In this document: positions 1-64,000 of the stretch, in pieces | Layout: the number at the start of each line of letters is the position of its first letter | Position numbering within the stretch: position 1 is the stretch's first letter | DNA from: Methanosarcina mazei S-6 | GTDB lineage: Archaea; Halobacteriota; Methanosarcinia; Methanosarcinales; Methanosarcinaceae | NCBI RefSeq assembly: GCF_000970205.1 | Contig: NZ_CP009512.1 | Span: 2,728,001 to 2,792,000 of the forward strand | Reading direction: 5' to 3' | Length of the DNA stretch: 64,000 nucleotides | Translations under genes and position numbers: made by a program | Notes under the pieces: generated by a model | The model's database searches: none | Told to the model about the DNA's origin: nothing | Seen by the model: the letters and a program-made list of their open reading frames with translations, nothing else

Positions 1-5
1 TCATC

Positions 6-1273
6 GGCAGTGTACCGAAAGTTCTGTAAATTATGATTGACTCTGTATCCTTTTCCTTTCACCACAAAAAAACAGGATGCAGAGTCAATGGTAGATTTAT
101 TCTCACTCATAAAAGATTATCTTGTCGATCAGGAAGATGGAATTCGCCATTTAATTACGTGGTTTTTAAATCTCGTAATGGAGGAGGAAGCCCTCCTCCA
201 GGTTGGTGCACAACGTTATGAGAGGACTGATTCTCGTAAAGCCAGTAGAAATGGCTACAAACCCCGAACCCTCCTTACCAAGTATGGAGAACTTGAATTA
301 TTAAAACCTCAATTCCGTGAGTTTCCCTTTGAAACTCAGGTATTTGAGAAATATTCCCGAGTTGAACAGGCCATCTTATCCGCTGTAGCTGAATCTTACC
401 TGCAAGGCGTTTCCACCCGAAGGGTGGATAAGGTCATGACTGCTTTGGGAGTTGAGGGAATCTCAGCCTCTTCAGTTTCCAGGATTACAAAAGAGCTGGA
501 TGAGAAAGTTTCAGAATTTTTGTCAAAGCCAATAGAACACGAAATTCCTTATTTGTTTATTGATGCTACTTATCTCAAAGTAAGAGATGGACTTCATTAC
601 GAAAATAAAGCTCTCTTTATAGTTTCTGGAGTCAGGGATGATGGTTTTCGCGAGATTCTTGGAGCAAGATTGGCAGACAGCGAAGACTCTCTGTTCTGGC
701 AAGATCTATTCGAAGACCTGAAAGAAAGAGGGTTAAGAGGTGTCAAGTTAATTGTTTCTGATGGTCATAAAGGAATACAAAAAGCAGTTAGAGAATCCTT
801 TATCGGATCAAGCTGGCAGATGTGCCACGTTCATCTGATAAGGCAAGCTCTAAAAAAGGTTCAAAAAAAGAAGCAAAAAGAAGTAGCAGATAAGATAAAA
901 GAAGCATTGGTAGACCGTCATAAATACAATGATTTGATAAGGGAACTGGATAAGATGGAATATAAAAGTGCAGCTGATACTCTTGAGAATTTTCAGTATG
1001 ATGTAATGAATTACATGCAGTTTCCACAGAGTCATTGGAGAAAAATAAGGACGACAAATATGATGGAGAGAACTAACAAGGAGATAAAAAGAAGAACCAA
1101 AGTTGTAGGAGCATTCCCTAACCAGGAATCAGTATTGAGACTGGTAGTCTCAATACTCATTGATATAAATGAAGACTGGATTACTGGAAACAGGTATATA
1201 GTAATGGAGCAGTAATCAAAAAAGAAGACTAAGGGGTATAGAGCAAATTTTACAGAAAATTAGGCACACTGCC
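6..1273 (+). mobile_element. IS256-family insertion sequence, complete
   Basis: The element is bounded by imperfect terminal inverted repeats of about 27 bp: the left end starts GGCAGTGTACCGAAAGTTCT, and the reverse complement of the right end starts GGCAGTGTGCCTAATTTTCT. The right end is followed by AACTCATC. The five bases visible before the left end, TCATC, equal the last five of that octamer, as expected for the 8-bp target duplication typical of IS256. The 1268-bp element holds one transposase gene that fills it. Both ends and the reading frame look intact, so it may be a recent arrival. Confidence 0.9.
88..1215 (+). CDS. IS256-family (mutator-type) transposase
   Basis: This is a DDE transposase that would cut and paste the surrounding element. 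The catalytic acids can be placed: Asp in LFIDATYLKV, Asp in LIVSDGHKG and Glu in TTNMMERTNKEIKRR, followed by the basic C-terminal stretch usual in this family. I chose ATG 88 (375 aa). An in-frame TTG at 37 would add 17 residues but lies five bases inside the left inverted repeat and has no ribosome site. The length is close to the roughly 400 aa normal for the family, and there is no frameshift. Confidence 0.88.
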   Translation: MVDLFSLIKDYLVDQEDGIRHLITWFLNLVMEEEALLQVGAQRYERTDSRKASRNGYKPRTLLTKYGELELLKPQFREFPFETQVFEKYSRVEQAILSAVAESYLQGVSTRRVDKVMTALGVEGISASSVSRITKELDEKVSEFLSKPIEHEIPYLFIDATYLKVRDGLHYENKALFIVSGVRDDGFREILGARLADSEDSLFWQDLFEDLKERGLRGVKLIVSDGHKGIQKAVRESFIGSSWQMCHVHLIRQALKKVQKKKQKEVADKIKEALVDRHKYNDLIRELDKMEYKSAADTLENFQYDVMNYMQFPQSHWRKIRTTNMMERTNKEIKRRTKVVGAFPNQESVLRLVVSILIDINEDWITGNRYIVMEQ

Positions 1274-1483
1274 AACTCATCTTCATAGAAAAATAATTTC
1301 AGATAAAAAAGCTGGTAAATCGGAGAACCTTTCTTTCAAAAATTTATTTCTTTGAGAAAAAAAGTGATATCACCAATCACAAACAAACTATTTTTAAAAT
1401 AAGGTATATTATAAGAAAATATTATTATTTAATAGGATTATATTGAATTGGGAGTAAAAAAGAAATTAACTCAAGGGGGAATC

Positions 1484-2086
1484 ATGGCAATAAAAAAACT
1501 TATCCTGCTTTTTATAGTCCTGTCAGTCTTAATCTCCGGCTGCCTTAATTCAGGAGAAGAGCAGGAGCTGGAAGATGAAGATTCCGGGGATTCAGGAAGT
1601 TCCGGAGGGTATTCTGGAGGGCAGAGATACGAGGAAGTGCAAACAGCAGAAGAAACAATAACATCAGAAGAATTGGGAACGCCTGTAGAGACAGAAACGT
1701 TTGAGGAGATAGAGACTCCTTTTGAAACAGAAACAGCTGAAGAAACGCTGACTCCGGAAGGCGCTGGCACAATTGCAGAAGGGCAAACCGAAAACCTGAC
1801 GGAAGAAGAAACCTCGCAGCCTGCGGAAACCGAACCGAGAACGTACCTCGTAAGGCTCAGGGAATATGTGATCATCCCTTCGGAGCTGGAAATCAATGTA
1901 GGGGATCTCGTGGTATGGAGAAACTTTGAAGATAGCGTTTTTACCCTGACCAGCGAGGAAGGGCTTTTCGAGGACCAGAGGCTAGGATACGGGAACACCT
2001 TTAATTACACATTCACTGAAACCGGCAACTACAGTTTCAGCGTTAGCGGATATCCGAACATGCGAATGACCATCACTGTAAAATAA
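1484..2086 (+). CDS. Lipoprotein with acidic linker and cupredoxin-like domain lacking copper ligands
   Basis: The protein begins with a lipoprotein signal (hydrophobic segment then LISGC), so it is probably lipid-anchored outside the membrane. Residues about 22-125 are an acidic Thr/Glu/Ser-rich low-complexity linker. The last 80 residues follow the plastocyanin/azurin-type beta-barrel pattern (VGDLVVWRNF, then TETGNYSFSVSGYPNM). At the positions of the usual His, Cys and His copper ligands I read Phe, Val and Tyr; only the Met is kept. It is therefore probably a copper-free cupredoxin fold. ATG 1484 is preceded by AAGGGGGA at 1473-1480, which favours it over an upstream TTG at 1448. The role is unknown. 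Confidence 0.72.
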   Translation: MAIKKLILLFIVLSVLISGCLNSGEEQELEDEDSGDSGSSGGYSGGQRYEEVQTAEETITSEELGTPVETETFEEIETPFETETAEETLTPEGAGTIAEGQTENLTEEETSQPAETEPRTYLVRLREYVIIPSELEINVGDLVVWRNFEDSVFTLTSEEGLFEDQRLGYGNTFNYTFTETGNYSFSVSGYPNMRMTITVK

Positions 2087-2110
2087 TATCCCAAAGTATA
2101 GCAACTTTAG

Positions 2111-3277
2111 ATGATCTGTAGAACTATAGTGGAAGGGACAACAAAGATATCGGTTCCGGTCCCGCCTCCGGATGCAAATTTCCCTCCCTCGGCAGCGCCG
2201 GTGTTCTATAACCCGGAAATGGAGCTTAACCGTGATATTAATGTTGCAGCAACTGCAGCATTTGTGGAGAGGCTTCTTTCAAAAAAAGACATACTGAGAG
2301 AGGAGATACGTTATGTGGATGCTTTTTCGGCATCAGGGATCCGTGGACTGAGGATTGCAGGAGAAGTAGGGATTCACTCGACCATGAATGACTGGAGCCA
2401 CGAAGCGTTTGAACTGATAAAGGAAAATATTAAAATTAACGGGCTTGAGGAAAAAGCCCAGGCTACTCGCAGGAATGCAAATGTCCTGCTTCATGAGCAG
2501 AGGTTTCATATTGTTGATGTTGACCCCTTTGGCACTCCTTCGCCTTACCTTGATGCGGCTGCAAGTTCGGCATACAGCATGCTTTCGGTTACTGCTACAG
2601 ACACAGCACCTCTCTGTGGCGCACACCTTAACTCAGGGATCAGAAAATACGCATCCGTGCCACTAAATACGGAATACCACAGCGAAATGGGATTGAGGGT
2701 ACTGCTCGGAGCCTGTGCAAGGGAGCTTGCAAAACACGAAAAAGGCATGTTGCCCCTGCTCTCCCATGTTACACGCCACTACGTCCGCACTTACCTTGAA
2801 GTCCTGCCCGGGTCCAGAAAGGCTGATAAGACCCTTAAGTCCATGGGATTCGTGGCTCACTGCCCCAGATGCGGTTTCAGGAAACCCGTCTATGGGCTTG
2901 CTGTCCATATTGAAAAGGAATGCCCTGAATGCGGAGGATTGACAAAAATCGCAGGCCCTCTCTGGCTCGGACCTTATAGAGAGCCTGAGTTCTGCAATGA
3001 AGTGATTTCCGAACTTGAGGCGCATCCCCTGAATACAAAAGAGAAGGTAAGGAAAATAATTACGTTCTGCAGGGATGAACTCGACATTCCTATGTTCTAC
3101 GACCAGCACGTAATCTGCAAAGAACTCGGGGCTTCAGCAACAGGTATAGAGAGCCTTATAGAGGCGCTCAGGGCAGGCGGGTTTGAAGCTTCGAGAACTC
3201 ATTTCACAGGGACCTCTTTCAAAACAGATGCTCCCATAGCCGAAATAAAGAAGATAATCCTGGCACTTTCAGGATGA
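2111..3277 (+). CDS. trm1: tRNA (guanine(26)-N2)-dimethyltransferase Trm1
   Basis: Trm1 dimethylates G26 of tRNA using S-adenosylmethionine. The 388-aa protein has the family opening ([20 protein letters not shown], then [10 protein letters not shown]), the Rossmann methyltransferase core with [16 protein letters not shown] and the catalytic-loop motif [18 protein letters not shown]-terminal zinc-binding region has CPRCGF and CPECGG. The length is normal for archaeal Trm1. It lies 25 bp after the lipoprotein gene on the same strand, but the two have no evident functional link. The start is an ATG at the expected N-terminus. Confidence 0.93.
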
Positions 3278-3318
3278 AGAGTATACTCATTTAAAAAATG
3301 GAGACATAAAAACTGTTC

Positions 3319-3332
3319 CAATAATATATAAA
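3319..3332 (+). promoter_or_regulatory. Candidate TATA box for the winged-helix gene
   Basis: An A/T run, AATAATATATAAAC, sits about 75 bp before the next start codon in a spacer that is otherwise unremarkable. It matches archaeal TATA elements, and a start near 3350 would give a leader of about 50 nt. It was assigned by pattern only. Confidence 0.35.
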
Positions 3333-3402
3333 CTATTAACGAATAATAAACGCCTGAGCTCAGATACAGAAATGATCCGCTAAAAAACTCTATGTGATAC
3401 TC

Positions 3403-4068
3403 ATGTCTGAAGAAGATGCAGAAAAGCTGTTTTTGCAGGAAAAACCCACGCGTGCACTGCTATTCATAGGTTCTACAGGAAAAACCTATGCTTCTGTTAT
3501 TTCAAAGGAGATAGACTCGACATTTGCCCATACTACGAGGATTCTTTCGAAGATGGAACAGTCCGGACTTATAAGATTCACATTCGAAGGGCGGATAAAA
3601 TTTGTTGAACTTACGAAATACGGAGAGGAAGTCGAAGCTGCCCTGAAAGATTTTCGGAATATAATTTCTGAAGAGTCTCCTTTAAGAAAAGAATACCTGA
3701 CAGCAGAAGAAGCGGGCAAAGTGGATAAAGTCAGGGAAAGCGAAGGAAAGGAATACAGAGAACACGAAGAATGGGAAGAAGAAAACGAAAGCGAAAAAGA
3801 TCTTGACCCTCTCAGCGCCGAAATCCTGGAAAAGGTAAGGAATCTGAGGAACAAAATAGAGGGCATCTACAGGGAAGCAGCCGAGACAGGGCAGAGTAAG
3901 GAGATGCTTTCAAGAAAACTTGGCCCCAACAGCCGGGACATCAAAAAGCTGTATAATCAGATTGAAAACGCAGAAACTCCTGTTGACGAAACAGTGGTTT
4001 TAGCTCTGGAAGAAACAGAAGGGCTCCTTGAATCTTACCTGAAGGGCTCAAAGCCGGAGAATGTTTGA
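3403..4068 (+). CDS. Winged-helix (MarR-like) DNA-binding protein of unknown role
   Basis: The first 90 residues form a winged-helix domain: TRALLFIGSTGKTYASVISK as first helices, STFAHTTRILSKMEQSGL as recognition helix, and a wing before VELTKYG. The remaining 130 residues are highly charged and probably helical (KVRNLRNKIEGIYREAAETG). This suggests a regulator with an oligomerisation or partner-binding tail; no ligand domain is recognisable. The frame allows GTG 3394 or ATG 3403, and I used the ATG. It stands 42 bp before the DUF2110-type gene, with which it may be cotranscribed. Confidence 0.65.
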   Translation: MSEEDAEKLFLQEKPTRALLFIGSTGKTYASVISKEIDSTFAHTTRILSKMEQSGLIRFTFEGRIKFVELTKYGEEVEAALKDFRNIISEESPLRKEYLTAEEAGKVDKVRESEGKEYREHEEWEEENESEKDLDPLSAEILEKVRNLRNKIEGIYREAAETGQSKEMLSRKLGPNSRDIKKLYNQIENAETPVDETVVLALEETEGLLESYLKGSKPENV

Positions 4069-4110
4069 TTCCCGCAGTACGATAGAGAAGAATGAATTGG
4101 CAGGAAAAAA

Positions 4111-4806
4111 ATGAAAAAAGTTGTAACCCTCCAGCATATTTATGGAAAAAACCGGGAAACGATGGCTGAACTCCTGAAAACCCTGGTTGAGAATGAATTG
4201 AAAGACCTCGAAGTAAAGGTTGATGTATCCATTACCCCGGAAAACTGGGCAGAATTCTCCCTTGAAGGGGAAGACGAAGAGGTATCAGCAAACCTCCTGG
4301 AGTCCAGATACGGAAGCCCTGCAAAAAAAGCCGAACCCGGAAAGATATATATGGGTTTTCTTCAGGCTTTTCCTGAAGATTCTTTTATTGTCAATATCGG
4401 AGTCCCTGTGCAGGTTGAAGCTGAAGAACTCAAAGCACTGGGAACCGGGAAGCCAAAACAGCTTGCTTCAAGGTTTGGCCTGATCCCTCACCTGCCTGTT
4501 GAAATAGAGGTGCTGGAGGCAAATAAAAAGATAAAAGCCCGCTTCACTAAAAAACAGCTTGACCTCTGGTGGGGCTGGAAAAAAGCAAGCACGGACAGAG
4601 TTGTCATTAATGCTGCTACCAGATCGGAAATAAAAAGCGCTATAAAAAAGACAGGCCACGGCAGGGATATCTACGAAATAGAACGCCTTGGTCTTCTTGA
4701 GCATGCAGTCGTATGCCGGGAAACAACAGACGGACCAGGAATTGTGGCAGCAATAGGCCCTCGCCTGAAGTCAGAGATGGGAGTTGTAATAGGGGATTCC
4801 CGTTAA
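4111..4806 (+). CDS. Conserved archaeal protein, probably DUF2110 family
   Basis: This is a soluble 231-aa protein with no signal peptide or membrane segment. The opening MKKVVTLQHIYGKNRE and the later stretch ARFTKKQLDLWWGWKK remind me of the archaeal DUF2110 family. No catalytic motif is evident and the function is unknown. It follows the winged-helix gene closely and is followed by a strong hairpin, so the two may form one short transcription unit. Confidence 0.6.
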   Translation: MKKVVTLQHIYGKNRETMAELLKTLVENELKDLEVKVDVSITPENWAEFSLEGEDEEVSANLLESRYGSPAKKAEPGKIYMGFLQAFPEDSFIVNIGVPVQVEAEELKALGTGKPKQLASRFGLIPHLPVEIEVLEANKKIKARFTKKQLDLWWGWKKASTDRVVINAATRSEIKSAIKKTGHGRDIYEIERLGLLEHAVVCRETTDGPGIVAAIGPRLKSEMGVVIGDSR

Positions 4807-4818
4807 CTCTCATTAATG

Positions 4819-4858
4819 TATGCCTGTGAGCCTGCCTGAAAAATAGGCTCTGGGCATA
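4819..4858 (+). terminator. Nested hairpin after the DUF2110-type gene
   Basis: TATGCC at 4819 pairs with GGCATA ending at 4858, and inside it GAGCCT pairs with AGGCTC around a short loop. A run of A and T follows. It lies between convergent genes (plus strand ends at 4806, msvR stop at 4974) and could end transcription from the left. Confidence 0.5.
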
Positions 4859-4973
4859 AAAAGTAAATTTTTAAGAGGAATTCCCTGAAACGTTTTACGC
4901 CAGAAGGATCATTTTTAAAGAAGAAGTTCCTGATAAAAATGATTATGTAAAACTGCATATCTAAAAAAATAAT

Positions 4974-5714
4974 TCAGATTGTGATTTCAAAAAGACAGTG
5001 TTCGTGTCCGGTTCCGTAACACTCGATTTCCAGAACACCGCACTCTTTTCCCAGCTTTTCTTTGAGGATCCCTTCAATTATTCCTTCTTTGAGGGAACAG
5101 AAAGGTTTTCCTGTTACGGGCAAGGACATAGCCTTGAAGCCGCCGTCTACCCTGAGGGCGGGAGAGTTTTCCATAAGCACGGAAACCTGGCAGTCCTCAT
5201 GAAATTCCAGAAAACCTGCAACTTCATTTAATAGGGCTTCAAGCGTGCTGGATTCAAAGTTAAGAGAAAGATGCTTCCCGATGTCTATTCCAATCATCTT
5301 GACAACAGGGGAGTTATCAATCCCGTAAGCCTCAAAACCAAAACGAAACACATGAAACATGGTTTCCATAAAGCGGAACCTGTCGTTTCCGTTTGCAGCA
5401 GCCAGGTCCAGCAGACACCTGTAATTGCCTGTGGACGGCTCCTGAGAGCAGCCCATGTAGCAGGAAGTCAGGGAATAGATTTTTTTGCGCCGGTCTTCAG
5501 GGTCAAAATTCTCGTCAACAAGGTTGCATGACCTGAGGTCATTCAGGTGAACAGAGATTGTTGACTTGGCCTTTGCCGTATATCTTACGATTTCATCAAA
5601 AGTTTTTGGCTCTTCCCTGAGAAGATTCAGGATCTGGAGTTTAACGGGGCTGTCTATGGCTACAAGCCCTTTTTCGGTATAAAAGAATTCAGTCTTGGTC
5701 TCAGGTTTTGCCAT
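4974..5714 (-). CDS. msvR: Redox-sensing methanogen-specific regulator MsvR
   Basis: MsvR proteins are methanogen transcription factors that couple an N-terminal ArsR-like winged helix to a C-terminal V4R domain whose cysteines sense redox state. Here residues about 15-80 form the helix-turn-helix (TFDEIVRYTAKAKSTISVHL). The C-terminal part (about 110-246) has the V4R ending LEIECYGTGHEHCLFEI. Cysteines lie at 63, 85, 89, 100, 175, 206, 225, 232 and 240, a pattern that agrees with my memory of the studied M. acetivorans protein. A TATA box and an MsvR-type inverted repeat lie just upstream, so autoregulation is likely. It is transcribed alone, divergent from pspA. Confidence 0.85.
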   Translation of the reverse strand: MAKPETKTEFFYTEKGLVAIDSPVKLQILNLLREEPKTFDEIVRYTAKAKSTISVHLNDLRSCNLVDENFDPEDRRKKIYSLTSCYMGCSQEPSTGNYRCLLDLAAANGNDRFRFMETMFHVFRFGFEAYGIDNSPVVKMIGIDIGKHLSLNFESSTLEALLNEVAGFLEFHEDCQVSVLMENSPALRVDGGFKAMSLPVTGKPFCSLKEGIIEGILKEKLGKECGVLEIECYGTGHEHCLFEITI

Positions 5715-5740
5715 AATATCTTTAGATAAGTTGTGTTTTG

Positions 5741-5750
5741 AATATATAAA
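5741..5750 (-). promoter_or_regulatory. TATA box of msvR
   Basis: On the minus strand the bases read TTTATATATT, 27-36 bp before the msvR ATG. The transcript would therefore begin at or very near the start codon (short or absent leader). The MsvR-type inverted repeat lies 3 bp further upstream. Confidence 0.6.
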
Positions 5751-5753
5751 ACG

Positions 5754-5769
5754 TTCGCGTGGCTACGAA
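5754..5769. promoter_or_regulatory. MsvR-type operator (inverted repeat)
   Basis: The plus strand reads TTCGCGTGGCTACGAA. The motif I recall for MsvR binding is TTCGTA-N4-TACGAA, so one half-site is perfect (TACGAA) and the other differs at two inner bases (TTCGCG). The spacing of four is exact. It abuts the msvR TATA box on its upstream side, where a bound protein could interfere with TFB or recruit factors. Confidence 0.6.
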
Positions 5770-5901
5770 TAATCAGGCATAATATATAATAATATATAGA
5801 TAAAAAGATTTGAAAAAAAAGCTGCCGATTCAGGATGTTGAGAGAAAAGAAACAGGAAGGAAAAGTGTGAAAAAGTAAATGATAGAGTAAAATAAAATAG
5901 C

Positions 5902-6004
5902 GTACAGATAAGCTAAAAAGTACAGATAAACTAAAGGTACAGATAAACTAAAGGTACAGATAAACTAAAGGTACAGATAAACCAAAGGCACAGATAAACT
6001 AAAA
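5902..6004 (+). repeat. Six 17-bp tandem repeats in the msvR-pspA spacer
   Basis: The unit GTACAGATAAACTAAAG is repeated about six times, with the first copy (AGCTAAAAA end) and the last two (ACCAAAG; GCACAG start) slightly changed. The array occupies the middle of the 440-bp divergent spacer between msvR and pspA. No gene is visible in the rest of the spacer. Confidence 0.9.
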
Positions 6005-6155
6005 ATATAACTCCGCCCAAAAGGCATAAGGAAGAAAGGGATACTGCAAGAAAAAGTGCAGAAAGGTTTTTTCAGGAAATCTTGCTCCAGATAAGTAAGA
6101 ATATAAAAACCTTCCCGCGTTATAATAATTTTAAAAAAATCAAAGGGGAAAACAC

Positions 6156-6914
6156 ATGGGATTGCTATCAAGGATGGAAACGGTATTCAAATCCAAAATG
6201 AATAAAGTTCTTAACAGAATGGAAGACCCAAGGGAAACGCTTGATTATTCTTATGAAAAGCAGCTGGAACTGCTTCAAAACGTGAAAAAGGGTGTCGCGG
6301 AGGTAACAACTTCTAAAAAGCGCCTCCAGCTCCAGAAAGCAAAACTGCTCCAGAGCAATGAGAAGCTTGAAAAGCAGGCAAGGGACGCAGTTGCAGTTGA
6401 CCGTGAAGACCTCGCAAGGCTCGCCCTTGAGAGAAAAGCTGCCATCCAGCAGCAGGTCGATGGGATTGACATGGAGATTGCAGAGCTTGAAAAACAGGAA
6501 GAAAAGCTCATAGCCGCAGAAAAACGCCTTTCTACAAAGGTAGAGATCTTCAGGACAAAGAAGGAGTCCATAAAAGCCCAGTACTCCGCAGCCGAAGCCC
6601 AGGTAAAGATTAACGAGTCCGTTACCGGAATCAGTGAAGAGATGGCAGATGTAGGTCTTGCCCTTGAGAGGGCTGAGAATAAAACTGAAGAAATGAAAGC
6701 CAGAGCCGAAGCCATTGATGAATTGATGGAAGCCGGCACTCTCGAGGACCTCACAGGCGGCAGGGACGATATAGAACGCGAGCTTGCAAAAATAAGCACC
6801 CGGACAAGTGTTGAATCCGAACTTGCGAAACTCAAAGCCGAAGCAGGGAAGGAATCTGGAAAAACAAAAACCACTGAAGAAGGTAAAGGCCCGGAAGAAG
6901 GAAAGGAGGTCTGA
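6156..6914 (+). CDS. pspA: PspA/IM30 family membrane-stress protein
   Basis: PspA proteins bind damaged cytoplasmic membrane and form large assemblies of the ESCRT-III type. The 252-aa protein starts with the family amphipathic helix (MGLLSRMETVFKSKMNKVLN), followed by the conserved DPRETLDYSYEKQLELLQNV and a coiled-coil body rich in Lys, Glu and Ala to about residue 225. The tail is charged. A ribosome site, AAAGGGGA, precedes the ATG. It lies 2 bp before the pspAA gene, so the two are translationally linked. Bacterial Psp partners such as pspB/C are not seen. Confidence 0.9.
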   Translation: MGLLSRMETVFKSKMNKVLNRMEDPRETLDYSYEKQLELLQNVKKGVAEVTTSKKRLQLQKAKLLQSNEKLEKQARDAVAVDREDLARLALERKAAIQQQVDGIDMEIAELEKQEEKLIAAEKRLSTKVEIFRTKKESIKAQYSAAEAQVKINESVTGISEEMADVGLALERAENKTEEMKARAEAIDELMEAGTLEDLTGGRDDIERELAKISTRTSVESELAKLKAEAGKESGKTKTTEEGKGPEEGKEV

Positions 6915-6916
6915 AA

Positions 6917-7195
6917 ATGATTATCAGGATCGTAGGGGAAGGACAGTACAGGGCACCTGAAGCCCTGTGTGACGAATTAAACCAGATAGATAACAGGATA
7001 GTTACTCTTGTTACGGAAGGAAAAAAAGAAGAATTCCGGGCTGAACTTGCAAAACTGATTTCCGAAATAAAGGTAAAAGGAGAAGCAATTGGAGCCGAAG
7101 AGATCCTGGAGTCTGATATAATCGTGCCTCCGGAAGATCTGAGCCTTGAAGAAGCAAAAGATATTTTCAAGGGATCAGGAATATTCGAGGACTAA
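6917..7195 (+). CDS. PspA-associated protein PspAA
   Basis: This 92-aa protein opens with MIIRIVGEGQYRAP and ends in an acidic segment, matching the small PspAA domain often encoded next to pspA in archaea and bacteria. It has no membrane segment. It starts 2 bp after the pspA stop, with AAAGGAGG as the ribosome site inside the end of pspA, which indicates one operon. A direct role in modulating PspA assembly is inferred from the pairing only. Confidence 0.8.
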   Translation: MIIRIVGEGQYRAPEALCDELNQIDNRIVTLVTEGKKEEFRAELAKLISEIKVKGEAIGAEEILESDIIVPPEDLSLEEAKDIFKGSGIFED

Positions 7196-7243
7196 AAACC
7201 CGGTACAAAGGCTTTAAAATTATGTAAAAAGGAGATAAGGAGT

Positions 7244-7294
7244 CTTCATACGTGAGGAATCTTCATACGTGAGGAATCTTCATACGTGAGGAAT
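7244..7294 (+). repeat. Three perfect 17-bp tandem repeats
   Basis: CTTCATACGTGAGGAAT occurs three times without mismatch, 49 bp after the pspAA stop. The 296-bp gap to the next gene contains this array and a terminator-like hairpin and nothing else recognisable. Confidence 0.95.
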
Positions 7295-7316
7295 AGCTGT
7301 GCAGGGTTTTAGAAAC

Positions 7317-7339
7317 AAATCCTGTAACAGGGATTTTTT
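7317..7339 (+). terminator. Hairpin plus T-run after pspA-pspAA
   Basis: AAATCCTG and CAGGGATT form a short stem around TAA, followed by six T residues. This is the pattern of an intrinsic-like terminator for the pspA-pspAA transcript. A similar pair of arms occurs after grpE. Confidence 0.5.
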
Positions 7340-7491
7340 GATATGAGCATCTCTTTAACCTCAGGTGCTCTGCCTCTGACCCCTAAAAAAAGTTTTTACA
7401 GGGTATTCCTGATATTTACTATTCAGGATATTTTATTGAACATCCGGAGATTGAACCCTCCATAGAATGACCACGAAAACTGCCTTTTTAA

Positions 7492-7941
7492 TCACCGCAC
7501 GATCATTACAGGAACTTTTGAGTGCCTGAGCACATTTTCTGCGACGCTTCCGATAAGGAACCTTTTAATTCCGGTGAGTCCCTGTGTGCCCATAACTATA
7601 AGGTCAATGTCATTTTCCTCGGCATACTCAAGAATTTTTTCAGCCGGGATGCCCTTCAGATACACAGGGTTCACTTTAACTCCGCTTTCCTTCCCCAGGT
7701 TCTGCACATAACCTGTTGAAGCCCCTCCTTTGCTGGCAAGATATTCCTCAAAAGCGTCCGTCCAGCCCATTACAGTCCGTGCAGTTCCTGCGTGTTCGGT
7801 AGAAACAACGTACAGAGCATCAACTTCGGCTCCTGTTGACTTTGCGACATCTATCCCGTAAGAAGCTGCTCTTTCGGCATTTTCCGACCCATCCGTTGCA
7901 ATCAGAATTCTTTTGAAGTGATTTCCGGTAATCCTATCCAC
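7492..7941 (-). CDS. Universal stress protein (UspA family)
   Basis: This is a single-domain 149-aa UspA fold. It opens with KRILIATDGSENAERAASYG and ends with the nucleotide-binding signature GTQGLTGIKRFLIGSVAENV and the strand VPVMIV. These residues suggest an ATP-binding type of Usp. The start used is GTG 7941, which has only a weak ribosome site abutting it (AAAGGG), so the true start may differ by a few residues. It appears to be transcribed alone. The precise stress role cannot be read from sequence. Confidence 0.85.
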   Translation of the reverse strand: MDRITGNHFKRILIATDGSENAERAASYGIDVAKSTGAEVDALYVVSTEHAGTARTVMGWTDAFEEYLASKGGASTGYVQNLGKESGVKVNPVYLKGIPAEKILEYAEENDIDLIVMGTQGLTGIKRFLIGSVAENVLRHSKVPVMIVR

Positions 7942-8195
7942 CCCTTTAATCCTAGATTAAACTATACGGCTATTAATATTAAAATTCATCCAGAAGAAAA
8001 ATAAGCCTTCAGACAGAAGTACTTATAGACCAGAATAAAAATTCATGGAAAAGACCGCTCCCCTTTGTCGAGCAGGACAGGAAAAGCTCTGAAGCGGATG
8101 AAAAGGACAGCTTGCAGTTGTGCTTGCAGACAACCACAGGAAGAATCTATGGTTTTTCTGTCCTGGAGGGAAATTCGGTTACCAGAGCAAAATCT

Positions 8196-8461
8196 TCAGA
8201 CTTTTTCATGCTCATTTTTGATTTTATCCCTGTGGGTTGTATCTCTGAATTTAATGATAAATTTCGTGCCCCTTCTCTTTCAAAATAGAGATTCCTATCT
8301 ATCCAGCCCACAAGAGCATTCACAAGCTGCAGACTTAGGGAGTCTGCGTTTCTGAAATTAAAATTATTGGAAAGTCCTTTTCCATTATCCGAAAAGATGA
8401 GCGTGAAATTTTCATGATTTTGAGAACCTTTAAGTCCGTTTTCCAGATTGGTAATTACATG
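8196..8461 (-). pseudogene. Relic of a PAS-type histidine kinase (C-terminal ATPase domain), frameshifted
   Basis: Reading the minus strand from 8461 gives a peptide that parallels the C-terminus of the 1062-aa kinase at 15480-18668. FTLIFSDNGKGL matches YTLVVSDNGLGF, and NADSLSLQLVNALV matches STNSLGLQLVNILV. Near 8270 the frame must shift by one base to continue as GTKFIIKFRDT, parallel to GTKFKIWFKD, before a stop at 8196. The upstream half of the ATPase domain, the histidine region and any start codon are missing. This is a dead fragment of a kinase gene, probably left by an old deletion. No gene replaces it on either strand. Confidence 0.75.
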
Positions 8462-8562
8462 CTATCATATTCAAATATTAACCGATCAGTATAAAATAGA
8501 TTTTAGATTGAATATTAATTAATAATTTACAGATAATTTTGTGTAAAGATTCATTTTCGGAA

Positions 8563-8618
8563 AACAGGACAGAATAAACAGGACAGAATAAACAGGACAG
8601 AATAAACAGGACAGAATA
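8563..8618 (+). repeat. Four perfect 14-bp tandem repeats
   Basis: AACAGGACAGAATA is repeated four times without change in the 338-bp gap between the kinase relic and the next lipoprotein gene. Nothing else is recognisable in that gap. Apparent small reading frames across the array are products of the repeat. Confidence 0.95.
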
Positions 8619-8799
8619 TTTCTCTGATGAGAAAAATAGATATTCAGAGCTCTTTTTTTGGAAGAAGCCCAATCTGGACTGTATAATCGAATAATTTTTA
8701 TGTTCTGCGTTTTATCTTTAATTGGAAATGAAACCTGCAAAAGATAATATTTAAATTAACAGAAATTCCAGGTGAAATCAGAAACCCAGGAGATAAAAT

Positions 8800-9189
8800 T
8801 TGTCAAAAAAACAGGTATTGCTTATATTATTTTTCGCATCCGTTTTCATAATATCGGGCTGCCTTGATGAAGACGGAAGAAAAATATCACTCTCCGGCAA
8901 TGATACCGAGTTAAATATCAGCCTCTCGGAAAAAACCGAAGGCAGCTGGTGCCCTGCAGGCTCCCAGGTCCAGGTAAAAAACCCTTCTACAGGAAAGTTG
9001 CTGAACATGACGGTTGCAGGCACTGAAGAGTTTGAAAACAAAACCCTCTGCAGAGCCTTGATAGAGACCGGAAGCGAAGAAAATACTACCAGATTCGAGT
9101 ACATGTGGTCAGAAGACAAAAATATTACAGTATGGACAAAGTACGATCAGGACGGAAAGATATCGATGAGGTACGTACACAGAAAGTAA
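8800..9189 (+). CDS. Small lipoprotein of unknown function
   Basis: The 129-aa product has a lipoprotein signal: a hydrophobic segment of about 15 residues ending IISGC, so Cys21 would be lipidated. The rest is a polar exported domain with several N-x-S/T sequons and two further cysteines. It resembles short Methanosarcina lipoproteins of the kind that measure as one beta-rich domain, but I do not recognise the family. The start is TTG 8800 with CCAGGAGA 8 bp upstream; no ATG or GTG is available before the signal peptide. Confidence 0.7.
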   Translation: MSKKQVLLILFFASVFIISGCLDEDGRKISLSGNDTELNISLSEKTEGSWCPAGSQVQVKNPSTGKLLNMTVAGTEEFENKTLCRALIETGSEENTTRFEYMWSEDKNITVWTKYDQDGKISMRYVHRK

Positions 9190-9348
9190 ATGCGTCTGTC
9201 CTGCGTTTCAGCAGCGAGGATTGAGAAACAATACTCTGGGACCGGTTCAGGAAAAACCACGTTTTTCTGAAAAAACAGGAAAGAATGCAAATCCCCACTC
9301 TAAAACAGGGCGCCTGATGTAATTTCAGTTCCGGTTAAGTTTACAGGC

Positions 9349-9504
9349 TTAATCCAGCTTTTCTCCCTCGACATAACACCCAAAATAGGTGTTTTGCTCC
9401 ACCTTTTTGAGAATGTTGTTTATGCTTTCCAGTGTAGCCTCCATTCTTTCCATCCTCTTTTCGATCTCCTGAATCCTGGCAAGAATTTCCTGGTCTGTGC
9501 TCAT
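9349..9504 (-). CDS. 51-residue coiled-coil protein
   Basis: This small gene begins at ATG 9504 with a strong ribosome site, GAGGTGA, 4 bp upstream. The peptide is helical and heptad-like (ILARIQEIEKRMERMEATLE, then SINNILKKVEQN) and ends with YFGCYVEGEKLD. It is probably a small oligomeric cytoplasmic protein. It has one cysteine and no membrane segment. The neighbouring genes give no clue to its role. The ribosome site and the amphipathic periodicity are the reasons for accepting so short a gene. Confidence 0.65.
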   Translation of the reverse strand: MSTDQEILARIQEIEKRMERMEATLESINNILKKVEQNTYFGCYVEGEKLD

Positions 9505-9764
9505 AATATCACCTCTTTATAGTATACGATAACTGACAAAAAGGAAATTTCCAATGTATATTACAGTATGCCTGCAATATTCATATACCCAGCGAGAAAC
9601 TGCACTTCTGGATACTTAAAATAAAATCGGGATTTATTACCGCCATATTAATCTTTGCTTACTGCGGGAACAGATATGAACTCACATATATTCATTCAGG
9701 ATGAATTAAGGACGAAAAAGGAGTCGAATACCTCTCTTGAAATAAGGAAGAGAAGCATCTATAT

Positions 9765-10529
9765 TTATACAAGAAGCAGTCCGTTTTGCCAGTCACCAAT
9801 AATTTTTGTAGCTGTCCTCATTTCATCGATTTCGCCCTTTTTCTGCAGGAAATTGCACTTTCTGCCTATCTGCTCCAGAACGGAGTAAGAATCCGGGCTC
9901 TCAAGAGTTACATTATAAAAAGATTCAAGGGCAGTCCTGTTTTCTGCAAGCATTTTATCTATTATCATAAGGGCAACCCCGACAGGGTCTTTGAGGTGGG
10001 TAGAGTCCTTTATTCCCAGCAGCCCCTGAACATATTCGTCATTTTCATCGAAAGGGATGACTCCAGGAGTGTCCATAAACATAATATGCGAACCTGCGTC
10101 CACATGCTGCACTCCTTTTGTGTGGCCTGATACAGGAGAAGTGCTAGCCCTGTGCCTGCCTGTAACCCCATTGATAACTGAGGATTTTCCCACATTGGGA
10201 TAACCCAGTGTGCCTACAAGGATATCACGCCCTTTTATGCAGGCGGATGCAAGGATCTGGTGTCTTAACATGGTTGTCCCTGACCTGTCCTTACTGGAAA
10301 TGAAAACAGTGGGAGCAATTCTGGAAAGGCGGGACTTGGTTTTATCGAGTTTCTCTTTTGATACAAGGTCACATTTATTGATGACTATAATAAACGGCTT
10401 CTTTAAGCGAATAATCTCTTTTTCAACCTCACTGTTTCGGGTCTCGTCAGGAAAACGGGCATCTACGACCTCAAGAAGCACATCGGCTTTATTTATAACG
10501 TCCTTTACCAGAGCTTTGTAGCTTGTCAT
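9765..10529 (-). CDS. Circularly permuted GTPase (YlqF/RbgA-like)
   Basis: The GTP-binding motifs appear in permuted order: the G4 motif NKCD at about residue 50, then G1 GYPNVGKSS at about 110, and G3 DTPG at about 155. This order defines the YlqF/YawG class, whose studied members help assemble the large ribosomal subunit. The N-terminus (ADVLLEVVDARFPDETRNSE) is also typical. At 254 aa it lacks the extra C-terminal domain of bacterial RbgA. A ribosome-biogenesis role is inferred from the family. It seems to be a single gene. Confidence 0.85.
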   Translation of the reverse strand: MTSYKALVKDVINKADVLLEVVDARFPDETRNSEVEKEIIRLKKPFIIVINKCDLVSKEKLDKTKSRLSRIAPTVFISSKDRSGTTMLRHQILASACIKGRDILVGTLGYPNVGKSSVINGVTGRHRASTSPVSGHTKGVQHVDAGSHIMFMDTPGVIPFDENDEYVQGLLGIKDSTHLKDPVGVALMIIDKMLAENRTALESFYNVTLESPDSYSVLEQIGRKCNFLQKKGEIDEMRTATKIIGDWQNGLLLV

Positions 10530-10707
10530 CGGCAGTGCTATGACAGACTAAAGATATAAGGATATCTTTAAAACAGGAATTATCGAAAACTGTGTTTACA
10601 GGCTGTTATCCTGTAAAAAGAATAAATGTAAAAAGTCAATAAAACAGCAACTGATAAAGGCGAAAATAAAATGGTTTTCCTGCCTGAGGATTTTTCCGCT
10701 ACATAGC

Positions 10708-13008
10708 TCAGCTTTCAACTATCTGTTGATCCAGTTTCTGTATAGTGGTCCTGACTGTTTTCTGTCGGTTTACCGGAAGTTCAACCTTAAAAGAGGAACC
10801 TTTCCCTGTTTTGCTCTCCACGGATATATTGCCTCCGTGCATTTCGACATACTTTTTTGCCAGGGTAAGCCCAAGCCCTGTGCCCTCGAAAGTACGGCTC
10901 AGGGAAGACTCAAGCTGGATAAAAGGCTTGAAGATTTTATCAAGGCTGTCTTCAGGAATCCCTATTCCTGTATCTTTGACCTTGATAGTTACGATGCCAC
11001 CTTCCTGCTTTGAGGATATATCAATTAAACCATCTTCAGGAGTAAACTTTACAGCATTGTTCAGTAAACTCTCCATAATCTGCCTGAACTTATTTTCATC
11101 AGCAAATATACATAATGGATCGCTGTCCGAATTGTAGTTTAATTTAATATTTTTCTTGAGGATCTGCGGAAGGGCTGTCGAAATAGACTTATTTATAGAT
11201 TCGTTGACAGAAAACTCTTGCAGAGTTAATTCGTCCCCCTCTGATTCTACTTTTGACAGCTCCAGTATGCCATTGATGATATTGAGAAGATTTTTTCCGT
11301 TTGAAGAAATGAAACCGGCATACCGGGATTGTTTTTCGTTCAGGGGACCTGCAATTCCTTCGATCAACAGGTCTGAAAACCCGATAATTGAGTTCAAAGG
11401 AGTCTTCAGTTCATGGCTCATATTGGTTAAAAATTCGCTTTTAGTACGGTTAGCCGCTTCTGCAGCTGTTTTCGCATTTATAAGAGCTTCCTCTGCTTTT
11501 TTCCTGGCGGTTATATCCCTTATAACCACAATATTTGCTGGCTGACCTCTGTAAATTATTTTTGTACCTAGACCTTCGATCCATAGAGGCTCTCCATTGC
11601 AGGAGGTGGACTTGTAAACGCTGAGATAGCCACCCCTTCCATTGAGAACATTAATCTGATCTTCAACTGCAACAGGCACTGATTCCGGAGCGAGGTATTT
11701 CATAATGTCTATACCTGCCACTTTTTCAAGCTCCATGCCTAACATTTTTCCAATAGCCGCATTTGCAGCCAGTACCCTGCCTTCAAAATCCAGTATCAGA
11801 ATGCCGTCGAGAGTGTTGTTGACAAGAGTACGGAAGTTCTCTTCACTTTCTTTCAGTGCTTTTTCGGCTTTCTTACGTTCTGTAATGTCCCGAACATACA
11901 CTATCAGCCCCTCTTCATTCCCAAGTTTGACTCTTCTTGCTGCAACTTCAGCCGGAAAAGAAGTACCATCCTTCTTTTGATTAATCCTCTCGACTGTTTT
12001 TTCCCCTGCAGCTTTATTGCAGGATGTGATATCATGAGCAATTATGTTAAGGTCCCCGGGAAAGAGGTCGATTACCTGCAATTTTAAGATCTCTTCTTTA
12101 TCATACCCGAAAATCCTGCAGGCTGCCCCGTTACAGTCAACAATTTTCCCGCTGTCTGTCCCTATGATGATACCGTCAACTGATAATTCCACAACCTGTT
12201 TGAATTTTTCTTCGGATTCGATCAGCTCTCTTTCTGCTTTCTTGCTGGCAGTAATATCATAGACATTTATAAAAAAAAGTTCTTTATCTCTGATGTTAAC
12301 GGTATTGATATAGACCTCTACATGTCTTATTTCCCCACTGGCAAGTTTATGGCAGGAATAGAAATGACCTCTTTTTTCCAAAAAAACCTGCCGGGTAATT
12401 TCCTTATTTTTTTCTTCAGAGAATACGTTAATATCGGAGATTTTTTTTGCAGTCATTTCTTCATAAGTATATCCATAATAAGCGCATGCAGGATCGTTGG
12501 CATCGACAATACGGTAACTCTCAGGGTCTACCAGAAGGGTGACAGCCGGGCTATTATTAAAAAACTGCCTGTACCTGCTTTCGCTTTCCTGCAGAGCTTC
12601 ATAATTCTTTTTTATTCTGATTAAAGACTTTATCCTTGTTTTAAGCTCAAATCTATCTATAGGCTTCTGAATAAAGTCATCAGCTCCGCACCGGGTTGCT
12701 TTCAACTTATTCGGTTTTTCAAAAAATCCGGAAATAACAATTATGGGTATAAATTTGTAATCAGGATCGTTTTTAAGTATCCTGCATATCTCATAACCAT
12801 CACACTCAGGCAGCATCAAATCTAACAGAATCAAATCCGGAAGTTCAGCTTTCACGAGTTCGATTGCCTCTTTCCCGGAATATGCAGGGATTGGAAGATA
12901 TTCATCTTCAAGCTGCAAACATAGTAATTCTACCTGATCCCTCTCGTCATCAACAATGAGAACTTTTGATTTTTCGAAAACGTGCAATTCTACCATCTTG
13001 AGTGCCAT
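10708..13008 (-). CDS. Hybrid sensor: receiver, three PAS domains, histidine kinase
   Basis: The 766-aa protein has no membrane segment, so it senses inside the cell. In order it shows: a receiver domain (residues about 13-130, acidic pair D20-D21, phosphoacceptor D63 in LLDLMLPECDG); three PAS domains (about 143-260, 265-385, 392-505); a HisKA dimerisation helix with the phospho-histidine in MSHELKTPLNSIIGF; and an ATPase domain with N box NNAVKFTP and G boxes DTGIGIPE and GTGLGL. Having the receiver at the N-terminus suggests it takes phosphate from, or is controlled by, another kinase. The signal is unknown. It stands alone. Confidence 0.9.
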   Translation of the reverse strand: MALKMVELHVFEKSKVLIVDDERDQVELLCLQLEDEYLPIPAYSGKEAIELVKAELPDLILLDLMLPECDGYEICRILKNDPDYKFIPIIVISGFFEKPNKLKATRCGADDFIQKPIDRFELKTRIKSLIRIKKNYEALQESESRYRQFFNNSPAVTLLVDPESYRIVDANDPACAYYGYTYEEMTAKKISDINVFSEEKNKEITRQVFLEKRGHFYSCHKLASGEIRHVEVYINTVNIRDKELFFINVYDITASKKAERELIESEEKFKQVVELSVDGIIIGTDSGKIVDCNGAACRIFGYDKEEILKLQVIDLFPGDLNIIAHDITSCNKAAGEKTVERINQKKDGTSFPAEVAARRVKLGNEEGLIVYVRDITERKKAEKALKESEENFRTLVNNTLDGILILDFEGRVLAANAAIGKMLGMELEKVAGIDIMKYLAPESVPVAVEDQINVLNGRGGYLSVYKSTSCNGEPLWIEGLGTKIIYRGQPANIVVIRDITARKKAEEALINAKTAAEAANRTKSEFLTNMSHELKTPLNSIIGFSDLLIEGIAGPLNEKQSRYAGFISSNGKNLLNIINGILELSKVESEGDELTLQEFSVNESINKSISTALPQILKKNIKLNYNSDSDPLCIFADENKFRQIMESLLNNAVKFTPEDGLIDISSKQEGGIVTIKVKDTGIGIPEDSLDKIFKPFIQLESSLSRTFEGTGLGLTLAKKYVEMHGGNISVESKTGKGSSFKVELPVNRQKTVRTTIQKLDQQIVES

Positions 13009-13443
13009 TTTTCATAATTTTTGAAGCTGCACTTCAAATCATCCAGATAATTATCTATATGATCCCCAACTTATTTAATATATTTGTTCAATTTGGAGAA
13101 AAAATTATATAATGTTATTCATATTTTTCAGGAAAAGTCCTACATTTATCATTTAACTGCTTGCAGCATAATCCAGTACATAAGACATTAAATAGAGAAT
13201 TATTTATTTTGATTCAACCCGATTCCAGAAGTTTTAACAGCAGAAATTGAACTCATAACAATATAAGAATAATAAATATGTTTGGCTAAAAATATTACTT
13301 CAATTAGAGCGATGCTGTAAGAAACAGCCTTCCTTCGCATTTTCAGGCAATTTTTCAGATCAGCCTCCTGATATGGAAGCAGCCTGATTGTTTCTCCGAC
13401 ACTGCGGTTTCCCCGTTTCTCAGCATCTTTTTAGGCGGTAAGA
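13009..13443. other. 435-bp spacer without a recognised gene
   Basis: The segment before the small frame at 13444 is AT-rich to about 13310 and then of mixed composition. A minus-strand stretch near 13310-13430 reads without stops for about 45 codons but has no start codon or family resemblance. I see no repeat, RNA gene or clear promoter. Confidence 0.4.
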
Positions 13444-13605
13444 ATGCTTGCCAGAATCCCTGACAGGCGTTTCTGCTGGCATCTAGCGTCCATGAACTTC
13501 TTTCGAGAGCTTGACATAGAGGACTGCCCGGAAATGCTCAAGAAAAAATTTCTTTTTCTGAAAGGTTTAAAGCCTTCTGCAGTCAACCAGTATATCTACT
13601 ATTAG
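13444..13605 (+). CDS. Possible 53-residue protein upstream of thiI
   Basis: A frame starting at ATG 13444 (preceded by TAGGCGGTAAGA, which contains a weak ribosome site) runs 53 codons to a TAG. A second in-frame ATG at 13492 would give 37 residues. The peptide is basic and aromatic (for example MLKKKFLFLKGLKPSAVNQY) with no recognisable motif. It ends 81 bp before thiI. It could be a small protein, a leader peptide or chance. Confidence 0.25.
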   Translation: MLARIPDRRFCWHLASMNFFRELDIEDCPEMLKKKFLFLKGLKPSAVNQYIYY

Positions 13606-13686
13606 AGTATATGACAGACAATTCTGAAAGGCTGAAAGAGAATTTTAATCCGCTATCGATAAAGAATAAAGAGAGACATAAAGAAC

Positions 13687-14904
13687 ATGCAGGGTGCTTT
13701 CACAGATAATACGAATAACACGGGGTCAGAAAAAGAAACGAACGTTGTCATAGTCCGTTACGGGGAGCTTGCTCTCAAAAGTCCTGGAGTCCGTAACTGG
13801 TATGAAAAAATACTTATGAAAAACATCGCCGCAATGCTGGACTCAAAAAACATTCCATACTCCCTCATGCGGAGAGAATGGGGCAGGATATTTATAGAGA
13901 CCACTGACCCGCGCGCAGCTGGAGCGGCTGCGGATGTTTTTGGGGTAGTCTCAACATCCTCTGCACTGATAACCAAACCTGAGCTTGACAGCGCAGCCGA
14001 AACATGCGCTTTTCTCGGAAAGAAAATCATCCAGGAAGGGGAATCTTTTGCAATCCGGGCCAGAAGAAGTGGAAATCATTCATTCTCATCAGCAGATATA
14101 GGTAGAGCCTGCGGAGATGCCGTCTGGAACATGCTTGAAAGTGAAGGAAAGCATCCGAAAGTTAACCTCGGTTCCCCTGACAGGGAAATTTTTGTAGAAA
14201 TGAGGCAGAACCTGGCTTATGTTTATCTGGAAACAGTTAAAGGAGTGGGAGGGCTCCCTCTTGGCACCCAGGGCAAAATGGTGGTGCTTATGTCAGGAGG
14301 CCTCGATTCTCCTGTTGCTGCCTGGCTGATGATGAAGCGGGGAGTGATGATAATCCCTGTTTACTGCAATACCTCTCCTTATGCGGAAAACGCTGCAAAG
14401 GAGCGGGCTTATGACTGCATCCGTCAGCTCCAGACCTGGGCTTCAGGACACCAGTTCACCACCTACGAAATTCCTCATGGCCCCAATCTCAGGTCTTTTA
14501 TAGAAATGTGCGATCGAAAAAACACCTGCCTCCTCTGCAAACGTATGATGTACAGGGAAGCCTATGAAATCATGAAAAAAGAAGGTGCGAGTGGAATTAT
14601 CACAGGCTCTTCCCTTGGGCAGGTAGCCTCCCAGACTGCTGCGAATATGCATGCAGAGATCTACCAGCTTGCCATCCCTATATATCACCCCTTAATTGCC
14701 TTTGACAAGAGTGAGATTATAGACATTGCTCGCAAAATCGGGACCTACGATATATCTACCAGGTCTGCAGGAAGCTGCACCGCAGTCCCTGAACGCCCCG
14801 AAGTAAAGGCAAACTATGACCTTATAGTTCTTGAAGAGAAAAGGCTTGATATAGAAAATATGGTCAGCGAAGCATTGAAAGCTGCAAAGGTCCTCAAGCT
14901 CTGA
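13687..14904 (+). CDS. thiI: tRNA 4-thiouridine synthetase ThiI, rhodanese-less type
   Basis: ThiI adenylates U8 of tRNA and inserts sulfur. The 405-aa protein has an N-terminal ferredoxin-like plus THUMP region (to about 180) and a PP-loop ATPase domain with MSGGLDSPVAAWLMMKRG at about 200. The C-terminal rhodanese domain of the E. coli enzyme is absent. Instead a CLLC pair (about residue 280) is present, as in the methanogen enzyme shown to use a CxxC and an iron-sulfur or external sulfur source. The first 20 residues are polar and poorly conserved in appearance, so the start could be slightly downstream. Confidence 0.9.
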   Translation: MQGAFTDNTNNTGSEKETNVVIVRYGELALKSPGVRNWYEKILMKNIAAMLDSKNIPYSLMRREWGRIFIETTDPRAAGAAADVFGVVSTSSALITKPELDSAAETCAFLGKKIIQEGESFAIRARRSGNHSFSSADIGRACGDAVWNMLESEGKHPKVNLGSPDREIFVEMRQNLAYVYLETVKGVGGLPLGTQGKMVVLMSGGLDSPVAAWLMMKRGVMIIPVYCNTSPYAENAAKERAYDCIRQLQTWASGHQFTTYEIPHGPNLRSFIEMCDRKNTCLLCKRMMYREAYEIMKKEGASGIITGSSLGQVASQTAANMHAEIYQLAIPIYHPLIAFDKSEIIDIARKIGTYDISTRSAGSCTAVPERPEVKANYDLIVLEEKRLDIENMVSEALKAAKVLKL

Positions 14905-15066
14905 TGGACTTCCTGACTTTAAGAGAATCTCAGCGTAAAGTAAATCCCGGATTCTCTTACATTTTAATTAGCAGGAAACGGAGAAAACAGCATTTTAAAA
15001 AAGAAATTGGATGTTAAGAAGAAATACCCGCTTTATCAAACAGGTATTTTAAATTCATTAAAGGAC

Positions 15067-15483
15067 TTATTCCTCATTAGCTGAAGTTTCAGTCTCTTTT
15101 TTTTCGGCCCTATGTTTATGGAGAGCCATTTCAATGTTGCTATGCAGGTCTTCTTCTTTGAAAGGCTTGGAAATATACCCTGCAGGTTCTGTCATTTTAG
15201 CCCTTTCAAGGGTTTCATCATCCGTATAGGCGGTCAGGTAGAGTACAGGAATCTTAAGGCGGGTTTTTATCTCGCGGGCAGCTTCAATACCATCCATGTC
15301 CCCTTTTAACATAATATCCATTAAAACAAGATCTGCATTCGTCAGCTCCGCTTTTCTTATTGCTTCCTCTCCTGTGGATGCAGTACCGGGTACAGTGTAA
15401 CCCAAATTTTTAAGTTTGTTTCTGATATTTAGAGCGACGATGTTCTGGTCCTCAACAACCAGAATTTTTGCTTTTTTCATCAT
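15067..15483 (-). CDS. Single-domain response regulator
   Basis: The 138-aa protein is a receiver domain only: acidic residues E11-D12, phosphoacceptor D56 in VLMDIMLKGDMDG, the Thr in LYLTAYTDDE and the Lys in GYISKPFKEED. A charged tail follows. There is no output domain, so it acts by protein contact or as a phosphate shuttle. Its start codon overlaps the stop of the upstream 1062-aa kinase by a few bases (TGATG), which shows translational coupling and marks it as that kinase's partner. Confidence 0.9.
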   Translation of the reverse strand: MMKKAKILVVEDQNIVALNIRNKLKNLGYTVPGTASTGEEAIRKAELTNADLVLMDIMLKGDMDGIEAAREIKTRLKIPVLYLTAYTDDETLERAKMTEPAGYISKPFKEEDLHSNIEMALHKHRAEKKETETSANEE

Positions 15484-18400
15484 ATCTCCCCTTTAGTGCT
15501 GGATAAATTTTCAGATGAATGGTAGGGATCCTTAAACCAGATTTTGAACTTGGTTCCTGAATCATTCTCAAGTTCAATTCTACCCTCCAGCTGCTCGACA
15601 AGTATATTTACGAGCTGCAGACCCAGAGAGTTAGTGCTCCTGAAATCAATGTTTTCCGGAAAACCCAACCCATTGTCAGAAACTACCAGGGTATACTGGA
15701 AATTTCTCTCAATTGAACTCTTAGCACCAATATTATTAGTGATATTACTTATACTTTTATTCCCTTCATTCTCTTCTGTCCTGCTGAGCTTGATGCTAAT
15801 TTTTCCTTGCATGCCTGGCAAAAAAGCATGCTTCAGAGAATTGGATATAAGTTCATTAATAATTATTCCCAGGGGAACTGCGGTATCCATTCCCAGGAAA
15901 ATCTCTTCGATGTCGAGCTGCATGTCAACATCCCCTTTCCTTACAACGTATGTCTGGAACAGTTCCTCAGTCAGTTTCTGCAGGTAAGCCGAGAAATCAA
16001 GGGCTTCGTTATTTTTCGACCTGTACAGTTCCTCATGAATTATTGCCATTGTGGAAACACGGTTCTGGCTCTCACGAAAAGCCTCCAGGACATTTATATC
16101 TTTAAATTTCTCTGCCTGAAGTTCAAGAAGGCTTGAGATTACCTGAAGATTATTCTTTATCCTGTGATGTATTTCCTTTTTACGGAACTCTTCGATTTTT
16201 GCCAGGGATTCTTCAGCTTCTTTTTGCCTGCTTATATCATAAGCTGCACCCTGCAGGATTCTTTTTTTGCCCATAGAGTCGAAGACATTCTGAAAAATCT
16301 CATGGACCCACTTTATTTCTCCACCTTTATGCATTATCCTGTAGTCGTGTTCTATGAATAGGAACGGGTCTTTTACAAGCCCCTCCCTATTTTCAAAAAG
16401 TTTTACCCGGTCATCAGGATGGACAATCCGATACCAATCGATTTTTCCTAAACTCAGGTCTTCCATTCTGTACCCCGTAATTTCCTCTACATTGCCGTCT
16501 ACAAGAATAGGGGTGAAGTCTATGTCCATCTGGAAAGCGATTCCCCTGAAGTTCTTCATAAATAACCTGTAGCGCTCCTCACTCTCCTTCAGCTTCTCCG
16601 AAGCCATTTTTATTTCTGTAATGTCTTTCATGACGCCAAAGGCTTTCCGGATGTTTCCGTCTTCATTTCTCAGGTAAATTCCACTGTCTTCAAGATGGAT
16701 ATAACTCCCATCCTTTTTCCTGAACCTGTATTCAGTGCGGAACTTATTTTCATTTTCCTGAAACTTCTTCAACTCAGCAAGAGTCCTGTCCCTGTCTTCG
16801 GGATGAATATGATTTGCCCATGCAGCATTATCAAATTTTATGAATTCTTCTACTGTGTATCCCGTAACGTCCTGAATAGCTCCTACCCACTTGATATACC
16901 GGTCTCCATGGTCATGTTCAAAGACTATCTGACCTGTCTGTTCTGCAGCTATTCTGAATCTCTCTTCACTTTCCTGAAGTTTCTGCCGGGCAAGCCTCTT
17001 CTCAGTAATATCTTTCATTACCCCAAGAACCCTGTATATCCCTTGATCCCCGGTTTTAAGATAGATACCGCTGTCTTCAACGTAAATATAGGTCCCATCT
17101 TTTATTCTGAACCTGTATTCTTCACAGAATTTCCCCCCGTTTTTAATGCACTCAAAATGGGCTCTTACCGCTTTTTCCCTGTCTTCAGGATGGACGTGTT
17201 GAGACCATACCTCGGGTGTGAAGCCCTGAAACTCTTCAAAACTGTATCCTGTCAGTTCTTCTATTGCTCCTACCCAGTAATTGCTATTGTTCTGTACATC
17301 ATAATCGTAAACGAGCTGGCCTGTCTGTTCTGTAATCATGCGGAATCTCTGTTCACTTCGTTCAAGGGATTCCCTGGCAAGTTTACTTTCAGTGATGTCT
17401 TTTATTACCCCGACAATCCTGCAGACCCTGTTAAAGTCATCCTGAATGTACACCCCGCTGTCTTCCGCATAAAAATAGCTGCCATCTTTTTTTCTGAACC
17501 TGTAATCTTCGAGGAATTTCCCCCCGTTTTTCATACACATTTCATGGACTTCCCACACCCTTTTACGGTCTTCAGGATGAACATGCCCTATCCAGCCCTC
17601 CAGGCCCACCTGCATGAACTCTTCCGGACTGTAGCCGGTTATCTGTGAGATTGCCCCTGCCCAGTGAATAATATCTGGTTCTATCTCATAATCGTAAACA
17701 AGCTGCCCTGTTTGCTTGGAAGCAAGCCTGTATTTCTCTTCAGTTTTTCTTAAGAATCTTTCAGCTTCTTTCCTCGGAGTAATATCCAGCATTATACCTG
17801 CAATTCCGGCAACCTCTCCTGCGCCGTCTCTGTAAGCAGCCTTATGGAACAGAAAATCCCTGGTTCTGCCATCAGCACAGATAACCCTGGTTTCGTAATA
17901 ATTGCTGCCCCCATTCTGAATAAGTTCCCTATCATGTTTGTAATAGATATCAGCCAGCTCTTTAGGGACCTTTTTCTGAAATTCCGAGAATGAGCCCCCT
18001 ATAACTGCCTCCTTGGGAAGCCCCATTATTTGTCTGGCAAAACTCTCATTGCAGTTTACATAAACCTCATTAAGGTCTCTCTGGAATACAGGGCTCGGGA
18101 TGCTGTCAAGAAGAGTCTCAATAAACCGAAGGTTGTTCCTGAAAATGTGCTCGACTCTCTGTCTCTCAATTACTTCCTTCGCGAGCCTTTCATTTACTTC
18201 CATACACTCAGCAGACTTCAGCCTGACCAGTTCTTCCAGTCTTTTGTACCTGCTCCCGAGCTCCTCTTCAGCCTGTACCCTGTAACTGATATCAAACCCA
18301 TAAATATCCAAACAGCCGTCTTCAGGACAGTCTTTGAGCACCAGAGAATACGTAACTTTTCCTGTATTGATTTCAAGGTTTTCGGGATTTTGTTGAAAAA

Positions 18401-18668
18401 TAATTCGTTTCATATCTTTAAGGAGGGTTTGAGGGATTTCTTCTCCTTCTTTTGTGCCCCAGTGTTCAAGAAGAAAATCTGCTGCCCTATTCGCGTAAAG
18501 AACCCTTCCTTTCCTGTCTATCCTGAGAACGGGGTTAGAGTTCCCGGAAGAAAAATGCTTCATCGTTATTTCTTGCAGTCCTGCTGAAATTTCCTGTTCA
18601 ATTTCTTCAGTATCTTCTTTTCTTTCGGGCAAGCTGTTACTTTTAATAAATACCAGTCCCCCATTCAC
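15480..18668 (-). CDS. Multi-PAS sensor histidine kinase (HisKA_2 type)
   Basis: This 1062-aa soluble kinase carries about six PAS domains: a short one near 40-100, then about 185-300, 315-430, 440-560, 570-685 and 695-815. They are followed by a HisKA_2 region with the phospho-histidine in IHHRIKNNLQVISSLLELQ and an ATPase domain with NELISNSLKHAF and SDNGLGFPE. The third to fifth PAS domains are clearly tandem duplicates, sharing QTGQLVYDYE-like openings, AI..(I/L)TGY and HPEDR motifs. It lacks membrane segments. GTG 18668 is the start used; a later start is possible because the first 35 residues are low in motif content. It is coupled to the response regulator just downstream. Confidence 0.9.
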   Translation of the reverse strand: MNGGLVFIKSNSLPERKEDTEEIEQEISAGLQEITMKHFSSGNSNPVLRIDRKGRVLYANRAADFLLEHWGTKEGEEIPQTLLKDMKRIIFQQNPENLEINTGKVTYSLVLKDCPEDGCLDIYGFDISYRVQAEEELGSRYKRLEELVRLKSAECMEVNERLAKEVIERQRVEHIFRNNLRFIETLLDSIPSPVFQRDLNEVYVNCNESFARQIMGLPKEAVIGGSFSEFQKKVPKELADIYYKHDRELIQNGGSNYYETRVICADGRTRDFLFHKAAYRDGAGEVAGIAGIMLDITPRKEAERFLRKTEEKYRLASKQTGQLVYDYEIEPDIIHWAGAISQITGYSPEEFMQVGLEGWIGHVHPEDRKRVWEVHEMCMKNGGKFLEDYRFRKKDGSYFYAEDSGVYIQDDFNRVCRIVGVIKDITESKLARESLERSEQRFRMITEQTGQLVYDYDVQNNSNYWVGAIEELTGYSFEEFQGFTPEVWSQHVHPEDREKAVRAHFECIKNGGKFCEEYRFRIKDGTYIYVEDSGIYLKTGDQGIYRVLGVMKDITEKRLARQKLQESEERFRIAAEQTGQIVFEHDHGDRYIKWVGAIQDVTGYTVEEFIKFDNAAWANHIHPEDRDRTLAELKKFQENENKFRTEYRFRKKDGSYIHLEDSGIYLRNEDGNIRKAFGVMKDITEIKMASEKLKESEERYRLFMKNFRGIAFQMDIDFTPILVDGNVEEITGYRMEDLSLGKIDWYRIVHPDDRVKLFENREGLVKDPFLFIEHDYRIMHKGGEIKWVHEIFQNVFDSMGKKRILQGAAYDISRQKEAEESLAKIEEFRKKEIHHRIKNNLQVISSLLELQAEKFKDINVLEAFRESQNRVSTMAIIHEELYRSKNNEALDFSAYLQKLTEELFQTYVVRKGDVDMQLDIEEIFLGMDTAVPLGIIINELISNSLKHAFLPGMQGKISIKLSRTEENEGNKSISNITNNIGAKSSIERNFQYTLVVSDNGLGFPENIDFRSTNSLGLQLVNILVEQLEGRIELENDSGTKFKIWFKDPYHSSENLSSTKGEI

Positions 18669-18915
18669 TCTTAGCCTATTCTGCAGGTCGCAGAGAGGGT
18701 AATTCTTCGCTCAAAAATAGGGTCAAAAACAATCTGTTTGGACTTTTTCATTTTTTCCGAGATTTATTCCCTTTAATCCCATATATCTGAAGCATTATCG
18801 TAAAAAAATATAGGCTGGACTATAATAGGCACCATTGTTTAAAAACTATCTGATGTATTCCCGCTTTTTGTAAAGTTCAGATCCTGAGATTAAGATTAGA
18901 CTCATCAAATATATA

Positions 18916-18989
18916 GAGAGTTTAAAAAACTGTATTAAGATTTAGAGATTTAAAAAACTGAATTAAGATTTAGAGAGTTTAAAAATAAA
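18916..18989 (+). repeat. Imperfect 28-29-bp tandem repeats upstream of the kinase operon
   Basis: Two full units (starting GAGAGTTTAAAAAACTG and GAGATTTAAAAAACTG, each ending AAGATTTA) and a partial third lie in the 680-bp gap between the kinase and the tRNA gene. The rest of this gap is AT-rich except for the GC-rich hairpin region at 19152-19215. Confidence 0.8.
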
Positions 18990-19151
18990 CCTGCTTTTCA
19001 AAACAGTATGAGAACTATTTAATGTTTTTTCTGTCAGGAAATGGTTAAAAGATAGAATAAGAAAAATAATAACAGAGTGAGTAAAATATAAAAAGTCCTG
19101 AAAAATTGGGTGAAATTTTTTAAAGGTATTTATAGATATTTTTAATATAGT

Positions 19152-19215
19152 GGCCAGGGGGAGCTTCAACTTTCCCTGGCCATCTGAGGGGGTTATTCTA
19201 GCGTGGGATGACCAC
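19152..19215 (+). ncRNA. Candidate structured RNA with strong GC-rich hairpin
   Basis: In an AT-rich spacer the plus strand has an abrupt GC-rich island. GGCCAGGGGGAG at 19152 pairs with CTTTCCCTGGCC ending at 19181 (12 bp including two G-U pairs, 6-nt loop). A second small stem, GTGG-GATGA-CCAC, follows at about 19203-19215. A TATA-like TATTTATAGATA at 19128-19138 lies about 24 bp before the first stem, fitting transcription starting there, and T-rich sequence follows. It could instead be a terminator or an unknown regulatory element. A minus-strand frame across it has no supporting features. Confidence 0.4.
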
Positions 19216-19349
19216 ACTAATATTTAAAAAGAGTTATTTGTATTTAATTCTTTGCTATTTTTAGACAGTTATAAAATTGATACAATCATGGGTAAGCACA
19301 ATGAGAACAAAAATAGGAAAAAACAGACTAATTTTTATAAATTTGTTAG

Positions 19350-19421
19350 TGGACTCGGCGGGATTTGAACCCGCGGCCTTTACGTTGCGAACGTAACGAT
19401 CTTCCCCTGATCTACGAGCCC
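19350..19421 (-). tRNA. tRNA-Ala (anticodon CGC)
   Basis: The minus strand folds as a 72-nt tRNA: acceptor GGGCUCG pairs with CGAGUCC and includes the G3-U70 pair that identifies alanine tRNAs. The anticodon stem UUACG/CGUAA encloses loop UUCGCAA with anticodon CGC. The T arm GCGGGUUCAAAUCCCGC is intact. The 3' CCA is not encoded. No intron is present. Confidence 0.96.
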
Positions 19422-19485
19422 TTTTACGAAAAAGAGAAAGGTGAAAAAAGTTTTCCGGAAATGTTATCCGGCTCTTTTTTCCTTC

Positions 19486-19755
19486 TCAGATGCGGTAGGC
19501 TTCCAGGACCTGGACATTCTCTACGCCGGAAACTTTTGCAAAAGCTTCTTCTGCAGGTTCAGTCCCGCCTTCCTCGTCATTAACAATCAGCGTAACAATC
19601 AGAGCCTTTAATCCAAAGGCTATAGGCTCTTCAACTATGTCACCGTGAAGCTGTGCTCCTGCCGGAATTACATTTTTGAGATTTTCCTTCAGCCCTACAA
19701 GGTCGGTGTCAACGCTTTCTGGCATGATTTTTAATTTTGCTGCAACATCACCCAT
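19486..19755 (-). CDS. ef1B: Translation elongation factor 1-beta (aEF1B)
   Basis: aEF1B is the nucleotide exchange factor for archaeal EF-1alpha. The 89-aa protein has the expected single alpha-beta sandwich: MGDVAAKLKIMPESVDTDL at the start, the loop IAFGLKALIVTLIVNDEEGG, and the C-terminal VENVQVLEAYRI. The length is exactly that of the family. It follows the zinc-ribbon gene by 93 bp on the same strand; I recall this pairing as common in archaea. Confidence 0.93.
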   Translation of the reverse strand: MGDVAAKLKIMPESVDTDLVGLKENLKNVIPAGAQLHGDIVEEPIAFGLKALIVTLIVNDEEGGTEPAEEAFAKVSGVENVQVLEAYRI

Positions 19756-19848
19756 TTCAATTCCTCATATAGTGTATATTATCCTGCAAACCAGTTTCAA
19801 TCTGCGTTTAAAATTTGTGTCTGGATCTTTCTGGCGTTCTGCCCGAAA

Positions 19849-20034
<186 letters not shown>

Positions 20035-20208
20035 TTATTTCTTATAGGAAACTGCAATGAATTAACCGGTGAATCAGGCACCTGACCAGGCTTCAGTAAC
20101 CTGCTTTTTTTGGCACCCGTATTAACATCAACAAATCTGATGAACTGAATGTAATGATGCTTTTTGGACGCGGTTTGCTTCTCTCCCTAGTCATATACGA
20201 TATACAAT

Positions 20209-20901
20209 TTAAATATTCCCCTTTACCGCCGTACAGGTCACAGGCTTTCCATACACCGCCTGAATTACTCTTTCAGGGAATTTTCCATTTACAATTATGC
20301 ATTCCATTTTGTTTTTTTGAAGGAAGCCGGGAAGCGCAGAGTCAATGCAGCTTTCGAAGTCTCCTGCAAGATCCGGTGTAAAAATTTCCCGGATCAATTT
20401 TCCTTTCCAGAACATCCCGTCAACATCTGTAGCCTTAATAAAAACGGCTCCTGTTTGCCTTGCAACCCAGGCAGCAATCGTGTCCGAGGTTACTTCCCAT
20501 GAATGTGGAAGAGGGTCTTCTGCCTTGAGGAGCCTGTAAGGAAAAAGAATTGAAACTCCCTGAAGCAGCTCTTTTATTGAATCCGTGCCTTTTACACGGC
20601 TTTTGTCCTGCAGATAACAGGCATACTGCTCCATTCCAAGTATAGCCATCCAGTGAGACGCATCTTCTCCGAGCCCGAACATCTCATCAGCTTCTCTTAC
20701 GGCGTCAGCAAATACCCCTCCTCCCGGCACTATAAGGATGGAAAAGGGCATTTTCCCCGGAACCACCCCACCCGGAGGAGCATCCTTGATACCTGAACCG
20801 AATTCTTTTACGAGCCTGTCCACAAGCTCAGGTGCCTCCCGGATCAGGCTCCCTCCTATTTTGATGACAACTTTCACCGGTTTCATTGCGCTTTTATCCA
20901 T
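20209..20901 (-). CDS. mfnE: Methanofuran biosynthesis kinase MfnE
   Basis: MfnE is an amino-acid-kinase-fold enzyme that phosphorylates the aminomethylfuran phosphate to its diphosphate in methanofuran synthesis. The 230-aa protein shows the fold's nucleotide site VVIKIGGSLIRE at the N-terminus, IVPGGGVFADAVREAD, and the late motif VTSDTIAAWVARQTGAVFIKATDVDG. The identification is supported by the two upstream genes, which look like MfnF and MfnD. A run of short TTTACTCAC/CTTGCTATT repeats fills the 124-bp gap to mfnF. The start may be Met1 or Met6. Confidence 0.85.
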   Translation of the reverse strand: MDKSAMKPVKVVIKIGGSLIREAPELVDRLVKEFGSGIKDAPPGGVVPGKMPFSILIVPGGGVFADAVREADEMFGLGEDASHWMAILGMEQYACYLQDKSRVKGTDSIKELLQGVSILFPYRLLKAEDPLPHSWEVTSDTIAAWVARQTGAVFIKATDVDGMFWKGKLIREIFTPDLAGDFESCIDSALPGFLQKNKMECIIVNGKFPERVIQAVYGKPVTCTAVKGNI

Positions 20902-20935
20902 TGAAATCTTTTACTGGCAATTCTGGATCTACTTA

Positions 20936-21038
20936 CTGTTTACTAGCTTCACTTGCTATTCACTCATTTTTTACTTGCTATTGACTCATTATTTACTCAC
21001 TTTTTACTTGCTATTCACTTACTATTTACTCACTATAT
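20936..21038. repeat. Degenerate short repeats between mfnF and mfnE
   Basis: The gap is composed of variants of ACTTGCTATTCACTCATTTT and TTTACTCACT. It lies inside the presumed mfnDFE transcription unit and, on the minus strand, would be transcribed. Confidence 0.7.
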
Positions 21039-22009
21039 TTATCCAGCAAACGAGCGGCAGCATATGCCGGAAATACCTTAGAGATCTCTTCTCCCCAGCG
21101 CCCGGCAACCGAAATGCATTCAAACCCAAGTCTCTCTGCGGCTTCAGATATCAAAAATTCCCCAAGGCCTGCTGCTGCAATTTTCTCAAGCCTGTTCCTT
21201 TCCGCAACTTCAGAAATAGCTTCAGTAAGGGCAGAAACCTGTTTTTCCTTTACCTGCTCTGCGATCTCGTATACCTCTGTCTCCCCTACTTCTGAAAGAT
21301 CTGCACATACCAGCCTTGCAATCCTGCGCATGGCTTCGATTTTGCTTCTTCCGACTCCGTCAGCAGTTTCACATGTATATTTATCTTCATTGATCTCCCC
21401 GAGAATCAGATAAGCATCTGCTGTCGTTGCAAAGAGCTCGGAAGACGTCCTGCATATGCCTTTTTCAAGCTTTACCTTCTCAAGAAGTGCGGCAAGGTTT
21501 GTCCTTAACGTGCCTGCATATACAAGTTCACTCCTGAGAAGTCTTTCAAAGTCGGTGTGCCCTGCCCTGTGCTCCCCCGATATAACAGGAATAATATCAC
21601 TTGTTGTACTGCCAACATCGACAAAAATACAGTCTCCAATCTCCTCCCCTATCAACCTGGCTGAAGCTGCCCAGTTTGCAGCAGCAAGATCTCTCAGGGG
21701 ATCGTTTTCTTTCCGGAACCTTCCCTGACTGTTTATGTATGAAACTTTCCCGGAGCCAAAAGCAGAATCAACGTTTTCTTTTATGAAGCGGATGCCCTGT
21801 TCTTTGTCTTCAAAGCAATCGGCAAGTTCTCCTGTCATGACAACAGCGACATTTTCAGGTTTCAGCCTTTGCGAGATCTCTTTCAGGACTTCTGGAAGCA
21901 TGGTGTTTTTCCAGAGCGGCAGGTAATGAAGCTCTACAATAGTCCCGTCCGAGGAAGCAAGTTTTGTGTTTGCCCCTCCAATGTCTATCCCTATGGTTTT
22001 TGAATTCAT
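21026..22009 (-). CDS. mfnF: Methanofuran biosynthesis enzyme MfnF
   Basis: MfnF joins the furan diphosphate made by MfnE to gamma-glutamyltyramine made by MfnD. The 327-aa protein belongs to the hydantoinase/acetate-kinase-like actin fold group: TIGIDIGGANTKLASSDG at the N-terminus, a second phosphate loop DCIFVDVGSTTSDIIPV at about 150, and AAAGLGEFLISEAAERLG near the end. This matches the proteins once called H4MPT-linked C1 transfer pathway protein. It sits between mfnD and mfnE on the same strand. Confidence 0.85.
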   Translation of the reverse strand: MNSKTIGIDIGGANTKLASSDGTIVELHYLPLWKNTMLPEVLKEISQRLKPENVAVVMTGELADCFEDKEQGIRFIKENVDSAFGSGKVSYINSQGRFRKENDPLRDLAAANWAASARLIGEEIGDCIFVDVGSTTSDIIPVISGEHRAGHTDFERLLRSELVYAGTLRTNLAALLEKVKLEKGICRTSSELFATTADAYLILGEINEDKYTCETADGVGRSKIEAMRRIARLVCADLSEVGETEVYEIAEQVKEKQVSALTEAISEVAERNRLEKIAAAGLGEFLISEAAERLGFECISVAGRWGEEISKVFPAYAAARLLDKYSE

Positions 22010-22090
22010 TTCAATTCCTTTCCGTGTTTTTTCAGGTATGTAATTTTCCGGATATTCAGCATTTGCCTGAAGGTTTGCGTTTTATGGCTC

Positions 22091-23047
22091 TCAATTCTTT
22101 CCAAAAAGTTCGCCAAGCATATCTTTGGAAAAGTGATATTCTCCCTCGACCCTCACGGAATCAGGGAGTGTTCCGAACCTGTTAGTGAGGAGAAGCTCAC
22201 CTATTTCCTCCCGCATGACCCTGCTAATCCCGAATATTGAAGCTGTGGGTCTTGGATTTACATCCACGACATAAGGGACTTCGGAAAGTACAATGTCCAC
22301 ACCCACATACCCGAAGCATCCCAGGCATTTTACTGCAGAGATCGCAGCCTCGTAGAGTTCGTCTCTTCTGGGGGTTTCATACGGGGTAAGGCTGCCGTTG
22401 TATTTGATGCCCGAAACTTCGATATTCTCCGGATTTATTCCATCTTTTTGCTCATTAAACTCGATGAACTGGCGGTTTACTGTAAGTAGGAGCGGCTTAT
22501 TTCCTGCAATAAGGCTTACGCTCAGATGTTCTCCTTCGATGTATTCGCTTGCAATAAATTCTCCGGTATTTTCAAAACCTGAGACCAGATATGTTGCTTC
22601 TGCCCCGCATCCGAACCTTGGCTTTATGACGTATTTCTTACCTTCCTCTGCTTCCCGCACAATTTCAGGAGCATTAATTCCAGCTGTTTTCAGGATCTCA
22701 GTGCACCGGAGTTTATCTGCACAGCGGGCTGCAGCTTCAGGTGAGCAACCTAGGTTAGCGGTGTTCTCTGCAAGAATCCTGTTCAACTCGGGAAGCATCC
22801 CGTCAGGAGCGATGAGTAAACCGGCATCGCAGTTCTTTGCTTCCCGCTCAATTACCTGCACGAAACTGTCAGCTGTTGACTTCAGTGCTGTGCCTGAACC
22901 TATTTCCGTTCCCGCAGAAGGATAACATACCTCATGCCCAACACGGACAAAGCTTTCTGCAAGCGTTTTCAACATAGCCGCTCCCTCGGGAATAAGGGAC
23001 TTTTCAATATCCGTACCTACAGCGAATTCTCCAATCAGGATCTTCAT
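22091..23047 (-). CDS. mfnD: Tyramine-L-glutamate ligase MfnD
   Basis: MfnD is an ATP-grasp ligase that makes gamma-glutamyltyramine, the first glutamyl step of methanofuran. Features seen: a pre-ATP-grasp N-terminus (MKILIGEFAVGTD), KYVIKPRFGCGAEATYLVSG at about 165, ASEYIEGEHLSVSL, and the metal-binding end VGVDIVLSEVPYVVDVNPRP. I start at ATG 23047 (318 aa); ATG 23068 would add MTGFSFP. It is first in the probable mfnDFE unit, with gaps of 81 and 124 bp. Confidence 0.87.
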   Translation of the reverse strand: MKILIGEFAVGTDIEKSLIPEGAAMLKTLAESFVRVGHEVCYPSAGTEIGSGTALKSTADSFVQVIEREAKNCDAGLLIAPDGMLPELNRILAENTANLGCSPEAAARCADKLRCTEILKTAGINAPEIVREAEEGKKYVIKPRFGCGAEATYLVSGFENTGEFIASEYIEGEHLSVSLIAGNKPLLLTVNRQFIEFNEQKDGINPENIEVSGIKYNGSLTPYETPRRDELYEAAISAVKCLGCFGYVGVDIVLSEVPYVVDVNPRPTASIFGISRVMREEIGELLLTNRFGTLPDSVRVEGEYHFSKDMLGELFGKN

Positions 23048-23090
23048 CGGAAAAGAAAAACCGGTCATTTTATATTATTTTTTGTCTTGC

Positions 23091-23150
23091 CCGAGTCCCG
23101 TCTCGGGAGGACGGTGTCCTTTTCGCTCGCTTTGCTCGCTCAAGAGGACT
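23091..23150. other. GC-rich palindromic intergenic element upstream of mfnD
   Basis: CCCGAG-TCCCGT-CTCGGG can form a 6-bp stem and is followed by a GC-rich stretch (CGCTCGCTTTGCTCGCTC). The segment CCGTCTCGGGAGGA recurs exactly at 38107-38120. It lies in the 600-bp gap between mfnD and the divergent membrane-protein gene. Confidence 0.4.
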
Positions 23151-23417
23151 AATTTAGACGTTGTAGAGTGAATTAGGCTTAAAAGGACTGATCTAAAATT
23201 AACATTAATGAGGTGCTCTTAAAGAGGCTGCTCAATTTACTTTTACTTTGTTCGACTATTTTGCTCAACTTCGTTCTTATTTTGAGGAGTAGGACCTGGC
23301 AAGGTGTTGGGGAGTTCGATATCGTGTGGAATTAAAGGGTCTTTTTCGGGCAGAAGAAAAAATTTGTTTCTTTTGGTGGGATGTCGGACTGGCAGACTGG
23401 ATTTTTTAAGATTCAAA

Positions 23418-23470
23418 TTAAAGATCAAAACGGATTTAAAGATCAAAACGGATTTAAAGATCAAAACAGA
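23418..23470 (+). repeat. Three 18-bp tandem repeats
   Basis: TTAAAGATCAAAACGGAT occurs twice exactly and a third time with an altered end. It is in the AT-rich gap before the membrane-protein gene. Small frames across it are not believable genes. Confidence 0.9.
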
Positions 23471-23599
23471 TGTCATTGATAATATTTTTCTGATAAAATA
23501 GAACAGGATAGTATAATTGAAAGCCAGGAAAAAGAACTTATAAGGGAGTAGGAAGGAAAAAAGAAAGATAGGAAGCTGATCTGGAGATTTAAGTAAAAG

Positions 23600-23610
23600 T
23601 TTATATAATT
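23600..23610 (+). promoter_or_regulatory. Candidate TATA box for the membrane-protein gene
   Basis: TTTATATAATT lies 43-53 bp upstream of GTG 23653, a spacing that gives a leader of about 25 nt. It is the clearest TATA match in the spacer. Confidence 0.45.
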
Positions 23611-23652
23611 TATATAGTTTATAGCTTAAAAAATAAACACATAATATTAACG

Positions 23653-24096
23653 GTGGCTGGTAAAATTAACAGCAGAAACCCAAATTCTCAGTCTTTGTTT
23701 GAAAATCCTTTTGTAAGGACCCTTACTATTGCGGCTCTTATGGGTATATTCCTGGTTGACATGGGGCTCGGGTTATTTGAGATATTCTCTTCGAGATCAA
23801 GCCCTCTGCCTACTGCGTTTGTGCTTATGATTTTCGCCGTAATGTTTATCGGTGGAATGGTTTTTTATGAGAAACAGGGGCTTAATACCGTGAGTTCTCT
23901 TGTGGCAGGAGCATTTGCAGGTTTCGGGCTTTCCTTTGTGTTTGTCACTCTCGTGGGAGGCGTTCAATTTGCCCTGGGAGGAGGCATTTCAGTTCTCGGA
24001 TGGGAGCAGGTTATCTCGGCAGTTGCGGCCTGCATGATTGCAGGTATAATAATGATTAAAGTACTATCTCATAAACTTGAGAACCACTTTTACTGA
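23653..24096 (+). CDS. Four-helix membrane protein of unknown function
   Basis: The 147-aa protein has a polar N-terminus of about 20 residues and four hydrophobic segments: around 25-45, 52-72, 80-102 and 118-137. These are typical membrane spans with Gly and Phe. No catalytic or transport motif is recognised. The start is GTG 23653, 45 bp or so after a TATA-like element. It lies upstream of grpE on the same strand, but a separate TATA-like element precedes grpE, so cotranscription is uncertain. Confidence 0.65.
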   Translation: MAGKINSRNPNSQSLFENPFVRTLTIAALMGIFLVDMGLGLFEIFSSRSSPLPTAFVLMIFAVMFIGGMVFYEKQGLNTVSSLVAGAFAGFGLSFVFVTLVGGVQFALGGGISVLGWEQVISAVAACMIAGIIMIKVLSHKLENHFY

Positions 24097-24223
24097 TTTT
24101 TCTTTTTTCCTTCTGTCTAAAGGATAAATGCCGTACAAATCATAGAAAACTATTTATAGAATTACAAACAATCACAGATCAGGACGAGCGAAACAGTTAG
24201 AATAATTTTATGGGGATTGATAA

Positions 24224-24853
24224 ATGAAAAAATCCAGGAAAAAGGAAAACATGGATTCTAAAGAAAGAAACCAGAAAGAGGCTGAACGTTCCGAAGCCCG
24301 AAATTCCGAATCTCCGGCTGAAAAAGCCGGTGAGACAAAAGTAAGTCCTGAAAATGAACCTTCAAGTCCCGAAGCTGAAAAAAACCCGGAAGAGGCATGC
24401 AGGGAAGAAAACGAAATTCTCAAAGACCAGCTTTTCCGGCTTGCAGCGGATTTTGATAACTTCAGAAAACGGACCGCCCGTCAGATGGAAGAAAACCGGA
24501 AATCTGTGCTTGAACAGGTGCTCCTTGACTTTGTCGAAGTAACGGATAACTTTGACCGCGCCATTAAATCTGCAAGGACTGCAGAAGACATGGGCCCAAT
24601 TGTAAGTGGAATTGAACAGCTTTCGAAGCAGTTTTTCTCTATCCTCGAAAAGTACGGGCTTGAGAGAGTAAAATGCGAAAAAGCAGGCGAGTTTGACCCT
24701 CACAGACACGAAGCTATCCATCACATAGAAACCTCCGAAGTTCCGGATAACACTATTGTTGAGATTTATAAAGAGGGATATGCTTTGAACGAGAAGGTCG
24801 TCAGGCCAGCCCTGGTTTCAGTAGCAAGGAGCCCTGAAGAGGCAGAGAAGTAA
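24224..24853 (+). CDS. grpE: Nucleotide exchange factor GrpE
   Basis: GrpE releases ADP from DnaK. The 209-aa protein has a long acidic, low-complexity N-terminus (to about 65), a coiled-coil helix (ENEILKDQLFRLAADFDNFR) and the conserved C-terminal beta domain with HEAIHHIETSEVPDNTIVEI, YKEGYALNEKVVRPALV. A second in-frame ATG at 24251 is possible. It starts a grpE-dnaK-dnaJ group, although the 430-bp gap with repeats before dnaK suggests separate promoters. A TATA-like TATTTATAGA lies at 24151-24160. Confidence 0.93.
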   Translation: MKKSRKKENMDSKERNQKEAERSEARNSESPAEKAGETKVSPENEPSSPEAEKNPEEACREENEILKDQLFRLAADFDNFRKRTARQMEENRKSVLEQVLLDFVEVTDNFDRAIKSARTAEDMGPIVSGIEQLSKQFFSILEKYGLERVKCEKAGEFDPHRHEAIHHIETSEVPDNTIVEIYKEGYALNEKVVRPALVSVARSPEEAEK

Positions 24854-24901
24854 ATCCTGTTACAATATAAGACTTTATTTAATAACCTGAAACAGGGATT
24901 T
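24852..24901 (+). terminator. Inverted repeat after grpE
   Basis: AAATCCTGTT immediately at the stop codon pairs with AACAGGGATTT at 24891-24901 across a 29-nt AT-rich loop. The arms resemble those of the hairpin after pspAA. It may end or slow grpE transcription. Confidence 0.4.
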
Positions 24902-25020
24902 ATCAAGAATCAATCATTAATCTTCCATGCCAGATAATTTGGCAAACTCAAACTAAGTAAGTCATTGAATCAAACTGAGAATTCACCGAATCATTACTGA
25001 ATTTGTTAAATTAACCGAAT

Positions 25021-25140
25021 TAATGGAAATAACCGGCTAAACCAAAGAATTGATGGAAATAACCGGCTAAACCAAAGAATTGATGGAAATAACCGGCTAA
25101 ACCAAAGAATTGATGGAAATAACCGGCTAAACCAAAGAAT
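25021..25140 (+). repeat. Four 30-bp tandem repeats between grpE and dnaK
   Basis: The 30-bp unit, whose core is GGAAATAACCGGCTAAACCA, is repeated four times with a single base difference in the first copy (TAAT for TGAT at its start). Degenerate related sequence continues to the left. The rest of the 431-bp gap is AT-rich. Confidence 0.95.
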
Positions 25141-25284
25141 TAATGGTCTGCTTAAGTAAACCTGTCAGGTATCTTTACCGATCATCTGGCTGGAAATTAA
25201 ACTTTAATTAATCTATAACTACAATTTACAAACCTATCAGATAACTAAGTATAATTTAATTGATATTAACTATGAGGATATAAC

Positions 25285-27144
25285 ATGGCAAAGATACTGG
25301 GTATTGACCTTGGTACTACCAACTCATGTGTGGCAGTAATGGAAGGCGGGGAAGCTGTCGTTATCCCTAATGCCGAAGGCAGCAGGACAACTCCTTCAGT
25401 TGTGGGGTTCTCCAAGAAAGGTGAGAAACTTGTGGGTCAGGTCGCAAAGCGGCAGGCCATTTCGAACCCGGATAATACTGTATATTCCATAAAAAGGCAC
25501 ATGGGAGAAGCCAATTACAAAGTCACGCTTAACGGAAAAGATTATACCCCGCAGGAAATTTCCGCGATGATCCTCCAGAAGCTGAAAGCAGATGCTGAAG
25601 CTTATCTCGGAGAGACAATCAAACAGGCTGTCATTACGGTCCCTGCTTACTTCAACGATTCTCAGAGGCAGGCTACAAAAGACGCAGGAGCAATTGCAGG
25701 GCTTGAAGTCCTCAGAATTATAAACGAGCCTACAGCTGCATCTCTTGCTTACGGCCTCGATAAAGGAGACATAGACCAGAAGATTCTTGTCTACGACCTT
25801 GGAGGCGGAACCTTCGATGTATCCATCCTGGAACTGGGAGGCGGGGTCTTTGAGGTGAAGTCCACAAGTGGAGACACCCACCTCGGAGGAGACGACTTCG
25901 ACCAGCGCGTTATCGATTACCTGCTTGCAGAATTTAAGAAATCGGAAGGAATCGACCTCTCCAAAGACAAGGCAGTACTCCAGCGCCTTAAAGATGCTGC
26001 TGAAAAAGCCAAAATCGAGCTTTCCGGAGTCGCAAACACAAACATCAACCTCCCCTTCCTGACAGTTGGCACTGACGGGGAACCAAAACACATGGACATC
26101 GACCTTACCAGAGCCCAGTTCCAGAAAATGACTGAGGACCTCCTGGAAAAGACCCTCGTATCCATGCGCCGTGCACTCAGCGATGCAAAGCTTACACCAA
26201 ACGACCTTGACAAAGTAATCCTTGTCGGAGGCGCAACAAGGATGCCTGCAGTGGTCGAACTTGTGGAAAACTTCACAGGAAAGAAGCCCTACAAGAACAT
26301 CAACCCTGACGAGGCAGTTGCAATAGGTGCAGCAATTCAGGCAGGAGTCCTGGGCGGAGAGGTAAAAGATGTCCTTCTGCTCGATGTCACTCCCCTTACC
26401 CTGGGTATCGAGACCCTTGGAGGCATTGCAACTCCGTTAATCCAGAGAAACACCACCATTCCGACCAAAAAGAGCCAGATTTTCTCAACTGCCGCTGACA
26501 ACCAGCCCTCAGTCGAGATCCACGTCCTTCAGGGAGAGCGTGGAATTGCTTCCGAAAACAAGACTCTTGGAAGGTTTATTCTTGACGGCATACCCCCGGC
26601 TCCAAGAGGTATCCCGCAGATTGAGGTTACTTTCGATATCGACGCAAACGGCATTCTGCACGTAAGCGCAAAGGACTTAGGCACAGGCAAGCAGCAGTCC
26701 ATCTCCATCCAGAAACCCGGCGGACTTTCCGATGACGAAATCGAGCGCATGGTCAAGGACGCAGAAATGCATGCCGAAGAAGACAGGAAGCGGAAAGAGG
26801 AAGTCGAGATAAGGAACAATGCCGAGGCTCTTATCAATGCCGCAGAAAAAACTATTAAGGAAGCAGGAGACCTCGCAACCGAGGACCAGAAGTCAAAAGT
26901 CAATGCCGCAATTGAAGACCTGAAGAAAGCCCTTGAAGGCAAGGACGCAGAAGATATTAAAGCAAAAACCGAGGCCCTTCAGGAATCCGTATACCCGATC
27001 TCCACAGCCATGTACCAGAAAGCCCAGCAGGCCCAGCAGGCTGCAGGAGGAGAAGGTGGAGCAGCCGGCACTGATGCAAGAGGCCCGGATGAAACCGTTG
27101 TTGACGCTGACTACGAAGTAGTTGACGACGAAAAGCGTAAGTAA
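25285..27144 (+). CDS. dnaK: Molecular chaperone DnaK (Hsp70)
   Basis: The 619-aa protein is a full-length Hsp70. The ATPase domain (1 to about 365) shows [36 protein letters not shown] and [10 protein letters not shown]. The linker is [19 protein letters not shown]. The substrate domain ends in a helical lid and a Gly/Ala/Gln-rich tail with [15 protein letters not shown]. It has GAGGATATAAC as ribosome site. DnaK in archaea came from bacteria, and the sequence looks bacterial, as expected. It lies between grpE and dnaJ. Confidence 0.97.
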
Positions 27145-27173
27145 TTGAAGAAGAATTAGAGTACAGAAATAAA

Positions 27174-27237
27174 GCCTGGGAATTCTCAGGCATTGCCGGA
27201 AACCTGTTCACAGGTTCCGTCTCCTTTATTTTTTTAA
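27174..27237 (+). terminator. Double hairpin and T-run between dnaK and dnaJ
   Basis: GCCTGGGAATTCTCAGGC (27174-27191) is nearly palindromic. It is followed by GGAAACCTG-TTCA-CAGGTTCC and then a T-rich tract ending TTTATTTTTTT. This looks like a terminator or attenuator before dnaJ. Confidence 0.5.
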
Positions 27238-27254
27238 AACAACAGGGAATCCTG

Positions 27255-28424
27255 ATGGCTACCAAACGTGATTATTACGAAATTCTCGGATTATCCAAAG
27301 ACTCTTCAGTCGAAGATATAAAGAAAACATACCGGAAGCTTGCCCTGCAGTACCACCCTGACAGGAACAAAGAACCCGGGGCTGAGGAGAAATTCAAGGA
27401 AATATCTGAGGCTTACGCCGTTCTTTCAGATGCAGAAAAAAGGGCTCAGTACGACCGCTTCGGACATGCAGGGATAGATAACCAGTACAGTGCAGAGGAC
27501 ATCTTCCGGGGTGCGGACTTCGGCGGGTTCGGAGACATTTTTGAGATGTTTTTCGGAGGCGGCAGAAGGGGAGGTCCTATGGGCCCCAGGAGAGGTTCCG
27601 ATCTTCAGTACGACCTCTATGTAACCTTTGAAGAAGCTGCTTTTGGAGTGCGCAAGGACATAGATATTCCAAGGACAGAAAGGTGTTCTACCTGCTCAGG
27701 CACAGGAGCAAAGCCGGGCACAAGCCCGAAGCGCTGCCCTAACTGCGGCGGCACGGGGCAGGTCCGTACAACCCGCTCAACCCTGGGAATGCAGTTTGTA
27801 AGCACCACGACGTGCAGCGCCTGTCACGGCAGGGGTCAGGTAGTTGAATCTCCATGCCCCACATGTAGCGGCGCGGGCAGGGTCAGGAGCAGGAGAAAGA
27901 TGTCAGTCAACGTACCTGCAGGAGCAGACTCTGGTATGACCCTCAGGCTCAGCGGGGAAGGAGATGCAGGAGAACCGGGAGCGCCTTCCGGAGACCTTTA
28001 TATTATCGTGCATGTGATGGAACACAAATATTTCAAGCGGGTCGATTACGATGTTATCTCCGAACTTCCAATATCCTTCACCCAGGCTGCACTCGGAGCA
28101 GACATTATGGTTGATACCCTTTACGGCAAGGTCAAAATGAATATTCCATCAGGGACCCAGACACATTCCGTATTCAGGCTCAAAGATAAAGGCATACAGC
28201 GCCTGCAAGGCCACGGCAAGGGTGACCAGCTCGTAAGGGTAATAATCAGGACTCCAACAAAACTCACTCAGGAACAAAAAGACCTTCTTCATCAGTTCGA
28301 ATACCTGAGCAATGGGAAGAAGCCCGAAGCAGAGGAAAGGAGCAGATCTGATAAGCAGAAAAGCGAAAAACCCAGGAAAAGCAAGGGACTTTTCGAAAAG
28401 GTAAAAGATGCCTTTGAAAGTTGA
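27255..28424 (+). CDS. dnaJ: Chaperone DnaJ (Hsp40, type I)
   Basis: DnaJ stimulates the DnaK ATPase and delivers substrates. The 389-aa protein has the J domain with the HPD tripeptide (LQYHPDRNKEP), a Gly/Phe-rich segment (FGGFGDIFEMFFGGG), and four zinc-finger repeats: CSTCSGTG, CPNCGGTG, CSACHGRG and CPTCSGAG. The C-terminal substrate domains end in a basic tail. All features of type I DnaJ are intact. It follows dnaK by 110 bp. Confidence 0.97.
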   Translation: MATKRDYYEILGLSKDSSVEDIKKTYRKLALQYHPDRNKEPGAEEKFKEISEAYAVLSDAEKRAQYDRFGHAGIDNQYSAEDIFRGADFGGFGDIFEMFFGGGRRGGPMGPRRGSDLQYDLYVTFEEAAFGVRKDIDIPRTERCSTCSGTGAKPGTSPKRCPNCGGTGQVRTTRSTLGMQFVSTTTCSACHGRGQVVESPCPTCSGAGRVRSRRKMSVNVPAGADSGMTLRLSGEGDAGEPGAPSGDLYIIVHVMEHKYFKRVDYDVISELPISFTQAALGADIMVDTLYGKVKMNIPSGTQTHSVFRLKDKGIQRLQGHGKGDQLVRVIIRTPTKLTQEQKDLLHQFEYLSNGKKPEAEERSRSDKQKSEKPRKSKGLFEKVKDAFES

Positions 28425-28450
28425 CTATAATACCTCTGGCTCCAATATTA

Positions 28451-28508
28451 GCCGGTTCTCCGGTATTTTCTCAGGCTTCTATTCTTTTTCCCTTTTCACC
28501 TTTTTTTG
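28451..28508 (+). terminator. Hairpin and T-rich tract after dnaJ
   Basis: GCCGGTTCTCCGGT forms a short GC stem and is followed by a long pyrimidine tract containing TTTTTCCC and TTTTTTT, a plausible end of the dnaJ transcript. Confidence 0.45.
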
Positions 28509-28575
28509 ATTATAATTCTTCATACAGGATTCTTTTTTATTTAGATTCTTTTCTTTAAAGGAAGTTTGAAAAACA

Positions 28576-28583
28576 TTTATATA
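28576..28583 (+). promoter_or_regulatory. Candidate TATA box of the first trk unit
   Basis: TTTATATA lies 374 bp before the trkA start. It is the best TATA match in the spacer and would give a leader of about 350 nt. CTATGC and GCATAG just downstream could pair in the leader. Confidence 0.4.
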
Positions 28584-28675
28584 CACCTCTTTAATTCTAT
28601 GCCTAGGAACCATAGTTATTTCGCAAAAGCATAGGCTTGAGAAATTCTGGTCTGCAAAACGTTTAATTTCCAGAG

Positions 28676-28960
28676 ATGATCAACACGCTGAGAAACTTTG
28701 CTTTAATTTATCATCATGTATCGGGAATCAATTTGAATCCAGGTATTAAGCGCGGTATCTTCTTTATATTCAATTTAGCGTTACTTTCTTTAGTTTTAAT
28801 TAGTTCTGGATTGACTGCTTTTACTGCGGCTATCTTCTGTTATAGTTATTTTTACTTTTCCCGGTATTATACCGTTCAGTCCTATGCTGGTTGCTTCTCG
28901 TTCAGGAATCCGTGCAGTGGCGGGTTCATTGATAACAGTTTTTTTGAAGGTGTTCTATGA
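28676..28960 (+). CDS. Doubtful 94-residue hydrophobic reading frame before trkA
   Basis: This frame would begin about 70 nt after the predicted transcription start and its stop overlaps the trkA start as ATGA, the usual sign of coupled genes. Residues about 28-55 are hydrophobic. Against it, there is no convincing ribosome site and the codons are unusually T-rich compared with neighbours. It may be only leader sequence. Confidence 0.25.
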   Translation: MINTLRNFALIYHHVSGINLNPGIKRGIFFIFNLALLSLVLISSGLTAFTAAIFCYSYFYFSRYYTVQSYAGCFSFRNPCSGGFIDNSFFEGVL

Positions 28961-30303
28961 AAGCTGTAATTATTGGTGCAGGGGAAGTGGGCTACCATAT
29001 TGCAAAAGCCCTCTCTCCTAAAAATGATGTGGTAATTATAGATAAAGATGAAGAAGCAGCAAAAAGAGCTGACGAACTTGACGTGCTCGTAATTGAAGGA
29101 AACGGAGCAAACGCAGAGATCCTTTCAAGAGTTCTGCAGAATGCTGATCTTCTTGTAGCTGTTACCGGGGTTGATGAGGTTAACATTGTCGCCTGTATGA
29201 CAGCAAAACTGATTATGAAAAATAAAAACGGCTGGAAAGATACAAAGACCATAGCAAGGGTCAGTAACCCCGATTACATAGACTCTCCGGTTACATCAAG
29301 AGCCCAGGTCGGCGTTGACCTTATGATCTGCCCGGAACTTGCGCTTGCTTCTGAAGTTGCCGATATACTCTCAAGTCCCTCCGCAATAGATGCGGAAATG
29401 TTTGCCGAAGGAAAGGTAAGGATGACTGAGTTTGCAATAAGTCCTGAAAGCAAACTTGTAGGAAAACATATGCAGGACCTCAAGCTTGCCGACTGCTGCA
29501 TTGTCAGCGCGGTTTTCAGGGAAGACCAGATAATAATTCCCCATGGAGACGACCTGATCAAAGCAAACGACCATATGGTAGTTGTGGGCAAGCCGGAGTC
29601 CATGGAAGATCTTGAGAGCGTCTTCGGAAGTAAGGTGTCTCATAGAACCAGAATTCTCCTTATCGGATGCGGAATTGTAGGGATGTATCTGGCAAAACTG
29701 ATCGATAAAGAGGAAAATGCAGATCTGAGAATTATCGAGCACAGCAAAAGCCGCTGCATAGAAGTGGCAGAGATACTGGAAAATGCCCTTGTACTTAATG
29801 GAGACGGCACTGATGTCAGCCTTCTCAGAGAGGAAAATATTGAAGATATGGATGTTGTTGTTGCGGTTACGGACAGCGATGAAAAGAACCTTCTCTGTTC
29901 CCTGCTTGCAAAGCAGCTCGGTGCAAAAAAGGTAATTGCAAGGGCTGACCGCTCGGACTACCTGCCTCTTTTTGAGATGGTAGGGATAGACATGGCTGTA
30001 AGCCCGAGAGAAGCAACCGTAAACGAAGTCCTCAAGCTTACCATGGGAAGAGGTATACAGACACTTACGACCATTGAGGGTGAAAGAGCTGAGATTATAG
30101 AATATACGGCCTCCGAGAAGTCCAGAATTGTGGGCAAGCCCTTAAACAAAGTAAAGTTCCCCAAAGGAGCTCTTATTAACATGGTGGTGCGCGGAAAGGA
30201 GACTATAATCCCAAGAGGGGATTTCATTGTCAATGAAGGAGACCGTGTAGTTATTTTCTCAATGGCTTCGGCAGCATCGGAAGTAGAAAAATATTTCAAG
30301 TAA
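28957..30303 (+). CDS. trkA: Trk potassium uptake regulatory subunit TrkA (copy 1)
   Basis: TrkA is the cytoplasmic NAD-binding ring that gates the TrkH potassium channel. The 448-aa protein has two Rossmann RCK-N domains, opening MKAVIIGAGEVGYHIAKAL (residue 1) and ILLIGCGIVGMYLAKLID (about 230), each followed by an RCK-C domain. GAAGGTG precedes the ATG. It is 41 bp upstream of trkH. A copy with very high similarity lies 3 kb downstream. The last codons and stop are repeated once right after the gene (AATATTTCAAGTAA twice). Confidence 0.94.
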   Translation: MKAVIIGAGEVGYHIAKALSPKNDVVIIDKDEEAAKRADELDVLVIEGNGANAEILSRVLQNADLLVAVTGVDEVNIVACMTAKLIMKNKNGWKDTKTIARVSNPDYIDSPVTSRAQVGVDLMICPELALASEVADILSSPSAIDAEMFAEGKVRMTEFAISPESKLVGKHMQDLKLADCCIVSAVFREDQIIIPHGDDLIKANDHMVVVGKPESMEDLESVFGSKVSHRTRILLIGCGIVGMYLAKLIDKEENADLRIIEHSKSRCIEVAEILENALVLNGDGTDVSLLREENIEDMDVVVAVTDSDEKNLLCSLLAKQLGAKKVIARADRSDYLPLFEMVGIDMAVSPREATVNEVLKLTMGRGIQTLTTIEGERAEIIEYTASEKSRIVGKPLNKVKFPKGALINMVVRGKETIIPRGDFIVNEGDRVVIFSMASAASEVEKYFK

Positions 30304-30344
30304 GAAAATATTTCAAGTAAGTTTTACGGGACAGGGGTTTTTCT

Positions 30345-31775
30345 GTGAATAAAAAAGCTATTTATAATGCGCTTGGGAAAATTCTTATACTTCTGGCTTT
30401 TACAATGCTCGTTCCTCTTTTAGTGGCTTTTTATTATGGGGAACCCCTGAAACCGTTTACGGTTTCCATTCTCATAACCTTTCTTGCCGGTTTGCTCCTT
30501 ACACGCATCAAGAGCAGTGCTGAATGGCAGCAGAAAGAAGCCCTTGCCATTGTGGCTCTGACCTGGCTTTCAGCAGCTATTTTTGGAGGGATCCCTTTCC
30601 TTTTCGAGGGCGTATCCTTCATTGATGCCGTGTTTGAAACAATGTCGGGTTTCACGTCAACGGGTTCGACTATTTTTGTGGATATTGAGAGTTATTCCAG
30701 GAGTCTTCTTTTCTGGCGTTCTTTTACGCAGTGGCTGGGCGGTATGGGTATTATTGTGCTTTTCATTGCTATCCTGCCAAAACTCGGAGTTGCGGGGCGC
30801 CAGCTTTTCCGGGCAGAAGCTCCGGGCCCTACAGAAGATAAGCTCAAGCCAAGGATAAAAGATACGGCAAAGATCCTGTGGGCGCTTTATGTCCTGATCT
30901 CTGCCGTTGAAGTTGTGGCACTGATGCTTGCAGGAATGTCCCTGTATGACGCCCTCACGCACACTTTTGCAGGCATGGCATGTGGAGGCTATTCCCCTTA
31001 TGGTCTGGGGATTGAAGCTTTTAACAGCCCTCTTATAGAATTTATTCTCACATTTTTTATGTTCGCAGCCGGAGCGAACTTTGCCCTGTATTACAGGGCG
31101 ATTTTTATTGACAGTAACTTTCTTCTTAAAGATGAGGAGTTCAGGGCTTATACCTTTATTCTCCTGGGATTTTCAGGCCTTCTCACCCTGGTTCTGTACA
31201 AAGATATGGATTTTTCCCTTTTCAATTCTTTCCGTTACGCCATATTCCAGATTACCTCTATCATGACGGCTACGGGCTTTGCTTCAACTGATTTTAACCT
31301 CTGGACAGATTCGGCAAAGGTCCTGGTTTTTGCGGTCATGTTTATAGGCGGCTGTGCAGGCTCCACCGGGGGAGGCATGAAGGTCGTGCGTTTTCTGCTG
31401 ATGTTAAAGTATGCGAGGAGAGAGCTGTTTAAATTTGTTCATCCAAGGCTTATAAGGCCCATCAGATTCAATAACAAAGCAGTGCCTGATGATGTTTTAC
31501 AGTCCATCCTGTCCTTTGTTGTGATTTACATATTAGTTTTTATCTTCAGTGCAATGTTCCTGACTCTGCTTGGAGTCGACATGATCAGTTCTGCTACCGC
31601 TTCGATTGCAACCCTTGGAAATATAGGACCTGGTTTTAACGTAGTCGGACCTATGGCAAACTTTTCAGCACTCCCTCCCCTGGGAAAAATTATCCTGATA
31701 AATAATATGTGGGTCGGAAGGCTTGAGGTTTATACCGTACTGGTACTCTTCACAAGCGATTTCTGGCATTCCTGA
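30345..31775 (+). CDS. trkH: Trk potassium channel subunit TrkH (copy 1)
   Basis: TrkH forms the membrane pore for potassium uptake. The 476-aa protein has about ten membrane segments and the four filter-like loops of the superfamily, including SGFTSTGSTIF, MACGGYSPYGLG, TATGFASTDFNLW and ATLGNIGPGFN. A conserved cytoplasmic stretch, RQLFRAEAPGPTEDKLKPRI, is shared with copy 2. The start is GTG 30345. It follows trkA in an evident operon and is followed by a hairpin. Confidence 0.94.
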   Translation: MNKKAIYNALGKILILLAFTMLVPLLVAFYYGEPLKPFTVSILITFLAGLLLTRIKSSAEWQQKEALAIVALTWLSAAIFGGIPFLFEGVSFIDAVFETMSGFTSTGSTIFVDIESYSRSLLFWRSFTQWLGGMGIIVLFIAILPKLGVAGRQLFRAEAPGPTEDKLKPRIKDTAKILWALYVLISAVEVVALMLAGMSLYDALTHTFAGMACGGYSPYGLGIEAFNSPLIEFILTFFMFAAGANFALYYRAIFIDSNFLLKDEEFRAYTFILLGFSGLLTLVLYKDMDFSLFNSFRYAIFQITSIMTATGFASTDFNLWTDSAKVLVFAVMFIGGCAGSTGGGMKVVRFLLMLKYARRELFKFVHPRLIRPIRFNNKAVPDDVLQSILSFVVIYILVFIFSAMFLTLLGVDMISSATASIATLGNIGPGFNVVGPMANFSALPPLGKIILINNMWVGRLEVYTVLVLFTSDFWHS

Positions 31776-31802
31776 ACAAAATTTCATTAAAGGCATACAA
31801 TA

Positions 31803-31828
31803 GATGTGCCTGAAGTTGTCAGGCATCT
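31803..31828 (+). terminator. Hairpin after trkH copy 1
   Basis: TGCCTGA-AGTTG-TCAGGCA forms a 7-bp stem, extended by AGA/TCT, and is followed by a T-rich tract. It separates the first and second trk units. Confidence 0.6.
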
Positions 31829-32067
31829 GTGTTTTCCACTCATGCTTTTCCTGTAAATGCACCTGAATTCAGTCTTTCAATCCTCTCCGAACAGCACACT
31901 TTACTTAAATTTTATCAGCCCTGGATTTTTATTCTTTGGTTCTTTTTCATTTTTTCCACATTAAATGATTTCTTAGAAATCCTCCCATGTACGTTTTTTT
32001 CTCCAAAGACTACTTAAGCAAGCAGGAGCAATCTATCTGGGAACAGTCTTTTCTTCGAGGGAATCTT

Positions 32068-33414
32068 ATGAAAGCGGTGGTTATCGGCGCAGGTGAAGTT
32101 GGGTATCATATAGCAAAGTTCCTTTCCCTCACACACGATGTGATCGTTATTGAGAATGACGAGGATGCCCTGAGACGGGCGGATGAGCTTGATGTTCAGG
32201 TTGTGGAAGGAAACGGCGCAAATGCAGATATTCTTGCAAGTGTCCTCCCTGATGTGGATATTCTCGTTGCTGTCACAGGAGTTGATGAAGTCAATATAGT
32301 TGCCTGTATGACTGCAAAGCTTATATTAAGGGCACATCCGGGCTGGAAAGAAACAAAAACCATTGCCAGGGTCAGCAACCCTGACTATATTGATGTGCCG
32401 GTTACGTCCAGAGCTCAGGTAGGGGTAGACATAATGATATGCCCTGAACTTGCTCTTGCTTCGGAAGTCGCTGAAGTGCTCTCAAATCCCTCTGCAATAG
32501 ACGCGGAAATGTTTGCAGGGGGCAAAGTTCAGATGATGGAATTTGCCATCCGCCCGGACAACAGGCTTGTTGGAAAGCGCATGCAGGATATTGAGCTTGA
32601 GGACTGCTGCATCGTCAGTGCAATATTCAGGAATAATGATATAATCATCCCTCACGGAGACGATTTCATAAAGGCAAATGACCACATGGTAGTTGTGGGC
32701 AAGCCCAGGGCCATGGCGGACCTTGAAAACGTTTTCGGAAACGAAGGACCTCACCGGAATAGAATTCTTCTAATTGGCTGCGGAATTGTAGGCTTTTACC
32801 TTGCCAAGATTATAGATAAGGATGAGAACGCAGACCTCAAGGTTATCGAATACAGGAAAAGCCGCTGTATAGAAGTGGCAGAGATGCTGGAAAATGCACT
32901 TATACTCAATGGGGACGGCACTGATGTCAACCTTCTCAGGGAAGAAAACATAGAGGATATGGATGTCGTTATTGCGGTTACGGACAATGACGAAAAAAAC
33001 CTTCTCTGTTCCCTGCTCGCAAAGCAAATGGGAGCAAAAAAAGTAATCGCAAGAGCTGACCGCTCGGATTATGTCCCTCTTTTTGAGATGGTTGGGATCG
33101 ACATTGCAGTAAGCCCTAGAGAAGCAACCGTAAATGAAGTCCTCAAACTTACCATGGGAAAAGGCATAGAAGCCCTTGCGACAATTGAAGGCGAAAAAGC
33201 GGAAATTATCGAATATACTGCATCAGGACAATCCAAAATCGTAGGAAAACCGCTTAGCAAGATAAAGTTTCCCAAGGGTGCGATTGTTACCATGGTAGTC
33301 CATGATGATGATGTCATTATTCCCAGAGGGGAATTCATCATCAGGGAAGGGGATAGAGTTATTATCTTTGCCCTTTCCTCCGCAGTCCGCTCTGTTGAGA
33401 AATTGTTTAAGTAA
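32068..33414 (+). CDS. trkA: Trk potassium uptake regulatory subunit TrkA (copy 2)
   Basis: This is the paralogue of the trkA at 28957, with the same double RCK architecture over 448 aa (MKAVVIGAGEVGYHIAKFL; ILLIGCGIVGFYLAKIID). Differences cluster in the surface loops and the C-terminus. An in-frame start at 31987 would add 27 residues, but ATG 32068 has GAGGGAA as ribosome site and matches copy 1 exactly at the N-terminus. Its 3' end is echoed 80 bp further on as a degenerate copy in the spacer before trkH. Confidence 0.94.
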   Translation: MKAVVIGAGEVGYHIAKFLSLTHDVIVIENDEDALRRADELDVQVVEGNGANADILASVLPDVDILVAVTGVDEVNIVACMTAKLILRAHPGWKETKTIARVSNPDYIDVPVTSRAQVGVDIMICPELALASEVAEVLSNPSAIDAEMFAGGKVQMMEFAIRPDNRLVGKRMQDIELEDCCIVSAIFRNNDIIIPHGDDFIKANDHMVVVGKPRAMADLENVFGNEGPHRNRILLIGCGIVGFYLAKIIDKDENADLKVIEYRKSRCIEVAEMLENALILNGDGTDVNLLREENIEDMDVVIAVTDNDEKNLLCSLLAKQMGAKKVIARADRSDYVPLFEMVGIDIAVSPREATVNEVLKLTMGKGIEALATIEGEKAEIIEYTASGQSKIVGKPLSKIKFPKGAIVTMVVHDDDVIIPRGEFIIREGDRVIIFALSSAVRSVEKLFK

Positions 33415-33563
33415 GCAATAAATACGAAAATCTTAAATACGAAACTCTTTCTTCATCTTCTTCATCTGTCCCTCATTTTTGAGAAGCTGTTTAAGCAAGA
33501 AATAAATATGAATAGTCATGAGTAGATTGAAAGAGTCATCACCTGTAAAAATAGAGGATCGGC

Positions 33564-34994
33564 ATGAATATTAAGATTGTTTTTTATGTGCTTGGCGGTT
33601 TACTCAGGCTTCTCGGGATAATCATGGTTGTTCCTCTCGGAGTTGCGTACTACTATGGAGAAGATCTGACTCCGTTTCTTGTATCTATAGCAATAACCGT
33701 TATTACAGGCCTGATCCTTCTTTCCTACAAAACTGATGAAGAATGGATGCGCAAAGAAGGCTTTGCAATCGTTGGACTGGGCTGGCTTATTGCTGCGGTT
33801 TTTGGAGCAATCCCTTTTGTGCTTGACGGGATTTCCCCGCTTAACGCCCTTTTTGAATCCATGTCAGCCTTTACCACCACAGGCTCGACAATCCTCACGG
33901 ATATAGAAAGCCACCCTAAAGGAATCCTTTTCTGGCGAGGCATGATGCAGTGGCTTGGCGGTATGGGAATTATCGTGCTTTTCATAGCCATTCTGCCAAA
34001 ACTCGGAGTTGCAGGCAGACAGCTCTTCCGGGCTGAAGCCCCTGGCCCAACAGAAGATAAGCTGAAACCAAGAATCAGGGAAACAGCAAAGATCCTGTGG
34101 ATGGTTTACTTCGTAATCTCATTCGCCCAGGTAGTTACCCTTCTGCTCGCAGGTCTTTCGCTGTACGATGCGGTAAACCATACATTTACCACGATGGCCT
34201 GCGGAGGTTTCTCCAATTACGGGTTGAGTATTGGTGCTTTTAACAGTCCTCTTGTTGAGTATATAATAACTTTTTTCACTTTCGTTGCCGGTGCAAACTT
34301 TGCACTCCATTACAGGGCGATTTATGTTGACAGGGACTTCCTGCTTAAAGACGATGAGTTCCGTTTCTATACAGCTCTGGTCCTGTCAGCAAGCGGGCTC
34401 CTTACTCTTCTGCTATGGAGGGACCTTAATACTGGCTTTTTTGATTCATTCCGGCTTGCAATCTTTCATGTAGTTACGATAATGACAAGTACCGGGTTTG
34501 CAATAGCTGATTTTAATCTCTGGTCAGAATCTTCAAAAATGGTGATTCTTTTAGTTATGTTTATTGGAGGCTGTGCAGGTTCTACAGGTGGAGGCATCAA
34601 GGTTGTACGCATTCTTATCTTACTCAGACACAGCCGAACGGAATTGTTCAAGGCTCTTCACCCCAGAGCCATAAAAAGCGTTAAATTCAACAATAAAGCC
34701 GTGCCTGATGAGATTATCAGCTCTATAATCTCATTTGTGGTGATTTACCTCCTTATTTTTATCTCAAGCGCCCTTATCCTCTCTGTCCTGGGAATGGACA
34801 TCATAACTTCAATTACAGCTTCCATTGCTACCCTGGGCAACATAGGTCCGGGCCTGGGTGTGGTAGGTCCTATGGGTTCTTTTGACCCCATTCCTCCCCT
34901 GGGAAAATTAATCCTGATCGCCAATATGTGGATTGGGAGGCTTGAAATCTACACGGTAATCGTGCTCTTTACTCCTGAGTTCTGGAATAAATAA
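33564..34994 (+). CDS. trkH: Trk potassium channel subunit TrkH (copy 2)
   Basis: This is the paralogue of trkH copy 1, with the same length (476 aa) and the same pore loops (SAFTTTGSTIL, MACGGFSNYGLS, TSTGFAIADFNLW, ATLGNIGPGLG). The two TrkH proteins differ most in the membrane helices. It lies 149 bp after its trkA. It probably forms its own complex, perhaps with different affinity or expression; that is inference. Confidence 0.94.
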   Translation: MNIKIVFYVLGGLLRLLGIIMVVPLGVAYYYGEDLTPFLVSIAITVITGLILLSYKTDEEWMRKEGFAIVGLGWLIAAVFGAIPFVLDGISPLNALFESMSAFTTTGSTILTDIESHPKGILFWRGMMQWLGGMGIIVLFIAILPKLGVAGRQLFRAEAPGPTEDKLKPRIRETAKILWMVYFVISFAQVVTLLLAGLSLYDAVNHTFTTMACGGFSNYGLSIGAFNSPLVEYIITFFTFVAGANFALHYRAIYVDRDFLLKDDEFRFYTALVLSASGLLTLLLWRDLNTGFFDSFRLAIFHVVTIMTSTGFAIADFNLWSESSKMVILLVMFIGGCAGSTGGGIKVVRILILLRHSRTELFKALHPRAIKSVKFNNKAVPDEIISSIISFVVIYLLIFISSALILSVLGMDIITSITASIATLGNIGPGLGVVGPMGSFDPIPPLGKLILIANMWIGRLEIYTVIVLFTPEFWNK

Positions 34995-35105
34995 TTCCAT
35001 GAAAAAAACCAAGATGCCTGGAAAAAGTAAAATTTAGAAAAACAGGATTTGCAGACAGAACCCCTGCAGGAAATCTAAAGTAGACCAGAAAAAAGAGAAT
35101 AAAAA

Positions 35106-35125
35106 ATGCCTGAAAAAACAGGCAT
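35106..35125. terminator. Hairpin between convergent trkH and the reductase gene
   Basis: ATGCCTG-AAAAAA-CAGGCAT forms a perfect 7-bp stem in the 144-bp gap between convergent genes, with T-rich sequence to the right and A-rich to the left, so it could serve both directions. Confidence 0.6.
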
Positions 35126-35138
35126 CATGTCTTATTTT

Positions 35139-36362
35139 TTATGTCTTATTTTTTATCACTTCTTTTGCCGCATCCTTGAAAAGCACACGAAGGTCCCAGA
35201 GCAGTTTCTTGTTGGCTTTGAAGAGAGCCTGAAGAAGGTCAAGAAGGCTCATTCTCTCGAATTTGACATCTTTTAATGAGTGGGCAAGCGAGTCAAGATC
35301 ATCATCAGTAAGGTTGATAAAGCAGTTCTTTACGATAAGGCTCATATCGATATCATGCCCTACTGTGTCCCTCCACTTTTTTTCATATACCTCTTCAAGC
35401 TTTACCACGGAGACGTCTCCTGCAGATATGGCTTCATAGGCAGCTTCTCCTGCCAGCTTGCCTGCGTCCATGGCATTGAGGATCCCTCCGCCTGTTATCG
35501 GGTCTGACTGGCGTGCAGCATCTCCTACAAGCATAAGCCCGTTAACTGAGGTTTTTTCGATGCTGCCTGAGACCGGGACTCCGCCAAAAACCATCTCAAC
35601 TATTCTGGCATCAGGGAATTTCTTCTGCACGAAATCATTCAGATAATCAACAGGCCTGGGCTTGAATTTGCCCATTTTACTTCCGAGAATCCCTATCCCG
35701 ACATTGGCTTTGCCTCCTCCTTTGGGGAAAACCCAGACATAGCCCCCGGGTGCCATTTCATTTCCTATATAGAACTCGCAGTATTCCTGGTTTATATCTG
35801 CACCTGCTATAAGGTACTGGGCACAGGTTTCAACGTCTACAGGCTTGAGTGCTGTATCTATTCCTGCCCATCTGCCTACCTTTGATTCAACCCCGTCAGC
35901 GCCTATTACTATGCTGGCACGCACCTCATACTCTTTCCCAAGGTGCATGAGTCTGGCTCCTTTTACAAAGTCATCCTCAATAATAAGACCTGTAGCTCTT
36001 GTCTTTACCCGGACTTCAGCCCCGGCGGTTGCGGCATGTTCTGCAAGGGCGCGGTCAAATACCTTTCTTTCAAGCACGTAGCCGACTTCTCCTCCGGAGA
36101 TTTCCTCAGCCATCTCTATCTTTGTGCCGTCCGGGGAGAAAATACAGGAACCTTTAAGATCAGCGCAGATCCACCTTTTGTCTATTTCCACATGCTTTTT
36201 AAGGCACTCTTTGTTCACGCCTTCTGCGCAGCGTACAGGGTCACCTATTTCCTGGCGTTTTTCAATTAAAAGTACATCAAGCCCTTTTTCCGCAGCAGTT
36301 TTTGCAGCAATGGAACCTGCAGGACCGGCTCCTATAACCAGAACATCATACTTGTCCTTCAT
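35139..36362 (-). CDS. Digeranylgeranylglycerophospholipid reductase (GGR)
   Basis: GGR saturates the isoprenoid chains of archaeal membrane lipids using FAD. The 407-aa protein begins with the FAD site [20 protein letters not shown], has the family cysteine segment [15 protein letters not shown], and [19 protein letters not shown] near 290. The ATG overlaps the stop of the upstream ferredoxin gene by 4 bp, so I take ATG 36362 rather than the longer frame. In M. acetivorans this reductase needs its neighbouring ferredoxin to saturate lipids fully, as I recall from published work. The same arrangement is seen here. Confidence 0.92.
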
Positions 36363-36535
36363 TTCATTACCTCGATTGCTCCCACAGGACAAATGCGATC
36401 GCATATCCCGCACACGATACAGATACTTTCATCTACTTCAATCCAGGTTTCTACAAGTTCGAGTGCTCCTTTAGGGCAAACTCCCACACAGGCCCCACAA
36501 TATCCACATTTATATCTGTTTATGTTTACGCTCAC
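36359..36535 (-). CDS. 2[4Fe-4S] ferredoxin partner of GGR
   Basis: This 58-aa protein has two CxxCxxCxxxCP clusters: [16 protein letters not shown] and [17 protein letters not shown] chose GTG 36535 because AGGTGA lies 4 bp before it; the TTG at 36550 has no such site. It is coupled to the reductase by an ATGA overlap and is presumably its electron donor. Confidence 0.9.
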
Positions 36536-37020
36536 CAGCTCACCTGTCAAATTTAAAGGTAAATCATAATCCTTAACCAGCAGATACTGTCTTTTTTAAG
36601 AAAGTACGGCGTAAATGGAAAGGCACAGCAGTGCGGTTCCACATTATTTTAGATTAATTAATGTAAGATAATACATGAAAGTCTAATTTAAATAATATAT
36701 TGAAATTTTATAATTTAATATAAGCCTTTTCCGAGCTTTTCGGATTTTATATTATTCACGGGTTTTCTTTTCGGCAGGATGAGGCTCTAATTCGGACCAG
36801 TTCATCCGGAGAGAATCACTTTCTGGAATAGTTTTCACAATTAATGTATTAATCTAGTTTAAAGTTATTGGCTCTATCAGACCAGCGCGTTCTGGAAAGT
36901 TTTTTCCAGCAAATTTTTCCAATATACAAATTAGTAATGTCAGATCTTTATAAATTGTACCTTGCCTTTCGGAAGTTACTGTGAGTTTGTTTTTAATTGT
37001 GATTTTATTCTAAATATAGA

Positions 37021-37106
37021 TATAGCAATTATAAACATAGCAATTATAAATATAGCAATTATAAACATAGCAATTATAAACATAGCAATTATAAACATAG
37101 CAATTA
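37021..37106 (+). repeat. Nearly six 15-bp tandem repeats
   Basis: The unit (C/T)ATAGCAATTATAAA is repeated five times plus a partial sixth, with T and C alternating in the first four copies. The 800-bp gap (36536-37334) also holds degenerate repeats of AGTTCTGGATAACAACTCT near 37157-37260 and no gene that I can support. Confidence 0.95.
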
Positions 37107-37334
37107 ACTGCTTACTGACTGCATGCCTCAAAAAGAACAGCAGTTCTGGATTAACAATTCTACATAACAACTCTTAGTTAATAGTTCTGGATGCAGTTCT
37201 GGATAACAACTCTAAGTTAATAGTTCGAGGTTAGCAGTTCTAACCAGCGGTTCTTAACTACTTTTCAAGAATCTAATTTTCTGGTCAAACATACATTTTC
37301 ATAAGGCCGCTTTTCCTTCACTCTGCCTGAAACT

Positions 37335-37946
37335 TTAATATTTCTTTTTTACAATGTTTTCTGCCAGGAGGTCAATAAAAATATCCATAATTTCTGGAAA
37401 ATCGTCATTTTCGAGTTCATTTCTGAAATGAATTAGGGAAAGAACCGCCTGTGTTGTTTCAGCAAGGATCTTTGCGGGCTTGTCGATAAGAAGTCCAGCA
37501 TCTGCCCATTCTTCAAAGAAAGGGATGATCGTTTCCACATTATCCCTGCAAATCCGTTTAATTTCTTCTTCAGAAGATCGGGAAATTTTCAGTTCAAGGT
37601 GCTCTTTCTCAATAAAAACTTTTCTCCAGATCGGGTGGTTATTGACGATATTGAGCACATACCGGAGATAAGCTCGAATCGCTTTATCGGGTTCATCCCT
37701 GTACTTCAGGAAGGAATTTTCGAGTATGCTGTCCTTTAAAGCTTCCCGTTCTTCTTTATAGATCTGCAAAAAGAGGTCTTCTTTACTATTGAAAAAAGAG
37801 TAAAAAGAACTCTTTGAAATTCCCAGCCCTTCGGTAAGGTCTTCAATACCTGTCTTCTTAACTCCATACCTGGCAAAGCAGTCCTTCCCACGGTCTATAA
37901 TATTTCGTTTTATGATCTCTCTTTCTTCCTCTGTAAAAGATCTCAG
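37335..37946 (-). CDS. TetR-family regulator with apparent CTG start
   Basis: The protein (203 aa) has a complete TetR helix-turn-helix at the N-terminus: DCFARYGVKKTGIEDLTEGL then GISKSSFYSFFNSKEDLFLQ. This is followed by an alpha-helical ligand/dimer domain. In this frame no ATG, GTG or TTG occurs between the upstream stop and the end of the DNA-binding domain. The first standard start (37769) would remove the whole DNA-binding domain. A CTG at 37946 sits 4 bp after a perfect GAGGTGAG ribosome site, so I take it as the start. Target genes are unknown; it lies between the lipid reductase and cof clusters. Confidence 0.75.
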   Translation of the reverse strand: MRSFTEEEREIIKRNIIDRGKDCFARYGVKKTGIEDLTEGLGISKSSFYSFFNSKEDLFLQIYKEEREALKDSILENSFLKYRDEPDKAIRAYLRYVLNIVNNHPIWRKVFIEKEHLELKISRSSEEEIKRICRDNVETIIPFFEEWADAGLLIDKPAKILAETTQAVLSLIHFRNELENDDFPEIMDIFIDLLAENIVKKKY

Positions 37947-38099
37947 TGGCTCACCTCTTCTGGGAATAAATTCCCGGATTTATCAAGTTTACAAAGCCTG
38001 TATCAATCTGTTCAGAATCAAAAACCAATAATATCAATGAATAATTGATTTTTTTATTCATAGCTTAATTACACATCATCTATTTAAAATTTTTGAACC

Positions 38100-38165
38100 C
38101 CGGACACCGTCTCGGGAGGAAAGGGAACGTTTCGACACCCGAGTTTCGCTTCGAGATCTCAGGAA
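38100..38165. other. GC-rich palindromic intergenic element
   Basis: CTCGGG at about 38111 pairs with CCCGAG at about 38138, and CCGTCTCGGGAGGA is shared with the element at 23091. The 325-bp gap between cofC and the TetR gene contains this element and no believable gene on either strand. Confidence 0.4.
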
Positions 38166-38271
38166 ATCGAAGATTTTCTGGGAGTTGCGATGTAATAAGT
38201 GAGAAATTAAAAAAAGAGAAAAGTGAGAAAATAACCTTAAATGTTATTTTGACACTTTTCATTCTGCCAGA

Positions 38272-38898
38272 TTAAAGTGGAACCAGCCCGACCCTTCCTT
38301 TTTTGACTTCGAGTCTGAATTTACTCTCAATATAGTCTTTTGCAGCACCTTTGCCGTGTATGAGAAGCTCTACAAGGTCTTCAGGCTCATCTATGTCCGT
38401 GCCTGCCATAAAAGAGTCGTAGATTTCAAAGTCCTGGCCTGAATCCGTTGCAATCGAGCAGTGAGTTAGAAAACTCGAGCCGTAATACTTTACCCTGTAT
38501 TTCGAGGGATTTTTTATGAAAAGAGCGTTTGTGCCGCCGCCTTTTCCCGGAACGATGCAGACATCCTTTTCCGTTGAGCTTATCTCCTTTATATGCTCAG
38601 GAGAGAGGAGAGGGAGGTCAGCCATAACAATAAGGACAGGCTCCTCTGCCTCTTTGAGATACCTGTTAAGGGCTTCGTTCAGGTCTTTTTCGTCCAGCAG
38701 AACTCTTGCTTCAGTCATTTCCTCAAGCCCGTAGACAGATGGGCTGAGGATGTCGACTTGTTCTATTCCGGCTCCCTTGAGAGAAGATATTACCTGGTTT
38801 AACATGAGTTCTACAAATTCTTCTCTTTCCTGCAAACTCAGTACAGGCGATAACCTTGATTTTGCGCCGGCTTTCTTATAGGGGATTACGGCTCTCAT
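38272..38898 (-). CDS. cofC: 2-phospho-L-lactate guanylyltransferase CofC
   Basis: CofC activates phospholactate (or phosphoenolpyruvate) with GTP during F420 synthesis. The 208-aa protein has the nucleotidyltransferase N-terminus MRAVIPYKKAGAKSRLS, the metal-binding MADLPLL, and the loop VPGKGGGTNALFI, with DIDEPEDL near the end. It is last of the cof genes on this strand, 95 bp after a cofH. The length and motifs are normal. Confidence 0.92.
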   Translation of the reverse strand: MRAVIPYKKAGAKSRLSPVLSLQEREEFVELMLNQVISSLKGAGIEQVDILSPSVYGLEEMTEARVLLDEKDLNEALNRYLKEAEEPVLIVMADLPLLSPEHIKEISSTEKDVCIVPGKGGGTNALFIKNPSKYRVKYYGSSFLTHCSIATDSGQDFEIYDSFMAGTDIDEPEDLVELLIHGKGAAKDYIESKFRLEVKKGRVGLVPL

Positions 38899-38993
38899 CT
38901 GGACTCCTGCATAATTTCGTTTTTCATTTTCGTTTTTTATCTCAACAAATTCTTTTAATATTCAGATCTAAAGAAATCTCTTTTTTCAGTCTC

Positions 38994-40148
38994 TTACTCT
39001 TTGCTGCCCATCCCTGCTTTTGCGTAACCGGGAAATAAGCCTTCCTGCCCCGGAAACCCTGATTCTATCTTCCGGTAAAGGGTATCTCTCTGCACCGGGA
39101 CTCTTCCTGCCCCTTTAATCATCCATTCAAACTCTGCAGGAGATACATACTCCCCGTGGCTGCCCCCGGAAGCTGTCGAGATCTGGTCTTCCATAAGCGT
39201 GCCTCCGAGGTCGTTTGCGCCGCACTGCAGGGCCACCTGGGCAAGTTTCTTTCCCAATTTTACCCATGTAGCCTGGATATTTTTAACGTAGGTGTGCAGA
39301 ATTACGCGGGAAATAGCTATGAGCTGCAGGTCTTCAAGCCCTGTGCTTGAGAATTTTCCGGATGCAAGCATTTTTTCCCCTACAGGGTTGTTGTAAGGCA
39401 AAAAAGACATTGGAATAAGTTCCGTAAACCCGCCTGTCTCTTTCTGGATCTCGCGGATAGTAAAGACATGGTCCAGACGTTCTTTAAGGGTCTCGACATG
39501 CCCGTACATAATTGTGGCATTGGTGGAAATGCCTGCTTTATGTGCTGCGGTCACAGTATCAATCCACTGCTGGGTGCTGATTTTTGAAGGGCAGATGATC
39601 TTTCTTACCCTGTCAGAGAGGATCTCGGCTGAAGTCCCGGTGAGGGAATCAAGACCACTCTTTTTAAGCCTGCGGAGGGCTTCTTCAACAGACATACCCG
39701 AGGTTTCTGCTGCGTAGTTGACCTCCATAGGGGAAAGGGCATGAAGGCACAGGTCCGGGTATTCGGCTTTTAAGGACTCTATAACCTCAAGATAGAATTC
39801 CATATCAGCTTCCGGGGTGTACCCTCCCTGAACGCAGACTTCCACGGCTCCGGCTTTTCTCGCATCCCCTGCTTTTTTCAGGATTTCTTCAATGCTCAGG
39901 ATATATCCTTTCTCTGTCCTGTAGGCGCAGAACCCGCAGTTTCCGACGCATTTGTTTGTGATATAAATATTCCTGTTTACCACATAGCTGACAGTGTCGC
40001 CTGCAGCAATTGCCCTGAGGTCATTGGCAAGCTCAAACAGCTCAAAAGGGTTTCCTTCAAGCAGGAGAAGGGCGTCTTCTTTAGTGCATTTTCCCTTGTA
40101 TGCCCTTTCAATAACATTTTCGGGAATTGTCGGTTTTTTCGTGTACAT
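38994..40148 (-). CDS. cofH: FO synthase subunit CofH, second paralogue
   Basis: CofH is a radical-SAM enzyme that, with CofG, makes the deazaflavin FO from tyrosine and a ribityl uracil. The 384-aa protein has the cluster motif CVGNCGFCAY, the motif CVQGGYTPEADMEFY and [22 protein letters not shown] start at ATG 40148 (MYTKKPTIPE); ATG 40172 is an alternative. It lies 55 bp after a close paralogue. Residues around the active site differ in places (LTGTSAEIL here, MPGTAAEIL in the other), so the copies may not be equivalent. Confidence 0.88.
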   Translation of the reverse strand: MYTKKPTIPENVIERAYKGKCTKEDALLLLEGNPFELFELANDLRAIAAGDTVSYVVNRNIYITNKCVGNCGFCAYRTEKGYILSIEEILKKAGDARKAGAVEVCVQGGYTPEADMEFYLEVIESLKAEYPDLCLHALSPMEVNYAAETSGMSVEEALRRLKKSGLDSLTGTSAEILSDRVRKIICPSKISTQQWIDTVTAAHKAGISTNATIMYGHVETLKERLDHVFTIREIQKETGGFTELIPMSFLPYNNPVGEKMLASGKFSSTGLEDLQLIAISRVILHTYVKNIQATWVKLGKKLAQVALQCGANDLGGTLMEDQISTASGGSHGEYVSPAEFEWMIKGAGRVPVQRDTLYRKIESGFPGQEGLFPGYAKAGMGSKE

Positions 40149-40203
40149 CCGATCATCCTTTTTTAAAATCATCGTTATCCTGACTGTTAGCCGGCTTTTC
40201 AGC

Positions 40204-41334
40204 TTATTCGAAAGCTCCGCACCCGGCAATCTTTCGAGAATTCCTGGAAGCCAGCTCATGCGCTTCCCTGTAAAGGGTCGTCCTCTCTTTCGGGATCCTG
40301 CCGGCTCCGTGGATCATCCATTCGAGCTCATCAACAGTGATCATTTCCCCGTGGCAGGCACCTGCGGATCTGGAAATGCTTTCCTCCATCAGTGTGCCTC
40401 CCAGGTCATTGACACCGCAGTGGAGAGAAAACTGGGCAAATTTCTTTCCCAGTTTAACCCAGCTTGCCTGGATATTATCAACATGCCCGTGGAAAAGTAT
40501 ACGGGATACCGCATAGACTTTCAGGTCTTCAAGACCCGGTGTGGCATATCTGCCTTCCTTTATCATTTTTTCCCCTACAGGATTGTTATAGGGCATAAAA
40601 GGCAGGGGCACAAATTCCGTAATTCCTCCGGTCTCCTTCTGGATTTCCCTGATAGTGAGCATATGGTTAATCCTCTCTTCAGGAGTTTCAACGTGCCCGT
40701 ACATCATGGTTGCAGTCGTCGGAATCCCTGCAGCATGTGCCTGTGTAACCACTTCGATCCATTCTGCAGTATTGAGTTTTGCGGGGCAGATTATTTTTCG
40801 AACGCGGTCGGAGAGTATTTCGGCTGCTGTCCCCGGCATGGTATCAAGCCCGCTTCTTTTAAGCCTTCTCAGGGACTCTTTTACCGGGATTTCACTGATG
40901 CGCGAAGCATGATAAACTTCCATGGGCGAAAAAGAATGGACATGCATTTCCGGGAATTCGGCCTTTATGGCTTCTACGATCCCCTGGTAAAAGTCCAAAC
41001 CCACATCAGGAAGCAGCCCTCCCTGGATACATACCTCGGTGGCGTTTGCCTTTTCGGCTTCCCTGACCTTTTCCATAATTTCTTCAATGCTCAGGACTTT
41101 ACCATCATCTGTCCTGAATGCGCAGAACCCGCAGCTTCCTGTACAGCGGCTTGTAAAATTTATGTTCCTGTTCACAACATAGGTAACCGTGTCCCCTGCT
41201 GCCAGGTCGCGGAGTTCATCTGCAAACCTGAAAAGTTCGAAAGGGGGCACCTCCAGAAGAAGGAGCGCGTCTTCTTTTGTGGTTTTTCCCCTGTGTGCAC
41301 GTTCGATGAGGTCTTCGGGAATTCTGCTGTTCAT
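40204..41334 (-). CDS. cofH: FO synthase subunit CofH, first paralogue
   Basis: The 376-aa radical-SAM protein has the cluster motif [39 protein letters not shown] and [18 protein letters not shown]. Its start overlaps the stop of cofG by 4 bp, so the two subunits are made together. This is the better candidate for the housekeeping CofH because of that coupling. Confidence 0.92.
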
Positions 41335-42371
41335 TTTTCTGAATCCTCCGCGTTCTCTGTTCCGGGCTGCTTCCTGTACCCGCTATTATCTGAGAGCCGC
41401 TTGATAAGGCTGCCAATCCTTTCCGAATACCACCCTTTTTTTACGTATGGAGGGTAAACTGGAAGGCGTTCTTTAAGTGGAATGTCCCCCAGCTTTTTCT
41501 GCAGGTTTTTCACATCAGGCCATTCAGCTTCGGGGTTGATCCAGTCAATTGTAAGAGGAGATATGCCTCCGAGATCAGTTACTCCTTTTGCGATAAGGGA
41601 TTTCGGGTCTATAAGATTTGGGGCAACCTGGACTGCCACGTCACCGGGCAGAATCCGGGCTGCAAGCTCTACGGAATCCATCATCTCTTCAACAGCAGGC
41701 TCGGGAAAGTTTTCCATCTCTGTCCCCGGCTTTGGGGCAAAATTCTGGATGATCACTTCCTGAATATGCCCGTATTCCCTGTGAAGAGCTGCAATTGCTT
41801 CAAGTGATTCTATCCTGTCGTCCCTGCTCTCCCCTATACCTATAAGGAGTCCTGTAGTATAAGGAATCTTCAGTTTTCCGGCTTCTCGAATAGTTTCAAG
41901 CCTGCGTTCCGGAATTTTTCCGGGGCAGTCTTTATGTGCGGCCAGAACTGCCGTGCTCTCAAGCATCAGCCCCATGCTTGCATTCAGGGGCTTTAAAGCT
42001 TCGAGTTCGGAGCGGGTCATTATCCCCGCATTCGTATGGGGAAGAATACCGATGTCGATTGCAGTTTCACAGAGGAAAACAAGATATTCAAGCGTGGAGG
42101 AATAGCCGATCTCTTCAAGCATTTCACCGTATCCCGGCACTTCTTCTGCACGCTCCCCAAATGTAAAAAGAGCTTCTGTGCATCCTGCCCGTACTCCGTT
42201 TTCAAGAACAGAAATAACCTCTTCAGGCTTCATGAGCCGGGCCCCGGGCTGTCCGGGTTCCCGCCGAAAGCCGCAGTAACCGCACTGATTTCTGCAGATA
42301 TTGGTTACAGGGATGAAAACGTTTTTTGAATAAGTCACGAAAGGAACTTTTTTCGATGTAATGTAAAACAC
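41331..42371 (-). CDS. cofG: FO synthase subunit CofG
   Basis: CofG is the radical-SAM partner that completes the FO ring. The 346-aa protein has [10 protein letters not shown] as cluster motif near residue 27, [19 protein letters not shown], and [20 protein letters not shown] in the C-terminal part. The start is GTG 42371. It is 22 bp after the flavoprotein gene and overlaps cofH at its 3' end, so the run from the ferredoxin at 43829 to cofC is probably one operon. Confidence 0.92.
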
Positions 42372-42393
42372 CTGCTTCTGGTTTTTTCGGGCT

Positions 42394-43671
42394 TCAACCG
42401 AGGACTTTTTCCATAACCGACATTACTCCAAGAGCCACTCCCTCGACTTCTATGCCGCCTTTTCCTTTGGCTCCGTCTCCAACAACATAAAGCCCGGAAA
42501 AAGGAGTTTCATTTCCAGGGTCAGTGCCCGAAGCTGCCCTGTTTACAGGCCATTCGTCATGGTATGACTGGATAAGAAGGACTTCATACCTCTTACCCGG
42601 GAAAATCTCTTTCAGGTCCTCAAGACCCATTTCGATTTCGGATTCGAGGTTCTTAACGTTCTCAGGTGCAACATACTGGTGGCACATGGTAAGGTGCTTT
42701 CCCGGAGGGGCCAGTTCGGGGTCAGCCTGAGTAACTTCATTGACACCGTTTATGCGCCTTGTATAGGGGGTTAACAGAACTCCTGTGTGACCTACAAGAG
42801 GCTCATCTGCTGCAAGACAGATCTTTATGCCTGCGGAAGGCTGAAGAGTCCCGACCATTTTAAAGTAGGCTGCATCTGCTTCTTTTGAGAGGGCTTCACT
42901 GCAGAGCACAGCAGTTGCAGCATGGCCGAGATTACTGATAACCAGGTCAGCATCATGTATCCTGTCATCGGCAATTATTCCTGCAGCTTTTCCGTTTTCA
43001 ATTAGGATTTTTGAGACTTCCTGTCCGGTGTGTATTTTCCCTCCATTTGCTGAAATAACGGTTTCAAGGGCATCAATAATCCCTTTACACCCGCCTTCAG
43101 GGATACCTGTTCCTCCAAACCGGTACATGTTTTCAATTATCTCAAAAACTTCTTCTACCGGGACTTCGTCGCTTTTCAGGCTGAGAGCCCAGCCGCAGAA
43201 AGAATCGGCAAATTTTATCAGCCATTCATCACTGACCTGGCTCTTAATCCAGGCCTGAAGCGAGCTTCCGGATGGACGGTTTTTCCTTGTGCTGACAATC
43301 AGGAGGGCTATTTTCATTCGGTCTTTATAGGAAAGAAGAGAAGGAAAATCATTGAAAGAAATATCTTTGAAGCCTTTCACGTAGTCCGGGTTTCCTTTCT
43401 TGAGGGGGACGCGTACAGTGGTCATTTCTGACCTCACTATATTTACACTGGCTTCGACTTCTTTGAGGAAACAGGCAAGGGGTCCTCCGGGTCCGTTGGG
43501 AAGCATGTGGAAAGCTCCGCTGGATAGCTGGAACCCTTTATAACTGAGGTTGGTAAACCTGCCACCTGTGATGGGAAGCCTTTCAAAAACTTCAACCTCA
43601 TGCCCTGCTTTTGATAAACGGGCAGCGCTTAAAAGCCCTCCAAGTCCTGCACCTATGACAACCGTTTTCAT
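42394..43671 (-). CDS. FAD-dependent oxidoreductase (phytoene desaturase-like)
   Basis: The 425-aa protein starts with a dinucleotide-binding site, [20 protein letters not shown], then [14 protein letters not shown]. It ends with [21 protein letters not shown], the FAD-closing motif of the phytoene desaturase/amine oxidase superfamily. The substrate is unknown. Its ATG overlaps the stop of a 2[4Fe-4S] ferredoxin gene by 4 bp, the same design as GGR and its ferredoxin. A role in isoprenoid or lipid reduction is a fair guess, and its position upstream of cofG suggests shared expression with F420 synthesis. Confidence 0.8.
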
Positions 43672-43829
43672 GCCGGCACCTCAATAGCTTTCACAGGGCA
43701 GTAGGGGATGCACATCCCGCAATCCACACAGGCATCAGTAGCCCGTGCTCTCCCCCTTACTTCTATTGCTCCCTTTTTGCAAAAAGAAGCGCACTGGCCA
43801 CACCCTACACAGTTATCGTTTATCTTCAT
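43668..43829 (-). CDS. 2[4Fe-4S] ferredoxin paired with the flavoprotein
   Basis: This 53-aa ferredoxin has two clusters, CVGCGQCASFCKKGAI and CVDCGMCIPYCPVKAI. ATG 43829 has GGTGGA upstream. The stop overlaps the flavoprotein start as ATGA, so they are cotranslated. It is probably the electron carrier for that enzyme. Confidence 0.88.
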   Translation of the reverse strand: MKINDNCVGCGQCASFCKKGAIEVRGRARATDACVDCGMCIPYCPVKAIEVPA

Positions 43830-44544
43830 GAGTTCCACCAGCTTTTCTATCGTGAAAAGGATTATTATAATGTATTGGTATACCGTATCGACCCATATCT
43901 CAGCACCGGTGCGAGACGGGATTTTCTGGTTATTATGCGCCGGTTGTATTATGTAATAGGTAATATACTATGAAATTATCCCATCCGGAGTATAATAGAG
44001 CTTAAGGGAATACAGATAAGATGTATACACAATTATTATACCCAGGGTTTGCCAGGAAAGAAACGAGTTCTTTTTAATGGAAAAAAATTGCCTGTTTTCC
44101 TGTTTACATGGAAAATTTTCAGCATACTAAGTTCCTTATTATTTTCATTCCATAACTTGCCTCAAGAAGGCTTTAACCTCCAGATTCATCATTATTATTT
44201 ATGTAATATTTAGTGCATTTTTTATGAGGATAAAAATAATTAGTGGAGATATATAATTCCTTGCCATTCCCTGGAAAAAAACCTGTAATTTCAGGAAACT
44301 GCTTTCCAGAATATGACAGCTGTTAAAAAATAACATATTTATGGGGTATATATAATTTCGTAACTGGACCAGGGCTTTTCCCCCAGTTTATTTAGACATT
44401 TCTATATTTTAAAAACAGATTTTTAATTATTTAGACTTAATATTTATATAATATTAATTATCTAGCAAATAACTATAAATATCCCCTGATTTATTTGCAG
44501 AACTAGCTAGCTACCTTTAATCTTAATTATTAATTATATTACTT
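43830..44544. other. AT-rich spacer upstream of fpoA with hairpins and TATA-like sites
   Basis: No gene is evident. CTGGAAA at 44271 pairs with TTTCCAG at 44303-44309, with an inner CCTG/CAGG stem. TATATATAAT at about 44345 and TTTATATAATATTAATTA at about 44443 are TATA-like. The fpo promoter probably lies in this kilobase, but I cannot place the start. Confidence 0.4.
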
Positions 44545-44805
44545 TCACGCGAATGAGTCAAAACCATCGGAAGGATGGAGTTCTCCTGACTTTCGGAAAT
44601 TTATCATATAATCCTGGGCATCGAAAAGTAAATTTTTCAAGGCCTGGGAGTCAGGATGTCCATATTCAAGAGCCATCTTCAGTAAAAAGGCACCTGGGTA
44701 CAGACATTCTCTACCGGGCCTGTACCGGTCAAATGGTTTGTAAATAACCGGAAGATTCGGACAGTCTTTTTGTCCAGCATCTTGAAAATTAAAAATTAAA
44801 ATCAT
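44545..44805 (-). CDS. Possible 86-residue protein or gene remnant opposite the fpoA leader
   Basis: The minus strand reads 86 codons from ATG 44805 with codon use more gene-like than the surrounding spacer (for example AFLLKMALEYGHPDSQALKN and LFDAQDYMINFRKSGELHPS). There is no clear ribosome site and I do not recognise a family. If real, it is divergent from fpoA with only 44 bp between starts. It may be a remnant. Confidence 0.3.
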   Translation of the reverse strand: MILIFNFQDAGQKDCPNLPVIYKPFDRYRPGRECLYPGAFLLKMALEYGHPDSQALKNLLFDAQDYMINFRKSGELHPSDGFDSFA

Positions 44806-44810
44806 GCGAC

Positions 44811-44831
44811 GCTGCAATTTCAGATTGCTGC
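44811..44831 (+). promoter_or_regulatory. Hairpin just upstream of the fpoA ribosome site
   Basis: GCTGCAAT pairs with ATTGCTGC (one mismatch) around TTCAG, ending 9 bp before the AGGTGAT ribosome site of fpoA. It could influence fpoA translation. Confidence 0.3.
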
Positions 44832-44849
44832 ACTTTGATAGGTGATACA

Positions 44850-45224
44850 ATGTCTGGAATAATTGATAGCTATATACCGGTTGCCATATTTCTTGCCGTG
44901 GGACTGATCATGCCTCCCATGACAATGTTCATGGTAAAACAACTGAGTCCGAGGAGCAAAGCAGCCAGCAAATACACAACATACGAGTCGGGTTCCGTTC
45001 CAACAGGAACTGCAAGGATCCAGTTCAATGTTGAGTATTATCTCTATGCAATTGCTTTCGTTCTTTTTGATATTGAGGTGCTTTTCCTTTACCCTTGGGC
45101 TACAGTCTATAAGGGGCATGGGATTACCTCAATTGCAGTGGTTGAAATGTTTGTATTCATTTTCATACTGCTCTTCGGATATGTATATCTCTGGAAGAAG
45201 GAGGCCCTTACATGGGTGAAGTGA
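44850..45224 (+). CDS. fpoA: F420H2 dehydrogenase subunit FpoA
   Basis: FpoA corresponds to NuoA of complex I, a three-helix membrane subunit. The 124-aa protein shows the NuoA signature YESGSVPTGTARIQFNVEYYLYAIAFVLFDIE (positions about 45-75; shown here only by its ends YESGS and FDIE) and three hydrophobic segments. ATG 44850 has AGGTGAT directly upstream, so I reject the TTG at 44835. It opens the fpo operon; its end overlaps fpoB by 13 bp. Confidence 0.95.
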   Translation: MSGIIDSYIPVAIFLAVGLIMPPMTMFMVKQLSPRSKAASKYTTYESGSVPTGTARIQFNVEYYLYAIAFVLFDIEVLFLYPWATVYKGHGITSIAVVEMFVFIFILLFGYVYLWKKEALTWVK

Positions 45225-45766
45225 AGGAGACAAAAACGAATAACTCAAAGGAAAACCCGGAAGAAGAAGTCCCCGGAGTCATCACAACAACTACAAGTGC
45301 AATCCACAATTTCCTCAAGAAAACAAAGGCTCAGGACATAATCAACTGGGGTCGAAAAAACTCTCTCTGGTTCATGACCCAGCCCATGGGCTGCTGCGGT
45401 GTGGAAATGATTGCAACCGGCTGCGCCCATTATGATACTGACCGTTTCGGGATTATTCCGAGGAACTCCCCAAGGCATGCGGATGTCATGATCATCAGCG
45501 GCTACGTGACAAAAAAGTATCTTCCGGCGTTAAAGAGGCTCTGGGACCAGATGCCTGCGCCCAAATGGGTTATTGCCATGGGGGACTGTGCAATCAGCGG
45601 CGGACCATTTTACGAGTCCTACAGCACTGTTCAGAACATCGACGAAATCTTCCCTATCGATGTATATATTCCGGGATGTCCCCCCAGACCTGAAGCCCTG
45701 ATCCAGGGGTTTGTGGAACTGCAGGAAAAAATAAAAGCCAGAAAGGACCGGGGAACGGAATACTGA
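45212..45766 (+). CDS. fpoB: F420H2 dehydrogenase subunit FpoB
   Basis: FpoB corresponds to NuoB and carries the [4Fe-4S] cluster N2 that hands electrons to methanophenazine. The 184-aa protein has the ligand motifs MGCCGVEM, GDCAISGGPF and IPGCPPRPE. A polar N-terminal extension of about 40 residues precedes the conserved core. It is cytoplasmic at the membrane interface. Confidence 0.95.
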   Translation: MGEVKETKTNNSKENPEEEVPGVITTTTSAIHNFLKKTKAQDIINWGRKNSLWFMTQPMGCCGVEMIATGCAHYDTDRFGIIPRNSPRHADVMIISGYVTKKYLPALKRLWDQMPAPKWVIAMGDCAISGGPFYESYSTVQNIDEIFPIDVYIPGCPPRPEALIQGFVELQEKIKARKDRGTEY

Positions 45767-45795
45767 GGAGATTAAGGCTTATTTGAGGGAATATA

Positions 45796-46272
45796 ATGGA
45801 CGCCAGAACGATTATAGAATCATTAACCGGGAAATTCCCGGAAGCGATTTCTGAAGCCGGGATCGAATCTCCAATCCGTATCCGGGCATATGTTGACAAA
45901 GATAAAGCAAAGGAGGTCTGCGAGTACCTTAAGGGCTCCCTTCAGTTCGACCACCTCTGTTCCGTGAGCGGAGTGGACTATCCTCAGAGGGACGAACTCG
46001 AAGCAGTGTATCATATAGCTTCATATGACCACCCCGTAGTCCTTATGCTGAAAGCAAGACTGCCAAGGGATTCTCCGGAAATAGAATCCGTTGTGTCTGT
46101 ATACTGGAATGCAAACTGGTATGAAAGGGAGACCTACGAACTCTACGGGATATTCTTTAAGGATCATCCGGAACTGAAGCCTCTTGTTCTCCCTGATGAC
46201 ATGCTGGGTGAGTGGCCTCTCAGAAAAGACTATGAGGGTTTTCCGAACAGGACAGCAAGAAACCTGGTGTGA
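45796..46272 (+). CDS. fpoC: F420H2 dehydrogenase subunit FpoC
   Basis: FpoC corresponds to NuoC, a peripheral subunit next to FpoD. The 158-aa protein has the family motifs YHIASYDHPVVLMLKARLPR, WYERETYELYGIFFKDHPEL and LPDDMLGEWPLRKDYEG. It is a separate gene from fpoD, not fused as in E. coli. GAGGGAAT precedes the ATG. Confidence 0.94.
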   Translation: MDARTIIESLTGKFPEAISEAGIESPIRIRAYVDKDKAKEVCEYLKGSLQFDHLCSVSGVDYPQRDELEAVYHIASYDHPVVLMLKARLPRDSPEIESVVSVYWNANWYERETYELYGIFFKDHPELKPLVLPDDMLGEWPLRKDYEGFPNRTARNLV

Positions 46273-46282
46273 GGGGTGAAAA

Positions 46283-47407
46283 ATGGAAGAAATGCTTGAA
46301 TCAAATGAAATGATCGTACACCTGGGCCCTCAGCATCCCATGCAGCCCGGACCATTCAGGTTGAACCTGAAATTAAAAGGGGAAACAATCATGGATGCTG
46401 AAGTGGAAATGGGCTATATCCACAAAGGCATTGAAAAAATCCTGGAGAACAGGACCTACCTTCAGGGCATCACCATAGTTGACAGGATCTGTTACCTTGT
46501 AGCTCTTACAAATGAAGAATGCTATGTTGGATGCGTTGAAAAGCTTCTTGATATCGAACCCCCTGAGAGAGCTCAGTATATTAGAGTTATTCTGGAAGAG
46601 CTTTCAAGACTCCAGAGCCATCTGCTTGGCCTGGGAGAATATGGGGAGTTCATCGGCTTCGTTTCCATGTTCATGTACACTATCAAGGAAAGGGAAGACA
46701 TTCTTACTCTTATCGACATGGTCACAGGGGCAAGGGTTACCCACAGCTACCTGAGGTTCGGTGGGGTTCGTGACGACCTCCCGGAAGGATTTAAAGAAAA
46801 AACCATCCCGGTACTGAACAAGCTCAAGAAAGTCATCCGTGATTATGAGGAAATGTTCTACTCAGATACAATTTACAGGGAGAGAACTATCGGAATAGGT
46901 GTCCTGACAGCAGACGAAGCAAAAAGCCTTGGGGTTTCCGGGCCTGTCCTGAGGGCAACCGGAGTTCCTTTCGATATCCGGAAGAATGAACCCTACCTTG
47001 TGTACAGGGACCTGGACTTTAAAGTCTGCACTGAAACTGCAGGGGATTGTTTTGCAAGGGTTCAGGTCAGGCTTAACGAGATGCGTGAAAGCATTTACAT
47101 CATAGAACAGTGCCTTGACATGATCCCGAACGGGCCTATCTTTCCGGAAGGAACCCCTTACGGCAAAAGGACTCCAGTAATGAGAGTTCCGGCAGGCGAG
47201 GTATTCTACAGGGTCGAAGACCCGAGAGGAGAAATGGGAATGTATATGATTTCCGACGGCTCGGACAGGCCTTACAGGGTAAAAGTCAGAGGACCCTATT
47301 ACCCGACTCTGCAGGCTCTCCCCCCTCTTATCATAGGCACAACGGTTGCAGACATGGTATCAATTTCGGGGAGCATGGACGGCTGTACCAGTGAAGTGGA
47401 CAGGTGA
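46283..47407 (+). CDS. fpoD: F420H2 dehydrogenase subunit FpoD
   Basis: FpoD corresponds to NuoD and forms the quinone-like (methanophenazine) site with FpoB. The 374-aa protein has the NuoD motifs LGPQHPMQPGPFRLNL, MGYIHKGIEKI, and near the end VRGPYYPTLQALPPLI and ISGSMDGCTSEVDR (final residues DR in place of a longer end). GAGGGGTGA precedes the ATG. The stop abuts fpoH. Confidence 0.95.
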   Translation: MEEMLESNEMIVHLGPQHPMQPGPFRLNLKLKGETIMDAEVEMGYIHKGIEKILENRTYLQGITIVDRICYLVALTNEECYVGCVEKLLDIEPPERAQYIRVILEELSRLQSHLLGLGEYGEFIGFVSMFMYTIKEREDILTLIDMVTGARVTHSYLRFGGVRDDLPEGFKEKTIPVLNKLKKVIRDYEEMFYSDTIYRERTIGIGVLTADEAKSLGVSGPVLRATGVPFDIRKNEPYLVYRDLDFKVCTETAGDCFARVQVRLNEMRESIYIIEQCLDMIPNGPIFPEGTPYGKRTPVMRVPAGEVFYRVEDPRGEMGMYMISDGSDRPYRVKVRGPYYPTLQALPPLIIGTTVADMVSISGSMDGCTSEVDR

Positions 47408-47412
47408 CTTTT

Positions 47413-48456
47413 ATGGCTATAGAAATTCCAGAATTCATAGTTCCCTTTGTCCCCTGGATCCGCGGTACTGTAGGCCTGGTTCTCGTAGGAGCCATCTTCC
47501 TTGGCGGAATGGCTGCAGTCTGGATTGAGAGAAAACTCTCAGCTGACATCCAGTTAAGGTACGGGCCTTCAAGGGTGGGAAAGTTCGGGCTCTTACAGCT
47601 TGTAGCAGATGCCATCAAACTCTTTACAAAAGAAGATGTCAGACCTGGAAATGCCGACCGTTTTCTTTACGACAATGCCCCGGTTTTCATGCTGACTTCC
47701 CTTTTTCTGATGCTTGTAGCGATTCCGGTTGGAGCGGTTTTTATTGATGGAAACTTATACCCTCTGGCCGTAACCGAGATGGATATAAGCATACTCTTCA
47801 TAGAAGCGGTGTCCGCAATCAATATTTTTGGAATATTTATGGCTGCGTACGGATCAAACAATAAATATTCCCTGCTTGGTGCTTTCAGGAATTTTGCCCG
47901 CATGATAGGGTATGAAGTGCCACTTGGTATCGCTATTGTCAGCGTTGCCGTAATGACAGGCTCCCTAAATATCATTGATATTACCAGCGCTCAGGGAAGT
48001 TTTGTCTGGAACATTTTCCTGCAGCCTATCGGATTTGTTGTTTTCTTTATCGCACTTATGGCTGACCTTGGAAGGCTCCCTTTTGACCAGAACGAATCCG
48101 AAGAAGAACTGGTAGCAGGCTGGGTAACGGAATACACAGGAATGCGTTTTGGGCTCGTCTTCTTTGCCGAGTATATGCACATGATCCTTGGATCATTCCT
48201 TGTAGCACTCCTTTTCCTTGGAGGCTGGAACGTACCGGCATTTGTTGCAAATAATGCAGTGCTCGGACTTATTGCCCCTACAGGAATTTTGCTTCTTAAG
48301 ACCGTGCTTGTGCTGATGACTATTATAGGAATGAGGTGGGCTGTCCCGAGGTTCAGGATTGACCAGGTAGTGGATATGAGCTGGAAGAAACTCCTGCCCC
48401 TGTCCCTGTTGAACCTTGCCTGGGCAGTCGGCCTTGGACTTTATCTGGGGGCTTAA
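47413..48456 (+). CDS. fpoH: F420H2 dehydrogenase subunit FpoH
   Basis: FpoH corresponds to NuoH, the membrane subunit linking the electron arm to the proton arm. It has eight hydrophobic segments and the signatures AAVWIERKLSADIQLRYGPS, GPSRVGKFGLLQLVADAIKL and PFDQNESEEELVAGWVTEY. I start at ATG 47413 (347 aa); a GTG at 47404 overlaps the fpoD stop. The length is typical. Confidence 0.94.
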   Translation: MAIEIPEFIVPFVPWIRGTVGLVLVGAIFLGGMAAVWIERKLSADIQLRYGPSRVGKFGLLQLVADAIKLFTKEDVRPGNADRFLYDNAPVFMLTSLFLMLVAIPVGAVFIDGNLYPLAVTEMDISILFIEAVSAINIFGIFMAAYGSNNKYSLLGAFRNFARMIGYEVPLGIAIVSVAVMTGSLNIIDITSAQGSFVWNIFLQPIGFVVFFIALMADLGRLPFDQNESEEELVAGWVTEYTGMRFGLVFFAEYMHMILGSFLVALLFLGGWNVPAFVANNAVLGLIAPTGILLLKTVLVLMTIIGMRWAVPRFRIDQVVDMSWKKLLPLSLLNLAWAVGLGLYLGA

Positions 48457-48458
48457 GT

Positions 48459-48869
48459 ATGGTTCTCAAAAACATCAAATATGCGCTTAAAAACATCCCT
48501 AAAGAACGCGTGACCAGGCTGTGCCCGGAGGTGGAAAGTCCGCTCTCCGAAAGGTTTAGAGGCCTCCAGACCCTTGACAAAAGCAAATGTATAGGCTGCG
48601 GGATCTGTGCCAATACCTGCCCTAACAGCGCGATCAAGATCGTAAAAGCCCCGATTGCCCCTGGCAGTGAAAAGAAGAGGTGGTTCCCTCAAATAGACAT
48701 AGGGCACTGCCTCTTCTGCGGGCTCTGTATAGACCAGTGCCCCAAAGGTGCCCTTTCCAGCGGGAAAGAGTACTGCAAAGGCATGGTGAAATGGGCTCAT
48801 AAAGACCTGCTTATGACCCCTGAAAAACTTGCGAGGGAAGTAGACATTCAGGAAGGTGACGAGAGATGA
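48459..48869 (+). CDS. fpoI: F420H2 dehydrogenase subunit FpoI
   Basis: FpoI corresponds to NuoI, a ferredoxin-like subunit with two [4Fe-4S] clusters. The 136-aa protein has CIGCGICANTCPNSAIKI and CLFCGLCIDQCPKGAL. In Methanosarcina it takes electrons from FpoF, whose gene is not in this operon or window. Its stop overlaps the next gene by 4 bp. Confidence 0.95.
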   Translation: MVLKNIKYALKNIPKERVTRLCPEVESPLSERFRGLQTLDKSKCIGCGICANTCPNSAIKIVKAPIAPGSEKKRWFPQIDIGHCLFCGLCIDQCPKGALSSGKEYCKGMVKWAHKDLLMTPEKLAREVDIQEGDER

Positions 48870-49156
48870 TCGACCCTGGAACGGTTGGAACAGCACTGGA
48901 AACGGCGGTCTTCGGACTCCTTGCACTTGTCACGGTCTTCTTTGCAATCTTTGTGGTCATTGCAAAAGACGTCGTAAGAGCCGGGCTTGCCCTGATTATG
49001 TGCATGTTCGGAGTTGCAGGGCTTTATATTCTCTTAAACGCCCAGTTCCTTGGAGTTATCCAGGTTCTGGTCTATATAGGAGCAATCGGAGTTCTTATCC
49101 TCTTTGCAGTCATGCTGACAAAGCGCGAAATCGGAGGTGGGCCCCGTGCAAATTAA
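48866..49156 (+). CDS. fpoJ: F420H2 dehydrogenase subunit FpoJ, N-terminal part
   Basis: FpoJ corresponds to NuoJ. This 96-aa protein contains the first three membrane segments and the conserved VLVYIGAIGVLILFAVMLTK at its end. The C-terminal half of NuoJ is encoded by the next gene in a different frame with a 10-bp overlap or less. Split fpoJ is, to my memory, normal in M. acetivorans. The start overlaps fpoI as ATGA. Confidence 0.9.
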   Translation: MIDPGTVGTALETAVFGLLALVTVFFAIFVVIAKDVVRAGLALIMCMFGVAGLYILLNAQFLGVIQVLVYIGAIGVLILFAVMLTKREIGGGPRAN

Positions 49157-49397
49157 CCGGCCTCTGGCTTTTTTGGTGTGCCTGCTCTTTGTGGCGGTTG
49201 TAGTGACAGGAGCTTTCGGAACGTCCTGGAATACGGTGTCAGAGCTTCCCGAAAACCCTGCTGACCCGAGTAATATAGAAGGCATAGGCATGCTTATCTT
49301 TACCCATTTTGTTGCACCTTTCGAGGTCCTGTCAATTGTCCTGCTCGCATCCCTTATAGGCGCAATCTATATGGCAAAAGGGGAGGGCAACAGATGA
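49146..49397 (+). CDS. fpoJ: F420H2 dehydrogenase subunit FpoJ, C-terminal part
   Basis: This 83-aa protein has two membrane segments ([19 protein letters not shown] and the C-terminal [19 protein letters not shown]) matching the second half of NuoJ. GTG 49146 is chosen because GGAGGTG lies 6 bp before it; the GTG at 49137 is part of that ribosome site. It overlaps fpoJ1 and fpoK at its two ends. Confidence 0.88.
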
Positions 49398-49702
49398 CTG
49401 CCATTCCATTAACATTTTACCTGGGACTTGCAGCCCTGCTCTTTTCAATAGGGCTCTACGGTGTCATGACGCATAAAAGCGGTATCAGGCTGATCATGTG
49501 CATAGAGCTCATGCTGAACTCCGCAAACCTGAACCTTGTAGCGTTTTCAAGCTATACGGACACTTTGCACGGCCAGGTCTTTGCCATGTTCTCGATCGCC
49601 CTTGCAGCCGCTGAAGCTGCAGTAGGGTTTGCGATATTCATGGCGATCTATAGAATGCACGATAAAATCAACCTTGATGAACTTAATATTCTGAGGTGGT
49701 AA
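49394..49702 (+). CDS. fpoK: F420H2 dehydrogenase subunit FpoK
   Basis: FpoK corresponds to NuoK, a three-helix proton-channel subunit. The 102-aa protein has the conserved membrane glutamates in [20 protein letters not shown] and [19 protein letters not shown]. It overlaps fpoJ2 by 4 bp and fpoL by 7 bp. Confidence 0.95.
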
Positions 49703-51714
49703 AAACGGCTCTGGAAGAATTTGCATTTTTAATCCCCCTGCTTCCGGCACTGGCTTTTGCGATCACCTTCTTCTTTGGCAGAAAAATGCCATCTGGAGGG
49801 GCAATCGTTCCCATCCTTGCCATCGCCGCCTCCTTTGTAATCTCTTTTGCGATTACCCTCGGGCTGCTGGCAAATCCCGAAGAGGTTATAAGCCAGTCCT
49901 ATTCCTGGTTTGCAGTACTTAACATAGGAATATTAATCGACCCCCTGGCTGCAGTCATGCTGTCAATGGTCTCCTTTGTGAGCCTGTTAATCCATATCTA
50001 TGCAGTAAGTTACATGTCCCATGATGCAGGAAAAGCAAGGTACTTTGCAGAAACCGCACTTTTCACAGCGGCAATGCTTTCCCTGGTCCTTTCGGACAAC
50101 ATCCTGCAGCTCTTTGTTTCCTGGGAACTTGTCGGCCTCTGTTCCTACCTGCTTATAGGGTTCTGGTTCGAAAAACCGTCAGCAGCAGCAGCAGCCAAGA
50201 AAGCGTTCCTGACAACCAGGATCGGAGACGTTATGTTCCTTACAGGAATCATCGTGCTCACTTCCGACCTCCTTAAGGTTTCAGGCGGGTTCCAGGACGG
50301 AGTTTACCTTCTTCGCTTCGATGAAATCTTCAGTTACATCCCCGAGCTTGCAGCTCTTCAGATAAACATCCTGGGCTTTGAAATAAGCCACCTTACTATT
50401 ATCACCCTGCTCTTCTTCGGAGGAGCCGTAGGAAAGTCCGGTCAGTTCCCACTCCATGTGTGGCTGCCCGATGCAATGGAAGGTCCGACAACGGTCTCAG
50501 CCCTTATCCATGCAGCAACAATGGTTACTGCTGGTGTTTACCTGGTAGCGCGGACTTTCCCGATGTTCATTGCAGCCCCCGATTCCCTTATGGTAGTTGC
50601 TTACTTCGGAGGCTTTACAGCCCTCTTTGCAGGCACAATGGGCATTGTGATGAACGACCTCAAGCGTGTGCTCGCGTTCTCAACCATCAGCCAGCTAGGA
50701 TATATGATGCTGGGCCTAGGTCTGGGCACTGCAATAGGGCTTGAAGCTGTCGGAATATCACTTTTCCACCTGATTAACCACGCTTTCTTCAAAGCGCTTC
50801 TCTTCCTCTGTGCAGGCAGTGTGATCCATGCAGTCGGCACCCAGGACATGAGGGAGCTAGGAGGCGTAGGAAAGGTAATGCCCATAACTGCTGCAACAAT
50901 GACCATAGCAGCCCTTGCCCTTGCAGGCTTCGGTATTCCGGGAACCTCAATAGGGACAAGCGGTTTCATGTCAAAGGACCCTATTATTGAAGCTGCATAC
51001 CTTTTCGGAGAACACAGCAGCAACTGGATCCCCTATGTATTCTCAATTCTTGCAGCTCTCCTGACGTCCATCTACATTTTCAGGCTGATCTTCATGACCT
51101 TTACAGGCAAGCCGAGAAGCAACTATCACGGGCATGAGTCCCCTGCTATAATGACCATTCCCCTGTCAATTCTGGCAATTTTTGCCCTCGCTTTTGGTGC
51201 GCTGACAAGAACCGGCTTTATGGAATTCCTTGAAGAAACCTTTACCAACAGCTTTGTAAACCTGGATATAGGAGCCCTTGCCGGCATAGGCGAAAATGAA
51301 CTTGTGGCGGCAGCAGGTCACGAGCCTCTCGCAGTCCTCTGGCCTCCGGTGATAGTCGCACTTGCAGGCTTTGCAATTGCTTTTGTGATATATTACCTGA
51401 GAGCATTCAGCCTTGGACCTCTGGCTTCCATGAAGAACCCGATTTACAGGCTTCTCTACAACCGCTACTACCAGCACCAGATCTACACCGAATTCTTCTC
51501 AATCGGAATTGTCTACGGGATCATTGCTTTCCTGACACAGGTAGTTGATGTGATCATTGACAGCGTTGTGGAAGGAATCGGAATTGTCACGGTTTTTGTG
51601 GGTGAAGAGCTCCGGAAGATCCAGACAGGGGTTGTCCAGACCTATGCAACCGCATTAATCGCTGGTGTGAGCCTGCTGATAATACTTGTTAAACTGATAA
51701 TGGAGGTACTCTGA
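49696..51714 (+). CDS. fpoL: F420H2 dehydrogenase subunit FpoL
   Basis: FpoL corresponds to NuoL, an antiporter-like proton pump with a C-terminal lateral helix. The 672-aa protein has [20 protein letters not shown], the channel motif [19 protein letters not shown] and [17 protein letters not shown]. It starts at GTG 49696, overlapping the fpoK stop; no ATG is available near the N-terminus. About 16 membrane segments are visible. Confidence 0.95.
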
Positions 51715-53201
51715 TGCTGCCGGTCGCATCGTTGTTGATTCTGGTGCCGCTGATTTTCGCAGTCGTGACCTTTTTCACAAAAACAAAACAACTGGCTGCA
51801 GGGTTTGGCTTTCTCGGGTCTCTAGCAACTCTCGGGCTTACCCTTTATGCCTATCTGAACTTTGACAGCAGTACTGCTGCAATGCAGTTCTATGAATCCG
51901 TAAGCTGGATACCCTTCCTCGGGGTCAACTATTCAGTCGGGATAGACGGCGTTTCCATGCCTCTTATCCTCCTGAATGCAATAGTCATCCCGTTTATGAT
52001 CCTCTTCACCTGGAAGGAGGAAATGGAATCCCCCAACAGGTTTTACGGGCTGATCCTTACAATGCAGGCTGCGGTTATAGGAGTCTTCGTAGCCCTTGAC
52101 TTCGTAGTCTTCTATATCTTCTGGGAGCTTACCCTTGTCCCGCTCTTCTTCATAGTAAATTTATGGGGTGGAGCAAACAGGGCTCATGCTTCCTACAAGT
52201 TCTTTATATACACACACGTAGCCTCGCTTGTGATGCTGCTCGGGATTTTCGGGCTCTTCTATACAGCCCTGAACCAGACAGGCGTTCCTACATTTGACAT
52301 AAGGGAGCTGATCGCACAGTTCCAGTTCTTCGAACCCGGACTGATGAAAGACGGAATATTCCTTGCAATCCTCTTCGGGTTCCTGGCAAAACTTCCAGCC
52401 TTTCCCTTCCATTCCTGGCTCCCGGATGCATATTCCGAAGCCCCCACGGCAGGTAGCATACTCTTTATCCTGCTAAAAATCGGAGGTTACGGGCTTTTCA
52501 GGATCTCACTCCCCATGCTCCCGAATACTGGCAGTCCTCAACTGATGATCATGATTCTGGGCCTGCTCGGTTCTGTAAGCATCCTCTATGGGGCTCTTCT
52601 TGCTCTGCGGCAGAAAGACCTCAAGCGCATGATCGCGTACTCAAGCCTGAGCCACATGGGCTACGTAATCCTGGGTTCGGCCGGCCTTGTTACCCTTTCG
52701 GTTTCAGGCGCCATGTTCCAGCAGTTTTCCCACGGGCTTATTATGAGCATTATGTTCATGTCTGCAGGAGCAATCCAGACTGCTGCAGGAACAAGAATCA
52801 TTAACGAGCTTGGCGGGCTTGCAAAGAAAATGCCCATGCTTACCGTAGCAATGATGGTCGGCTTTATGGCATCCCTCGGCCTTCCCGGGCTTACAGGTTT
52901 TATTGCCGAGTTCCTGGTGCTGACTTTCACCTTCACAAACCTTCCAGTCTTTGTGGTAATCGCCCTGCTGGCTATAGTGGTTACTGCAGGCTATCACCTC
53001 TGGGCAATGCAGAGGGCAATGTTCGGAGTGTACAATGAAAAACTCGGGGACGTCAGGGATATTAATTCCATCCAGGTCTTTTCAATGGCCGTAATCGCAC
53101 TTCTTGTGCTTTACTTCGGCCTGAACCCGAGCCCGGTGCTTGATATGATGATTAATAATTCGGAAGCAATAGTCAGCCTTGCGGCTGGCATGGGGGTGTG
53201 A
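51714..53201 (+). CDS. fpoM: F420H2 dehydrogenase subunit FpoM
   Basis: FpoM corresponds to NuoM, the middle antiporter-like pump. The 495-aa protein has the key membrane acid in FYIFWELTLVPLFFIV, the motif KLPAFPFHSWLPDAYSEAPT and the helix-breaking LRQKDLKRMIAYSSLSHMGY. Its ATG shares one base with the fpoL stop (TGATG). Confidence 0.95.
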   Translation: MLPVASLLILVPLIFAVVTFFTKTKQLAAGFGFLGSLATLGLTLYAYLNFDSSTAAMQFYESVSWIPFLGVNYSVGIDGVSMPLILLNAIVIPFMILFTWKEEMESPNRFYGLILTMQAAVIGVFVALDFVVFYIFWELTLVPLFFIVNLWGGANRAHASYKFFIYTHVASLVMLLGIFGLFYTALNQTGVPTFDIRELIAQFQFFEPGLMKDGIFLAILFGFLAKLPAFPFHSWLPDAYSEAPTAGSILFILLKIGGYGLFRISLPMLPNTGSPQLMIMILGLLGSVSILYGALLALRQKDLKRMIAYSSLSHMGYVILGSAGLVTLSVSGAMFQQFSHGLIMSIMFMSAGAIQTAAGTRIINELGGLAKKMPMLTVAMMVGFMASLGLPGLTGFIAEFLVLTFTFTNLPVFVVIALLAIVVTAGYHLWAMQRAMFGVYNEKLGDVRDINSIQVFSMAVIALLVLYFGLNPSPVLDMMINNSEAIVSLAAGMGV

Positions 53202-53204
53202 GAA

Positions 53205-54686
53205 ATGCAGGAAATAATGTACCTCGCACCTGAACTTGTCCTGGTTGCAACTGGACTGGTCATACTTCTGACCGGAGTTTTCCTGTCCCCCCAGTCCAAG
53301 AATATACTGGGCTACCTGGCAACCCTGGGAACCCTTGCAGCCATCTTTCTGACGGTTAAAAGCTTCGGGCTTCTGACAATGGAGGGTTTCAGCGTTCAGT
53401 ATACAATATTCTCAGAAACCCTGAGTATCGACGCCCTTTCCCAGTTCTTCAAACTGGTCTTCCTGGCAGTTGCCCTGATAGTCTCGATTGCCTCGATAAA
53501 GTATACAGAAAACAGCGACCACACAGAAGAGTTCTACACCCTGGTGCTCTTTGCGACCTTCGGGATGATGATTGTAGCCTCTGCAAACGACCTGATCCTG
53601 CTCTTCTGTGCCTTTGAGCTGGCGAGTCTTGCGACCTTCGCCCTTGCAGGCTTTGAGAAACAGAATGCAAGGTCCCTTGAAGGAGCCATGAAGTACTTTG
53701 TAATAGGCTCGGTCTCTGCAGCACTCATGCTCTTCGGGCTTTCCTTTGTTTACGGGGCAACCGGCACAACAAGCATTCCCCTGATCGCTCAAAACCCGGG
53801 TCTTCTCACAGGAAATCCCATAGGCATTGTAGCAATTGTGCTCCTGACTGCGGGTTTCGGCTTCAAGATGGCTCTTGTCCCCTTCCACATGTGGGCTCCG
53901 GACACATACCAGGGATCGCCTTCAGTTGTTTCCGCCCTGCTCGCAGCCGGGTCAAAGAAAATGGGGTTTGTCGCAGCCTTCAGGGTGTTCATCATAGCCC
54001 TTGCAGCCCTTCAGCCTGACTGGCAGTTTATGTTTACCCTTCTGGCAGTGGTGACCATGACCTTCGGAAATGTGGTCGCAGTTGCCCAGACCAGCGTTAA
54101 ACGCATGCTTGCCTACTCCTCCCTTGCACAGGCAGGATACATTGCAATGGCTTTTGCCGTAATGACACCTGTCGCTCTTGCAGGCGGAATCATGTACACC
54201 CTTGCCCATGCCTTTATGAAAGCAGGAGCATTTATCGCAGCTGGAGCAGTTGTCTGGATGATAAGTTCGGAAAAGACAGGAAACCTCGATATCCCTGACC
54301 ACCTGGACAGCTTCAGGGGCCTTGGAAAGAGAATGCCTCTTGCAGCCCTCTGCATGACGGTTTTCGTCTTTGCACTCGCAGGAATCCCCCCGACTGCAGG
54401 TTTCATGGCAAAGTTCGTGCTCTTCTCTTCAACCATTCAGGCGGGCATGACCTGGCTTGCAGTGATCGCCATCCTGAACAGTGCCCTTTCACTGTTCTAC
54501 TATGCACGGCTTGTGAAATACATGTACTTCATGCCCCCTGAGGGTAAAACGGAAAAGGTCAGTATCCCGTTCCCATATGCAGCAGCCCTTCTGGTTGCAG
54601 TTGCAGGCGTGATGGTAATGGGTCTCTGGCCCGAACCCTTTGTGGAGCTGGCTATGAAAGCAGCAATGGTACTGGTGCCATTCTAA
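53205..54686 (+). CDS. fpoN: F420H2 dehydrogenase subunit FpoN
   Basis: FpoN corresponds to NuoN, the third antiporter-like pump. The 493-aa protein has LLFCAFELASLATFALAGFE with its membrane glutamate, KMALVPFHMWAPDTYQGSPS and VKRMLAYSSLAQAGYIAMA. It is 3 bp after fpoM. Confidence 0.95.
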   Translation: MQEIMYLAPELVLVATGLVILLTGVFLSPQSKNILGYLATLGTLAAIFLTVKSFGLLTMEGFSVQYTIFSETLSIDALSQFFKLVFLAVALIVSIASIKYTENSDHTEEFYTLVLFATFGMMIVASANDLILLFCAFELASLATFALAGFEKQNARSLEGAMKYFVIGSVSAALMLFGLSFVYGATGTTSIPLIAQNPGLLTGNPIGIVAIVLLTAGFGFKMALVPFHMWAPDTYQGSPSVVSALLAAGSKKMGFVAAFRVFIIALAALQPDWQFMFTLLAVVTMTFGNVVAVAQTSVKRMLAYSSLAQAGYIAMAFAVMTPVALAGGIMYTLAHAFMKAGAFIAAGAVVWMISSEKTGNLDIPDHLDSFRGLGKRMPLAALCMTVFVFALAGIPPTAGFMAKFVLFSSTIQAGMTWLAVIAILNSALSLFYYARLVKYMYFMPPEGKTEKVSIPFPYAAALLVAVAGVMVMGLWPEPFVELAMKAAMVLVPF

Positions 54687-54698
54687 GGAGGTATAGAA

Positions 54699-55088
54699 AT
54701 GACAGATTGCGACCTATGTGGAAAAGGAATCCCGACCGTTATCCCGGTCAGGACTTACCCTCCTCTCCTGAGATTCGCCTACCCTGAAGGTGTCTGGAAA
54801 GGGCTCTGTGAGACCTGCCTCGATTCTGCCCAGAAAACATACCTGGAAGTGAACAGGAACCACACTTCATGCAGAAGAGGCAAATGCTCTCTCTGCGGAA
54901 GCAAAACCGGTGTTTTCTCAGTGGAACTGCAGATCCCCGATTTCTCAAAAGGAATTGTTAGAAAAGATGTGGATGTCTGCTACAGGTGCCTGAAATTAGT
55001 CGATGAAGCTTATGTAAGGTTTAAAAAGGCACAAATCGACGAAGAAGGACGTATACACGGGCACGAACACGTACATCCGCATCATTGA
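54699..55088 (+). CDS. fpoO: F420H2 dehydrogenase accessory subunit FpoO
   Basis: FpoO has no counterpart in bacterial complex I. The 129-aa soluble protein has eight clustered cysteines: CDLCGKG, CETC, C...CSLC and CYRC, which could bind iron-sulfur or zinc; published suggestions favour an iron-sulfur cluster. The C-terminus is His-rich (HGHEHVHPHH). AAGGAGGTATAG precedes the ATG. It closes the operon. Confidence 0.9.
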   Translation: MTDCDLCGKGIPTVIPVRTYPPLLRFAYPEGVWKGLCETCLDSAQKTYLEVNRNHTSCRRGKCSLCGSKTGVFSVELQIPDFSKGIVRKDVDVCYRCLKLVDEAYVRFKKAQIDEEGRIHGHEHVHPHH

Positions 55089-55090
55089 GT

Positions 55091-55125
55091 AAAGCTGCAC
55101 TTGCGGCTTTATTTTCTATTTTATT
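55091..55125 (+). terminator. Terminator of the fpo operon
   Basis: AAAGCTGCA and TGCGGCTTT pair (one G-U) with a tight loop right after the fpoO stop, followed by ATTTTCTATTTTATT. Confidence 0.6.
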
Positions 55126-55489
55126 CTTTGGATGCCTGATATATTTCTACTGATCTATTTTTCAGCCTTTTACACTAATTTAGACAATGTTTTTATAAAA
55201 AAGACCGTATTTTTATAAAAACATCTATTGAATTATTTAAAAAACGGATATTTAATTTAGGATTTGTTTGTTAGAAATTATTAGATTTAAGCAAGAAATC
55301 AATTATCATTTTATTAAGATTAATAGGTAAATTTTGTGAAAAGACTTTTCTCTAATTGTTAGTTATTGTAATATTTTTTTTCTTAGTTTTATTATATAGG
55401 ATCGTATCTCTTTAGCTGTAAAAATGAATATTAACAAATTGATGTTTACCGTTTAATAATTATCATTCTTATTTATTTTTTTATTATAT

Positions 55490-55545
55490 TTTTGATTAAA
55501 AATACAGTTCTACCAACTAGTTTGATGATCTGGCCATAAATCATC
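55490..55545 (+). other. Copy A of a diverged hairpin element (loop TGGCCATAAAT)
   Basis: In the 647-bp AT-rich gap after the fpo operon, GATGAT (55524-55529) pairs with ATCATC (55540-55545) around CTGGCCATAA. A similar 56-base stretch without net length change lies at 60159-60214. Weaker similarity extends about 60 bp to the left of each copy (TTTACC and TTTAATAATTAT-like segments). It lies 190 bp before the protease pseudogene. Confidence 0.55.
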
Positions 55546-55650
55546 TATAACAAAAAGTCATACAGTTATGTGAAAAAAAGTAAATTTTTTCTTACTATAT
55601 GAGAGCCCCGGGAAATTGAAGGCTTCTTGCAGGACTCCCATACAGGCGCC

Positions 55651-55708
55651 CGAAGGCAAAGCATGTTTTTGTATCTTAAGATATTAAAATCTACGTGTTT
55701 TGCCTTCG
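55651..55708 (+). promoter_or_regulatory. 15-bp inverted repeat in the leader of the protease gene
   Basis: CGAAGGCAAAGCATG and CGTGTTTTGCCTTCG pair over 15 bp with two G-U pairs. Inside is the palindrome TATCTTAAGATA. The structure ends 27 bp before the start codon and just before the AGAAGGTGA ribosome site, so it may act on transcription or translation of the next gene, or be the terminator of something upstream. Confidence 0.5.
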
Positions 55709-55735
55709 AGAACAATGTAAAGAAGGTGAAACCAA

Positions 55736-57010
55736 ATGAAAATAAGATTAAAAGGAACTAATCTGCTACCTGTAGCCCTGTTTTTACTGATTATGTTAGC
55801 TGTACCTGTATTAGGTGCGCAGGAAGAGACATTGAATGAGACTAAATACGCTGACACATCAGGTGTGATCAGCGTGGATAAAGCTGAAGAAGTTGCGGCT
55901 TACTCTATAAAAGAGATTTCTGGATCTATATCAGATTTATCTGAATGGAAAGACGCAACTGTGGAACTATCTACTATTTACTACGATTTTGATGGTAATA
56001 GGTCGGCTTATTCATTTAACGTTATGAAAAATAAGCAACAAGCAGGATATATTTTCATTTCAGCGACGAAGGATAACTATCCAGTTCTGGAGTTTTCAAA
56101 AGGCAAAATACCTAATGAAATACCAGAATTGACGATTCGTTCAAAATCACTGGCAAAAGAGCGTGCTGATAAGGAAGATCTGACTGTTGGAGAGATGAAA
56201 CCTCTTTATTTAGGCCCAACATTTTACTACGCAGAGTATACACTAACCGATACAAAAGGTAAAGCCAAAGAAAAAGTAATAGTGGATTTGCCATTTTCAA
56301 CTGTAGTAGACTTCAATAAGTCAAATGTTAGTGTTCCTGAAGATAAGAAAGACTACTATTTTAATGATACATCTTTACAACAGCAACGAGAAATAAGGAA
56401 GCAAGACGCAAATGCAAAATGGAAGTCCATAGAGGAAAGAATGACTATGGAAACAATTCCTGCAGGCTATACATCTACTAGAAGTATCGGCTATATTTAC
56501 GATGTACCTAATTATCCCTAGCGCAATGGCTGCTCTCCAACTGCAGCTGGAATGATACTAGGGCATTGAGACAGTAATGGATATCCTAACTTTCCAGGAG
56601 AAACTACACTGATAGATGAATTAGCGAACGCAATGGGCACATCATATAAATGGCCATTTGGAGATGGAGCGACTTGGCCATGGAATATTGGACCTGGCAT
56701 AGAGACGGTTTGTAATAATCATGGATACAGTAATTTTGATGCAAGCTATGTTTGGTACTCAATCCCATGGAACGATGTAAAAAATGAAGTGAATGCCAAT
56801 AGACCATTTGTTATTTGTATGTTATATGGTGGATTAGGTAGCGGGTACCAGCCAGGTCAAGAATATGGAAACCATTGTGTAACCTGTATTGGATATTCCG
56901 ATGGTAGTCAGGATTATGTATTCTTACACGATACATGGGATACCGAAAATCATCATTACATAGCTTTTGGCAGTTGGTGGGAAGCTACGGCAATATGGGT
57001 GAGACCTTAA
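55736..57010 (+). pseudogene. Exported papain-like (C39-type) cysteine protease, two nonsense codons
   Basis: One frame of 425 codons runs from ATG 55736 (AGAAGGTGA ribosome site) to 57010, interrupted only by TAG at 56519 and TGA at 56567. Part 1 has a signal peptide (about residues 10-27, ending VLGAQEE) and a pro-region. The catalytic part then reads VPNYP-stop-RNGCSPTAAGMILGH-stop-DSNGYPNF, with Cys in NGCSPTAA, His in GNHCVTCIGYSDG and Asp in LHDTWD. The TAG falls where papain-like enzymes have the oxyanion Gln (CAG to TAG) and the TGA where Trp is likely (TGG to TGA). TAG can be read as pyrrolysine in Methanosarcina, but the TGA would still stop synthesis before the His. Most likely a young pseudogene. 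Confidence 0.8.
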
Positions 57011-57033
57011 CCACCCCATATATTTTTATTTAA

Positions 57034-57150
57034 TAGGACTTACGCACTTGAGGATTAAAATCAGCATCAATAGACCTTGCTGTCAAACCATTGATTTAGA
57101 CAGTTGAAGGTTTAGAGTTGTTGTTTTTAAGTTCAACCGCGTAAGTCCTA
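57034..57150. mobile_element. 117-bp MITE with 18-bp inverted repeats and 5-bp target duplication
   Basis: The ends TAGGACTTACGCACTTGA and (reverse complement of the right end) TAGGACTTACGCGGTTGA match at 16 of 18 positions. TTTAA flanks both sides (57029-57033 and 57151-57155). The interior is 81 bp and cannot encode a transposase, so it must be moved by an enzyme from elsewhere. It sits 24 bp after the protease pseudogene. Confidence 0.8.
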
Positions 57151-57463
57151 TTTAATTTAGAACAGGCAAATTTTTCTCAATTGCAGAGCCCTATTATATG
57201 GGTAATGAAGAAGGAAAAGTTGATGGCTTAAACAAGGGGAATAAAAAAGAAAAAGGCACTCGTTATTTCCATGGTTTTTAATAAAGCTTCAGTTTCTAAA
57301 AAAGATGTTCGATTGATTATTTTTGGATATGGTATTCAGAGAAACAACTTTGGATTTTGAGATGAGTTCTCTTTTCCAATTGTATTTTTCGGCCACTACA
57401 TGAGATAAAAATTAAAGAGCAGAAAGCGGAGTTCAGTAATAGAAATACAGGTGTTATAATAAA

Positions 57464-57593
57464 GAGCTTATCCTAAAACTCAAAATCGGCTCTCCGAATC
57501 TTGAATCTGAAATAGTCAATCGAGTCACAGATAATGAAAACAATTCTGAAATTTTGACCGATGAAGGGATAAAATATGTTTTGGGATGAGCTC
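57464..57593. repeat. 130-bp segment bounded by 16-bp inverted repeats
   Basis: GAGCTTATCCTAAAAC at the left and the reverse complement of the right end GAGCTCATCCCAAAAC match at 14 of 16 positions. No clear target duplication is seen. The interior reads as about 40 stop-free codons (for example IGSPNLESEIVNRVTDNENN) ending in the right repeat, so it may be a remnant of an insertion sequence or a gene end. The rest of the 57151-57636 gap shows no gene. Confidence 0.5.
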
Positions 57594-57636
57594 AAATATA
57601 AACATACCAATAATGAACCACCGAGAAGGTGACATA

Positions 57637-59934
57637 TTGAAAATTAAAACCTATTCCATTATCGCATTTTCGTTTCTGTTAATATATGCAAACACTGTTG
57701 CGGCGGATACGATTACTGTTGATAACAATGGAAATGAAAATTATACCTCTATACAGCAAGCTGTAAACAACTCTGTCGATGGAGACACAATAATTGTTAA
57801 TAAAGGAACATATATTGAAAACATAGACATAGATAAGAAGTTAGCAATAATCTCAAAGTCGGGAAATCCGGAAGATACAATAATTCAAGCTCTTCATCCA
57901 TATGATCATATTTTCCATGTAACTGCGAATAACGTGACCATCAAAGGGTTTGGTTTGAAAAATTCCAGCTCAGGAAGTGGAATTTATCTGGACAGTGTGC
58001 AATATAACACTGTTGCAAACAACCATTTACAGGCTAATGGGATAGGAATCTATCTCTGGGGTGCTGCTAAAAACAATATACTAATTAATAACACAGCATC
58101 AGACAATAGCTGGTCAGGAATCCGATTGTCTCCAGATGACAGTGAGCTTGCAAGCAACAATACACTTATTAATAACACAATGGTCAACAATAAATATAAT
58201 TTTGAGATTTATACTGGGTATGAAAATGCTAGTATGCAGAACAATATCGATACTACCAATACTGTAAATGGAAAACCTATTTATTATCTTGTAAATGTTT
58301 CGAATATTACTTTAAATTCTGCCTCAAATGCTGGGGCTATTTACTGTATCAACTGCCAGAACATGTCAATAAAAGATCAGGTTCTCCAAAATAACTCCCA
58401 GAGCATTGCTTTATTTAATACAAGCGATTCAAGGTTTGATAGCAACATCCTATCAAATAACGCCGTTGGAATCATTCTGTTTAACTCAGATAATAACACC
58501 GTGTTGAATAATATTGTAGTTAATAATATTATTGGCATTGGAATAGTTAAATCCACTGATAATTATTTAAGTAACAACGTGGCAAATTCTAATATCGTTG
58601 GATTTGATGTTCATGAATCAACAAATACTGAATTAAATAACAACACAGCAAATTTTAATAAAGATAACGGCATAACTTTGAGTTCTTCTATACAAAATAA
58701 AGTAAATGGAAATATTGCAAATCACAATGGTGGTGGAATTAAATTATTCAATTGCAGTAATAGCTTGCTAAACAATAATATTGCAAATTCAAATAGGTAT
58801 GCAGGTATTGATCTAGGGAGCTCAAGAGACAACATTCTAACTGATAATATTGCAAATTCAAACAGGGAACATGGCTTTGAACTTGCTGGCTCAGATAACA
58901 ATACTTTGAGAGGTAATATTGAGAATTCAGATATGGATCATTTACCAGATGATTCTCCTAATCGTACTTCTAAGAATGAGACTAAAGATCAGGATATAGA
59001 AAATAAATCTTTCATTGATTCTACAATTTCTGCAATTTTATCCTGGATATATCCCAATAATTCTCCTGATAATGATAGTAATAATTCGATAAATAATTTT
59101 CTTGATAATATCAGTGATGATTCAATAAATGTCTACGTACACCCTGGAGACTCGATCCAGCAAGCAATAGACAATTCAAGTTCTGGCGATATTATTGCTG
59201 TTCACCCGGGATTATATAAGGAGAACCTTGTTGTGGACGAATCTCTTATTATAATTTCAAAGCCTAGAGAACAGACTGAAACTATAATTCAGGCTGCAGA
59301 TCCGGAAAAGGATATTTTCCATGTAGTTGCCGACAATGTGACAATTAGCGGGTTCAATGTGACAGGAACAGACAAGTCAGGCATATGTTATACCGGGTCT
59401 GGTGGCATTATCGCTGGCAATAAACTGCTTTCTGACAGATACGGAATTTATCTGAAAAAAGCCGAAAACATTACAATTGAAAACAACAATGCATCTCAAA
59501 ATGGATGTGGAATTTGCTTGACAGACTCCAGCAGAAATAAACTGGTAAATAATGAAGTAAGTTATAATTGGTTCAAGTGGGGAAAGTATAGAAACGGGAT
59601 CCTTCTTAAAAATTCAAATAACAACAAGCTAACAAGTAATAATGTATCGAGAAACTGGGATGGTATACGCCTCGAAAATTCTTCAAACAATGAACTGAGC
59701 AAAAATGCAGTTATAGATGACTATTTCTGTATTAGTCTTAGAGATTCAAATAATAATAAACTTCTTGACAATAACGTCAAATCAATCGGGTACTCATTTG
59801 AAATCACGCTGGGGAAATCTCATAATAATACTTTGCGAGGTAACAGTGCAGGCTTTATGACTGAAGTTAAAGTATCGTCTGGTCCTGAGAGTACAAACAA
59901 TACACTCGAAGGAAAGCAACATATTAGAAGATAA
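57637..59934 (+). CDS. Exported surface protein with two NosD-like beta-helix domains
   Basis: The 765-aa protein has a signal peptide (KTYSIIAFSFLLIYANTVAA) and two right-handed parallel beta-helix regions. Each opens with a SIQQAV(N/D)NS..GD.I.V..G.Y.ENI module (about residues 30 and 500), followed by many Asn-rich turns of the type NNTLINNTMVNNKYN. About 60 residues between them are acidic and low in structure. N-glycosylation sequons are abundant. There is no C-terminal anchor or PGF-type sorting motif, so it is secreted or held by contacts. TTG 57637 has GAAGGTGA upstream; the earlier in-frame start at 57586 lies in the inverted repeat and has none. Confidence 0.8.
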   Translation: MKIKTYSIIAFSFLLIYANTVAADTITVDNNGNENYTSIQQAVNNSVDGDTIIVNKGTYIENIDIDKKLAIISKSGNPEDTIIQALHPYDHIFHVTANNVTIKGFGLKNSSSGSGIYLDSVQYNTVANNHLQANGIGIYLWGAAKNNILINNTASDNSWSGIRLSPDDSELASNNTLINNTMVNNKYNFEIYTGYENASMQNNIDTTNTVNGKPIYYLVNVSNITLNSASNAGAIYCINCQNMSIKDQVLQNNSQSIALFNTSDSRFDSNILSNNAVGIILFNSDNNTVLNNIVVNNIIGIGIVKSTDNYLSNNVANSNIVGFDVHESTNTELNNNTANFNKDNGITLSSSIQNKVNGNIANHNGGGIKLFNCSNSLLNNNIANSNRYAGIDLGSSRDNILTDNIANSNREHGFELAGSDNNTLRGNIENSDMDHLPDDSPNRTSKNETKDQDIENKSFIDSTISAILSWIYPNNSPDNDSNNSINNFLDNISDDSINVYVHPGDSIQQAIDNSSSGDIIAVHPGLYKENLVVDESLIIISKPREQTETIIQAADPEKDIFHVVADNVTISGFNVTGTDKSGICYTGSGGIIAGNKLLSDRYGIYLKKAENITIENNNASQNGCGICLTDSSRNKLVNNEVSYNWFKWGKYRNGILLKNSNNNKLTSNNVSRNWDGIRLENSSNNELSKNAVIDDYFCISLRDSNNNKLLDNNVKSIGYSFEITLGKSHNNTLRGNSAGFMTEVKVSSGPESTNNTLEGKQHIRR

Positions 59935-60158
59935 AGCAGCCAATTTTTATTAGATATTACAATTGAACCGAGTTTCTGCAGGTATTTTTAAAACAGTATT
60001 TTTCACAAAATCCTCCTATCAATCATGTTATTTTTCATGTATTTTTATCTAAATTGATTATTTGAACTTCCATTATACCTTCTATAAAGCTGTTTACTGA
60101 TTTATTCCATTTTGAATAGGTTGAATATTTACCATTATTAATTATTTTTTAGCATAAT
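59935..60158. other. AT-rich spacer after the beta-helix gene
   Basis: No gene is visible. The right part shares scattered similarity with 55430-55490 (TTTACC, TTTAATAATTAT-like) and leads into copy B of the hairpin element. Confidence 0.4.
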
Positions 60159-60214
60159 TTTGGATTTAAAAGTATGGTTTCACCAAATGTGTGACTATTT
60201 GGCCATAAATAGTA
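60159..60214 (+). other. Copy B of the diverged hairpin element
   Basis: ACTATT (60194-60199) pairs with AATAGT (60208-60213) around TGGCCATA. Aligned without gaps to copy A (55490-55545), the stems occupy the same register, and two base pairs differ in both partners (T-A to C-G, G-C to T-A). It lies 171 bp before vapB. Confidence 0.55.
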
Positions 60215-60384
60215 ATTTCTTTGATTATTGTACGTATGCTCTTGTGAAATACTTCCAGTTAGAAGAATATACTCAAATTCACATTCTTTGAGAAATTTTT
60301 GATTTCTTTTCAGTGTTTATCTATCTTCACCGAGTCGAAAAAACCCGAAAAGTCTTTAATACACATACATACACAGATAGTATC

Positions 60385-60624
60385 ATGCCAACTAGAACGA
60401 TCTGCATAAGTGAGGAAGCTTATGAAAAGCTTAAAAGCCTAAAAACCACTGAAAAGAACAGCTTCTCAGATGTTATTCTCAAGTACTATCCTAAAAAAAG
60501 AAAGCTTTCGGAAGTGCTCGCAGAAATAGGCACCAACCCCGAACTCGCAGATGCAATCGAAAAAGCTTCGAGGGACATGAGAAAAGCAGAGACGAGGAAA
60601 GTTGATCTTGATGCCGGTGCTTGA
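60385..60624 (+). CDS. vapB: VapB-type antitoxin (DUF217-like)
   Basis: The 79-aa protein begins [20 protein letters not shown], a ribbon-helix-helix or AbrB-like antitoxin start seen in archaeal DUF217 antitoxins. It has a C-terminal segment ([20 protein letters not shown]) that would bind the toxin. ATG 60385 is used; the longer frame from 60313 has no support. It overlaps vapC by 14 bp. It would neutralise and autorepress with VapC. Confidence 0.78.
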
Positions 60625-61002
60625 TACTTCTTTTATTGTAGATCTCCTGAGAGGCAAAAGAGGAGCTCTTCAGAAACTGGCTGAAATGGAAGCTCAGGAA
60701 TCCCCTTAAGCAAAACCGAGATTAATGTCATTGAGCTTTATCGGGGAGCTTATCTGTCCAGAAAAACGCATCAAAACCTGGAAGAAATCAAAAAGCTTCT
60801 GGAATGCTTTCAGGTTCTGGAGCTAGAAGAATCCGTCTATAAAGTCTTTGCTTCCCTCTCTGCAAATTTACTATCAAAAGGGACATCTATTGGCGCATTC
60901 GATGAATTGATAGCTGCCATCACACTTTTTCATGGCGAGAGAATAGTTACCAGAGATAGCCACTTCAAAGAAGTTACAGGGCTTGAAGTGATAGTTTATT
61001 GA
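60611..61002 (+). pseudogene. vapC: VapC PIN-domain toxin with single-base frameshift
   Basis: VapC toxins are PIN-domain ribonucleases. The frame from ATG 60611 ([15 protein letters not shown]) stops at 60707, but the -1 frame continues from about 60697 as GIPLSKTEINVIELYRGAYL to a stop at 61002. The four PIN acids are all present: Asp in VLDTSF, Glu in VIELYRG, Asp in GAFDELIAA, Asp in VTRDSHF. Restoring one G in the AGG at 60696-60698 (CAGGA to CAGGGA) gives a full-length VapC of about 130 aa. It is either a recent inactivation or a sequencing error. Confidence 0.8.
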
Positions 61003-61060
61003 TAAACAGTTAAAATAAGCGTTTGAAAAAGAGCATTATCTTCCCCCGGATGCTGTTAAA

Positions 61061-61558
61061 ATGGATTTTGAATTGCGAAAATGGGAAAAATCCGATGCTG
61101 AAAGCTTCTTCAAATATTCCAGCAATCCAAAGATTTTAGAAGATATGAGGGATGCTTTTCCCTCTACCTTAGAGGATTGCAGAAAAACCGTAGAAAACTT
61201 TAGCTATAACGATGAATCAAAGCAATGCTGTCGGGCAATTATTGTGAATGGAGAAGCTGTGGGAAGCATTGCCTTATTCATTAAAAACGATGTTTATTGT
61301 AGAAGTGCAGAAATCGCATACTGGCTTGGCGAACCTTTCTGGGGCAGGGGAATAATGAGCGAAGCAATAAAACAGCTCTGTCAGACAGCTTTTGAACAAT
61401 ATGATATTGTACGGATATTTGCAGAGCCTTATGCACATAATTTTGGTTCAAGAAAAGCCCTTGAAAAAGCTGGATTTGTTTTGGAGGGCATAATGAAGAA
61501 AGGGATTTATAAAAACGGCAATTACTTTGATTATTGTATGTATGCACTAATTAAATGA
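61061..61558 (+). CDS. GNAT-family acetyltransferase (RimJ/RimL-like)
   Basis: The 165-aa protein opens with FELRKWEKSDAESFFKYSSN and has the acetyl-CoA binding loop WLGEPFWGRGIMSEAIKQLC and the closing KALEKAGFVLEGIMKKGIYK, all typical of the RimJ/RimL group that acetylates N-termini or small molecules. The substrate cannot be told. It ends 8 bp from the hepT stop on the other strand. It has no evident operon partner. Confidence 0.85.
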   Translation: MDFELRKWEKSDAESFFKYSSNPKILEDMRDAFPSTLEDCRKTVENFSYNDESKQCCRAIIVNGEAVGSIALFIKNDVYCRSAEIAYWLGEPFWGRGIMSEAIKQLCQTAFEQYDIVRIFAEPYAHNFGSRKALEKAGFVLEGIMKKGIYKNGNYFDYCMYALIK

Positions 61559-61565
61559 CTTTTAA

Positions 61566-62009
61566 TTATCCAGAATTCTCTACCTCACTTTCCTTCTTCT
61601 CAATGTATTCCAGTACATACCCTGCAAATTCCTCAAAATCGCCCAGTCTTTCGGTCAGGAATTCTTTCATTATTCCCAGGTCTACTTCTTCATACATGTG
61701 GACAAGCACATTTCTGAACCCTGCAGCAGGTGCGAGCCTCTCTGCAAAATCTCTCGGCAGGATTGAATTTCTTCCCAGGACAAGGAACACACTTCTGTAG
61801 TCAACAGGTCTTTCCAGCCCTTCTTCCGAAATTATTATTTCTCCAATGTCGATAGCACTTTCTATTGCCAGCTGAAAGTTTCTTTCAACCGCACTCCGTT
61901 TCTCATAATCAGACTCAAGGTTCACAGTTTCGGGATCTATGGATTTTAGATATTTTACGCACCTGCTCATGAAATCCAATTTTCTGATAATGGTCTCCGA
62001 ATCGGTCAT
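61566..62009 (-). CDS. hepT: HepT-family toxin (DUF86, HEPN ribonuclease)
   Basis: The HepT toxin is an HEPN RNase that is silenced when its partner MntA adds AMP groups. The 147-aa protein is all-helical and has the R-x4-H active-site motif RNVLVHMY with the tyrosine that is AMP-modified in studied pairs. I start at ATG 62009 (MTDSETIIRK), one base after the mntA stop; the longer frame from 62045 overlaps mntA. The two are an operon, antitoxin first. Confidence 0.85.
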   Translation of the reverse strand: MTDSETIIRKLDFMSRCVKYLKSIDPETVNLESDYEKRSAVERNFQLAIESAIDIGEIIISEEGLERPVDYRSVFLVLGRNSILPRDFAERLAPAAGFRNVLVHMYEEVDLGIMKEFLTERLGDFEEFAGYVLEYIEKKESEVENSG

Positions 62010-62010
62010 C

Positions 62011-62457
62011 TCAGGAAAATCCCCTTTTCTTAAATCTTTTAACAAATTCTCTGTTCAGAAAGTCTTCGTGATGCTTCCGGTCATAATACCTGGACATAAT
62101 ATATACTTCCACTTCTACTCTCAAATCGTGATTTTTTTCAAAAATCAGGCAATTAGGCTCAATAACTTTGAAATTAAGCACAGGGGGAGAATCATTCATA
62201 ACTACCAGATCCAGATTGCTGGTTTGAAGTAAAGTGCTCAGGACACTTATTAGTTCCAGCCTTTTTTCGAACCTCTCTTTTTTGTCCAGCTTTCTGGAAA
62301 GATATACACCTACATCGATATCACTGAGAGGACCTGATTTTCCTTTTGCATGAGAACCAAAAAGGTATGCAAGCTCCACATACTCTTGAGATCTGAAAAA
62401 CTCTGCAAGTCCGGAGACCAGAGTTTCTTTTTCCAGCTTACAAATCTCAGGGATCAT
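62011..62457 (-). CDS. mntA: MntA-family nucleotidyltransferase antitoxin
   Basis: MntA is a minimal nucleotidyltransferase that AMPylates HepT. The 148-aa protein has the catalytic GS-x10-D-x-D motif (YLFGSHAKGKSGPLSDIDVG) and a third acid in SNLDLVVMND. The last 30 residues are basic. It is directly upstream of hepT. Known pairs of this type are toxin-antitoxin systems, some active in defence. Confidence 0.87.
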   Translation of the reverse strand: MIPEICKLEKETLVSGLAEFFRSQEYVELAYLFGSHAKGKSGPLSDIDVGVYLSRKLDKKERFEKRLELISVLSTLLQTSNLDLVVMNDSPPVLNFKVIEPNCLIFEKNHDLRVEVEVYIMSRYYDRKHHEDFLNREFVKRFKKRGFS

Positions 62458-62621
62458 TTCATTGTTCTCTATGTCTTATTCTTTCAAATATATTCTGTCG
62501 CATTTTCGGTCATATGTTCAGTCACATAGGACAGACCTTAACACAGGTCTCCTTTCATCTCCATTTAAAATTGGAGTTAAGGTTATCATATCTTCCAGTC
62601 TTCAATTTTTAATATAAATTG

Positions 62622-62632
62622 GTATATAAATA
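62622..62632 (+). promoter_or_regulatory. Candidate TATA box for the second beta-helix gene
   Basis: GTATATAAATA lies about 135 bp before ATG 62765, giving a leader of about 110 nt that contains the direct repeats at 62666. The 307-bp gap has no gene. Confidence 0.35.
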
Positions 62633-62665
62633 ATGAATTTAATCTGTATATTAGTATAAATTATA

Positions 62666-62697
62666 GCAGTTGCACGCAATTATGGCAGTTGCACGCA
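62666..62697 (+). repeat. Direct repeat of 13 bp in the leader of the beta-helix gene
   Basis: GCAGTTGCACGCA occurs twice, 6 bp apart, between the TATA-like site and the start codon of the next gene. It could be a protein-binding site. Confidence 0.6.
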
Positions 62698-62764
62698 GCA
62701 ACCATCGATCTGGAGTTTTCCGTCCTGAATCGATCGGCTGGAAATTATCTGGGGAGGGGCACTT

Positions 62765-64000
62765 ATGAAAAGTATACTTATCGGAGACTGTATCAGAAAA
62801 CTAACCAGCTCTTTACTGGTCGTTGCTTTGCTTCTTGTTTCTACAGGCGCTGCGGGTGCAGAAGTCATTTACGTTGAGCCCGGAGCTTCAATTCAGGCTG
62901 CAGTAAATAACTCTACAACCGGGGACTTTATTATTGTGAAAGCCGGAGAATACGAAGAAAATATTGTTGTCAATGTTTCAGGGGTAACGGTCAGTTCGGA
63001 GCCTGAAAAATCTGGTAGCGTTTTTATCAGAGCAGGGGACAGGAATTCCAGCGTTTTTCAGGTTAAGGCCGACAACGTAACTATCAGCGGCTTTAACATA
63101 ACAGGGTCAGGAGAGTTTTTCAGCACACATGAGGCTTCCAGCCCCAGAGACTCTTTCCCCAAAGACCCGGATGGACAGGGTGTGTCCGATATACCGGAAC
63201 TTAGAAAAACTTACAGTCTCGGTTCAGGGGAAGTTTTTATCTCCAGATCAACTGAATTTGACTGCCCTCAGGCAGGGATCTGTCTTGATCAGGTTGAAAA
63301 CTGCACAATCGAAAGAAATCATATTTTTGAAAACCAGTACGGAGTTTACCTTCAGGGCTCCATGAACAATACCCTCTCGAACAATACCTTTTTCAGAAAC
63401 GGCATCCTGATTGATGAAGGCTGCAGCAGGAATACGGCAGAAAACAACTCCATTGAAGAGGGAAATTTAATTATCGGAGCACACTGCTGGGACAATATTA
63501 TATCCCGTAATCGGCTTTCAAACGGAGGAGGAATAGGGATCGCATGCTGCGGAGGAGGAAACCTTGTTTCGAATAATGAGATAATTAATTGCAGTACAGG
63601 GGTTGATATGTATGACACACAGGCAAGAACCGTCCTCTGTGGAAACCTGATTACGGACTGCGATTATGGTATTTACCTGATCCTTGTCTATGACTCCAGG
63701 GTATACAATAACACAATTTCAAACAGCAGCAGGGGCATTTTTTTGAGAGAAAACAGCCAGAATAATGAACTGTCCGGCAACATAATAAACTCCAGCAATG
63801 AATCCGGGATCTATTTACTGGACCATTGTGCTGACAACCGTATCTTTAACAACTACTTTAATAATACTGTAAATGTGAAAGCTGAAAACAGCAAAGGAAA
63901 CAGCTGGAACATTACAAAAGCTCCCGGAATAAATATCGCGGAAGGACCGTACCTTGGAGGCAATTTCTGGGCTGACCTTAACGGAACAGGATATTCTCAA
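62765..64000 (+). CDS. NosD-like exported beta-helix surface protein (partial, runs off the window)
   Basis: The frame is open from ATG 62765 (GGGGAGGGG upstream) to the window end, 412 codons without a stop. It has a signal peptide (LTSSLLVVALLLVSTGAAGA), the opening module SIQAAVNNSTTGDFIIVKAG and then parallel beta-helix turns (NNTLSNNTFFRN, GIYLLDHCADNRIFNNYFNN). The last part, GGNFWADLNGTGYSQ, is the conserved end of NosD repeats in Methanosarcina surface proteins. Residues about 120-165 form an insertion with Asp/Pro (KDPDGQGVSD). The C-terminal part is beyond the window, so anchoring cannot be judged. Confidence 0.85.
   Translation, partial: MKSILIGDCIRKLTSSLLVVALLLVSTGAAGAEVIYVEPGASIQAAVNNSTTGDFIIVKAGEYEENIVVNVSGVTVSSEPEKSGSVFIRAGDRNSSVFQVKADNVTISGFNITGSGEFFSTHEASSPRDSFPKDPDGQGVSDIPELRKTYSLGSGEVFISRSTEFDCPQAGICLDQVENCTIERNHIFENQYGVYLQGSMNNTLSNNTFFRNGILIDEGCSRNTAENNSIEEGNLIIGAHCWDNIISRNRLSNGGGIGIACCGGGNLVSNNEIINCSTGVDMYDTQARTVLCGNLITDCDYGIYLILVYDSRVYNNTISNSSRGIFLRENSQNNELSGNIINSSNESGIYLLDHCADNRIFNNYFNNTVNVKAENSKGNSWNITKAPGINIAEGPYLGGNFWADLNGTGYSQ

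Follow-up and report, generated by a model that had tools for sequence, protein, structure and literature searches.

A TATA-adjoining sequence element and its inverted pairs: a probable operator-promoter family in Methanosarcina and related archaea, with a candidate membrane-bound winged-helix regulator

Two similar segments lie in a 64,000-nucleotide stretch of the Methanosarcina mazei S-6 genome (contig NZ_CP009512.1, positions 2,728,001 to 2,792,000; hereafter, the window) and were at first taken for diverged RNA hairpins. We find that they probably belong to a family of operator-promoter sites, copy A being an intact member and copy B an orphaned duplicate, with a membrane-anchored double winged-helix protein (TM-wHTH) as the putative reader of these sites. 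The features on which the argument turns are collected in Table 1.

Table 1. Positions of the features discussed (window coordinates unless marked G000).
Feature	Position	Strand	Remarks
Upstream flank, remains of a duplicated promoter region	55451..55519	+	homologous to 60120-60188
Copy A, intact promoter element (by sequence)	55517..55550	+	motif 55520-55540 GTTTGATGATCTGGCCATAAA; TATA-like CATCTATAA at 55542-55550
Possible conserved leader stem, transcribed region after promoter A	55595..55645	+	17 pairs, six orthologous leaders
Secreted C39-peptidase-like gene behind copy A	55736..57010	+	Peptidase_C39_2 in second half
NosD-like right-handed beta-helix surface protein	57586..59934	+	next after the C39-peptidase-like gene
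Copy B, decayed promoter element	60186..60211	+	motif 60189-60209, 3 mismatches, TATA lost
GNAT acetyltransferase gene 3' end fused to copy B	60207..60251	+	source of the right arm of "hairpin B"
ORF resembling an antitoxin, behind copy B	60385..60624	+	TATA-like TCTTTAATA about 25-35 bp before start
Predicted operator sequence GTTTGATGATYTGGCC	copy A, 55500-55560; paired promoter between G000:413919 and 414021		

The segments themselves (55490-55545 and 60159-60214) are real and homologous, as the original prediction held: 63 of 95 positions are identical in an ungapped alignment of 55451-55545 with 60120-60214, the weaker similarity reported to the left amounts to 75% identity across 52 bp, and the only two exact matches in the window to the common loop core TGGCCATAAAT are those at 55531-55541 and 60200-60210. 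The claimed stem also has the same register in both (arms GATGAT/ATCATC in A, ACTAT/ATAGT in B). The 11-bp core by itself, if one mismatch is tolerated, occurs no more often than by chance in the window (two found, 1.7 expected) and is not enriched in the genome (72 matches, as against 76 for the reversed control), so that an extended motif is needed. Copy A, used as a query against the 31 genus genomes, returned orthologous promoter regions together with many short matches to 55518-55549, and an alignment of 154 distinct sites yielded the consensus WYA-GTTTGATGATYTGGCCADAAA-NNATATATA, in which the 21-bp element GTTTGATGATYTGGCCADAAA directly adjoins a TATA box at a fixed distance. Positions +24 to +28, in the flank outside the part used for site selection, read T/A/T/A/T in 64-85% of the 154 sites, although, because the sites were picked by similarity, shared ancestry accounts for part of the flank conservation. 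Of 95 core sites, 76 are followed by a TATA-like hexamer, compared with 17 and 8 in control windows. In archaeal core promoters the BRE directly adjoins the TATA box, and it is there that the ADAAA end of the element falls.

About 20-30 copies of the element are found in this genome. The pattern GTTTGATGATYTGGCCATAAA, with at most three mismatches, locates sites in 24 of the 31 genus genomes, up to 22 per genome, and gives ~200 matches over the 31 genomes together, compared with a single one for the reversed pattern; across the order, at no more than two mismatches, 49 of 186 genomes have a match, and control matches number two. When 84,980 species genomes were scanned, the matches fell mostly in Methanosarcina and related archaea. 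Those on L129 and L131/L139 probably come from mis-binned contigs, which to judge by their sequence carry Methanosarcina-like promoter and gene sequences, and those in Sphingobacterium, Comamonas, Myxococcales and Bacteroidales fit the chance level (about three expected, by our estimate). The element is intergenic and upstream of genes, very few sites lying within ORFs and most having an ORF after one or other arm.

Searching the opposite strand upstream with a weight matrix revealed a second site, at a score of at least 8, for 102 of 145 sites (~70%), compared with none of the 145 in the same-strand control; the top partner score among 300 shuffled upstream regions was 1.4. The weaker partner reads ATWGTTWGAGAnnnTGGaCAGAAAaCTTATAAGGA, again with its TATA box. 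The two copies of a pair are inverted, on opposite strands, with the TATA boxes pointing outward, and such pairs would thus be bidirectional promoters. A two-fold DNA site had been offered as an alternative to RNA folding; such symmetry as exists lies not inside the 56 bp but between whole sites, which face each other from the two strands at a distance of 53 or 63 bp. In a set of 80 non-redundant pairs, most copy-to-copy distances in Methanosarcina are 53-54 or 63-64 bp; other genera show distances of 13, 24, 30 and 83 bp. Except for the 30-bp spacing, which is seen in three pair clusters and is out of phase, the distances at which pairs cluster (13, 24, 53-54 and 63-64 bp) are separated by whole turns of the helix (mean resultant 0.78 for a period of 10.3, the pairs not being fully independent). 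That 53-54 and 63-64 bp are one helical turn apart suggests cooperative binding of a protein along one face of the helix.

Dispersed, multi-copy sequences of this kind, some in arrays of duplicated units and one subgroup (the TTATTTATTTG sites) with longer conserved flanks, might instead be remnants of a mobile element, a MITE or an IS end, scattered through the genomes. We hold this to be highly improbable: conservation is limited to about 35 bp per arm with the TATA register fixed, paired sites are kept upstream of orthologous operons in different genera, and spacings of 53 or 63 bp recur in pairs less than 85% identical. In the aligned flanks, no conserved outer ends or target duplications were seen.

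A folded RNA is a still less credible reading. The original prediction preferred a conserved hairpin, as part of a leader or of a small RNA, that compensatory changes keep intact, and both window copies can indeed fold into stems of 5-6 bp in one register; moreover, at least five of the six pairs are possible in 50 of 145 sites if G-U is counted, which is explained by the AT-rich TATA box lying opposite GATGAT. Over 64 diverse sites, however, the claimed stem is paired in 60.7% of cells, the value for shuffles being 60.3 ± 0.5, and RNAalifold yields no conserved pair; the two 56-mers gain no fold stability relative to shuffles (z = +0.33 and -0.10), and their minimum-energy folds differ from the claimed hairpin. 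Homologues retain the primary sequence and not the pairing, which is the very outcome that had been named in advance as refuting the hairpin; the orthologue of copy B in genome G007 (L065), for instance, reads GAATATTTGGCCAAGGCGGTA and cannot pair. The 3' arm of B is homologous to the 3' ends of GNAT genes, so the two 3' arms differ in origin, and the two compensatory pair changes are coincidence rather than covariation. Since the TATA box comes after the site, the site's own promoter would not transcribe it, and a search of the window against Rfam at gathering thresholds matched tRNA and no other RNA family. What survives of the proposed leader or regulatory element in Methanosarcina accessory regions is a regulatory DNA site, which was right in kind, while the preferred folded RNA is refuted. 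More generally, where a motif adjoins an AT-rich TATA box, two sequences can show "covariation" by coincidence. A better RNA candidate, on modest evidence from sequence comparison, is the stem downstream of copy A, for which 91% of cells are paired in six orthologous regions, compared with 30-56% for slid registers, and in which three pairs show two-sided change.

Copy A fits the genus-wide pattern exactly (model R1, E = 6.5e-9, whole genome), its orthologues in other genomes retain both motif and TATA box, and on its sequence it is an intact single-arm site of the operator-promoter family; a PWM search found no recognizable inverted partner for copy A, copy B or their orthologues. Copy B scores far lower (model R1, E = 0.0075; PWM score 10.5, compared with 37.7 for copy A). 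Its left part shows homology with the locus of copy A, and the copy B region hits the corresponding locus of another species at E = 2.6e-9, while the stretch at 60207-60251 is 91-93% identical to GNAT gene 3' ends in other genomes (query 98-142) and also resembles 61513-61557 of the window's own GNAT gene. Copy B would then be a duplicate orphaned by a deletion or rearrangement that joined it to the tail of a broken GNAT gene. The distances to the following coding starts had been given correctly, at about 190 bp for copy A and 171 bp for copy B, and, the antitoxin-like gene at 60385 being on the same strand, copy B might be imagined to act as its functional leader or operator. This is very unlikely: the TATA box is lost and the motif decayed, the G007 orthologue, 91% identical over 161 bp, has decayed further (PWM score -3.1), and the gene has a TATA-like box of its own adjoining the start, from which we conclude that it is probably not controlled by copy B.

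The gene behind copy A is broken by an in-frame TAG (56519-56521) and a TGA at about 56568; in other genomes the copy A site precedes a NosD-like gene or an MFYK-type gene, which encodes a small membrane protein. Over the family as a whole, at least one arm carries an ORF whose N-terminus looks like a signal or TM sequence, by a crude hydrophobicity rule, in 82 of the 102 pairs; by the same kind of crude rule, though counted differently from pairs, 12 of 47 window ORFs have such an N-terminus. To judge from sequence, most of the genes that the site pairs drive code for secreted or surface proteins. Among the targets are peptidases of the C39 and M12-like types, NosD-like beta-helix proteins, ArsR-like HTH proteins and UPF0228 (Pfam PF05727), a family of unknown function that stands behind some sites as a target gene family and is not the element itself. 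An apparent M28-type peptidase and lipoproteins can also be read from sequence among the genes behind sites.

In this genome, the pair 413919(-)/414001(+) precedes a secreted-protein gene and, divergently, an operon encoding a small extracytoplasmic protein and TM-wHTH, a protein of 242 residues whose N-terminus resembles a signal sequence and which has a single TM segment (read from sequence), a basic stretch and two HTH_24 domains. It matches both HTH_24 and HTH_HVO_0163_N (Pfam PF13412 and PF24266) above cut-off, these being generic DNA-binding domains, a match to which implies neither function nor operator. The same divergent arrangement is seen in distant relatives (L246-L251), paired sites lie directly upstream of the TM-wHTH operon in several genera, and model R1 finds sites at E ≤ 0.05 in 28 of the 30 best TM-wHTH loci, whose proteins are 36-100% identical. 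Across orthologues, the stretch ITNQE..LDKSTxHWHI in the second wHTH is strongly conserved. Outside the genus, sites are present in 25 of 30 genomes with a close TM-wHTH compared with 12 of 125 without one (relatedness uncorrected); within the genus, the association with any TM-wHTH paralogue is weaker yet present (23/2/1/5, p = 7e-4). AlphaFold, given a two-sequence alignment of the protein, returned a model of low confidence (mean pLDDT 56). Taken together, we infer that TM-wHTH is the best candidate regulator of the element.

The operator-promoter could also be real and have another reader, be it the ArsR-like HTH protein, a TM-wHTH paralogue or some other factor, the TM-wHTH operon being a mere conserved target. 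The main gap in the case for TM-wHTH is that about ten Methanosarcina genomes carry sites while their TM-wHTH relatives are limited to distant paralogues (25-30% identity) or fragments, G001 among them with 19 sites. In genomes that have sites and lack a close TM-wHTH, another regulator or a paralogue must act; an ArsR-like gene lies directly behind sites in several genomes. We nevertheless consider this reading rather unlikely, as TM-wHTH is linked to paired sites even in genera with few other sites. ArsR-like HTH as the sole regulator was judged less likely, since the gene behind G000:132793 is decayed (seven stops) though that genome has more than 20 sites, and the broader family, present in 28 of 31 genomes including four that have no sites (G006, G011, G018 and G029), does not discriminate.

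If TM-wHTH is the reader, it would most likely sense an extracellular cue and control both its own operon and a regulon of secreted proteins. Dimers or higher oligomers on one helix face would bind both operators cooperatively and change the recruitment of TFB and TBP at both promoters, its own included; action at this step is suggested because the operator abuts or overlaps the BRE. An activator seems more plausible than a repressor. The broadest version of this scheme, which we put forward tentatively and would not yet bet on, is an order-wide regulon shared by methanogens and related archaea: a double winged-helix protein, anchored in the membrane and encoded alongside a secreted partner, would occupy two inverted operators set at whole helical turns and fire a bidirectional promoter, so switching the secreted repertoire when an outside signal arrives, and spacing classes would evolve by whole turns.

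We found no description of the motif in the literature searched, most subscription journals lying outside it, and on the sequence data we judge that the element represents a new regulon and an operator architecture of a known general kind. To our knowledge, few archaeal regulons for secreted and surface proteins have been described. Most work on membrane-bound one-component regulators has been done in Sulfolobus. Methanosarcina is genetically tractable, and for this genus the element brings together a defined DNA sequence, a candidate for the regulator and a set of target genes, many of which have no known function. Its helical-turn spacing allows cooperative binding at bidirectional promoters of archaea to be tested sharply.

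Two known systems are similar in kind. EarA of Methanococcus and Pyrococcus, as described in PMC13286277, is a euryarchaeal wHTH factor that binds immediately before the promoter and is believed to bring TFB to a weak BRE; the likeness is one of description only, and EarA differs in being archaellum-specific. ArnR and ArnR1 of Sulfolobus acidocaldarius are membrane-bound one-component regulators that bind promoters of surface-structure genes (PMC6396743) and, like TM-wHTH, join a TM segment and a DNA-binding wHTH in one chain, a likeness in manner only. They are crenarchaeal, with a regulon of archaellum and pili, and paired, helically phased operators do not figure in the accessible part of their description (PMC6396743), whereas TM-wHTH carries two wHTH domains after its single TM helix.

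Promoter A, formed by the intact element (copy A) and its TATA-like box, is followed by a leader with a 17-pair stem; six orthologous regions keep this stem, with 91% of the cells paired and three two-sided changes. Between this stem and the C39-peptidase-like secreted gene, immediately 5′ of the latter, lies a strong inverted repeat (CGAAGGCAAAGCATG...CTACGTGTTTTGCCTTCG), noted together with a 141-nt fold of z = -3.3. The C39-like gene, whose reading frame is broken by in-frame TAG and TGA codons, is likely a pseudogene; a further, 33 bp inverted repeat (ATTTAATAGGACTTACGCACTTG...) may represent IS ends. A VapC-like toxin ORF, 3′ of the antitoxin-like ORF that follows the decayed copy B, appears to be cut off or frameshifted shortly past its start.

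Elsewhere in the genome, the site before an ArsR-like HTH gene is intact and the gene itself is decayed, with seven stops; other genomes carry intact orthologues.

Sites carrying TTATTTATTTG 3′ of the motif have a flank of ∼180 bp in common, and their strong arm mostly has no obvious gene behind it; these sites might drive non-coding RNA. At other loci, in three genomes, the outward promoter arm is followed by a repeated mini-ORF, its copies highly identical to one another, that encodes a 100-aa C-terminal fragment resembling HdrB.

Positions of the features and loci of the repeated types
Feature	Position or loci
Leader stem	window 55595-55645
Inverted repeat 5′ of C39-like gene	window 55652-55710
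C39-peptidase-like gene	window 55736-57010
33 bp inverted repeat	window 57028-57156
VapC-like toxin ORF	window 60614-60720
ArsR-like HTH gene	G000:C1:132957-133301
TTATTTATTTG subgroup	L138, L170, L171, L172, L176, L181, L184, L185, L188, L089, L146, L101
HdrB-like mini-ORF	L110, L111, L123, L124, L134, L143

What the first reader, a model, noticed from the sequence alone, without database searches (positions are those of the whole stretch)
55736..57010. Exported cysteine protease interrupted only by in-frame TAG and TGA
A 425-codon papain-like frame is intact apart from TAG at 56519 and TGA at 56567. Each is one transition from the residue expected (Gln of the oxyanion hole; Trp). Because TAG can code for pyrrolysine in this genus, the first lesion alone would not be a certain null, and the site would place pyrrolysine in the active centre. 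The TGA makes the usual pseudogene reading more likely. The absence of frameshifts suggests recent loss, or strain variation.
Basis: partly seen in the sequence, partly recalled or inferred. Interest (0 to 1): 0.6.

Follow-up and report, generated by a model that had tools for sequence, protein, structure and literature searches.

The report
Decaying archaeal cysteine-protease pseudogene
A gene for an exported papain-like protease in a Methanosarcina genome has been disabled by two point mutations that turned two conserved tryptophan codons into stops; it is an ordinary, fairly recent pseudogene, not a case of pyrrolysine in an enzyme's active site.

Summary
The frame at 55736-57010 is as described: 425 codons, with TAG at 56519 and TGA at 56567 as its only internal stops. 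It derives from an exported zymogen: signal peptide, prodomain, then a papain-like Peptidase_C39_2 domain. Relatives correct one key claim. Both stops replace tryptophan: the seven closest homologues with an open catalytic domain have TGG at both sites, so the TAG is not a lost oxyanion Gln.

The genome encodes PylRS and tRNA-Pyl, but reading TAG as pyrrolysine adds only 15 residues beyond it before the TGA and never reaches the catalytic His/Asp. The locus is eroding in other ways too. A repeated 125-bp element lies 20 bp downstream, the gene that normally follows is reduced to its last ~100 bp, and the sister species' copy at the same locus has lost both ends. The catalytic half still bears the mark of past purifying selection, so the loss is recent on its branch.

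One distant homologue has TAG at the same codon, but it is an eroded copy in an archaeal family with no PylRS. Verdict: ordinary pseudogene. A stand-alone exported prodomain is not excluded but lacks support. Strains could not be compared.

The parts
55736..57010 (+). Interrupted frame of an exported papain-like (Peptidase_C39_2) protease, 425 codons with the stop
55736..56518 (+). Open part upstream of the TAG: signal peptide and prodomain, 261 codons
   Evidence: prodomain by alignment of an intact homologue with prostaphopain B
56519..56521 (+). In-frame TAG where the closest homologues have TGG (Trp)
56531..56533 (+). Codon of the presumed catalytic Cys (TGC), preserved
56567..56569 (+). 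In-frame TGA where the closest homologues have TGG (Trp)
56570..57007 (+). Rest of the catalytic domain, with presumed catalytic His (56873-56875) and Asp (56930-56932)
57030..57154 (+). Repeated element of about 125 bp with inverted ends (MITE-like), 20 bp after the stop codon
   Evidence: 12 other matches in the same genome
57180..57278 (+). Remnant of the 3' end of the gene that follows the intact protease gene in relatives
   Evidence: 84% DNA identity over 100 bp, E 7.5e-25

Best explanation
It is a recently inactivated pseudogene of an exported papain-fold protease zymogen, in a degrading stretch between fpoO and a NosD-like gene. Two G-to-A transitions turned conserved Trp codons into TAG and TGA. 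Translation of any transcript ends at the TAG before the catalytic Cys, giving at most an exported prodomain without enzyme. Suppression by tRNA-Pyl would end 15 residues later at the TGA, still without the catalytic His and Asp. Shown: the lesions, the Trp codons of the relatives, decay of the neighbouring sequence, and decay of the sister species' copy at the same locus. Inferred: that no functional protein is made, and the order of events.
For: Two different in-frame stops at sites that are TGG in the seven closest homologues. Both Trp invariant in 13 diverse homologues. The window differs at 17 of 95 columns invariant in six relatives, including Y277H next to the TGA. MITE-like element and a mere remnant of the neighbouring gene. 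Sister species copy at the same locus has lost both ends. Broken copies are common in the genus. Prodomain half evolves at dN/dS 0.6-0.8, not distinguishable from 1.
Against: No frameshift and no further stops. The catalytic half, downstream of the TAG, shows dN/dS 0.14 on the window's branch, significantly below 1; this is explained by a long branch with a late loss, but would also fit a still-decoded frame. A paralogue at 45% identity is intact elsewhere, so any function may be covered or never needed.
Confidence: 0.93

Rival explanations
1. The TAG is decoded as pyrrolysine next to the active-site Cys (with some read-through of the TGA), giving a full-length protease under conditions in which Pyl is made.
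For: PylRS and tRNA-Pyl are encoded in this genome. The catalytic half shows past constraint. A distant homologue has TAG at the same codon.
Against: The TGA follows after 15 more codons and the tRNAs recovered include no UCA anticodon (not exhaustive). All other catalytic-domain homologues with Trp-type motifs have TGG there. The TAG-bearing distant copy is eroded and no genome of its family has PylRS. No stable fold after the TAG. The published precedent for TAG plus a second stop was judged a pseudogene (PMC1914089).
Confidence: 0.01
2. The 261-residue product ending at the TAG is still made and exported as a stand-alone prodomain, acting like a Spi-type propeptide inhibitor on the paralogous protease.
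For: The upstream frame is intact with a Shine-Dalgarno-like AAGAAGGTGA before the ATG. Prodomain-plus-protease layout resembles prostaphopain B and SpeB zymogens. Weak, sub-threshold match to Inhibitor_I69 (E 0.11). An intact paralogue exists in the genome.
Against: The prodomain half shows relaxed, not stronger, constraint on this branch (dN/dS 0.6-0.8 against 0.25-0.29 elsewhere). The sister species copy has lost its signal peptide.
Confidence: 0.05
3. One or both stops are sequencing or assembly errors and the gene is intact.
For: Only one assembly of this species was available; the frame is otherwise open.
Against: It would take two substitution errors 48 bp apart in a single-contig genome, beside independent signs of decay.
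Confidence: 0.01

Closest known systems
Peptidase_C39_2 (Pfam PF13529) exported proteases of Methanosarcinales, e.g. L109 of Methanosarcina spelaei
   Same: Same signal peptide, prodomain and catalytic domain; about 65% identity over the whole length
   Different: Window copy has two nonsense codons and a degraded surrounding
Staphopain / streptopain-type zymogens (papain fold)
   Same: Model of an intact homologue aligns over prodomain and protease domain with prostaphopain B, Z 13.0, rmsd 4.8, 220 residues
   Different: About 11% sequence identity; archaeal; not shown to be a member of those families
CobN homologue once proposed as a pyrrolysine protein (discussed in PMC1914089)
   Same: In-frame TAG plus a second, different in-frame stop, and the amber form in one species; judged a pseudogene
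   Different: Different gene; here the codons of the intact relatives are identified
Pyrrolysine methyltransferases MtmB, MtbB, MttB
   Same: In-frame TAG in a genome with PylRS and tRNA-Pyl
   Different: There the TAG is conserved across species as the only internal stop; here it is private, replaces Trp, and is followed by a TGA

Membership tests
Peptidase_C39_2 / papain-fold cysteine protease (ancestry) | Profile match above the curated cut-off | tested here: met
   53.2 bits against cut-off 24; intact homologue 75.2 bits
Peptidase_C39_2 / papain-fold cysteine protease (ancestry) | Catalytic Cys, His and Asp in order | tested here: met
   Codons preserved at 56531, 56873, 56930; invariant in 13 homologues
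Peptidase_C39_2 / papain-fold cysteine protease (ancestry) | Papain-like fold | tested here: met
   Model of the intact M. spelaei homologue, Z 12-14 to staphopains, C39 domains and cathepsins over residues 250-417
Peptidase_C39_2 / papain-fold cysteine protease (ancestry) | Oxyanion-hole Gln | tested here: inconclusive
   No conserved Gln in the motif before the Cys; invariant Trp at C-4; coordinates of the model not examined
Pyrrolysine-containing protein | PylRS and tRNA-Pyl in the genome | tested here: met
Pyrrolysine-containing protein | TAG conserved in homologues of other Pyl-using species | tested here: not met
   TGG in the closest homologues; single other TAG in a lineage without PylRS
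Pyrrolysine-containing protein | TAG is the only internal stop, open frame to the end | tested here: not met
   TGA at 56567
Pyrrolysine-containing protein | Pyl residue seen in the protein | not testable with these tools
   Needs mass spectrometry
Pseudogene | Disabling lesions relative to intact homologues | tested here: met
   Two nonsense codons at invariant Trp sites
Pseudogene | Relaxed constraint | tested here: inconclusive
   Prodomain half not distinguishable from neutral; catalytic half constrained over most of its branch
Pseudogene | No functional product | not testable with these tools
   Needs proteomics or ribosome profiling

The most novel reading that the evidence does not exclude
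The TAG has turned a protease zymogen gene into one for an exported stand-alone prodomain that controls the paralogous protease, a step towards a Spi-like inhibitor in an archaeon.
Probability: 0.04. Interest if true: 0.45.

Novelty: new member of a known kind. Interest (0 to 1): 0.14.

Why it matters
It removes a tempting candidate for pyrrolysine in a protease active site and shows why: the relatives have Trp codons at both sites, and a second, different stop follows. A genuinely decoded TAG would have been a pyrrolysine protein outside methylamine metabolism, which is why the check was worth making. As it stands it is one more decaying accessory gene in Methanosarcina.

Tried and rejected
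Gln at the TAG site: rejected by all close homologues. Pyrrolysine on the strength of the same-codon TAG in L115 (= L151): rejected after finding that copy eroded and its family without PylRS. A stem-loop after the TAG: folding energy no lower than shuffles. NCBIfam gave no family. The sequence search of solved structures gave only weak matches to papaya proteases. Viral contigs gave one distant homologue with Trp at both sites. Papers: no mention of a guessed Gö1 locus tag for this gene was found. The tRNA survey is not exhaustive (52 matches listed; intron-bearing genes were not called by ARAGORN), so a UCA suppressor tRNA is unlikely but not strictly excluded.

Full report
Observation. The frame 55736-57010 was translated directly: 425 codons including the final TAA, with internal stops only at TAG 56519 and TGA 56567. 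The other two forward frames of the same stretch hold 35 and 38 stops, so the open frame is the relic of a real gene. It matches intact homologues over its whole length in five other Methanosarcina genomes at 64-65% identity, E about 1e-160. The genome is a Methanosarcina, most probably M. mazei: F420H2-dehydrogenase (fpo) genes lie just upstream (named here from their sequence and general knowledge), and its PylRS matches PDB 2q7e without a difference over nearly the whole aligned domain (that 2q7e is the M. mazei enzyme is general knowledge).

What the gene was. The product would be an exported zymogen: signal peptide, prodomain and a Peptidase_C39_2 domain. The model of an intact homologue from M. 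spelaei (mean pLDDT 77) aligns over residues 250-417 with staphopains, C39 peptidase domains and cathepsins at Z 12-14, and over residues 40-417 with prostaphopain B including its prodomain, Z 13.0, rmsd 4.8 over 220 residues. The presumed catalytic Cys, His and Asp are invariant in 13 homologues, and their codons survive in the window at 56531, 56873 and 56930.

What the two stops replaced. In a codon alignment the seven closest homologues with an open catalytic domain have TGG at both positions. Among wider homologues reaching Archaeoglobus, Methanoculleus and a few bacteria, the TGA site is TGG almost without exception. The TAG site is TGG in most, and the others show no Gln there. Both Trp are invariant in the 13-sequence alignment. 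About a fifth to a third of the mutational chance of nonsense in this gene falls on TGG codons, so this is unremarkable.

Can it be pyrrolysine? PylRS and tRNA-Pyl are present, so suppression at the TAG is possible. It would add the Pyl and 15 residues and stop at the TGA, before the His and Asp. One surprise needed checking: a homologue at 48% identity from a Methanosarcinales MAG (L115, the same place as L151) has TAG at exactly the same codon. That copy has lost its N-terminus and carries substitutions in otherwise conserved motifs, such as HDTR for HDTW. None of the 17 genomes of its family has PylRS above the cut-off. It is a parallel nonsense mutation in another decaying copy. A given nonsense mutation would hit this exact change about 1% of the time, so the coincidence is mildly notable but tolerable given the several broken copies examined. 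The literature holds a matching precedent: a CobN homologue proposed as a Pyl protein was judged a pseudogene because a second, different stop was present and only one species had the amber form (PMC1914089).

Decay around it. The element at 57030-57154, about 125 bp with inverted ends, has 12 other matches in the genome and begins 20 bp after the stop codon. In four relatives examined the protease gene is followed by a gene of about 220-230 codons. In the window only its last ~100 bp remain, at 57180-57278 behind the element (84% identity, E 7.5e-25). In Methanosarcina sp. UBA10923 (G006; L008, L117) the same locus after fpoO holds a copy without signal peptide and without the catalytic half; it runs on into the VapB-like gene that lies at 60385 in the window. 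Around the intact copies of the other relatives no fpo gene was found in the 11-14 kb taken. Broken copies and fragments are frequent in the genus.

How recent. A two-ratio codon model gave dN/dS on the window's branch of 0.83 for the prodomain half, or 0.61 when the UBA10923 copy splits the branch; neither is distinguishable from 1. For the catalytic half it gave 0.14 (2 delta lnL about 11 against 1; upper 95% limit near 0.35). That branch is long, so the catalytic half was under selection for most of it and the stops are late events (inference). The two halves differ in divergence from the main relatives (82-85% against 70-72% DNA identity), and the stretch just after the TAG is 89% identical to L009, which suggests past recombination between copies and makes a precise date unsafe.

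Conclusion. The pseudogene reading is well supported and the pyrrolysine reading is not. A residual possibility is that the exported 261-residue prodomain is still made and used; nothing here shows selection for it. Strain comparison, the most direct test, was not possible because one genome per species is held.

Noticed in passing
57030-57154: MITE-like element of about 125 bp with inverted ends, 12 other matches in the genome.
   Followed up: partly
57586-59934; L020, L021, L022, L042: C39-like protease genes are often followed by a NosD-like beta-helix gene, a recurrent gene pair of Methanosarcinaceae with no assigned role.
   Followed up: no
L115 3673-3675 (same place as L151): A distant homologue has TAG at exactly the codon of the window's TAG; eroded copy in a family without PylRS.
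   Followed up: yes
55736-57010, halves before and after 56519: The catalytic half is more diverged from the main relatives than the prodomain half, hinting at recombination between copies.
   Followed up: partly
homologues of 56519-56533, alignment A2 residues 262-266: This C39-like subfamily has a near-universal Trp 4 residues before the catalytic Cys and no evident oxyanion Gln.
   Followed up: no
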